Assembly (NCBI GenBank): GCA_021828805.1
Contig: JAJZCZ010000014.1
Span: forward strand, 1-33,975
Direction: 5' to 3'
Source of the DNA: Nitrospirota bacterium
GTDB taxonomy: Bacteria; Nitrospirota; Leptospirillia; Leptospirillales; Leptospirillaceae
DNA length: 33,975 bases
Part shown: positions 1 through 33,975 of the stretch, piece after piece
Layout: every line of letters begins with the position of its first letter
How positions within the stretch are numbered: position 1 is the first letter of the stretch
Position numbers and translations under genes: made by a program
The notes under the pieces: generated by a model
Told to the model about the DNA's origin: nothing
Seen by the model: the letters and a program-made list of their open reading frames with translations, nothing else
The model's database searches: none

Positions 1-175
1 GTGACGGAGACGGCATGGTAAACCCCGCCCGGTGCAAGACCAAATAGGGAGGCTCGCATTCGTGCGGAAGGCTGGCCCGGCCCACGCCTCCGGGTAAGGT
101 CGCTAGAGTCCAGGGGCAACCCTGGTCCCAGAGTAATGGCCATCCTCGACAGAACTCGGCTTACGAAGGTCTTCC
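1..175 (+). ncRNA. rnpB: RNase P RNA, 3' portion (5' end outside window)
   Basis: This is the catalytic RNA of ribonuclease P, which trims the 5' leader of pre-tRNAs. The stretch shows conserved bacterial type A landmarks in the right order: a GACGGCATGGTAAACCCC-like segment (about 8-26), GCAAGACCAAATAGGG (about 34-49), GGTAAGGTCGCTAGAG (about 93-109), and the terminal ACAGAACTCGGCTTA (about 149-163). Only the 3' half is present, so the RNA starts upstream of base 1. The 3' end near 170-176 is approximate, taken from where the last conserved block and its flanking P1 strand should finish. The next gene begins only about 35 nt downstream and I see no intrinsic terminator between them. Confidence 0.93.
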
Positions 176-209
176 CCGGACCCGAAATCCAGAAGGACGG
201 TCCCCTGTC

Positions 210-1589
210 ATGAGAGAACGATCAGGCGCCCTCCCCTACGACGGGCTCTCGCTCATCGCTGACCCCGTCCACGGATATATCACCTTCGTGGACACCCCCC
301 GCACGCCGGGGCATCCCACAGAACGCTCCCTCATCGACAATCCCTGGGTCCAGCGCCTCCGGGGGATCTACCAGCTGCAGAGCGCCCGTTTCGTCTTTCC
401 CTCCGCCGAACACACCCGCTTCGCCCACTCGCTGGGGGCGATGCACATGGCCGGCCGCTTCGCCCGCCACCTCTACCCCGGATTCTCCGGAGAGTTCTCC
501 CTTCCCTTTTTTGAAGGACTTCTCAGGGTGTCGGCCCTCCTGCACGACACCGGCCACGGCCCTTTTTGCCACTTCTACGATGAAACTGTCTCCCAGCCAC
601 GCTTCGGAAGATCCCACGAAAAGATGAGCCAGATTATCATCGGAGGTCCCCTGCGGGAGATCATCGAAAATATCGATAGAAGCCCTTCAGGAAGCTTCGC
701 TCCCGGCGAGAGGATCTCGGGAGACTGGGTGGCCTATCTCGTGGGAAAGGGCAAGACCCCGAACCCCGTCCCGAAGGATCTCCCCGTCCTCGCGGCGTTA
801 AAGCCGCTCTTCTCGGGAATCTTCACCGTGGACAACCTCGACTACGTTCTCCGGGATGCCTATATGTGCGGGGTGGCCACCGCCCCCGTGGACATCGACC
901 GCATCCTCCACTACACCCACTTCCAGAAGGGTCGTCTGGCCATCCACCGCTACGGCCTGGGAGTCTTCGAGCAGTTCATCCAGGCGCGGCGCTACATGTA
1001 CTCCCAGATCTACTTCCACCGCACCACCCGCTCTTTTGATCTGGCCCTGCGCGATCTCATCGGAGAAACCCTGGCGATCCTCCTTCCTCAAGACCCCGCC
1101 GACGACCTCTCCCGCTTCCTGACCCTGACCGACCATCATCTGCTCGAGACGGTGCGAAGCTGGACCGCCTCCCGCTCCCCCCGGCTCCGGCGTCTGGGCG
1201 AGGGGTGGCGCGCCTTTCTCGGAAGAGAAAAGATCTGGACCATGATTTACGAGCGAACCTGGGAGCGTGAAGGGACAAAGAACCCCGGCAAAAGACCGGC
1301 TCCCGATATGGAAGACCTTGCCCGGGGCCTGGCTTCAAAGGGACTTCTTCCCCGGGGGGCGGAGATCCGCCTCGATGTGGCAAGCCGGGACACCCGGCCG
1401 GAGAACCCCTTTCAGGGAGAGGGCAACCTCGACGTCTTCGATCCGCTTTCGGGCAAGGTCGGCCGCGGGCTTCTCGCCCGGATGCTCGAGGGGATCCCCC
1501 AGCGCCAGGAAATCGTCCGGATTTTCGCCAAGGGCCTTCCGGACGTAGGGGCCGCCACCTGCGAGATCGCCCGCCAGCTCGAGGAGTAA
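210..1589 (+). CDS. HD-domain phosphohydrolase (SAMHD1/dGTPase-like)
   Basis: This 459-residue protein has the HD superfamily metal-dependent phosphohydrolase core. A histidine sits in RFAHSLGAMHMAGR (about residues 71-84), and the HD doublet is in LLHDTGHGPF (about 111-120). The overall arrangement (DPVHGYI near the N terminus, IDNPWVQRLRGIYQL, then the HD core) matches the SAMHD1-like/YdhJ-type family that acts on nucleoside phosphates. Known members hydrolyse dNTPs or related nucleotides, but the substrate here cannot be read from sequence. The C-terminal third is not recognisable to me. The ATG at 210 has AAGGA about 12 nt upstream, a rather long spacing. The gene lies directly behind rnpB and converges on the next gene, with only 12 bp between stop codons. 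Confidence 0.85.
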   Translation: MRERSGALPYDGLSLIADPVHGYITFVDTPRTPGHPTERSLIDNPWVQRLRGIYQLQSARFVFPSAEHTRFAHSLGAMHMAGRFARHLYPGFSGEFSLPFFEGLLRVSALLHDTGHGPFCHFYDETVSQPRFGRSHEKMSQIIIGGPLREIIENIDRSPSGSFAPGERISGDWVAYLVGKGKTPNPVPKDLPVLAALKPLFSGIFTVDNLDYVLRDAYMCGVATAPVDIDRILHYTHFQKGRLAIHRYGLGVFEQFIQARRYMYSQIYFHRTTRSFDLALRDLIGETLAILLPQDPADDLSRFLTLTDHHLLETVRSWTASRSPRLRRLGEGWRAFLGREKIWTMIYERTWEREGTKNPGKRPAPDMEDLARGLASKGLLPRGAEIRLDVASRDTRPENPFQGEGNLDVFDPLSGKVGRGLLARMLEGIPQRQEIVRIFAKGLPDVGAATCEIARQLEE

Positions 1590-1601
1590 GGCAGGGAGGC
1601 C

Positions 1602-2534
1602 TCAGCGCGGGAGGATGCGGATCAGGGGCAGGACCAGATCGTGGGGACGGCTCTTCTTGGCGCGCTCGACCCCCCCGATCCCGGATCCCCCTCCGATATT
1701 GACCCAGGCCACCGTCTCTTTTCCTCCCCCCTCGGCTTCCAGTATTTTCCGCATCATGAGCGCTCCCACATTGGAGACATCGGCCCGTCGCGCCTCAAGA
1801 AATCCCGCCAGAACCCGTCCGGAGGGCGACCGCCCGTACCACCCCGCCGCCAGAAGCCCCCCGCGGCCATCCAGCCGCCATCCTTCGAGAGAGTCCCCTC
1901 CCTCCGGATCCATGGCCCGTTCAAAGGCCCGTTCCATGTCGGAGGCCATCTCCCGCTCGAGAGAGTCCCGGGCCACTGTCCTGCGATGGCCGGAGAAGTC
2001 CCGGATCAGCGCCCGGACAGCATCGCCCTCCTCCAGACCGATCCGGCGCACCTGCACGGGCCCCAGGAGGCGCTCGAGACGATTGCCTTCCCAGCGAAAG
2101 ATCCGGCCGGGATTGCCCCGGGGCGCACAAATTGTGGAGGCGGCGAGGACGATCTCCCGCTCGCCCGCCTCAGAAAGGAAGGCTCCCTCCGGCGCCAGCG
2201 CCGCCGGGCAGTTCTCGAGAAAGGGGGGTGGGGAGGCGGGAAAGCGGGCGGAGAGATCCGAAAAGATCCGGGCAAGGAGCGCTCCCCGATCCCGGGAGCA
2301 GAGTCCCGGATCGAAAAAGGGCAGGGGGGGCAGGGGAAGAAAGACCGCGCCATCATTGGTGACAGCGATCAGGAGCCGGCCGCCGGCAGGGCCGTCGACC
2401 ACCCGGTAGGAGAGCCTCTCGGAAAAAAGAAAGAGCGCCCCCGGATGAAGAAAGGAAAACGGGGGAGTGGCGGGGGTGTCCGGCGGAAGAAATTCCCGCA
2501 GGAGCTCAGGAGAGAGGGGATCCACGGCGGGGGG
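1602..2534 (-). CDS. C-terminal part of a frameshifted Cys-cluster protein; DUF2156/GNAT-like
   Basis: This is the downstream half of a gene whose upstream half (ending near 2530) is in another frame. Joined, 1602-3054 is 1453 nt, one base more than a multiple of three. Dropping one base gives a protein of about 483 residues. The last 130 residues resemble the acyltransferase-fold C terminus of DUF2156-type proteins. Within it, WVNIGGGSGIGGVERAK followed by SRPH recalls the family's 'N..D.GI.GLR.AK....P' ending; that assignment is tentative. The frame can be read upstream to 2813, but from about 2540 upward it merely shadows the YkgJ-like frame. I therefore place the boundary in the G-runs at 2529-2547. 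It may be a pseudogene, a sequencing error or a slippage site. Confidence 0.6.
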   Translation of the reverse strand, partial: PPAVDPLSPELLREFLPPDTPATPPFSFLHPGALFLFSERLSYRVVDGPAGGRLLIAVTNDGAVFLPLPPLPFFDPGLCSRDRGALLARIFSDLSARFPASPPPFLENCPAALAPEGAFLSEAGEREIVLAASTICAPRGNPGRIFRWEGNRLERLLGPVQVRRIGLEEGDAVRALIRDFSGHRRTVARDSLEREMASDMERAFERAMDPEGGDSLEGWRLDGRGGLLAAGWYGRSPSGRVLAGFLEARRADVSNVGALMMRKILEAEGGGKETVAWVNIGGGSGIGGVERAKKSRPHDLVLPLIRILPR

Positions 2535-3054
2535 CAGAAGGAGGGGGCAGAAGGAGAATCTCCTGAAAATGGGGCCGGTCTTCCCTCTCCGCAACGCTCC
2601 GGACCGCCCGGATCTGATCGGAGGTGAGAAGGCTCCACTCCTCCGCGAGAAAGCGTTCGGCGTGGTGGCGGAAAAAGGAGAGCCCCTCCCGGGAGGAAAA
2701 GGGGCAGTCGGGGTCGAGAACGATCCGGAACGCGCCCTCCCGGAAGACGACCAGGAGCGGATAGATCCGGCAGTCGGCCGGATGCCCCCCCCACAGATCG
2801 CACCCGAGGCCATCGGAGCCCAGGGCCGAGCAGCTCCACAGCGGAGGGTCGGAGGGCGCGACCGGAAGGGGAAGAAGAGGCAAGGGGCGGGGGGCGGAAA
2901 AAATCTCGGGGAAGTCGGGCGCCCGGTCGGCCCGGGAGGCCCAGGGGGCCCGGTCGGGATCGGTGAACCGGCAGCACATCCGGCAGCTGGCGCAGAGCTC
3001 CCGGGGAACCGGAAGGATGATCCGGGACAGGGAAGGAGCGGCCTCCTTTTCCAT
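2506..3054 (-). CDS. YkgJ-family Cys-cluster (Zn/Fe-binding) protein, N-terminal part, frameshifted
   Basis: The N-terminal domain carries the YkgJ/UPF0153 cysteine cluster. CASCRMCCRFT (about residues 22-32) is followed by a spaced Cys in CDLWGGHPADCRIYP (about 84-98) and by LDPDCPF. These residues bind zinc or an iron-sulphur centre in the family. The ATG at 3054 overlaps the hflX stop by one base (TGATG), so translation is probably coupled to hflX. The frame runs into TGA at 2506-2508 just after poly-C runs on the coding strand (G runs 2529-2534 and 2543-2547 on +). Past these runs the same protein continues one frame over. A start upstream of 3054 is excluded by the tight overlap. Function is unknown. 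Confidence 0.65.
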   Translation of the reverse strand: MEKEAAPSLSRIILPVPRELCASCRMCCRFTDPDRAPWASRADRAPDFPEIFSAPRPLPLLPLPVAPSDPPLWSCSALGSDGLGCDLWGGHPADCRIYPLLVVFREGAFRIVLDPDCPFSSREGLSFFRHHAERFLAEEWSLLTSDQIRAVRSVAEREDRPHFQEILLLPPPSAPRRGSPLS

Positions 3055-4718
3055 CAGTGGCTCTCGTCGGCCAGGGAGGTCAGGGGGCGCTCAAAAAGCC
3101 GCCGCTGGAGGATCTCTTCGAGGGGACGGAGCGTCGCCGGGTCCATGGCCGAGACAAAGACCCCCTCCGGATAGCGGATGTCGAGTCGCTCCCGGGTCTC
3201 GGGATCGATGCGGTCGCACTTGTTGAACAGAAGAAGGATCGGAATGCGGTCGAGCTTCATCTCCCGGAGGATCTCCGTGACCCGTTCGATCATCACCTCG
3301 CACTGGGGGTGGGAGGCATCGGCGACATGGACGATCAGGTCGGCGTCCCGCAGCTCGTCAAAGGTGGCCATGAAGGCCCGGCGCAGATCGGCGGGAAGAT
3401 CGCGGATGAAGCCCACGGTATCGGTGAGGATGATCTCCCGCTCCCGGGGAAAACGGAGGCGGCGGGAGGTGGGGTCGAGGGTGGCGAACATCTTGTCCTC
3501 GACCAGGACCTCGCTCTTGGTGAGCCGGTTTAAGAGGGTGGATTTGCCCACGTTGGTGTATCCCACCAGAGAGACCACGGGAATGGCGGCATCCCGCCGG
3601 CGGCTCTTGCGCTCCGACCTCTCGACCTCGAGGTGGCGGAGCTTGGCTCCGAGCGAGGAGATGCGGTCCCGAACCCGCCGCCGGTCCTCTTCGAGCCGGG
3701 TCTCTCCCGGACCCCGGCCGCCGATCCCGCCGGTCAGACGGGAGAGGGCCGTGGATCGCTCGAAGAGTCTCGGCAGAAGATACTTGAGCTGGGCCAGCTC
3801 CACCTGAAGCTTGCCGTCCCGGCTGTGCGCCCGGCGGGCAAAGATATCAAGAATCAGCTGGGTCCGGTCGATCACCTTGAGCTCGGTCATCTCGGCGATC
3901 TTTCTCACCTGGTTGGGAGAGAGCTCCTGCTCGAAGATGATGAGGGTGGCGTGGAGCTTCAGGGCATGGATGAGAAGGGACTTGAGGCGATCGATGCTCA
4001 TGAGGGTGGTGGGGTGATAGCGCGCCACTTTCTGGCGAACGACACCCATAACATCGACATCGGCCGAGACAGCGAGCTCGGAGAGCTCGGCCAAGGCATC
4101 CTCCTGATCGGAAATCGAGGCCGTGGAGACGGAGACCAGAAGTCCACGCTCCTGGCCGGTCGTGTGCTTCGTCGCGGCGGAAAGGCTCCGGGAAAGCTCG
4201 TCCTCCAGCGCCTCGACCCGGCCGGAAGAGTCATAGGCCTCCGGACCCACCGGGCGGGGAGGGTCGACGATCCAGGGGGATTCGGCCTGGGGATCGGGGT
4301 CGATCGTCGCCACGCAGAGCTTTTCCGGAAGCCCGGAGTCCCGGTTCACGCAGATAGCCACCATGGCGTCGAGCCGAAGAAGGGCGAGGTCGTTCAGGTC
4401 ATCCTGGGAGAGGGCCTCCCCCAACAGATGGGTGTGGACCATCCGGAGACCGCGAAGCGACCGGCCTCCGGAGCGGGACGGGGGAAGCTCCTCGAGAAAG
4501 ATCTCCCGGGCGGTCCCCACGACCACCATCGCCACGATACCTTCCCGGGTGATGAGAAGGGCGACCTGACGCCCGGTTTCATGGCTTAAGGCCGCCATCT
4601 GGCGCGCCATTTCGGGCCCGACCCAGAGACCGGGGGAGACCTTCCGTCCATGAAGGCGGGTCAGGGATTTGAGCTGGCTTGCCTTGAGTCCCGAGAGGTT
4701 ACCGGTCAGTCCGGAAAT
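3054..4718 (-). CDS. hflX: GTPase HflX (ribosome-associated), apparently non-AUG start
   Basis: HflX is a ribosome-binding GTPase that splits stalled or stressed ribosomes. The G domain shows the P-loop [19 protein letters not shown] (G3) and NKCD (G4). The glycine-rich [18 protein letters not shown] signature precedes the G domain. The first ATG is at 4610 (518 residues), but the frame stays open upstream. The codons from 4718 to 4611 encode a stretch matching the usual HflX N terminus ([11 protein letters not shown], then GRKVSPG, then GPEMARQ). No ATG, GTG or TTG occurs there. The best candidates are ATT at 4718, with AAGGA upstream, or CTG at 4709. A -10-like TATAGT lies at 4783-4788. It is followed one base downstream by the ykgJ-like gene. 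Confidence 0.88.
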
Positions 4719-4782
4719 GGAGGATCCTTTCGATGGGGGGAGATGTCCGGGCCGGGAACCGGCCCTTTTAGAAGCTCCTCCT

Positions 4783-4811
4783 ACTATACCGCAGAACCTC
4801 GCCCCGGAACA
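4783..4811 (-). promoter_or_regulatory. Candidate promoter of hflX (-10 TATAGT)
   Basis: On the - strand TATAGT (4783-4788) lies about 65 bp before the probable hflX start. The matching -35 position (4806-4811) reads TGTTCC, a poor match, so this rests almost wholly on the -10. An AGGAGGA sequence immediately downstream (4776-4783) looks like a strong SD but has no start codon at the right distance in the hflX frame. Confidence 0.3.
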
Positions 4812-4868
4812 TCCACGGGCCTCTCTTTCCGGGGAGACCCGGGACTCAGAGGGGTCGCGGCAGGGGGA

Positions 4869-5111
4869 CTACAGCAGGGAGACCAGACACCGGAGAACCC
4901 CGGTGTAGTAACAGCAGCGGGGGTCGTTCAGATCGTTAAAGAAAAGCCTTTCCTGCCCGTCCGCGAAGCGGACAAGGACAAAACAGGCCCCGCCGGGAAC
5001 GGAGGACTCCCGGGTCTCAATGACCCGGCCCGTGCCCCACTCGGGGTAGTCGCGATGGCGCACCCGTTCTTCCCGCCGGAGATAGAGCCGGTAAGTCCTC
5101 TCCCCGATCAC
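4869..5111 (-). CDS. Small DUF3553/CarD-like fold protein
   Basis: This small protein has a core (ERVRHRDYPEWGTGRVIE, then VRFADGQERLFFNDL) resembling DUF3553 and the SH3/Tudor-like RNA-polymerase-interacting module of CarD-type proteins. The likeness is short, so the role is only inferred. I prefer the GTG at 5111, whose GTGA overlaps the TGA of the upstream TPR gene (translational coupling) and gives 80 residues. A GTG at 5174 would give 101 residues, but the extra part is proline-rich and overlaps the TPR gene. Neither start has a clear SD. Two adjacent cysteines (RCCYY) lie near the C terminus. It closes the serS-receiver-TPR group. Confidence 0.62.
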   Translation of the reverse strand: MIGERTYRLYLRREERVRHRDYPEWGTGRVIETRESSVPGGACFVLVRFADGQERLFFNDLNDPRCCYYTGVLRCLVSLL

Positions 5112-5848
5112 GGGTGGTTCGCCCGGGGGTTGAAGGTCTCGGCCCGGCGGCGGTAAAAGGGGCTGTCCGGACACAGGGTTAACACCCGCCTCATGGCGGT
5201 CCGGGCTCCCGCGAGGCCCAGCCGGTGGCGGGAGATCCCGATCCAGGAGAGGGTCCGGGGATCGGAGGGGGAGAGCCGGTCGGCCGTCTCAAATTCCTTC
5301 AGCGCCTTCGTCACCGATCCCCCCACAAACCACGGCTTGTAATAAAGAGCGATCCCCTTCAGAAGATGGGCGCGGGCCAGGGAGGGATCCTCCCGGAGGA
5401 GCCGGTCGAGGGTCGCCTCGGCCTTTTTCCCGTACCGCATGCCGCCCGGGAAGCCCTGGTAGAGAACGAGCTCGGTGTCGCGCTCGGCGTGAAGAACCCG
5501 GATGTCCGGTCTCTTTTTCTCGGCTTCGGGAAGGATCCGGAGAAGCTCCCGGACCCGGGCCAGAGCCGCCTCCCCCGTCTTCTGTCCCCCTGGAAGATCC
5601 CGGAGAATCCGGGCCCGTTCGAGAAGAGGGGCGGGGCTGTCTCCGGCGGCGCCGGGCGGAGGAAGAAGGGGGGGATTCCGGAGAGGACCGGGACAGAACG
5701 GGGCGGCACGGAGACCGGGGGGCGATCCGAAAAGAAGGGAAAAAAAGAGGAGTCCGGCAGCCAGAGCGACTGCCGTTTTTCTACCTTTTCTCTTTTTCGG
5801 TGAGAACTTGAGGAAGATTGGTGCCGAGCTGGGAGCGATGGATGACAT
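5108..5848 (-). CDS. Secreted/periplasmic TPR-like protein
   Basis: The protein begins with a basic stretch (KKRKGRK) and a hydrophobic segment AVALAAGLLFFSLLF ending near LRAAP, a plausible signal peptide or N-terminal anchor. The mature part is helical with TPR-like spacing: KKAEATLDRLLREDPSLARAHLLKG, then KALKEFETADRLSPSDP, then a third partial unit. TPRs normally mediate protein contacts, so it is likely a periplasmic scaffold, but no partner is evident. I chose the ATG at 5848, which has AGGA seven bases upstream; an ATG at 5872 is also open. Either start lies inside the preceding receiver-like gene (overlap about 65-90 nt), consistent with coupled translation. It ends in the GTGA overlap with the next gene. 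Confidence 0.7.
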   Translation of the reverse strand: MSSIAPSSAPIFLKFSPKKRKGRKTAVALAAGLLFFSLLFGSPPGLRAAPFCPGPLRNPPLLPPPGAAGDSPAPLLERARILRDLPGGQKTGEAALARVRELLRILPEAEKKRPDIRVLHAERDTELVLYQGFPGGMRYGKKAEATLDRLLREDPSLARAHLLKGIALYYKPWFVGGSVTKALKEFETADRLSPSDPRTLSWIGISRHRLGLAGARTAMRRVLTLCPDSPFYRRRAETFNPRANHP

Positions 5849-6173
5849 ACTCGAATCCTGCCTTCTGTGCATGCCGCCGGGAATCGATATCGTTGTGGAA
5901 GATGACGGCGATGAGTTTGGGGCGGCTTCCCGTCCCTCCAGCCTCCACGATTTCTGTCAAAAAGTCCTTGGCTTCCTTCATGTCCACCACAAGCGCCTTG
6001 ATGGAAAGATCGGCCGTGACGGTGTTAAAGACCTTGGCGGGAACCGAGGTCGCGCTGGAGAAACCCGCCTTTTCGACAATATTGGCGACCATGGTTCCGA
6101 GAAAGATATCCCGTCCCACGAAGAGAATCTTTCCCTTGCTCGTTTTTGCCCCGGAGGCGGAGAGACCACTCAT
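5781..6173 (-). CDS. Degenerate response-regulator receiver (pseudo-receiver) protein
   Basis: This 130-residue protein has the beta/alpha pattern of a stand-alone CheY-like receiver: KILFVGRD at strand 1, ALVVDMKEAKDF at strand 3, KLIAVIFHND at strand 4, GFEYVIHRSQL at strand 5. The acidic pair that normally follows strand 1 (VDD) is replaced by VGRD. The conserved Thr/Ser after strand 4 is absent, and the strand-5 Lys is not seen (HRSQ). An Asp remains at the phospho-acceptor position. It may therefore signal without normal phosphorylation. AAAGGGA lies about eight bases before the ATG at 6173. It sits 27 bp behind serS on the same strand and overlaps the TPR gene. Confidence 0.7.
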   Translation of the reverse strand: MSGLSASGAKTSKGKILFVGRDIFLGTMVANIVEKAGFSSATSVPAKVFNTVTADLSIKALVVDMKEAKDFLTEIVEAGGTGSRPKLIAVIFHNDIDSRRHAQKAGFEYVIHRSQLGTNLPQVLTEKEKR

Positions 6174-6200
6174 AGCAACAATCCCTTTCTGATAAATTTC

Positions 6201-7508
6201 TTATGGGCGGGAGGACGCCGGATCCGGCGGGATTCGGGAAATCCCCCCCATATAGGGAAGAAGCGCTTCGGGAACGACAACGCTTCCGTCTTCGGTCTGG
6301 TAGTTTTCAAGAATCGCCGCCAGTGTACGGCCCACCGCCAATGCCGATCCGTTCAGGGTATGCAGCAGCTGAACCTTGCGGTCGGAGGCCCGGCGGTACC
6401 GGATCTGGGCCCGGCGCGCCTGGAAATCCATAAAGTTGGAGCAGGAGGAAATCTCGCGGTAGCGCTCCTGGGAAGGAAGCCACACCTCCACATCGTAGGT
6501 CTTGGCCGAGGAGAAACCGAGATCTCCGGTGCACAGGGAGATCACCCGGTAGGGCAGACCCAGCCGCTCGAGAATCTCCGTCGCATCCCGGGTAAGAAGC
6601 TCGAGGTTCTCCATCGATTTTTCCGGAGTCGAGAGCCAGACAAGTTCCACCTTGTTGAACTGATGCTGGCGGATCAGCCCCCGGGTATCCTTTCCCGCCG
6701 CTCCCGCCTCGCGCCGGAAGCAGGCCGTGTAGGCGGCAAACTTCACCGGAAGGTCGGCCTCGTCGAGGATCTCGCCCCGGTAATAATTCGTCACCGGCAC
6801 CTCCGCCGTGGGGATCAGGAAGAGGTCGTCGGCCGGCATATGGAAAAGCTCCTCGCGAAACTTGGGCAGCTGACCGGTAGCCAGGAGACTCTCGGGGAGA
6901 ACCATGTAGGGGACGGAGAGTTCCCGGTAGGGCGCGCCATCCGGACGGGGCAAGGTATGGCAGTCGAGCATGAAGGAGATCAGGGCCCGTTCAAGCCGGG
7001 CTCCGGCCCCCAGAAGGATCGAAAAACGCGCCCCGGACATGCGGGCCGCCCGGTCGAAGTCGAGAATCCCCAATGTGGCGCCGATCTCCCAGTGGGGACG
7101 GGGGGAAAAGGAAAAGGACGGAGGCGTGCCGACCCGGCGAAGCTCGACATTGTCCGATTCATCCTCTCCCGCCGGAACACTGGCGTCGGGAATATTGGGA
7201 AGGAGAAGCCACTTCTCCTCGCGCTGGCCGTCGAGATCGCGACGGAGCTGATCCGATTTCTCGATCGCCTCGTTGATCCGGAGGACCTCCGCGTACAGGT
7301 CGTCCGTCGGCTCGCCGCTCCGCTTTTTCTTCCCGATCTCCACCGAGAGGGCGTTTCTTCGCTCCCTGAGGCTCTCCCACTCACGATTGGCGTCGAACCA
7401 CCGGGCGTCGAGCTCCAGAAGTCCGGGAAGATCCACGTCGACCCGCCGGGAGCGAAAGGCCCGGGCGGCCATCTCAGGGTCTTTCAGTATCCGGTTTCTG
7501 TCGAGCAT
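6201..7508 (-). CDS. serS: Seryl-tRNA synthetase
   Basis: This is a class II aminoacyl-tRNA synthetase that charges tRNA-Ser (and tRNA-Sec) in the cytoplasm. The N-terminal long coiled-coil arm is visible (about residues 30-110, [25 protein letters not shown]). Motif 2 is [22 protein letters not shown], shown here in part as [14 protein letters not shown]. Motif 3 includes [19 protein letters not shown] near the C terminus. The frame is open upstream of 7508, but the ATG at 7508 ([12 protein letters not shown]) matches the family N terminus. It also has AAGGAG five bases before it, giving 435 residues, the normal length. Confidence 0.96.
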
Positions 7509-7601
7509 CTGTCTCCTTAACCATGGTCGGGGGCCGGAAAGAGGCGGGAAAGAGCCCTGTCTGCCTCTGGGCTTCATGAGAATTCCGGATTTTATTCTCC
7601 T

Positions 7602-7630
7602 ATTCTATCCGCTTCGCGGCCCGATGAAAA
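7602..7630 (-). promoter_or_regulatory. Candidate promoter for serS
   Basis: On the - strand TTTTCA (7625-7630) and TAGAAT (7602-7607) are 17 bp apart, matching 4/6 and 5/6 of the sigma-70 consensus. Transcription would start near 7595, about 87 nt before the serS ATG. A perfect TATAAT (- strand, 7677-7682) also lies upstream, without a convincing -35. Confidence 0.45.
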
Positions 7631-7902
7631 GAGAGCGCTCCTGTTTCATTTTTATTGATTACTGTTTTTATATTGAATTATAAAAATATTCGATTAAAAA
7701 AAGTGGGAACGACTGTTTTTTCTTTATGCTCTTTTTCTTTGGCCCAAAAAACACTCGCAATTCTTCTGGATATCGCCTCCCCTCCCGGGAAACGTCAGCG
7801 CCCCCAACAAGAAAAAATCGTCTTCCCCCTTCCTTCCCGGATATTGAGATCGCCCTCTTGACCTTTTCCCCCTGCGGGACTACACTACAAAACCGTTCCT
7901 GA
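7631..7902. other. AT-rich intergenic stretch, no gene seen
   Basis: Between the serS promoter region and the NrdR boxes the DNA is clearly more AT-rich than its surroundings, with poly-T/poly-A runs around 7695-7755. Short open frames exist, but none has an SD or a protein-like composition. I see no RNA gene and no intrinsic terminator. Confidence 0.4.
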
Positions 7903-7949
7903 CCACAATATATAGTGGCCCTCATTCGCGACCGTACAATATATGCTAT
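7903..7949 (+). promoter_or_regulatory. Pair of NrdR boxes upstream of ribonucleotide reductase
   Basis: Two 16-bp palindrome-like sites lie in tandem. CCACAATATATAGTGG (7903-7918) is a near-perfect match to the NrdR box (consensus about ACACWATATATWGTGT). GTACAATATATGCTAT (7934-7949) is a weaker copy. Their starts are 31 bp apart, about three helical turns, the spacing known for NrdR sites. NrdR is the ATP/dATP-sensing repressor of bacterial ribonucleotide reductase genes. TACAAT and TATGCT within the second box could serve as the -10, so repression by occlusion is plausible. The boxes end 143 bp before the nrdJ start. The nrdR gene is not in the window. Confidence 0.85.
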
Positions 7950-8092
7950 TTTCTCGCGATTCATGACCTCTTGGTTGGCGAACAATCCCGAATGATTTTT
8001 CGTAACGATTTTTTCGGTTTCCCCTTCCGGTCTCACGGCCCCCTTCCAGCGGAATCGGGCTCCGGGTCAACACGCTCTTCAAGGAGATCTCC

Positions 8093-10288
8093 ATGGAACC
8101 AAAAACCGAACTAACCATCTCAGCCAACGCCCTCAAGGTCCTTCAAAAACGATATCTCGGGAAGGACGCCGACGGCGTTGTCACCGAGACCCCCGAGACG
8201 ATGTTCCGTCGCGTGGCGAGCGCCATCGCCTCCGTGAACGTCAACCCCTCGGAAAGGGAGTTCCTGTCAGAAGAATATTACCGCTTCATCTCCACGCTGG
8301 ACTTTCTTCCCAACTCCCCCACCCTGATGAACGCCGGTCGTCCCCTCGGACAGCTCTCCGCCTGCTTCGTCCTTCCGGTGGGAGACTCCATGCCGGAGAT
8401 CTTCGATACCGTCAAGGCCACCGCCCTCATTCACCAGACCGGGGGAGGCACCGGATTCTCCTTCTCAAGACTTCGCCATAAGGGCGCGATCGTCCGTTCC
8501 ACCGGAGGGCAGGCCTCGGGTCCTGTTTCCTTCATGGGCGTCTTCAACGCCTCCACCGGAGCCGTCAGCCAGGGGGGAACCCGACGGGGCGCCAACATGG
8601 GCATCCTCCGGGTGGACCATCCGGATGTGCTCGATTTCATCGATTGCAAGCTGGACCAGACCCAGGTCACCAACTTCAACATCTCCGTGGCCATCACCGA
8701 CGAATTCATGGCCGCCGTGCGGGAGGGACGGGATTACAACCTGATCGCCCCCCACAACGGAGAGGTCACGGGAACGCTTTCCGCCCGGATGGTCTTTGAC
8801 CGGATTGCCAAGAACGCCTGGGCCAACGGTGAACCGGGTCTCTTTTTCATCGACACGGCCAACCGCTACAACCCGACACCCTCCCGCTGGAGCTATGAGG
8901 CGACCAACCCCTGCGGTGAGCAGGTTCTGGGACCCTACGAGTCCTGCAATCTCGGCTCGATCAACCTCGAACGCCATGCGACGATCGACTCCCGCGGCGA
9001 AACCGTCATCGACTGGGACAAACTCGCCCGCTCCGTCTATCTCGGCGTCCGCTTTTTGGACAATGTCGTCGACGCCAACCGCTTCCCGATCCGGGAGCTG
9101 TCGGAAATCAATCAGGGCGCCCGCAGAATCGGTCTGGGCATCATGGGATTCGCCCGGCTCCTCATGCTCCTCGGCATCCCCTACGACTCGGAAGAAGGGC
9201 TGGAGGTGGCGGAAAAGATCATGGGATTCATCCGCGAGGAGTCCGAAAAGACCTCCCTCGACCTGGCCAAGGTCCACGGCCCCTATCCCTTCTTCGAGGG
9301 GATCGGCTCTCCCAAGAGAAACAGCCATCTTCTGACCATCGCCCCCACCGGGACCATCAGCATGATTGCCGACACCTCGTCGGGGTGCGAGCCGGAATTC
9401 TCCATCATCTGGTACAAGAATGTCATGGACGGGACCCATCTTCCCTACACCCTCGAGATGTTCGAGAAGGTGGCCCGCAAAGAAGGGTTCTGGAACGACG
9501 ATCTGCCCGGCCTCATCGTGGAAAACCACGGCTCCTGCCGGGGACTTTCCCAGGTTCCCGAGAAGTGGCAGAAGACCTTCGCCACCGCCCACGACATCGC
9601 TCCGGAGTGGCACGTCCGGATGCAGGCTGCCTTCCAGAAACACATCGACGCAGCCGTCTCGAAGACGATCAACCTGCCGGAAACCGCGACGATCGGCGAC
9701 GTCGAGAACTCTTACCTGTTGGCCTATCAGCTGGGCTGCAAGGGAATTACCGTCTACCGCGATGGAAGCCGGGCAAACCAGGTCTTAAATCTCGGCGGCA
9801 GCGAGAAAAAGGCCGGAAAGTCCCTTCCGGGATGGGGGCAGCGCCATGCACCGGGCGATCTCTCCCGGGGGGTGCGCGTCAAGATTACCGGAAAGTCCGG
9901 AAAGTCTTACGTCCATCTTTATTTCGATGAAGAGAGACGCCCGGTCGAAATCTTCGTGACCCCGGCGGCCGACCACCGGGAGCGGGAATCGGCCATCCTC
10001 TTCGGCCGTCTCGGATCTCTGGCCCTTCAGTTCGGCGCCCCCATCGAGGAGGTTGTCGGGCAGTTCATCAAGAGCCACGAGGAGGCCGGGAAGCTGGGCT
10101 CCGACCCCTACGCCATCGCCAAGGCCATCGGCACCATCCTCTCGAAGGAGGGGTTGACCGGCGAGTCGGGTATGGTCATCGAGGTGGCCTGTCCCACCTG
10201 CGGAGGCCAGGTCGCCTTCCTCGAGGGATGCCTCAAGTGCATGGGCTCGAAGAAGACCGGCGGAAGCTGTGGCTGGAGCCAGTGCTAG
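8093..10288 (+). CDS. nrdJ: Class II (adenosylcobalamin-dependent) ribonucleoside-diphosphate reductase
   Basis: The enzyme reduces ribonucleotides to deoxyribonucleotides using a cobalamin-derived radical, independent of oxygen. The 731-residue chain shows the class II layout. A redox Cys is in SACFVLPVGDSM (about residue 91). The active-site segment is NPCGEQVLGPYESCNLGSINL, cited here by its core NPCGEQ and CNLGS. The substrate-site loop is APTGTISMIADTSSGCEPEF. The C-terminal cysteines are in CPTCGGQ, CLKC and the final CGWSQC, which shuttle electrons from thioredoxin. The ATG at 8093 has AAGGAG seven bases upstream. It stands alone, with NrdR boxes before it and an intrinsic terminator after it. 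Confidence 0.94.
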   Translation: MEPKTELTISANALKVLQKRYLGKDADGVVTETPETMFRRVASAIASVNVNPSEREFLSEEYYRFISTLDFLPNSPTLMNAGRPLGQLSACFVLPVGDSMPEIFDTVKATALIHQTGGGTGFSFSRLRHKGAIVRSTGGQASGPVSFMGVFNASTGAVSQGGTRRGANMGILRVDHPDVLDFIDCKLDQTQVTNFNISVAITDEFMAAVREGRDYNLIAPHNGEVTGTLSARMVFDRIAKNAWANGEPGLFFIDTANRYNPTPSRWSYEATNPCGEQVLGPYESCNLGSINLERHATIDSRGETVIDWDKLARSVYLGVRFLDNVVDANRFPIRELSEINQGARRIGLGIMGFARLLMLLGIPYDSEEGLEVAEKIMGFIREESEKTSLDLAKVHGPYPFFEGIGSPKRNSHLLTIAPTGTISMIADTSSGCEPEFSIIWYKNVMDGTHLPYTLEMFEKVARKEGFWNDDLPGLIVENHGSCRGLSQVPEKWQKTFATAHDIAPEWHVRMQAAFQKHIDAAVSKTINLPETATIGDVENSYLLAYQLGCKGITVYRDGSRANQVLNLGGSEKKAGKSLPGWGQRHAPGDLSRGVRVKITGKSGKSYVHLYFDEERRPVEIFVTPAADHRERESAILFGRLGSLALQFGAPIEEVVGQFIKSHEEAGKLGSDPYAIAKAIGTILSKEGLTGESGMVIEVACPTCGGQVAFLEGCLKCMGSKKTGGSCGWSQC

Positions 10289-10365
10289 GCCGGGAAAGAA
10301 AACAAAAAATCATTTATTGTAAATAATATCCATAGAAACAACATGGATCATGAAATAACGGGAAG

Positions 10366-10409
10366 GGGGAGTCTTCCGCCGGGCCTCCGGCGGGAGACTC
10401 CCCTTTTTT
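10366..10409 (+). terminator. Rho-independent terminator after nrdJ
   Basis: A 17-bp stem (10366-10382 with 10387-10403, one G-T pair) closes a four-base loop and is followed by TTTTTT (10404-10409). It lies 77 bp past the nrdJ stop and immediately before the convergent pabC stop. No T-tract exists on the opposite strand, so it acts for nrdJ. Confidence 0.9.
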
Positions 10410-10412
10410 CTG

Positions 10413-11291
10413 TCAGGGGGCGGAGGGCAGGGTCGCAAAATAGTCTTCAAGGTAGGCCGTCGCCACCGGAAAAGGCGGCGCGAAGACACGCGTTTCCCCG
10501 GCGCCCCGGAGGGTGTGGAGGGGGCGAACGGGAAGGGTCGCCGAGGAGAGAAAGAGCTCCCGGAGAGAGGGTAGCTCGGAGAGCCGAAGGGCCTCCTCCC
10601 GGACAGGCCTCCCTTGCCGGCGGGCCCAGTCCAGGATCCGGCTCCGCACCACCCCGGGAAGGATCCCCTTGATAAGAGGGGCCGTCCGAAGGACCCCCTC
10701 CTGATCAACGCCAAAGACCGAGGTGACCGTCCCCTCCAGGAGCTCTCCCTGCCCGTTCACCAGGAGCTGCTCGACGGAGGCGCTCTCCCGCCGCTGCCCT
10801 CTCACCCATTTGACCCAGAGAAGATTACCGGTCTTGTGAGAGCGGAGAGGGTCCCCCGACGGATCCCAGGGAAGAAAAAAGAGCTCGGCCTCCGCCCCCT
10901 CCCGGAGGCGCGAGGCAGAAAGGGGCGGGCGAAAAAGGGGAAGGACCACCCGGAGGACCCTCTGGGAGCTCCCGTCGATCCCGGCGACCGCCGACGTCCC
11001 CCGGGAGAGCATCAGCCGCAGCGCCGGGGGGGGATCCGGGGAGCTTCCGATGGCCAGAAGACAGTCCGACAGAAGGACCTCCCCGTCAGGCAGGGCCGGA
11101 TACCCGAAAAATCCGGCGCTCCGGCGAAGGCGGGCTGTGTGCTCCTCCCAAAAGACCGGGCGGCCGGCCGCCACCGCCATCGTGGTAAAGAGGCTGTCTC
11201 CGTGCAAAAAGCCCATGTCCAGCGGGGCGACAGCCGGCGCCCCGCCCTCCACAAGAACCCCGTCGACGACGACCCGTCCCGTCCCGCTCAC
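10413..11291 (-). CDS. pabC: Aminodeoxychorismate lyase (class IV PLP aminotransferase fold)
   Basis: This 292-residue fold-type IV PLP enzyme opens with VVDGVLVEGG, then PLDMGFLHGDSLFTTMAV. The lysine in HKTGNLLWVKW is the expected Schiff-base position. QGELLEGTVTSVFGVD and TAPLIKGILPGVVRSRIL follow the BCAT/ADC-lyase pattern. In folate synthesis it converts aminodeoxychorismate to p-aminobenzoate plus pyruvate. Pairing with pabB through a GTGA overlap (11288-11291, GTG start) supports PabC over a branched-chain or D-amino-acid aminotransferase, which share this fold. Confidence 0.84.
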   Translation of the reverse strand: MSGTGRVVVDGVLVEGGAPAVAPLDMGFLHGDSLFTTMAVAAGRPVFWEEHTARLRRSAGFFGYPALPDGEVLLSDCLLAIGSSPDPPPALRLMLSRGTSAVAGIDGSSQRVLRVVLPLFRPPLSASRLREGAEAELFFLPWDPSGDPLRSHKTGNLLWVKWVRGQRRESASVEQLLVNGQGELLEGTVTSVFGVDQEGVLRTAPLIKGILPGVVRSRILDWARRQGRPVREEALRLSELPSLRELFLSSATLPVRPLHTLRGAGETRVFAPPFPVATAYLEDYFATLPSAP

Positions 11292-12610
11292 TCGAAAACC
11301 TCCTCCATCGTTCTGGCCTTGAGGGCGATCTCCCGGATCTCCTCGTCCGCCACCGAATCGGCGACGATCCCGGCCCCCGCCCCAAAGGAAATGCGCCCGC
11401 CCTCCGGGCCGGTGGTTCCCTCGAGTGTCCGGATCAGGAGGGAAAAATCCGCCTGCCCGCTCCCGGAGACATACCCGAAAATCCCGCAGTAATAATTTCT
11501 CGGCCGCCCTTCAAGAAGACCGATCTCGCGCCGAACGGCAATCCGGGGGGCCCCCGTCACCGAGCCTCCGGGAAAGAGGGACAGGAGCAGATCCCGGCGC
11601 GAAAGCGCGCGATCGAGACGGCCTTCGACATCGGAGACAAGATGGCGCAAATGGGGAAGGCTCTCCACCCCGAGAAGGCGCGGCACCCGCACCGACCCCG
11701 GACGGCAGACCTTCCCGAGATCATTTCTGAGAAGATCCACGGTCATCACATGTTCTGCGAGGAGCTTGGCATCCCTGAGGAGGGGCTCCTCCCCGACCGG
11801 CGAGGCGCCGGCGGCCGTTCCGGCGATGGGACGGGTCACAATCCGCTCCCCGTCCCCCGCAAGAAACTGCTCGGGAGAGCGGGAGAGAAGAAAGAACGTC
11901 CCCCGGGCAAAAAAGCCCCCGAAGGGAGAGGGACCGAGCGCTCTCATCCGGGCGTAGGCGGCAAGAGGGTCGAACCCCTCCGGAAGGCTCGCGGAAAAGC
12001 GCCGGGCCAGGTTGACCTGGAAGTATCGCCCGCGGGCGAGACCCCTCCCGATCCGGTCGAGGGAGCGTTTCAGGGAGGCGTCGGATTCCTCCGGCACAAA
12101 GGAGAGAGGCGGGAGCGGTCCGAAGGAGACCGGAGCGAGAAGGGAGCGATCGAATCCCGGGGGCAGGAAAAGGCGCCCGCTGGGAGCATGAAAGGAGACC
12201 ACCTCGAGGCAGTCACAACGGAATGCCGGGACCGCCGGCCCGGAGAAAGGCCCCCCGGACGGCTCCCAGCGTTCGGCCAGCTCGAAGGGAAGGAGAAGCA
12301 CGCAACCCGCGGAGAAGGGGGGAAGGCCGCCCGGGTCCCTCTCCGGAGGGATCTCCCGCCCTGCCTCACCGGTCAGGAGAGGGTGGTCGAAGACGCTCTC
12401 TCCGTTGCGGTCCTCCACCACCCGGGAGACCGTCACCGGAATGTGGCTCCAGCCGCTGGAGCGCTCCCGGTCGAGATGGAGAAGCGGCATCTCCGGATTT
12501 TTTTCCCGGAGGCGAAACAGCAGGGAGGCCGGGTCAAACTCCGGACAGTGAAGGAGCGTCCCCTCCCCGGGCTCTAATGTCGAACCGTTTTTCTTTCTGT
12601 ATTTTTTCAT
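11288..12610 (-). CDS. pabB: Aminodeoxychorismate synthase component I-like (chorismate-binding)
   Basis: This 440-residue chorismate-utilising enzyme would aminate chorismate in p-aminobenzoate/folate synthesis with a PabA glutaminase encoded elsewhere. Recognisable blocks are GRYFQVNLARRF (about residues 190-201), DLLRNDLGKVCRPGSVRV, FPGGSVTGAPRIAVRREI, YYCGIFGYV and SFGAGAGIVADS. The nucleophile region reads RPIAGT. Typical PabB has Lys here (PIKGT), whereas TrpE has Ala (PIAGT). PabC next door argues for the folate role, but anthranilate- or ADIC-type activity cannot be excluded. The ATG at 12610 has no SD. A TATAAT at 12619-12624 (- strand) would start transcription almost at the ATG, suggesting a leaderless message or a later start. 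Confidence 0.82.
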   Translation of the reverse strand: MKKYRKKNGSTLEPGEGTLLHCPEFDPASLLFRLREKNPEMPLLHLDRERSSGWSHIPVTVSRVVEDRNGESVFDHPLLTGEAGREIPPERDPGGLPPFSAGCVLLLPFELAERWEPSGGPFSGPAVPAFRCDCLEVVSFHAPSGRLFLPPGFDRSLLAPVSFGPLPPLSFVPEESDASLKRSLDRIGRGLARGRYFQVNLARRFSASLPEGFDPLAAYARMRALGPSPFGGFFARGTFFLLSRSPEQFLAGDGERIVTRPIAGTAAGASPVGEEPLLRDAKLLAEHVMTVDLLRNDLGKVCRPGSVRVPRLLGVESLPHLRHLVSDVEGRLDRALSRRDLLLSLFPGGSVTGAPRIAVRREIGLLEGRPRNYYCGIFGYVSGSGQADFSLLIRTLEGTTGPEGGRISFGAGAGIVADSVADEEIREIALKARTMEEVFE

Positions 12611-12618
12611 AGAGTTTG

Positions 12619-12626
12619 ATTATAAT
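12619..12626. promoter_or_regulatory. Symmetric -10 element (TATAAT both strands) between pabB and lpoB
   Basis: The palindrome GATTATAATC (12618-12627) supplies a perfect TATAAT on + (12621-12626) and on - (12619-12624). It could serve divergent transcription of pabB and lpoB. Neither direction has a good -35, so strength is uncertain. Confidence 0.4.
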
Positions 12627-12756
12627 CTTCAACGGTTACCAGAAGAACTCTTTTTATATTTTTCTCATGACAATCTTTAGTTATCCCCGGAAGCCCCACC
12701 CCAGACCAGGCGGCGACAAACGTGACGCTGCCCCTTATGCCAAGAGGAGACTGACA

Positions 12757-13371
12757 ATGCTGAAAGTGTTGCGAACAGGGGGACTTCTTGCCGGAGCGTT
12801 GCTGTCTCTCTCCCTGGCGAGTTGTTCAAGCTACAGCGTCCAGCGCGTGGGAGTTGATACGGCCGGCGGCGTCACCAGCCGGTGGACGGACACCGATGCC
12901 CGTCTCACCGCCAAAACGATGATCCGCAAGGCCCTCGATGCTCCCTGGCTCTCCCGGTTCCAGGCAAAGAACGGCCGGCGGCCGGTCGTGGAGCTTGGCC
13001 AGATCATCAACCGCTCCGACCAGCATATCAATACGCGGCTCTTCTTAAACCACTTCCAGGACGAGCTCATCAATTCCGGAAAGGTCCGCTTCGTCACCGC
13101 CTCGGAGGCCCACCGGAACGCCGCCTCTGCCGAACGTGAGTACCAGATGAAGCATGCCCGCTCCTCCACGATCCACGGGCCCGGACAGCAGACAGGCGCC
13201 GACGTGATGATCACCGGCTCCATCAACTCCTACACCGCCTCCCGCGACGGCAAAACCGTCCGCTTCTATGAAACCCACCTCAAGGCCCTCGACCTCACCT
13301 CCAACGAGATCCTCTGGGGAAGCCAGTACCAGGTCAAGAAGATCGCCCATCAGTCTTCCATGGGATTTTAA
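12757..13371 (+). CDS. lpoB: LpoB-type penicillin-binding-protein activator lipoprotein
   Basis: The 204-residue protein starts at the ATG at 12757 (GAGGAG eight bases upstream). The frame is open further upstream but has no signal there. Residues 1-26 form a lipoprotein signal: MLKVLRTGG, hydrophobic core, LASC lipobox (Cys about residue 26). The mature domain matches the LpoB/COG3417 pattern: KTMIRKALDAPWL, VVELGQIINRSDQHINTRLF, ELINSGKVRFV, GADVMITGSIN and LTSNEILWGSQYQVKK. In enterobacteria LpoB is anchored in the outer membrane and reaches through the peptidoglycan to stimulate PBP1b; that role is inferred here. The next gene is a COG3014-type lipoprotein, a neighbour known for lpoB in other Gram-negatives. 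Confidence 0.85.
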   Translation: MLKVLRTGGLLAGALLSLSLASCSSYSVQRVGVDTAGGVTSRWTDTDARLTAKTMIRKALDAPWLSRFQAKNGRRPVVELGQIINRSDQHINTRLFLNHFQDELINSGKVRFVTASEAHRNAASAEREYQMKHARSSTIHGPGQQTGADVMITGSINSYTASRDGKTVRFYETHLKALDLTSNEILWGSQYQVKKIAHQSSMGF

Positions 13372-13384
13372 AAAAGCCAAGTAC

Positions 13385-13413
13385 CAGGGGTCCGGGGTCC
13401 GGGCCCCTGTTTT
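13385..13413 (+). terminator. Hairpin/terminator between lpoB and the COG3014-like gene
   Basis: An 11-bp stem (13385-13395 with 13399-13409, one G-T pair) with a three-base loop is followed by TTTTC. It sits 13 bp after the lpoB stop. The short T-run suggests partial termination or mRNA stabilisation, giving lpoB more transcript than the downstream genes. Confidence 0.55.
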
Positions 13414-13460
13414 CATGTGTTCCCGGATAGCGACCAAAAAATCTCGCGAACGGAGGCATT

Positions 13461-14972
13461 ATGAACAGAAGCAAGATTTCTCTTGCTGCCACGACCCTTC
13501 TCTGCCTTTCCGCCTGCGCTCCCTCTTTTGTCCAGGACCGAATTTACTATAACGACCTCGCCCAGGCTCCCGGGGGGATGATCAGCGAACAGAAGAACCC
13601 CGCCGCCGAACAGGCTCTGGCTGAAATAAAAAAGGCCCAGGCCAATAATGTTTACGGGAGCAAGGACCAGCTTCTTCTCGGCATGGATCTCGGGATGGCC
13701 AACCACATCGCCGCCGACTATCGGAGCTCGGAGGAGGTTCTCCGGCAATCGGACCGCCTCGCTGAGGCACTCTTTACCAAGTCCTTCACCGACATCCTCA
13801 TGGCCTACCAGCTCAACGACTACTCCCTCCCCTACAAGGGCATGCCGTACGAGCGGGTCATGATCAACCTGCTCAACTCCCTCAACTATGCGGCAACGGG
13901 CGACTGGAGCGGAGCCCTGGTCGAGGCGCGCAAGATCCGGACCAAGCTCGTGGAGTACAACCGGAAGTACCCCCAGGCCACGGGAACCCCCGGAAAGTTT
14001 GCCAGCGCGGAAGGACCGGCCCGGAGCCTGCTCGCCCAGCACCACATCACATACAACCCCTCCCAGCTCAACCACTACACCGACGACGCCTTCGCCCGCT
14101 ATCTCTCCGGGATCTTCGAAGAGGCCCAGGTCACAAGTGGCGCCGGGAACTACCAGTCGGCCTATCTCTCCTACAAAAAGGCCTACGACACCTACCAAAA
14201 GTACAAGCTTCTCTACAACACCCCCACCCCTTCCTTTCTCGCCCCGGCTCTTCTCCGGACCGCGGAGGCGGCCGGACGGACCAACGAACTCCGGAAGTGG
14301 AAGCAGCAGTTCCCCGGCATAACCTACACCTCTTCCTCCGACTACGAGAAGATGGGCCACATCCTCTTCGTGGGGTTCAACGGAAAAATTTTCCATCTGG
14401 GACAGGACAAGTTTGCCTTTCCCCTTCCCATCCCCGGCTCCTCCCTGGCTCTTGTGTCCTTTTCCTACCCCAAACCCGAAGGGGGCGGAACCGATGTTAT
14501 CTCCCACGAGATCAGCGTTGTCGGCCCCGGAGGAGCCTCCGTGGCCCGGGTCTCCTCTGAAATGGGCGATAACCTCATGGCGGTCGGAGGAACAAACTTC
14601 AAGGACCATCTGAGCCGCCTGATCCTCCGGGAGGCCATCCGGGCAACGCTCAAGACGATCGAACAGGTCGCCGCCCAAAAAATGGCCGACCAGGCGGGGG
14701 GACCTCTGGCCGAACTCGGGGCCATGGTTGGCGGGATGATCTTCACCGCCGCCACCGACCAGGCGGACACCCGGAGCTGGCGGCTTCTTCCCGCCACGAT
14801 CGACACGGCCACCGTCGACCTTCCTCCCGGAACCTACGACCTCATGGTCCAGACAAAAACAGGAATCGGAGCGGGGGGGCTCCTCAAGGAGCGGGTCACC
14901 GTTGCCGCCGGACAGTATCTTCTGGTGAGAACGGTCAACCCGCCGGCGTCAACCGGGCCGGTTGAGAAATAG
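13461..14972 (+). CDS. COG3014-family lipoprotein, TPR-like
   Basis: This 503-residue lipoprotein starts at an ATG with GGAGG six bases upstream. The signal is KISLAATTLLCLSAC with an LSAC lipobox (Cys about residue 19). The N-terminal half is a helical repeat region (LGMDLGMANHIAADYRSSEEVLRQ, AATGDWSGALVEARKI, YQSAYLSYKKAYDTYQKY). The C-terminal part is beta-rich (VGFNGKIFHL, DLPPGTYDLMVQTKTG). It resembles the uncharacterised COG3014 group found beside lpoB in several Gram-negative genomes, so a part in outer-membrane/peptidoglycan assembly with LpoB is inferred. Biochemical function is not known to me. Confidence 0.75.
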   Translation: MNRSKISLAATTLLCLSACAPSFVQDRIYYNDLAQAPGGMISEQKNPAAEQALAEIKKAQANNVYGSKDQLLLGMDLGMANHIAADYRSSEEVLRQSDRLAEALFTKSFTDILMAYQLNDYSLPYKGMPYERVMINLLNSLNYAATGDWSGALVEARKIRTKLVEYNRKYPQATGTPGKFASAEGPARSLLAQHHITYNPSQLNHYTDDAFARYLSGIFEEAQVTSGAGNYQSAYLSYKKAYDTYQKYKLLYNTPTPSFLAPALLRTAEAAGRTNELRKWKQQFPGITYTSSSDYEKMGHILFVGFNGKIFHLGQDKFAFPLPIPGSSLALVSFSYPKPEGGGTDVISHEISVVGPGGASVARVSSEMGDNLMAVGGTNFKDHLSRLILREAIRATLKTIEQVAAQKMADQAGGPLAELGAMVGGMIFTAATDQADTRSWRLLPATIDTATVDLPPGTYDLMVQTKTGIGAGGLLKERVTVAAGQYLLVRTVNPPASTGPVEK

Positions 14973-14986
14973 AAGAAAAGAAAAAA

Positions 14987-15004
14987 GCGGGCACTCGGGC
15001 CCGC
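14987..15004 (+). other. Intercistronic hairpin
   Basis: A GCGGGC/GCCCGC stem with a six-base loop lies between the COG3014-like stop and the small lipoprotein start. No T-tract follows, so it is more likely an mRNA processing or stabilising element than a terminator. Confidence 0.35.
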
Positions 15005-15042
15005 GTCAGCCACACACAAAAATAAGGAAAGGATCGCGTACC

Positions 15043-15390
15043 ATGAAGCTTGATAAAACGCTTGTCATCGCAGGAGCCGTCGCCTCCCTTTTTGTCCTGG
15101 GAGGATGTGCCTCAAACAACCGGAACGCTGTCGTCTTCCAGGGAGGCACCTACAAGCTCTCAGGACCGAGCGGGATCGCCATCGACGGCGCGGGCAACGT
15201 CTGGGTCACCAACACAAAGAACGACACCGTGACCGAGCTCAAGGGAGTGGCCGTTCCTGTGGGGGGCTGGAGTGGATCCCAACAGGATATCACCCCCTCC
15301 CCGGCCCGGAAGGAAGGAAAAGAGAAGGTCTACTCTCTCTCCCCCAAATCCGGCAAGTCCGCCTCCAAGCAGGCAACCGGGACCCCCTGA
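15043..15390 (+). CDS. Small lipoprotein with one NHL/Vgb-like blade
   Basis: This is a 115-residue lipoprotein with an N-terminal signal (TLVIAGAVASLFVLGGC, lipobox LGGC, Cys about residue 23). A single beta-propeller-like unit follows: GPSGIAIDGAGNVWVTNTKNDTVTEL (about residues 43-68), cited by its core GIAIDGAGNVWVTN. That matches one NHL or virginiamycin-B-lyase-type blade. Propellers need several blades, so this is either a truncated propeller or a subunit that oligomerises. The C-terminal 40 residues are Lys/Ser/Pro-rich. The ATG at 15043 is preceded by GGAAAGGA; an upstream in-frame ATG at 14962 would overlap the previous gene and lacks a signal peptide. It is the third lipoprotein of the lpoB group. 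Confidence 0.72.
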   Translation: MKLDKTLVIAGAVASLFVLGGCASNNRNAVVFQGGTYKLSGPSGIAIDGAGNVWVTNTKNDTVTELKGVAVPVGGWSGSQQDITPSPARKEGKEKVYSLSPKSGKSASKQATGTP

Positions 15391-15436
15391 TCCCCTGCCT
15401 GGCCTTTCTGCCACGCCGTACAGATCTCCAATGACT

Positions 15437-15495
15437 CCCCTGCCGGGATCTTCCGTCTCACCACTCTGAGCGAACCCCGGCAGGGGTTGTTTTTT
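15437..15495 (+). terminator. Rho-independent terminator of the lipoprotein group
   Basis: An 11-bp perfect stem (15437-15447 with 15476-15486) encloses a 28-nt loop and is followed by TTGTTTTTT (15487-15495). It lies 47 bp after the small lipoprotein stop. Confidence 0.75.
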
Positions 15496-15516
15496 GGGCC
15501 CGGAACGGTTTAGAAT
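15487..15516 (+). promoter_or_regulatory. Candidate promoter of tRNA-His
   Basis: TAGAAT (15511-15516) is a 5/6 match to -10. A TTGTTT (15487-15492) 18 bp upstream could be a weak -35, and it overlaps the T-tract of the preceding terminator. Transcription would start about 48 bp before the tRNA. Confidence 0.4.
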
Positions 15517-15570
15517 GGGGGTCGCTTTTCTCCCTTTTCGTTCCACCGCAATTTCTTCATCTCTCTTCAT

Positions 15571-15646
15571 GGTGAGTGTAGCTCAAGGGCAGAGCACTGG
15601 ACTGTGGCTCCAGGGGTTGGGGGTTCGAAACCCCTCACTCACCCCA
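15571..15646 (+). tRNA. tRNA-His (anticodon GTG)
   Basis: A full cloverleaf folds here. The acceptor strands GTGAGTG and CACTCAC pair, with an extra G at position -1 opposite the discriminator C, the hallmark of tRNA-His. The D arm is AGCTCAAGGGCAGAGC-like. The anticodon stem is CTGGA/TCCAG with loop CTGTGGC, anticodon GTG at 15604-15606. The T arm holds TTCGAAA. CCA is encoded (15644-15646). Confidence 0.97.
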
Positions 15647-15763
15647 TTTCTCGTTTCCGCCTGTCCCATCAAAAAGATGCCTCCCCGGACTCTCCGCTGA
15701 CACCCTCCCTGCGGATTCCTGGCGCCTCGCACCTCCCCTCCGGCCCCCTCCGGAATCGGGCGA

Positions 15764-18700
15764 TTATGTCTCAAGAAGACGCCGGGCCCGAACCACAAGA
15801 GGCAGATCCTCCCCCCCGGAGAGCCTCCCGAGAAGGGCGGCCAGCCTCGTCCGATCCTCACGCCCCAGGGCCACCAGTTCAACCTCGGCCATCAGAGCGT
15901 ACCAGAGAGCGCCCGTCTCCTCCGCCTGCTTCCTCGCCGCCTCAAAGAGCCCCTTGGCCCTCTCCCGAGCCTTCCCGGGCTCTTTTTGCAGAAGAGCCTG
16001 CCCCTCGACCACCAGAAAGAGGGGGTCAAAGACCTGTGTCCCGGTTCGTCCGCCTTTCTCCCTCCCGAAACGGGCCACCTCGATCGCCTTGTCCCAATGC
16101 CCGACCTTGAGGGCCAGCTCGGCGTGGATCGACAGAAAAATAGGACTGACCCCCGGCAGCATTTCCCGGATCGCCATCACCAGCTCTTCGGCCTCCATGG
16201 CCGTCCCGGGAGAGGGATCACACCACAGCAGCGCCAGACGAAGAATCTCCTCCCACATATGAAGTCCCGACTCCTCCGCCAGACTCAACGACTCCTGGGC
16301 CAGCGTCCGGGCGGCCGCGACATCATGGGCCATACAGCGGGAATAGGTGGCGAAAACACCCAGGAAAACCCGGGAGCGGGGAAGCCGGAGAATATCGTCG
16401 AGCCCTCGCCCTTCCTCAAGGATGGTACGGGACTCCTGGATTTTCCCCTGAAGCTGGCAGGTAAATCCCAGATAGGAATGCGCGAGAACAGGGGGAGACT
16501 CCGTGAGATTCTCAAATGATGGATCCTCCTCCCAGGGGTGGTGGGCAACCTCAGTGCGAATCGCGGAAAGCGCGGCATAGGCCCGCTCGAGATCTCCCTT
16601 CCAGAAGAGGGCCGTCCCGCCGACACAGGCCGCCCAGAGACTGGAGCCTGCGCCCTCGTTTGTCCGGGGAAGGGAGTCGAGCCTTTCAAGAGTCCAGGTG
16701 GGGCCGTAGAGACCCGATCCAACCCCGACCAGAATATGGGAAAGCCGGTGCTCAAGGGGAGAGCCCGGATGCTTGCGGACGAGCTCCTTTGCCTTCTGGC
16801 CCAGCCTCTCCGATGCGGGGGAGCCATACCCGAAGACGACATTGGCGATCCGGACCATGGAGAGCAGAAGCCGGAGGATCCGGGTTTCAATGTCGGGGGA
16901 GGAGGGCTCTGACTCAAGAAGAGCCACGGCCTTCCCGAAGTGGTCGAGCGCGATCCGGTAGGCCCCCAGGGCCACGGCCCGGTCTCCGGCGCTGACAAAG
17001 GGGGCCACGGCCTCGGAGGAGCGTCCGGCTTTCTCCAGATGCTCCCCCAGAATTTCCGGCTGGCGGGAGACCCGGGAGGGGAATTTCTCCCGAAGAACCT
17101 CTGCGAGCACCTGGTGGATCTCCCGTTGAATGGCGTCCGGAAGGGAGTTCAGGATCCCCTCCCGAAGGAGCGCATGGCAAAAGCGGTAGGCCGGATCGGG
17201 GAGAAGGCCTTCGGCTTCAAGAATCTTATGGCTCAGGAGATCTTCAATCCAGCGGTCTGTGGTGGTCCCGTCGGCGGGAAGTCCCGCATAGCGCTCCGTC
17301 GCCCGTAACAGGAGAGGCCAGTCGAGGCTTTGACCGAGGCAAGCCGCCACCTTCGCCATCGTCCGGCTCTCCCCCAGCGATCCGGTCCGGGAGGAGAGAA
17401 GCTCTTTGAGGCTTACGGGAATATCGGCGCTCCCGCCAGACAGCGTGCCCGACAACACCAGCTCCCGCAGATAAAGCGGGATCCCTCCGCCCCGGTCGAT
17501 ACCAGCCTTAAGGGCCGGTGGAGAAAAGGCCGCGGGAGCGAGCGACTCGATCATCTCCCGGCTCTCGGCCCGGGAGAGCGCGGAAAGCCGGAGGATCTCC
17601 TCCGGAGGCGGAAGCCCCATCTTGCGGAGGGTTTTCTCCTCCCGGGCGGTCAGCACAAGCAAGGCATGGCTTCCCCGAAGGGCCACGATGGTTTTTTTCA
17701 AAAGCTCTGTCGTGTTCTGATCCATCCAGTGGAGGTCTTCCACGGCGATCAGAAAGGGGCGGAGGGATCTCCAGCTCAAAATGGAGAGCATCAGGGAGTC
17801 GACCCGCCGCCGGAAACTTTCCGGGGAAAGGATTTCAAGCTCTTCGGACCAGGGACCCTCCCCGCAGAGCAGATGAAGAAAGAGAAAGACATTTTCTCCA
17901 AGGGGCTGCCCGGTGGAGAGAAGGTAGCGCTCGATACGGTATCGGGCCTCCTTCGGCGAGGTCCGCTCTTCGATGCCCACATGGCTTCGAAGAAAACGGA
18001 TCACGGAGGAGTAGGGGCTCTCCGGATCTCCCGGGAGACAAAAGATCTGCCGGACTCCCCCTTCTCCCGGGACCTTCCGGAAAAGGCGGATAAATTCGTT
18101 CAAGAGCGCCGACTTTCCGATCCCGGCCTCCCCCGTGATCCACAGGGTCCGAAGCCCGCTCTTTTCCTGGATCTCTTTCAGAAGCTTTTCCATCCGGACC
18201 TTCTCCGCCTTCCGGCCGACAAAGGTCACCTCAGGCTGACCGATCTGGGGAAGGAGCTCCCCGATCAGGAAAAGGGGCCGCTCGGTGCTCTCGGGAGATT
18301 CGGGAAGAGAGGCCCCTTTCCTCACCCGGAAGAAACGGTCGACCAGCCGGACCGTCTCCCATGTCGCGACGATCTCCCCGGGAGGACTCTGCCGCACGAT
18401 CCGGTCGACTTCACGGATCCGGTCACCCACCGGATCGGGATCTCCCGACGAGAGGTCGGCCAGGCCCTCTCCGGTGAGAATGGCCAGGCGAACCTCTCCC
18501 GGGCGAAAGTGGGCGTCGGCCCGGGAGAGCGCCCGGATCTCCCGGGCGGCCAGAACCGCACGCCGCGTGGGGTCCTCCAGGCTTCTGAAGAACCCGAAGA
18601 TCCCGTGGAAACCCTCTCCGGTCCCGCGTCGCACCTCCCCGCCGAGCCCCCGGACAAGCGCCCCCACCTTGTCCCGGAAAGACGCCTGAGTCTCCCGGAC

Positions 18701-19375
18701 CTCTTCGGGAGAGCGGCCCTCCGGAAGGCCGGAAAAAAGAATCGAGAGGAAGGTGATCTGACGGATCTCCCGGAGGGGTTGTCCCGGGGGGAAAGGCAGA
18801 GAGGGGACGGCAAAAGAGACGGAGGAGAGCTGACGTTCGAGAGCCTCCTGACGGAGAGCGAGCCGTGCCCGAAAGCCTACGACCCAGTCCCGGAAGCCTC
18901 CCGCAGACGAAAAGGAGCATCCCTCGAGAAAGGACCGGAGACCCATCTCTCTCTGGGCTTCGATCCTCTCCCGGCACCGGAGGCACTCGGCAGAAAGGTG
19001 GAGGAGGGGGCATCCGGGAGGGGGATCCTCCCGGAGATAGCGCCGGAGATCGACCGGCTCCTCGTCCCAGGGCAGGTCGACCGCTCTCCAGCCGATGGCG
19101 TGGGAGGTCGCCTTAAAAAGGCCGGACACTCCCAGGCGGGTCTCGACATTGTAGAGGGCGGTTGAGAGATTGGCGCGGGCCGACCGGGGGTCTTTGTCCG
19201 GCCAGAACAGGGAGGCTATGTCCTTTCTCGGGCAGGGACCGGGCTGGGCCGCAAGGTAGGACAGGAGGGTGACAGGACGGTCGAGGCGGCCTTCCCACAC
19301 GATATCCTCCCCCCGGCATATCCGGGGAGGTCCCAAGAGAGAAATGGTCAGGGAGGGATCACAAAAAGAGCCCAT
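15764..19375 (-). CDS. Giant SARP (BTAD)-cyclase-like-AAA+-TPR transcriptional regulator
   Basis: This is a protein of about 1203 residues. Residues about 8-95 form a SARP-type DNA-binding region (ISLLGPPRI, LLSYLAAQPGPCPRKDIASLFWP, ARANLSTALYNVETRLG). Residues about 210-345 resemble a class III nucleotide cyclase (QITFLSILFSG, GGEVRRGTGEGFHGIFGFF). The first metal-binding Asp is missing and the second site reads GEG, so catalysis is unlikely. An AAA_16-type ATPase follows, with FVGRKAE (about 385), Walker A GEAGIGKS (about 415) and Walker B LIAVEDLHWMDQ (about 545). From about 820 to the end are helical TPR-like repeats. It probably senses a ligand and activates transcription. I chose ATG 19375; TTG 19435 is also open. 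Its target may be itself or the divergent gene. Confidence 0.87.
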   Translation of the reverse strand: MGSFCDPSLTISLLGPPRICRGEDIVWEGRLDRPVTLLSYLAAQPGPCPRKDIASLFWPDKDPRSARANLSTALYNVETRLGVSGLFKATSHAIGWRAVDLPWDEEPVDLRRYLREDPPPGCPLLHLSAECLRCRERIEAQREMGLRSFLEGCSFSSAGGFRDWVVGFRARLALRQEALERQLSSVSFAVPSLPFPPGQPLREIRQITFLSILFSGLPEGRSPEEVRETQASFRDKVGALVRGLGGEVRRGTGEGFHGIFGFFRSLEDPTRRAVLAAREIRALSRADAHFRPGEVRLAILTGEGLADLSSGDPDPVGDRIREVDRIVRQSPPGEIVATWETVRLVDRFFRVRKGASLPESPESTERPLFLIGELLPQIGQPEVTFVGRKAEKVRMEKLLKEIQEKSGLRTLWITGEAGIGKSALLNEFIRLFRKVPGEGGVRQIFCLPGDPESPYSSVIRFLRSHVGIEERTSPKEARYRIERYLLSTGQPLGENVFLFLHLLCGEGPWSEELEILSPESFRRRVDSLMLSILSWRSLRPFLIAVEDLHWMDQNTTELLKKTIVALRGSHALLVLTAREEKTLRKMGLPPPEEILRLSALSRAESREMIESLAPAAFSPPALKAGIDRGGGIPLYLRELVLSGTLSGGSADIPVSLKELLSSRTGSLGESRTMAKVAACLGQSLDWPLLLRATERYAGLPADGTTTDRWIEDLLSHKILEAEGLLPDPAYRFCHALLREGILNSLPDAIQREIHQVLAEVLREKFPSRVSRQPEILGEHLEKAGRSSEAVAPFVSAGDRAVALGAYRIALDHFGKAVALLESEPSSPDIETRILRLLLSMVRIANVVFGYGSPASERLGQKAKELVRKHPGSPLEHRLSHILVGVGSGLYGPTWTLERLDSLPRTNEGAGSSLWAACVGGTALFWKGDLERAYAALSAIRTEVAHHPWEEDPSFENLTESPPVLAHSYLGFTCQLQGKIQESRTILEEGRGLDDILRLPRSRVFLGVFATYSRCMAHDVAAARTLAQESLSLAEESGLHMWEEILRLALLWCDPSPGTAMEAEELVMAIREMLPGVSPIFLSIHAELALKVGHWDKAIEVARFGREKGGRTGTQVFDPLFLVVEGQALLQKEPGKARERAKGLFEAARKQAEETGALWYALMAEVELVALGREDRTRLAALLGRLSGGEDLPLVVRARRLLET

Positions 19376-19426
19376 TGTGATTGTTGACTCCACCAGTCGG
19401 AGGGTTGAAGGAAGCCGATGTAAATG

Positions 19427-19451
19427 AAGTCTCAAAGTAAAGTTGAGACTT
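19427..19451. promoter_or_regulatory. Inverted repeat in the leader of the SARP-type regulator gene
   Basis: AAGTCTCAA (19427-19435) and TTGAGACTT (19443-19451) form a perfect 9-bp inverted repeat with a 7-bp spacer. It falls between the predicted transcription start (about 19469) and the ATG (19375) of the regulator. It could be an operator for autoregulation or an mRNA hairpin. Confidence 0.55.
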
Positions 19452-19475
19452 TCTGCTCGCCGCCTGCAACAAGAA

Positions 19476-19504
19476 ATCCTATAGTGATATCAGGATTAAA
19501 TCAA
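19476..19504 (-). promoter_or_regulatory. Candidate promoter of the SARP-type regulator
   Basis: On the - strand TTGATT (19499-19504) and TAGGAT (19476-19481) are separated by 17 bp, each a 4/6 match to consensus. Inside lies TGATATCA (19485-19492), a perfect 8-bp palindrome, within a larger AATCCT/AGGATT repeat (19475-19480, 19492-19497). The spacer could thus hold a regulator site. Confidence 0.42.
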
Positions 19505-19586
19505 CAGAACCGGAAGGAGAAGCGCGGGCGATAACCCTTCCTTATTTTTTAACAAATGATGATCTCGAGTTTTCAGGAGAAACACT

Positions 19587-19919
19587 ATGGATATCGACCC
19601 GTTATCACGGTCCATCATGGAAAGATCCGCCTCCCGGCTCCAGAAAATGCTGCCCCATTTTTTTCAGGACGGCGCTTCTGTGCTCGGAGGCCGCAAAGAC
19701 TGCCCGCTTTGCCACTGGATCAACTACTTCAGTGAAACCATCGGCGCGACATCGGTGGCGAGGGACTCCCCGGTGCAGTCCGCCCACAACCGTTTCCACC
19801 AGTCTATCGAAGAGGCCCGGTCTTTCGGAAAGTCCGACCCCGGACGACTTATCTGGATCCTGAAAGAGGCCGAGTCCGCCGGCCAGGATACCGCCCTGGC
19901 CCTTCGCGCCCTTTCCTAG
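19587..19919 (+). CDS. Hypothetical 110-residue CxxC protein
   Basis: I do not recognise this protein. It is soluble, with a single CPLCHW motif (about residues 39-44) that could bind metal (with nearby His residues) or be redox-active. Helical stretches flank it (SIMERSASRLQKMLPHFF, HNRFHQSIEEARSFG). The ATG has AGGAG eight bases upstream, which supports a real gene. It is divergent from the large SARP-type regulator with about 210 bp between starts, so it is a candidate target. It converges on the NYN-domain gene, 41 bp between stops. Confidence 0.7.
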   Translation: MDIDPLSRSIMERSASRLQKMLPHFFQDGASVLGGRKDCPLCHWINYFSETIGATSVARDSPVQSAHNRFHQSIEEARSFGKSDPGRLIWILKEAESAGQDTALALRALS

Positions 19920-19960
19920 AGCCGCCTCCCCCCCGCAAGACAACGACCTCCCGCTCCCCG

Positions 19961-20497
19961 TCAGAGCTTGTCGAGAAGCCGCCTCTGGGACCGCTCCTTC
20001 TTGGAGAGGCGCCGGGGGTTCCCCTTTTTCTTTCCGAAGGTGGACGGCGGGGGATCCTCGTCATCCTCCCCGTCCCCGCGCTCCTGCCGGGGCCCTCCGC
20101 CCTTCCCCGACCGGGCGGCCAGCCTTTCAAGAAACACCTGGGAGCTCAGAGTTTCCGAGCCGAAGGAGCGGGCCTTTTGTACGACCTCCCGGTCGGAGCT
20201 CACCACCGCCGCCCGTTCCCGGTAACGCCCCGCCAGCGAAATGATCACGGCATCGGCACTCCCCGCCGCCTCGGAAAAGACGATACGGATCCCCGGAGGC
20301 GGGGTCAGCAGAAGGTCGCGATCGTTGGGATAGCCATCAAAGACCAGATGAATGTCGGCGAAGGTCCCGCGTTCGGCATAGACGGACAGCTCCCGGAGAA
20401 GACCCTGCCGCTCCCGGGCAAGCACCTCTCCATCCTGGCGCATGCGACCGCGGGCTCCGATCAGGTTGTATCCGTCCAGGATCAGGATGCGGGCCAC
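19961..20497 (-). CDS. NYN-domain (YacP/Rae1-like) RNA-binding or nuclease protein
   Basis: The 178-residue protein starts at GTG 20497, with AAAGGAG six bases upstream; the longer open frame overlaps tatD and lacks similarity. Conserved NYN/PIN-like features are ILILDGYNLIG at the N terminus, HLVFDGYPNDRD, then SADAVIISLAG and VVSSDREVVQKARSFG with acidic residues expected to bind metal. B. subtilis YacP (Rae1) is a ribosome-associated endoribonuclease of this family. Here the C-terminal 45 residues are charged and Lys/Arg-rich (KKKGNPRRLSKKERSQRRL), suited to RNA or ribosome binding. It ends the tmk-to-tatD operon, 32 bp after tatD. Confidence 0.82.
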   Translation of the reverse strand: MARILILDGYNLIGARGRMRQDGEVLARERQGLLRELSVYAERGTFADIHLVFDGYPNDRDLLLTPPPGIRIVFSEAAGSADAVIISLAGRYRERAAVVSSDREVVQKARSFGSETLSSQVFLERLAARSGKGGGPRQERGDGEDDEDPPPSTFGKKKGNPRRLSKKERSQRRLLDKL

Positions 20498-20529
20498 GGT
20501 CGCTCCTTTCGGGGGAAAAAGCAGACGGT

Positions 20530-21327
20530 CTAGAAGTCGATGGCGAAGAATGTCCGGGTGTTTTGAAGGACCTGATGAGAAAAGGCTGTCGGATCTTCCC
20601 CCCGGGCGAAGGCCGCGACACGGAGGGTTTCGGGAAGGTAGGCGGGCTGGTTGGTCTTGCCGCGATAGGGAACGGGAGCCAGGTAGGGACAATCGGTTTC
20701 AAGGAGGATCCGGTCCTCCGGAATCTCCGGAAGGATCTCCCGGAGAGAGGCCGCGTTCTTGAAGGTCACAATACCCGAAAAAGAGAGGTAGAAGCCCCGG
20801 TCGAGGGCTCCGAAGGCCTCCTCCCGGCTTCCCGTGAAGCAGTGGAAGACGCCCCGGCGGCCGGACAGGCGCTCGGAGTCCAGGAGGGCAAAAAGGGGCT
20901 CGAAGGCCTCCCGGCAGTGGAGGATCAGGGGAAGGTCGGTCTCCCGGGCAAGCGCGATGTGGGCGCGAAGCGACGCCGCCTGAACCTCAAGGGGGGTCTC
21001 CTCGAAATCCGCCCGGTCGATGCCTGTTTCGCCGATGCCGACCACCCGGGGAGCGGCGGCAAGCAAGGCGAGCTCTTCGCGGGTAGCGGAGGTGAGGGTC
21101 GACGCCTCGGAGGGGTGGATGCCGACCGTGGCCCAGACGCCGGGGAGACGGGCGGCCAGATCGATCGACTCCCGGGAGCTGGCAATCCGGGTCCCGATGT
21201 TCACCAGGCCGGCAAGCCCTCCCTCCCGGGCCTTCCGGTAGGCCTCGTCGGCGGGCATCTCCGGAGGAAGAAGGTTAAGGTGGGCGTGGGTATCAAAGAA
21301 AGGGAGCACGACGTCGGAGGAGGCCAT
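20530..21327 (-). CDS. tatD: TatD-family metal-dependent hydrolase/DNase
   Basis: This is a 265-residue TIM-barrel amidohydrolase-type nuclease. The metal ligands are in place: FDTHAHLN (N terminus), GIGETGID (Glu), LILHCREA (His), VFHCFTGS (His) and LLETDCPYLAP (Asp). Family members are 3'-5' exonucleases of single-stranded DNA/RNA. It begins six bases after metG; metS-yabD (tatD) adjacency is familiar from Firmicutes. No strong SD is visible before the ATG, so translation may depend on coupling to metG. Confidence 0.93.
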   Translation of the reverse strand: MASSDVVLPFFDTHAHLNLLPPEMPADEAYRKAREGGLAGLVNIGTRIASSRESIDLAARLPGVWATVGIHPSEASTLTSATREELALLAAAPRVVGIGETGIDRADFEETPLEVQAASLRAHIALARETDLPLILHCREAFEPLFALLDSERLSGRRGVFHCFTGSREEAFGALDRGFYLSFSGIVTFKNAASLREILPEIPEDRILLETDCPYLAPVPYRGKTNQPAYLPETLRVAAFARGEDPTAFSHQVLQNTRTFFAIDF

Positions 21328-21333
21328 CGCAGA

Positions 21334-23379
21334 CTACCGGATACCGGCGCCGGGAGGAGCCTCCCGGTCGGGCGTCAGAAGGGAGACCCCGTCGGGGACG
21401 GTGGCGGCCAGGAGCATCCCCTGGGAGGTGACCCCCATGAGGGTGGCCGGGGCGAGGTTGGTCACCACCACCACGGTCTTGCCCACCAGGCTCTCCGGAG
21501 GATAGGAGCCGGCGATCCCCGCCACAACCGTCCGGGGAGCGGGCTCTCCGATATCAACGGCGAGCTTCAGCAGCTTCTTTGATTTGGGAACAGCCACCGC
21601 CTCCCGGATGATCCCCGTAGCCAGACGGAGCTTCGAGAAGTCGTCGTAGGTGATCTGGGGGGCGTCCGGAGCCGCAGGGGCCGGGGAGGGCTTCTCCTGT
21701 CCGGCCGGAGAAGAGCCGGAAGATCCGTCCTGGCCCCCGGAGGGGAGAGATGCCGGGGCTGACGGGTCGGAGGAAGACGCCCTCTCTTTTTGCGCCTTTC
21801 GGGGCGCGCGCTCGGGCTCATCGGAAAGAAGAGCCCCGGAGGCGTCCCGGCGGGGGAAGAGCGGGGCCCCCGGACGGGGAGAATAGGCGTCGGCCTGGCC
21901 GAAGGTCCCGTGAACGGGCAGGGAAAGGGCGCCCGTTCCCGGACAGTCGAGGATCTCAAGGATCCGGTCGGCGGTCGCGGGAAGATAGGGGGTCAGGTGG
22001 ACGGCGACGAGGCGGAGGCCTTCAAGCAGATCGTAGAGAACCTCGGAGAGCTCGGCGGCCTTCTCCGGATCGCGGGCCAGGACCCAGGGGGCCTTGAGGT
22101 CGACGGTGCGGTTTAAGAAGCCCACGAACTCCCAGAGGGTGGCCAGAGCGCGATGGAACTCCAGGGAGACCGTCCGTGACACGACCTCCGGAAGAAGCCG
22201 GGCGGACTCACTCTCCACCTCCCGCCGACCCCCTCCCGCCGGACGGGGGATCCCCCCCTCGGGAAAGAACTTCACGGCCATGGCGGCGACCCGGGAGAGA
22301 AGGTTGCCCAGGTCGTTGGCAAGGTCCCGGTTGATCCGGTTGATGAGCGCGTCCCGGGAAAAGTCCACATCCTGACCGAACTGCCCCTCCCGGAGAAGAA
22401 AATAGCGGGTGGCATCGGCTCCGAAGGTCTCCACGAGGCCCACCGGATCCACGACATTGCCCCGGCTCTTCGACATCTTCTGGCCGTCGACCGTCCACCA
22501 GCCGTGGGCGAAGATCATGCGCGGGGGCGGGAGCTCGAGGGCCCGGAGAAGAATCGGCCAGTAGACGGCATGGGTGGTCAGAATGTCTTTGCCGACGATG
22601 TGGGTCCCCGGCCAGAGACGGGCGAGGCCGTCGTCGGGGGTGGCGCCGGTGGAGCGGGGAACGGTGATGTAGTTGAGCAGGGCATCGAACCAGACATAGG
22701 TGACATAGTCGGGGGCGAAGGGCAGGGGGATGCCCCAGGGAACCCGGCTCTTCGGACGGGAGATGCAGAGATCCCCCAGGGGCTTCCTGAGAAAGCCCAT
22801 CACCTCGTTGTAACGGGACTCCGGACGCACCGCCTCCGGGTGGGATTCATAGTGGGAGACCAGCCAGTCCTGATAGCCGCTCATGCGGAAGAAGTAGTTC
22901 GTCTCGCTGATCCGCTCGACCGGACGACGGCATTCGGGACAGAGCCCCTCTTCCACGTCCTTGTCGGTCCAGAACCTCTCGTCGGGAAGACAGTACCACC
23001 CCTCGTAGGCTCCCTCGTAAATGTCCCCTTTTTCCTGAAGCCGCGCCAGGGCGTCACGCACTCCCGACACATGGCGGGGCTGGGTCGTCCGGACGAAGTC
23101 GTCGTTCGAGATTCCCAGCTTCTCCCAGAGCTCCCGGAAACGGGGGAGGATCCGGTCCACGTAAACCTGGGGAGGAAGGTTGTGGCGTTCGGCGCTTTGC
23201 CAGACCTTCTGGCCGTGCTCGTCGGTTCCCGTCAGAAAAAAGACGGGCTCTCCCAGGAGACGATGGGTTCGGGCCAGCACATCGGCGGCAACGGTGGTAT
23301 AGGCATGTCCGATGTGGGGAATATCGTTGACATAGTAGATGGGGGTGGTGAGGTAGAACCAGGGGGAGCGGTCAGACAC
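21334..23379 (-). CDS. metG: Methionyl-tRNA synthetase with C-terminal tRNA-binding domain
   Basis: This 681-residue class I synthetase charges tRNA-Met. The HIGH-type motif is NDIPHIGHAYT (about residues 18-28) and KMSKS lies in GQKMSKSRGN (about 306). A zinc knuckle is in GLCPECRRPVE. A Pro/Ser/Ala-rich linker (about residues 510-570) joins the anticodon-binding part to an OB-fold tRNA-binding domain (FSKLRLATGIIREA, VVTNLAPATLMGVTSQGMLLAA). The GTG start at 23379 overlaps the end of ricT by eight bases (GTGTCTGA), with AAAGGA about ten bases upstream. Confidence 0.95.
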   Translation of the reverse strand: MSDRSPWFYLTTPIYYVNDIPHIGHAYTTVAADVLARTHRLLGEPVFFLTGTDEHGQKVWQSAERHNLPPQVYVDRILPRFRELWEKLGISNDDFVRTTQPRHVSGVRDALARLQEKGDIYEGAYEGWYCLPDERFWTDKDVEEGLCPECRRPVERISETNYFFRMSGYQDWLVSHYESHPEAVRPESRYNEVMGFLRKPLGDLCISRPKSRVPWGIPLPFAPDYVTYVWFDALLNYITVPRSTGATPDDGLARLWPGTHIVGKDILTTHAVYWPILLRALELPPPRMIFAHGWWTVDGQKMSKSRGNVVDPVGLVETFGADATRYFLLREGQFGQDVDFSRDALINRINRDLANDLGNLLSRVAAMAVKFFPEGGIPRPAGGGRREVESESARLLPEVVSRTVSLEFHRALATLWEFVGFLNRTVDLKAPWVLARDPEKAAELSEVLYDLLEGLRLVAVHLTPYLPATADRILEILDCPGTGALSLPVHGTFGQADAYSPRPGAPLFPRRDASGALLSDEPERAPRKAQKERASSSDPSAPASLPSGGQDGSSGSSPAGQEKPSPAPAAPDAPQITYDDFSKLRLATGIIREAVAVPKSKKLLKLAVDIGEPAPRTVVAGIAGSYPPESLVGKTVVVVTNLAPATLMGVTSQGMLLAATVPDGVSLLTPDREAPPGAGIR

Positions 23380-24373
23380 GGGGAGAAGAATCCTTTCGAT
23401 GGCGGTTGTCCGGGCCGCCTGATCCTCGTCGGGAGGAGGAGGGAGCGGCCGGAGAGGCAGAGGGGGAGGGCTCCGCTCCGCGATCTAAAGAGACGGTCTT
23501 CCATTCGGGCTCCGGAGCGGCCTCCTTCGCGGCGGACGCATTGCGCGAGCCGCAGGACTTGCGGCAGGAATGTCCCGTTTCCGATTCCCCTGACGCGGAA
23601 GAACAACCCTCTCCGCCCTCCGACGTGTCGAAGGAAAGACAGCACTTCAGACGGCCGCACATCCCGGTCGACCGGAGGGACGCCGGTTCGGCATCCGCCT
23701 CCCGGGCCATGCGCGTCGAGATCGTCCGGAAGGACTTCAGAAAGCCCGAACAACAGAGGCTCTTTCCGCAGGAACCCACGCCATCGAGGAGGGCGGTGTA
23801 CTCCCGGGGGCTGATCTGCCGGAGCTCAACCCGGCCCCGGTACTTGCCGTGGATGTCCTTGAGAAGCTCCCGGAAGTCGACCCGCCCTTCGGCGGTGTAG
23901 TAGAGAAGAAAGTCGTTGGCGGCGAAGTTGGCCACCGATTCGACGAAGACCATGGAGAGCTGTCGCGCGGCCGCCCGTTCCCTGACGAAGGTGAGGAGGC
24001 CGTTTTCACGGGAGGCGAGGGAGGCGAGGCGGGTCTCGTCTTCGGGGGTCAGACGGCGGATGAGCCGGAACTCCGGAAGGGTCGACAAAAGGGAGGCCTC
24101 AACAATCCGGGGATTTTCCACGAGGACCATCGGAGCCGGACCCAGCCGGCTCTCTCCCAGAACCTTTTCCTGGCGGGAAAAGGGAGGCTCCTCTCCGTCC
24201 GTGGCGCGGGGGGCCCAGAGGGGAATATTGGGGCCGATATTTTTCATCTGGGCTGTCAGGATCCAGACGGGACCTTCTCGGGGTCCGCCGTCCGGAACCG
24301 ACCCGGGGGGCCGTCCCGGAGAGGCGATCGCGGTCGCCGTGGAGGCCCTGTATGTGGAAGATCGAGCACGCAT
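23372..24373 (-). CDS. ricT: PSP1-domain protein (RicT/YaaT-like)
   Basis: The 333-residue protein carries the PSP1 C-terminal block with its cysteines: GVGSCGKSLCCSGFL (about residues 196-210) and STGMCGRLKCCLSFD (about 234-248), the signature of YaaT/RicT. In B. subtilis RicT works with RicA and RicF as an iron-sulphur-binding complex that steers RNase Y. Position next to holB and tmk is conserved. The N-terminal 40 residues are low-complexity, and a start at the Met about 43 codons in is possible. The tail past residue 250 is Ser/Pro-rich and unlike other members. Confidence 0.83.
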   Translation of the reverse strand: MRARSSTYRASTATAIASPGRPPGSVPDGGPREGPVWILTAQMKNIGPNIPLWAPRATDGEEPPFSRQEKVLGESRLGPAPMVLVENPRIVEASLLSTLPEFRLIRRLTPEDETRLASLASRENGLLTFVRERAAARQLSMVFVESVANFAANDFLLYYTAEGRVDFRELLKDIHGKYRGRVELRQISPREYTALLDGVGSCGKSLCCSGFLKSFRTISTRMAREADAEPASLRSTGMCGRLKCCLSFDTSEGGEGCSSASGESETGHSCRKSCGSRNASAAKEAAPEPEWKTVSLDRGAEPSPSASPAAPSSSRRGSGGPDNRHRKDSSPRV

Positions 24374-24375
24374 CT

Positions 24376-25395
24376 TTATTTATCACTCCCTTTCGGAGAA
24401 AAAATCTCCCCGATCCACCCCAGAAACTGCTCGAGGGCAAGCCCACGGTTGATATTGTGGACCGAAATCCTTCGCATTTCTCCTATCTTATCATGGAGAC
24501 TTCCCCGGAGAAAGTCCGGTCCCTCATGGGCATAAAGGGCGGGAAGAGCGCTCTCCCGCCATTCCGGAAGAGGAGAAAGCCCTCCCGCCACCCTCTCGGC
24601 CGAGAGAAGCAGCCTTTCAAAAGCGTCGAGAAAGATGTCAAACCCCTCTTTTTCGGCCAGGACGGGAAAGGCCTCCGCCACCGCCGCAAAGTCGATCCGG
24701 CCCCGGGGGCCGAGCGCTCCCAGAAAGGTCGCCACCCGGGAGAGAGGGTCGGAGAGAGGCGAGTCCACAAGGGTCAGGAGCCGTCCCGCCGAGCCGCCGG
24801 AGAGCGTCACGGCCTTTTCGAGCTCCTCCGGAGGACTCCCGGGCCGGCACTCCCGGACAATGGCAGTCAGATCGCCGTCGGAGAGGGGGGAGAAGCGGAC
24901 CTTGAGAAGCCGGGAGAGAAGGGTGGGAAGGAGACGGTCGGGAGAGGGGGACAGGAGAAAGAACAGGAGATTTTCCGAGGGCTCCTCCAGCGATTTCAGA
25001 AGGCTGTTGGAGGCCTCGGGAGTCAGCCGGTGGACCTCGTCGAGAAGGGCGATCCTCACCGGGGAGACAAGCGGGGCCTCAAGCGTCTGCCGGAGAAGCT
25101 CCCGGACCGAATCGATCCCGATGGACTGGGTCTCCCCCGGCTCGAGGACGTGAAAATCCGGGTGGTTCGAAAGGGCGGTCCGGCAGGAGAAGCAGTGCCC
25201 GCAGGGAGCGGTATCCCCGGGCCCGGAGCAGAGAATCTGGCGCGCCAGGGCGAGCGTCGCCGTCTGCTTGCCGACCCCCTCCGGTCCCCACAACAAAATC
25301 GCACCAGAGCGAAGCCCTCCGGAGAGAATCTCCCGGAGCCGGGCGATCGCCCGGTCCTGCCCCCGGACGGCGGAAAGCGGCGTCTCCCCCTTCAC
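24376..25395 (-). CDS. holB: DNA polymerase III delta' subunit
   Basis: This 339-residue AAA+ clamp-loader subunit has a P-loop variant (LLWGPEGVGKQTA), a four-Cys zinc module (CSG....CGHCFSC, about residues 56-71), the ALLDEVHRLTPEASNSLLKSLEEP region (Walker B-like DEVH) and the SRLLKVRF sensor-1-type segment. It serves replication by helping load the beta clamp. The GTG start overlaps the tmk stop (GTGA at 25392-25395), and ricT begins two bases after its stop, so the three are co-translated. Confidence 0.92.
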   Translation of the reverse strand: MKGETPLSAVRGQDRAIARLREILSGGLRSGAILLWGPEGVGKQTATLALARQILCSGPGDTAPCGHCFSCRTALSNHPDFHVLEPGETQSIGIDSVRELLRQTLEAPLVSPVRIALLDEVHRLTPEASNSLLKSLEEPSENLLFFLLSPSPDRLLPTLLSRLLKVRFSPLSDGDLTAIVRECRPGSPPEELEKAVTLSGGSAGRLLTLVDSPLSDPLSRVATFLGALGPRGRIDFAAVAEAFPVLAEKEGFDIFLDAFERLLLSAERVAGGLSPLPEWRESALPALYAHEGPDFLRGSLHDKIGEMRRISVHNINRGLALEQFLGWIGEIFSPKGSDK

Positions 25396-26129
25396 GCCCT
25401 CATCCCCTCCGGTAAAAACCTCCCGGGGAAGCGCCGGCAGAGCGTTTCCCAGATCTGTTCTTCAAGCTGCCCCGGATCGTGGGTGGCATCGAGAACAACG
25501 GTGCGGGAGCTATGAATGCGGGCCAGTTCAAGATAGCCGGCCCGGACCCGCTCGAAATAGGCCGCGCCCAGAAGTTCGAAGCGGGTCGGCCCGTCCCCGC
25601 GCTCAAGGACCCGGCGGGAGATCTCGGCGACCGGAAGATCGAGCAGAAAGGTGAGATCCGGAACGAGCCCTCCCAGGGCGGCGTCGTTCAAGGTCGAGAC
25701 GAACTCGCGGGAGAGGCCTCCCCCGAAGGACTGGTAGGCCACGGTGGCGTCGGAGAGGCGGTCGGAGAGGACGGTTTTCCCCGCACGAAGCTCGGGAAGA
25801 AGGAGGGTCTTCACATGCATCACCCGGTCGGCCTCGAAGAGAAAAAGTTCAGCCTCCGGGGCCAGGGGCAGGGCGGGGTCGAGAAGGATCTCCCGAAGCC
25901 GCGCTCCCGCGGCCGTTCCCCCCGGCTCCTTTGTCAGGACCGACGGATGGGCGAGGCCATCGAGGCGCGCCTTGAGGTTTCTTGCCTGGGTGGACTTTCC
26001 CGAGCCATCCATCCCCTCGAAGACGATCAGGATCCCGGAGCCGGCGACGGGTCTCGCCAGGGGGCCCGCCGGGGAATCGGGGGAAAGGGGGGCTTTTTCA
26101 GGAGAAAGACCGGAAAGAAAAGGATTCAT
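25392..26129 (-). CDS. tmk: Thymidylate kinase
   Basis: Tmk phosphorylates dTMP to dTDP. The P-loop FEGMDGSGKST, TKEPGGTAAGARLREILLD (DR-type loop region) and SDRLSDATVAYQSFGGGL are all present. The frame is open up to 26318, but the upstream part is low-complexity. The ATG at 26129 gives 245 residues, still with about 30 extra residues before the core compared with the usual 205-215. No clear SD precedes it. It heads the operon tmk-holB-ricT-metG-tatD-NYN. Confidence 0.93.
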   Translation of the reverse strand: MNPFLSGLSPEKAPLSPDSPAGPLARPVAGSGILIVFEGMDGSGKSTQARNLKARLDGLAHPSVLTKEPGGTAAGARLREILLDPALPLAPEAELFLFEADRVMHVKTLLLPELRAGKTVLSDRLSDATVAYQSFGGGLSREFVSTLNDAALGGLVPDLTFLLDLPVAEISRRVLERGDGPTRFELLGAAYFERVRAGYLELARIHSSRTVVLDATHDPGQLEEQIWETLCRRFPGRFLPEGMRA

Positions 26130-26388
26130 GGGCGACCCGGATGTGTCCCTCGTCGTCCGGTGGCGGCGGGAGGGAGAAAGTGAACATGAGGATCGGCTCC
26201 CTGCCCTCCGGCGTTCGGTGGGGCAGAGCCGGCCAGGGCCGGTCGGGAACAATACGGAGGCTCCCACGAGGCCGGAGACAAAAAAATCAGCGACAAAACG
26301 CCCGCAACAAAACGCCAAAATAAACAGGATAAGAGATAAAAGACCAGGGACAAAAATCTAGAGAATAAGACACCAGAAACAAAACCCG
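26130..26388. other. Gene-free stretch upstream of tmk, with a weak candidate promoter
   Basis: Bases 26280-26400 are A-rich on + (T-rich on -), with several TTTTGT-type repeats read on -. On the - strand TTGTCC (26348-26353) and TATCCT (26326-26331), 16 bp apart and 4/6 each, could drive the tmk operon with a leader of about 190 nt. A hydrophobic frame crosses the region but has no SD and begins inside a terminator, so I do not call it. Confidence 0.3.
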
Positions 26389-26438
26389 GAAAAAAAAGAA
26401 AGACCGGTTTCCGGAAGGGCTCACCTTCCTGAAACCGG
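26389..26438 (-). terminator. Strong rho-independent terminator (- strand)
   Basis: Read on -, a 15-bp stem (26438-26424 with 26418-26404, one mismatch), a five-base loop and TCTTTCTTTTTTTT follow in order. It is placed about 160 bp after the 29-residue peptide gene and insulates it from the tmk operon. Confidence 0.85.
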
Positions 26439-26595
26439 CCGATTCCCGAGCGGGTCACGCCTTCACATCCCGGAAGTTTTATAAATAAGGGATGATTGAC
26501 AGGCTAAAAGGACAAAAGGCTCCGGGAGGCAGAGGCGCTTTGCCCGGGAGGGGTCCGGTCCGGAAAAACACCGGCCGGGAGTCCCCCGAAGAAGC

Positions 26596-26685
26596 TTAGT
26601 GCTCCTTGATCTGATTTCCGGCGAGAAGGGCTGCCAGAACGATGGTGCCGACCAGGAGAGAAACCATCCAATGCATGTCGCCCAT
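26596..26685 (-). CDS. 29-residue hydrophobic membrane peptide, unknown
   Basis: A short frame with the attributes of a real gene encodes about 29 residues: MGDMHWMV, then the apolar run SLLVGTIVLAALLAG, then a polar tail NQIKEH. It has an SD (AAGGGGA, six bases before the ATG), one predicted transmembrane helix, and its own transcription unit: a 7-bp hairpin in the leader and a strong downstream terminator on the same strand. Such peptides often attach to larger membrane complexes (CydX, KdpF types), but I cannot assign it to a family. It may have been missed by standard gene calling because of its length. Confidence 0.62.
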   Translation of the reverse strand: MGDMHWMVSLLVGTIVLAALLAGNQIKEH

Positions 26686-26713
26686 TGTTTTCCCCTTTCT
26701 TTTGATGTGGCCC

Positions 26714-26731
26714 GGGGGCGGTAACGCCCCC
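26714..26731. promoter_or_regulatory. Leader hairpin upstream of the 29-residue peptide
   Basis: GGGGGCG (26714-26720) and CGCCCCC (26725-26731) pair perfectly around a four-base loop, 29 bp before the peptide's ATG. It lies between a poor candidate promoter (TTGCAT, 16 bp, TAAAAA on -, about 26750-26780) and the SD. It may be an operator or an RNA element. Confidence 0.4.
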
Positions 26732-26844
26732 TGGTTTGGTTAGGAAAGACAGGAACCCTTGAATTTTTATCCTTTTGGAAAGAAAATGCAAGAGGGCAAG
26801 ACAGAGAAACTTCAGCCCTCACGATCCCCCCCAAAAAACTACGG

Positions 26845-27948
26845 ATGGACCCCCGCATGGACGATCCTCAAAGACTCTGGAGCCAGAAGGCCCGCGGGCT
26901 CGTTCCCTATGTCCCCGGAGAGCAGCCGAAGTCGGGGCGTCCCGTCAAGCTCAATACGAACGAGAACCCCTATCCTCCCTCTCCCCGGGTCCTCGAGGCC
27001 ATCCGGGAGGCGGCAGACGCGGGCATGCGGCTCTACCCCGATCCCGACGCCCGGCAGCTCCGGGAAGCCGTCGCCCGCTTCTACGGGCTCTCTCCCGAAA
27101 TGGTCTTCCCCGGCAACGGATCAGACGAGGTCCTGGCCCACGCCTTCTGCGCCTTTTTCACCCCCGGCCGCCCCTTTCTCTTCGCCGACGTGACCTACAG
27201 CTTCTATCCGGTCTATGCCTCCCTCTATGACCTGTCCTGCCAGATCATCCCTCTGGGGGAGGACTTCTCCCTTCACCTTGAGGACTATCCCGCACCTAAC
27301 GGAGGGGTCGTCATCGCCAACCCCAACGCCCCCACCGGGAGGGCGATCTCCGCGGCCGGGATCGAGGCCTTCCTCGAAAGAAGCCGGGACTCCCTTGTCC
27401 TCGTGGACGAGGCCTACGTCGACTTCGGCGCCGAAAGCGTCGCCCCCCTCGTCCGCCACCATCCAAACCTTCTCGTGGTGCAGACCCTCTCGAAGTCGCG
27501 CTCGCTGGCCGGTCTCCGGGTGGGATTCGCCCTCGGAAACCCCTCGCTGATCACCGCCCTCGACCGGGTGAAAAACAGCTTCAACAGCTACCCGCTCGAC
27601 CGGCTGGCCATCGCGGGAGCCGTTGCGGCTCTGGATGACCGGGAATATTTCGACACGACCTGCCGGCGCATCATCGAAAGCCGGGAAAGACTCCGCCAGG
27701 GGCTGGAGAGCCTCGGGTTCGAGGTCCTTCCCTCCCGGGCGAACTTTCTCTTCGCACGCCACAGCCGCGTCCCGGCCCGGGAGATCGCCTCGGGGCTCCG
27801 GGCGAGAGAGATCATCGTCCGCCACTTCAACCGGCCCCGGATCGACAACTTTCTCCGGATCACCGTAGGGTCGGATCCCGACTGCAACGCTCTCCTGTCG
27901 GCTCTGGCCACCCTTCCGGACATCTCCGGCGCCGGGGGATCCCCTTGA
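26845..27948 (+). CDS. hisC: Histidinol-phosphate aminotransferase
   Basis: This 367-residue PLP aminotransferase of histidine synthesis converts imidazole-acetol phosphate to histidinol phosphate. Features are KLNTNENPYPPSP, GNGSDEVL (PLP phosphate), ANPNAPTGR, LVDEAYVDF, the Schiff-base lysine in TLSKSRSLAGLRVG, and LRITVG at the C terminus. ATGs at 26845 and 26857 are both possible; neither has a clear SD. No other his genes are nearby, so it is an isolated locus. Broad-specificity members also transaminate aromatic keto acids. Confidence 0.92.
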   Translation: MDPRMDDPQRLWSQKARGLVPYVPGEQPKSGRPVKLNTNENPYPPSPRVLEAIREAADAGMRLYPDPDARQLREAVARFYGLSPEMVFPGNGSDEVLAHAFCAFFTPGRPFLFADVTYSFYPVYASLYDLSCQIIPLGEDFSLHLEDYPAPNGGVVIANPNAPTGRAISAAGIEAFLERSRDSLVLVDEAYVDFGAESVAPLVRHHPNLLVVQTLSKSRSLAGLRVGFALGNPSLITALDRVKNSFNSYPLDRLAIAGAVAALDDREYFDTTCRRIIESRERLRQGLESLGFEVLPSRANFLFARHSRVPAREIASGLRAREIIVRHFNRPRIDNFLRITVGSDPDCNALLSALATLPDISGAGGSP

Positions 27949-27968
27949 CTCTTTCTCTGAAAGGTCTC

Positions 27969-28850
27969 ATGGCCATGCGGTCCTGCCTCTCCCCACCCTT
28001 CCGGATCTCTTCCTGCGCGGCCACGGCCGCCATCCTGGCCGTTCTTCTCGCGATTGTTCCCCAAACGGCCCGGGCCGATTCAGGAACGACTCCCGCCCTG
28101 TTTGCGCTGGGGGGGGGCCATGTTCCCGACGAGATCGACCTCGGCGTGGGGGCCCAGGGGTGGAGCTACAAGGAGACCGCCGGAGACGGCGACCTCGCCT
28201 CCCTCCTGAGCGGCCACCTGCGCACCCTCTCCTACTGGGGTCCGGTGATCCTCGGAGCCGACATCTCCTACATGGCCTCCTATTCGGGGCGCTACACCGG
28301 CTCCATCATCTCCACGGGACAGCCCGTCTCCATGAACATGGCGGAAACAGTCTTCCAGAGCGCCGGCCATCTGGGGCTCCTCGTTCTCAACTCTCCCTAC
28401 GACTCCCTGGGGGTCTGGATCTCCTACGGCTACCACCAGCAGATCTGGATGACCCCCGCCCAGAACGGAGGGTACGAGGAAAACTACCAGATCCCTTACC
28501 TGGGAGGCGCCTTCTACAACCAGAACCCCCTTCCCGGAACGAACTGGAGTTTTTTCGAAGAGGGAGGGTACCGCTCCGCCATCGCGCCGGCCATGACCAT
28601 CGTTCCCGGTGCGGGCCAGAACCTTCCTTCGGGCAACTTTAACCTGGGAAACACCTGGAACCTCCACGCCCTCCTCGGCGTCCGCTATCTCCTGACCCCC
28701 CACGTAGGGCTCTACCTCTCCGGCAACTACAGCTACTGGGCCTTCACCCAGTCGACCAACACCCTGACCTCCTCAGGGGGAACCTTCAACGAGCCCTCCT
28801 CCATCACCATTTACGGGGGCGCCGAGACCGGCATCACGATCGAGTTTTAG
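27969..28850 (+). CDS. Predicted outer-membrane beta-barrel protein
   Basis: The protein is about 293 residues. It begins with a signal peptide (basic start, ISSCAATAAILAVLLAIVPQTARAD, likely cleaved after TARA). The mature part is rich in alternating apolar/polar strands with aromatic girdle residues (GVWISYGYHQQIW, HVGLYLSGNYSYWAF) and ends in Phe (GITIEF), the usual C-terminal signal of outer-membrane barrels. I know of no specific family. ATG 27969 has AAGG four bases before it; ATG 27975 is the alternative, and a TTG at 27945 overlaps the hisC stop. Co-transcription with hisC is likely by position only. Confidence 0.75.
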   Translation: MAMRSCLSPPFRISSCAATAAILAVLLAIVPQTARADSGTTPALFALGGGHVPDEIDLGVGAQGWSYKETAGDGDLASLLSGHLRTLSYWGPVILGADISYMASYSGRYTGSIISTGQPVSMNMAETVFQSAGHLGLLVLNSPYDSLGVWISYGYHQQIWMTPAQNGGYEENYQIPYLGGAFYNQNPLPGTNWSFFEEGGYRSAIAPAMTIVPGAGQNLPSGNFNLGNTWNLHALLGVRYLLTPHVGLYLSGNYSYWAFTQSTNTLTSSGGTFNEPSSITIYGGAETGITIEF

Positions 28851-28874
28851 GAAGCCAGGTTTTAAGAGAAGCAG

Positions 28875-28917
28875 AGATGAGGAAAAAGAAGAACGGCTCC
28901 GGCCGGCTAAACGGAGC
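28875..28917 (-). terminator. Possible terminator of the transposase-like gene (- strand)
   Basis: On -, GCTCCG (28917-28912) pairs with CGGAGC (28901-28896) across the stop codon of the transposase-like gene and is followed by a T-rich tract (GTTCTTCTTTTTCC). The stem is short, so the call is weak. Confidence 0.35.
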
Positions 28918-29905
28918 GGAGGAACTCCGAGAGATCTCCTCCCGCAGTCCGGACACTCTCTGAGAGAGCCTCCCAGGAGCTCGCCCGGAGGGAGGAAAAC
29001 CGGAAGGAAAGGGCGGCGAAGAAAAGAGCCTCGAGAAGCGCCCTCTGGGCCTTTGTCTGGCGGCCGTGGTCATAGACAAAACGGCCAGGGCGGGCGGCCA
29101 GATAGGACTGAACCTCGGGAGAGGACTGCGGCTCCGACGGTGAAAAGCACAGGCTGAGGGAGCCGTCGGGCCAGAGGGTGCCGGCCTCTTCCAGAAGGAC
29201 GACAAACTCCGGACCGCCGAACCGGCGCTCAAGCCGGACAAAGGCCTCCCCCGATGCCTCCTCCAGCCCCCCCGCCACCCAGGAGTAGCCGAGCCGGCGC
29301 AAGGGGAATCCCGGAGAGGCGGCCACCAGAAGCGGGACAAGGGAGTAGACCGCGCCCTCCCCGCCCCGGTCGTCGACGACCAGGGCAAACTCCCTGAACA
29401 TCAGCAGAATATCCCGCCTCCTGTCGCGGGAAAGCCCCTGCCGCGACCGAAGAGAGACTCCCTTTTCCTGGAGAATACGGTGCACCGTGGACTTGCCAAT
29501 CGTCGCAAAGGAGGGGTATCCCAGAGAGGGCCCTTTTTCCTGGAGATAGGCGGTCAGCTCGACGATTGTCCAGCGGGAGATCCCCTCGGGAGGGGTCCGG
29601 GCAAGGGCCAGGACAAAGGCGCGCTCATCCGACGAAACCCGTCCGTCACCGGGACGGTGAAAGAGGTCTGCAAGCCCCGCCTCCGGGCCCATGGAGCGGA
29701 TCTTCTGGAGGCACTTTGAGACGGTATTCCGGGAGAGGCCCCGGTCCCTGGCAATGCTCCGGAGGGACTTTCCCGAAACCGCATCGAGAATGATCTGCGC
29801 CCGCTGGACCTCCCTGAAGGAGGCGGTCCGGGACCTCGACAGCTCGGACAGCCTCCGGAGGTCCTCCTCCGACAGCCCCCAGGAATTCGCGCTTCGTGTT
29901 TTCAC
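28907..29905 (-). CDS. IS630-type transposase relative with degenerate catalytic domain
   Basis: Residues about 10-150 match the two helix-turn-helix units of IS630/Tc1-like transposases: VQRAQIILDAVSGKSLRSIARDRGLSRNTVSKCL, then GISRWTIVELTAYLQE and STVHRILQEKGV. In the DDE-like remainder, a first acidic pair can be seen (ALVVDD). The segment that should hold the second Asp (usually LDN..TH) reads LCFSPSEPQSSPEVQSYLAARPG, cited by its core LCFSPSEP, without it. A terminal Glu region may remain (ALLEALFFAAL). No terminal inverted repeats or target duplication are visible. It is full length (332) and uninterrupted, suggesting use as a DNA-binding regulator instead of a decayed transposase. It starts at GTG 29905 with GGTGG seven bases upstream. 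Confidence 0.72.
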   Translation of the reverse strand: MKTRSANSWGLSEEDLRRLSELSRSRTASFREVQRAQIILDAVSGKSLRSIARDRGLSRNTVSKCLQKIRSMGPEAGLADLFHRPGDGRVSSDERAFVLALARTPPEGISRWTIVELTAYLQEKGPSLGYPSFATIGKSTVHRILQEKGVSLRSRQGLSRDRRRDILLMFREFALVVDDRGGEGAVYSLVPLLVAASPGFPLRRLGYSWVAGGLEEASGEAFVRLERRFGGPEFVVLLEEAGTLWPDGSLSLCFSPSEPQSSPEVQSYLAARPGRFVYDHGRQTKAQRALLEALFFAALSFRFSSLRASSWEALSESVRTAGGDLSEFLRSV

Positions 29906-30036
29906 TGATCAGCCACCATTGACGTTTTCTTCTGGTTTTTAAAAGACCATGGCTCGCCTTATCCCGCACGGGAGCTCTCTGGTGGCCCTGGCCCTTTTTT
30001 CATACTTTCCTGATAAATGACGGCCTCGGAGAGGGG

Positions 30037-31737
30037 CTATCGAACTTTAATCGTCACGACGATCTCATTTCCGGGATCCATAATCGTGACGTTTTCGCAG
30101 AAGGACCGTACCAGGGCCAGCCCCCGTCCCCCCGGAAGCTCAAACGATTTGTCAGAAAGAGGCGGGGAGACAAGGTAGGGACGATAGTCAAATCCCGGAC
30201 CCGAATCCCGGAGATGAAGCCGCAGGAGCTGGGATTCCCTGTCCTCGACGAGTCCGGCTTCCACATGAAGAGAGGCCGTAGCCTCCATCCCCTCGAGGCG
30301 CTCCTTCCTGAGGGCATCATAGTGCTCGAATCCGTTCCCGGTATTTTTGAGGGAGGAGTCGAGCCCCAGAATCCCGTGGTCCAGGGCATTTGAGAGAAGC
30401 TCTCCCAGGACGATAAAAAGAGCGTCGTTGTTTCTGTGGTCGATGCCAAATACACTCAGCACGGCCATCATTCGGGGAAGAAGGTCCGAGCGGCGAAGCT
30501 CGAGCGCGGACAGGTCGAAGGCGATCGTCCACCCTCCAGCCTGGGCGCTGGAACCCTCTCTCCCCCCCCCGGTCGCGACCCCCTCCAGCTCCATACCACA
30601 GCACATGGAGACGAGCGACATGTCATCCCGCCGGAGCGCGGCGGGTCGCTGCAGGGCCAGCTCCCGGAGCGTCTTCAGACGGTCCTCCACCGGGGTCCGG
30701 CAGAGATGGCCGATGACCTGTTCCGTCCCGTCGCCCTCTTCCTCTTCCATGGCCCCGACCAGTCCGTCAGAGAAAAGATAGAGACACCGCTCCGGATCGT
30801 CAGGAAGGTCGGGGAGATGGAGTGTTTCCACATCCGGCTGGAACCCGGAGCCCAGAACCCCCAGGGGAAGGGCCCGGGAGGAAAACCGGTGGACGACCTT
30901 CCCCTCTCCATTGATGAAAACGGCAGGAGGATTGCCGCAGTTCCCCACGGTGAGGGTCCCCCCCCGACCCGGACCCAGACAGACGGCGGTGACCGCAATA
31001 AAAAATCCCGGAGGCATCAGTTCCTTGACCTTACGGTTGATCTCAATCAAGGTCGTCTCGAGATCGAAGCCCCGGTCTACCATGGCATGGAAGATCTCGG
31101 TGGGGGGATAGAGGCCCATCGCCGCCGAAAGGCCATGGCCCTGGCTGTCAACGAGGAGAAGAAAGAGGCTTCCATCCGGCGCCCGCCGGCTGAGCATGAG
31201 GTCGCCCCCGAAGAGTTCAAGAGGTTCAATCCAGGACTCAAGACACTTCTCCTCCCGCCGGTCTCCCGCCACCAGGGCATCGAGGACATGCTTGCCCATG
31301 AGCATTTCTTCTTCAATCCGGGCCCCTATCTCCCGAAGGGAGGTATTCTTTTCAAGGATCTGCCTCTGGAGCCCGAGAGCCCGCTCGATGACCCGGACCT
31401 TCGCTGTCAGAAGAGAAAAGTCGAAGGGCTTGGAGAGAAAATCGTCGCCCCCCGCCTCGAGTCCCCGGATCATATGGTCGGACCGGTTCAACGCCGTCAG
31501 GAACATCACGGGGATCCAGTGATCCTGCGACAGCGCCTTGATCTTCCGGGTCGCCTCAAACCCGTCCAGCACCGGCATGAGCACATCCATGATCACAAAA
31601 TCAGGCGACTCCGCGCAGAAGACCGCCACCGCCTCCTCGCCATCTTTGGCCTCGACCGGGGTGTGGCCCATACGGGTCAGGAACTCGACAAGAATCAACC
31701 GGTTATCGGGAACATCGTCAACGACCAGAACCTTCAT
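30037..31737 (-). CDS. Response regulator-PP2C phosphatase-HATPase fusion (HsbR/Rsb-type)
   Basis: This 566-residue partner-switching regulator has three parts. The receiver (residues 1-120) has VDDVPDN, phospho-acceptor Asp in VIMDVLMP, and LSKPFD. A helical linker leads to a SpoIIE-like PP2C phosphatase (about 170-380) with [38 protein letters not shown] and RRDDMSLV. The GHKL ATPase/anti-sigma kinase region (about 410-566) has [21 protein letters not shown] and [11 protein letters not shown]. By analogy with HsbR it would (de)phosphorylate a STAS anti-anti-sigma factor; one is encoded divergently at 33162. Its ATG overlaps the cheB stop (ATGA 31734-31737). Confidence 0.88.
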
Positions 31738-32816
31738 GTCCGCCCTCCCTCCATCAGCCGGATCCTTGCCAGCACCGCCCTGGCCATCTTCGACAGGGGA
31801 AGCACTTCATCGACCCCCCCCATGGCGATAGCCTCCTTGGGCATCCCGAATACGACGCAGCTCTCTTCGTCCTGGGCAAAGGTGTAGGCCCCGCACTCCT
31901 TCATCTCCCGCAGGCACGCAGCCCCGTCCTTTCCCATCCCGGTCAGAATCACGCCCACAGCATTCTTCCCGGCGGCGTTGGCCGCCGACCGGAAGAGCAC
32001 ATCCACCGCGGGACGGTGGCGGTTGACGAGGGACCCCTGGCTCAGTTGAATGGAGTACCGGAGACCCGTCCTTTTGAGAAGAAGATGGGAGTGGCCGGGA
32101 GAGATGTAGACCGTTCCCCGCCGGACGGCCTCGCCATCTTCCGCCTCCCTGACAGAGACCTTGCACAGAGAGTCGAGGCGGGCGGCAAAGGAACGGGTAA
32201 AGCCCTCGGGCATATGCTGGGCGATGAGGATGGGAGGCGCATCAGCGGGAATGTCCCGGAGAAATTCCCGGATCGCCTCGGTGCCCCCGGTCGAGGCCCC
32301 CAGGATGATCAGCTTTTCTGTCTGGGGGGGATCGACCGGGGCGAAGGGAAGGACCGCATCGGCGGAGAGGGCGGGGACAATGGGAGTGGCCTTGAACTCC
32401 GGGCTTTTCCGTGTCTTTGTCATCGCCGCCGCCCGGATTTTTTCCGTGACGGTGTCGGCATAGTCTTCCAGGGTGTGCGTGCTGTCAAGCTGGGGTTTGC
32501 CGATAAAATCGACCGCCCCGATCTCCAGCGCCCGAAAAACGACGTCGCCGCGCTTGTCTGCCTGGGAGGAGATCATCAGGACGGGCATGGGTCGGAGACG
32601 CATGAGCTTTTCCAGAAAATCCAGGCCGTCCATCTTTGGCATTTCAACATCGAGGGTCAGCACATCGGGGTCGAGGTTCCGGATCATCTCCCGGGCCACC
32701 AGGGGGTCGGGGGCCTCCCCCACCACCACCATGTCACTGGTCTGGGAAATGATCCGGGAGAGAATTCCCCGGATCAGGGCCGAATCGTCCACGATCAGAA
32801 CCTTGATTTTCCGCAT
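31734..32816 (-). CDS. cheB: Chemotaxis response regulator protein-glutamate methylesterase
   Basis: CheB removes methyl groups from chemoreceptors to adapt the signal. The 360-residue protein has an N-terminal receiver ([29 protein letters not shown]) and a C-terminal methylesterase domain. Its catalytic elements are [10 protein letters not shown] (Ser), [16 protein letters not shown] (His) and LTGMGKDGA (Asp). AGGAGGT lies just before the ATG. It is co-translated with the REC-PP2C-HATPase gene. No cheR, cheA or cheW is in the window, so it may belong to an alternative chemosensory pathway. Confidence 0.95.
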
Positions 32817-32862
32817 CCGACCTCCTCAACACCCCCCGCTCCCGGAACCCCCCGTCGGGGAA

Positions 32863-32871
32863 ATAATACCA
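32863..32871 (-). promoter_or_regulatory. Extended -10 promoter of cheB operon
   Basis: Read on -, TGGTATTAT (32871-32863) is an extended -10 (TGn plus 5/6 TATAAT). No good -35 is present, as allowed for extended -10 promoters. Transcription would begin about 40 nt before the cheB ATG. Confidence 0.5.
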
Positions 32872-32898
32872 GAAATTTTTCTCAACGGCTTAAGACTC

Positions 32899-32928
32899 TT
32901 GAGTATTTTGTGAGAGGACAGGTATTAT
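32899..32928 (+). promoter_or_regulatory. Candidate promoter of the STAS-MCP-like genes
   Basis: TTGAGT (32899-32904, 4/6) and TATTAT (32923-32928, 5/6) are 18 bp apart. The start near 32935 leaves a leader of about 227 nt before the STAS start at 33162. The leader holds a GCACG/CGTGC hairpin (about 32945-32961) and a GGGAGG/CCTCCC hairpin (about 33030-33045). Confidence 0.45.
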
Positions 32929-33161
32929 TACTTTCGAGAGGTATTGCACGCCTCAAACGTGCGGACGCGCACGAGCGGAGATCCGGGACCGACTGATTGT
33001 TGGTCCTCCCTAAGCTCTTGCCAGGCTCCCCGGGAGGAGGTCCTCCCCGGAGAGTCTCCGGTCTGAAAGGAAACGATCCGGACTCAAGTTTTCCGGGATT
33101 TCGGTCGAAAAGTCCTGTGAGAACCCGGAAACGTGGTTCGGGAGACAGGAGAGGGGGAAAG

Positions 33162-33467
33162 GTGTCCATCACGGTCAGAAGCCACGAAGGGCAGACAAGA
33201 ATCACTATCTCCGAAACGTTCTCCTTTCCTGTTCACCGGGAGTTCCGCAAGGCCTGCGACGAGGCTCTGGCCATGCATGGAAAGCCGGAGGTCGTTGTGG
33301 ACCTCGGAGCGGTGAGCTATATGGACAGTGCCGCTCTTGGCATGCTTCTCGTCTTTCGGGAGCGGGCCGTCGCCCATGGAAAAGGCGTCGTTCTGGACCA
33401 CTGCCGGGGAACGATCCGACAGGTCCTTGAAATCGCCAATTTCCAGAAACTCTTCGATATTCGCTGA
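33162..33467 (+). CDS. STAS-domain anti-anti-sigma factor
   Basis: This 101-residue STAS protein of the SpoIIAA/RsbV/HsbA type has a central VVVDLGAVSYMDSAALGMLLV with the conserved phosphorylatable Ser (core YMDSAALG), then GVVLDHC and VLEIANFQKLFDI. It should be switched by phosphorylation through a HATPase kinase and PP2C phosphatase; the REC-PP2C-HATPase protein divergently encoded nearby is the obvious partner. The GTG at 33162 is chosen because it matches family length and has GGGGG/GGAG just upstream. An ATG at 32997 is in frame but adds 55 low-complexity residues. Confidence 0.88.
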   Translation: MSITVRSHEGQTRITISETFSFPVHREFRKACDEALAMHGKPEVVVDLGAVSYMDSAALGMLLVFRERAVAHGKGVVLDHCRGTIRQVLEIANFQKLFDIR

Positions 33468-33505
33468 CAGAGACGGATGCAGAGGAAATCCCTGAGGAGT
33501 CCCGC

Positions 33506-33975
33506 ATGTCCAAAATGTTATATGTGACCGGATTTTTTATTTCGGTCGCCGTCCTGGGAGGACTCTACCTTCTGGCTCCGCCCGGAGGCGCTCCCCGCCC
33601 GGCCCAAACGATTCTGGCGGCCGCGGGCTTTGCTGGATGGTTTCTGGTCCTGGTGGCCGCCTCCCGTTTCCGGCCGGCCGTTTCCGGATCCCCCGCGACG
33701 GAATCGTCCGCTTCCTCAACCTCTCTTGACCTGGGAACGATTGCCTCAGACATTGACTCCCTTCTGGCCGCCATCCACAAGGAGTTTCAGGCACAGGTTA
33801 CCAATACCCAGGGCGAGCTCGACCAGCTGCGCTCCATCATTACCGATGCCATCGGCAAACTCGTGGAAAACTTCACGGCCATCAACGCCTCCACGCAACG
33901 TCAGGAAACAATCATTTCGAACTTTGCCTCTGTTCAGAACCAGCACCAGAATCAACAGGAAGGACCGTTGGCTCA
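33506..33975 (+). CDS. Membrane coiled-coil, chemoreceptor-like protein (3' end outside window)
   Basis: At least 156 residues are encoded without a stop before the window end. Two transmembrane helices are predicted near residues 4-24 and 31-50 with a very short periplasmic loop. A helical, heptad-like cytoplasmic region follows (SDIDSLLAAIHKEFQAQV, GELDQLRSIITDAIGKLVENF). The ATG at 33506 has GAGGAG seven bases upstream and starts 38 bp after the STAS gene. The pattern is like chemoreceptor-type proteins without a sensor domain that accompany STAS and REC-PP2C genes. The signalling hairpin tip lies past the window, so the class is inferred. Confidence 0.68.
   Translation, partial: MSKMLYVTGFFISVAVLGGLYLLAPPGGAPRPAQTILAAAGFAGWFLVLVAASRFRPAVSGSPATESSASSTSLDLGTIASDIDSLLAAIHKEFQAQVTNTQGELDQLRSIITDAIGKLVENFTAINASTQRQETIISNFASVQNQHQNQQEGPLA

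Follow-up and report, generated by a model that had tools for sequence, protein, structure and literature searches.

Some of the smallest bacterial genes encode membrane proteins with a single transmembrane (TM) helix. CydX, the small subunit of cytochrome bd oxidase, has a conserved Trp and, towards the end of its helix, a Glu, and several of the proteins AcrZ, CcoM, YohP and KdpF serve larger membrane proteins as subunits or regulators. Others are toxins, such as the 29-residue type I toxin TisB. Leptospirillum-type bacteria are known from acid mine drainage and bioleaching. PMC4325964 names two Leptospirillum species as the only non-Proteobacteria with CydX, making CydX the most natural candidate for a protein of this kind in the group. 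DinQ (PMC3567139) is a second type I toxin.

We analyzed a 33,975-nt stretch of DNA (hereafter, the window) from a member of the Leptospirillaceae, in which an earlier note had proposed an easily overlooked gene for a 29-residue TM peptide with its own transcription unit. The ORF, Shine-Dalgarno site, leader hairpin and terminator that it described are all found where it had put them (Table 1). The peptide contains one hydrophobic stretch, with a best 19-residue Kyte-Doolittle mean of 2.07, as expected for the single helix that had been claimed. The strong same-strand terminator, said to lie about 160 bp downstream, occupies the interval 156-194 nt past the peptide stop. The next gene in the same direction is tmk, and its ORF as listed is probably over-extended at the 5' end.

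Table 1. Features of the peptide gene and the gene row behind it (window positions)
Feature	Position	Strand	Description
Sigma70-type promoter	26764..26791	-	-35 TTGCAT, 16-nt spacer, -10 TAAAAA; 78 nt before ATG
5'-leader hairpin	26714..26731	-	GGGGGCGTTACCGCCCCC, GC; sequence reading and folding
Shine-Dalgarno	26691..26698	-	AAAGGGGA; 5 nt before peptide ATG; read from sequence
Peptide ORF	26596..26685	-	29 codons + TAA, MGDMHWMVSLLVGTIVLAALLAGNQIKEH; predicted single-pass membrane microprotein
Intrinsic terminator and T-run	26390..26440	-	stem 26440-26402, -26.2 kcal/mol
tmk (dTMP kinase)	25392..26318	-	next gene downstream of the peptide; TIGR00041, 147.4 bits from residue 95
holB, ricT, metG, tatD	20530..25395	-	remainder of the downstream gene row; NCBIfam matches; order identical in 11/11 genomes

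Elsewhere, a bacterial class A RNase P RNA is cut by the window start, which leaves its 3' part at 1-179. A 1223-residue ORF on the minus strand (15764-19435) adjoins tRNA-His at 15572-15646, and its only Pfam matches are an AAA_16 ATPase domain and a sub-threshold AAA_22. On the hisC side of the peptide, an ORF at 28907-29905 matches an IS630-like transposase with 51.2 bits, short of the cut-off at 100.

We searched for the peptide in the 21 available genomes of the family and found an intact frame in 11 of them (protein search, E up to 1). That search matched 12 genomes, the remaining match being G010, which we discarded as noise (E 0.394, with an internal stop). A profile search recovered the same 11 genomes at E values of 1.1e-19 to 1.4e-16, with the next match at 0.188. 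By both searches the peptide is single-copy in each genome above noise, and its orthologues span four genera. The search was also run phylum-wide over 395 genomes, comprising the 21 family members and 374 others, and 100 of these gave a match at E up to 0.5. Among the 374 other genomes, no match approached the true copies in E value; the strongest, at 5.5e-4, covers 18 positions inside a 126-residue frame and was rejected as noise, and the next stands at 0.0049. A DNA pattern scan of 84,980 species returned nine records, all among the 11 family genomes (the two outside these records are the window's own genome and G015), and the viral contigs searched held no match to the peptide.

The six congeners encode an identical 29 residues, save for one extra Gly in G006. 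Their ORFs differ at 12 columns, every one a third codon position, and all 14 base changes are synonymous, compared with 38% expected; random placement never gave an all-synonymous set in 20,000 trials, in a test that treats columns as independent, ignores kinship and removes the extra Gly codon of G006 before counting. Third-position variation of this kind is what the earlier note had named as proof of coding, and the check for stops or frameshifts in relatives, which it had named in advance as refuting, showed no internal stop in any of the 11 copies. Outside the genus, the peptides of three further genera retain 45-57% identity to that of the window, and ten residues are invariant in the seven distinct sequences: W6, S9, G13, V16, L20, N24, I26, K27, E28 and H29. 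Congener ORFs share 82-88 of 90 aligned bases (91-98%), whereas identity is 57-85% in the 80-nt leader and 55-82% in the 150 nt 3' of the stop, and the tmk and holB proteins of congeners are 53-87% identical to those of the window. Because change in the ORF is synonymous only and the ORF is better kept than its flanks and the neighboring proteins, selection acts on the peptide. With only 29 codons, the frame is short enough to have arisen by chance in an intergenic spacer, but the 11 intact orthologues, their common promoter (below) and the wholly synonymous changes refute this origin in practice and leave it a negligible probability. We conclude from these comparisons that the ORF is, with near certainty, a real coding gene, as conservation of the overlooked gene and its own promoter and terminator also supports.

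The peptide does not belong to any family that we could find. Pfam scans at E up to 10 gave no family for 3/3 and 6/6 of the peptide sequences submitted, and neither PADLOC nor a PDB profile search produced a match. A PDB phmmer search with a single peptide returned SecY chains at E 1.9-2.6, which, like the PHROG matches (best E 0.029), we took as generic hydrophobic similarity. In NCBIfam, one of three members scanned gave a sub-threshold match to TatA (NF003393, PRK04561; 14.2 bits, E 0.03). TatA has an amphipathic helix after its TM segment. This helix would start where the peptide ends, directly after the TM helix, and the score falls far below the cut-off of 104; TatA was therefore set aside.

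CydX is similar in kind: both have about 30 residues in a single helix, a conserved Trp and a Glu towards the helix end, and share the logic of an accessory subunit. Nevertheless, the peptide has no match to the CydX profile (YbgT_YccB, PF08173), lies beside tmk rather than cydAB, and occurs in genomes that have a separate, true CydX. The latter (48-51 bits, loci L122-L129) is present in eight of the 11 genomes, the same eight that have cydA, and in all eight the two genes share a contig and lie within 3 kb of each other. Neither cydA nor CydX was seen in the window's own incomplete genome. These eight CydX genes near cydA also add to the two Leptospirillum cases in PMC4325964. AcrZ, CcoM, YohP and KdpF are alike in size class and in having one hydrophobic helix, but the peptide differs in lacking a Pfam or PDB match and in being confined to one family. 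No description of the gene appears among the titles and abstract openings listed by the literature searches, and a term search of PMC10903887 gave no occurrence. Bacterial single-TM small membrane proteins are a kind of protein and share no common homology; their sequence hallmark, a short and conserved ORF predicted to form a single TM helix, is present here. By the libraries and searches used, the peptide is thus an undescribed microprotein family of this well-known kind.

The upstream region follows a common design. All 11 copies carry the pattern TTG[AC][AT]T, a spacer of exactly 16 nt and TA[AG]A[AC][AT] (TTGMWT/TARAMW), placed 72-107 nt before the start codon; this strict pattern, which was composed after the copies had been inspected, matched five of 11,000 upstream regions after shuffling. 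By eye, a purine-rich Shine-Dalgarno site also lies at about the same place in 11/11. Downstream, nine of the 11 copies have a hairpin with a T-run 3' of the stop, scored without a shuffle background, and the copies in G014 and G018 have no T-run terminator under this definition. The stem begins 81-166 nt past the stop. A generic scan reported neither the peptide promoter nor its terminator. It passed over the promoter because it accepts only -10 boxes that end in T, and the five terminator-like sites that it did report do not stand out clearly from the 2.7 (sd 2.0) obtained in shuffles. The conserved promoter and terminator nonetheless support the proposal of a separate transcription unit, as predicted from their sequences. 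The leader hairpin fared less well. It is present in the window, yet its folding is not exceptional: the z score of the window leader is -1.50, within the shuffles, and across the 11 leaders z ranges from -2.37 to +1.06, with a single value below -2.

Although the earlier note called the gene isolated, the genes behind it are fixed. The peptide precedes tmk-holB-ricT-metG-tatD on the same strand in 11/11 genomes (ten loci plus the window). The divergent neighbor in the window, hisC, was found adjacent in only three of the 11; at some of these loci the contig ends too soon to show this side well. A twelfth genome, G005, has the tmk block, and its contig ends before the position of the peptide. 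The nine remaining family genomes, which have no copy of the peptide, also lack ricT, metG and the canonical tmk in the assemblies examined; they have more distant tmk-like genes instead, except for G007, which has none. Since these neighbors are missing too, absence of the peptide in the nine is indistinguishable from missing data. An rpsL control for high expression failed, being found in just one of six genomes, which shows that conserved genes can drop out of these assemblies; serS was found in 19 of the 21. The gap around tmk, ricT and metG could be an assembly gap, a withheld stretch or a real relocation. G002, which is 96% complete, is among the nine assemblies lacking these three essential genes. 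Apart from canonical tmk, we also observed two adjacent, tandem thymidylate-kinase-like genes (G000:C105:34713-35824 and counterparts), a pair present in ten of the 11 genomes searched with PF02223 and absent from G007.

The distance from the end of the terminator stem to the likeliest tmk start is 52-68 nt in six genomes. Between the peptide stop and tmk, the strict promoter pattern occurs in 0/11 genomes. A looser pattern finds sites somewhere in this interval in 5/11, and those past the terminator and before tmk are two weak ones in the window, one in G013 and one in G015, which raises the possibility of a separate tmk promoter in the window species. For several genomes, read-through from the peptide promoter into the tmk operon is a fair supposition, and the peptide gene may head this operon with partial termination.

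Such an arrangement invites comparison with an attenuator, in which translation of the 29 codons would determine if transcription continues beyond the terminator into tmk-holB-ricT-metG-tatD. The invariable position upstream of tmk, the terminator between the two in 9/11 and the missing strict promoter before tmk would all suit a leader peptide. However, what is conserved is an amino acid sequence, with a TM helix and an invariant tail; the seven distinct aligned sequences contain no run of regulatory codons, and the terminator stem stands well past the stop in sequence that diverges among congeners. We therefore regard attenuation as unlikely. The earlier note had also suggested an sRNA in the 3' region, acting beside or instead of the coding function. 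In the window this region is GC-rich and can fold, and a short transcript ending at the terminator is predicted. Against a dual-function RNA, the 150 nt past the stop are much less conserved than the ORF, and the DNA match reaches the 3' region only in the two closest congeners. In three more distant congeners, synonymous codons are kept at 18 of 25 positions versus fractions of 0.54-0.61 in metG, and because this is just modestly better than in neighboring genes, no RNA function is called for. The peptide region has no Rfam match at gathering thresholds. An sRNA alone was rejected on the diverged 3' region, the lack of an Rfam match and the slight synonymous constraint, and a dual function seems to us very improbable. 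Judged by sequence identity and folding, the 3' region and the leader hairpin are too poorly conserved to support an sRNA.

A toxin of the type I toxin-antitoxin style, restrained by antisense RNA or by leader structure as for TisB, DinQ or Ldr, would share the size, the single hydrophobic TM helix and a foldable leader. Unlike these toxins, the peptide has no repeat copies and is invariant within its genus at a fixed place by a housekeeping operon. The generic scan saw no promoter-like site on either strand between 26000 and 27000, and with it no antisense one, although the same scan missed the sense promoter. The lack of a PADLOC match also speaks against a toxin, but weakly, since that library covers phage defense. 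All in all, we hold a toxin to be quite improbable.

The peptide itself offers a further indication of its role. AlphaFold models a 30-residue orthologue as one continuous helix over residues 2-29 (mean pLDDT 92.2), and the best 19-residue hydropathy mean in the 11 copies is 2.07-2.39; insertion into the membrane is very likely. Lysines are confined to the C-terminal end, where the invariant tail reads NKIKEH or NQIKEH, and by the positive-inside rule this points to an N-out, C-in topology. The invariant TM residues W6, S9, G13, V16, L20 and N24 deviate by no more than 47 degrees from one face of the helix, and the conservation moment is highest at 100 degrees per residue. A permutation test of this face gave P values of 0.029 (residues 6-24), 0.037 (6-23) and 0.13 (6-29), a weak signal drawn from four genera. 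Because the invariant residues share a face, we infer that this face packs against a fixed membrane partner, and docking of the peptide on such a partner is a reasoned proposal.

Overall, we lean toward the view that the gene encodes a family-specific, single-pass inner-membrane microprotein that has its own promoter and docks on a membrane partner through its conserved face. In this model, a protein of 28-30 residues specific to the Leptospirillum family would be expressed from the conserved promoter of its own gene, with tmk-holB-ricT-metG-tatD following. The terminator in between would probably stop most transcripts, in which case the cell would make an excess of the microprotein, and read-through past the terminator may help to feed the tmk operon. 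In the membrane, the invariant face would pack against a conserved partner while the IKEH tail would make a cytoplasmic contact, and the peptide could thereby act as a stabilizing or modulating accessory subunit of a membrane complex. More speculatively, and in our estimate improbably, it could be an indispensable subunit of a membrane complex found specifically in acidophilic iron oxidizers, such as their iron-oxidation electron chain, with its expression tied by the leaky terminator to an operon for DNA precursors and for replication and translation enzymes.

These results add a microprotein family that passes a strict coding test, with zero residue replacements among six congeners, and illustrate how metagenome-assembled genomes can yield such tiny genes. 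For the Leptospirillum-type bacteria, in which alone it was seen, this one-helix protein is a concrete starting point for finding a membrane complex of the lineage.
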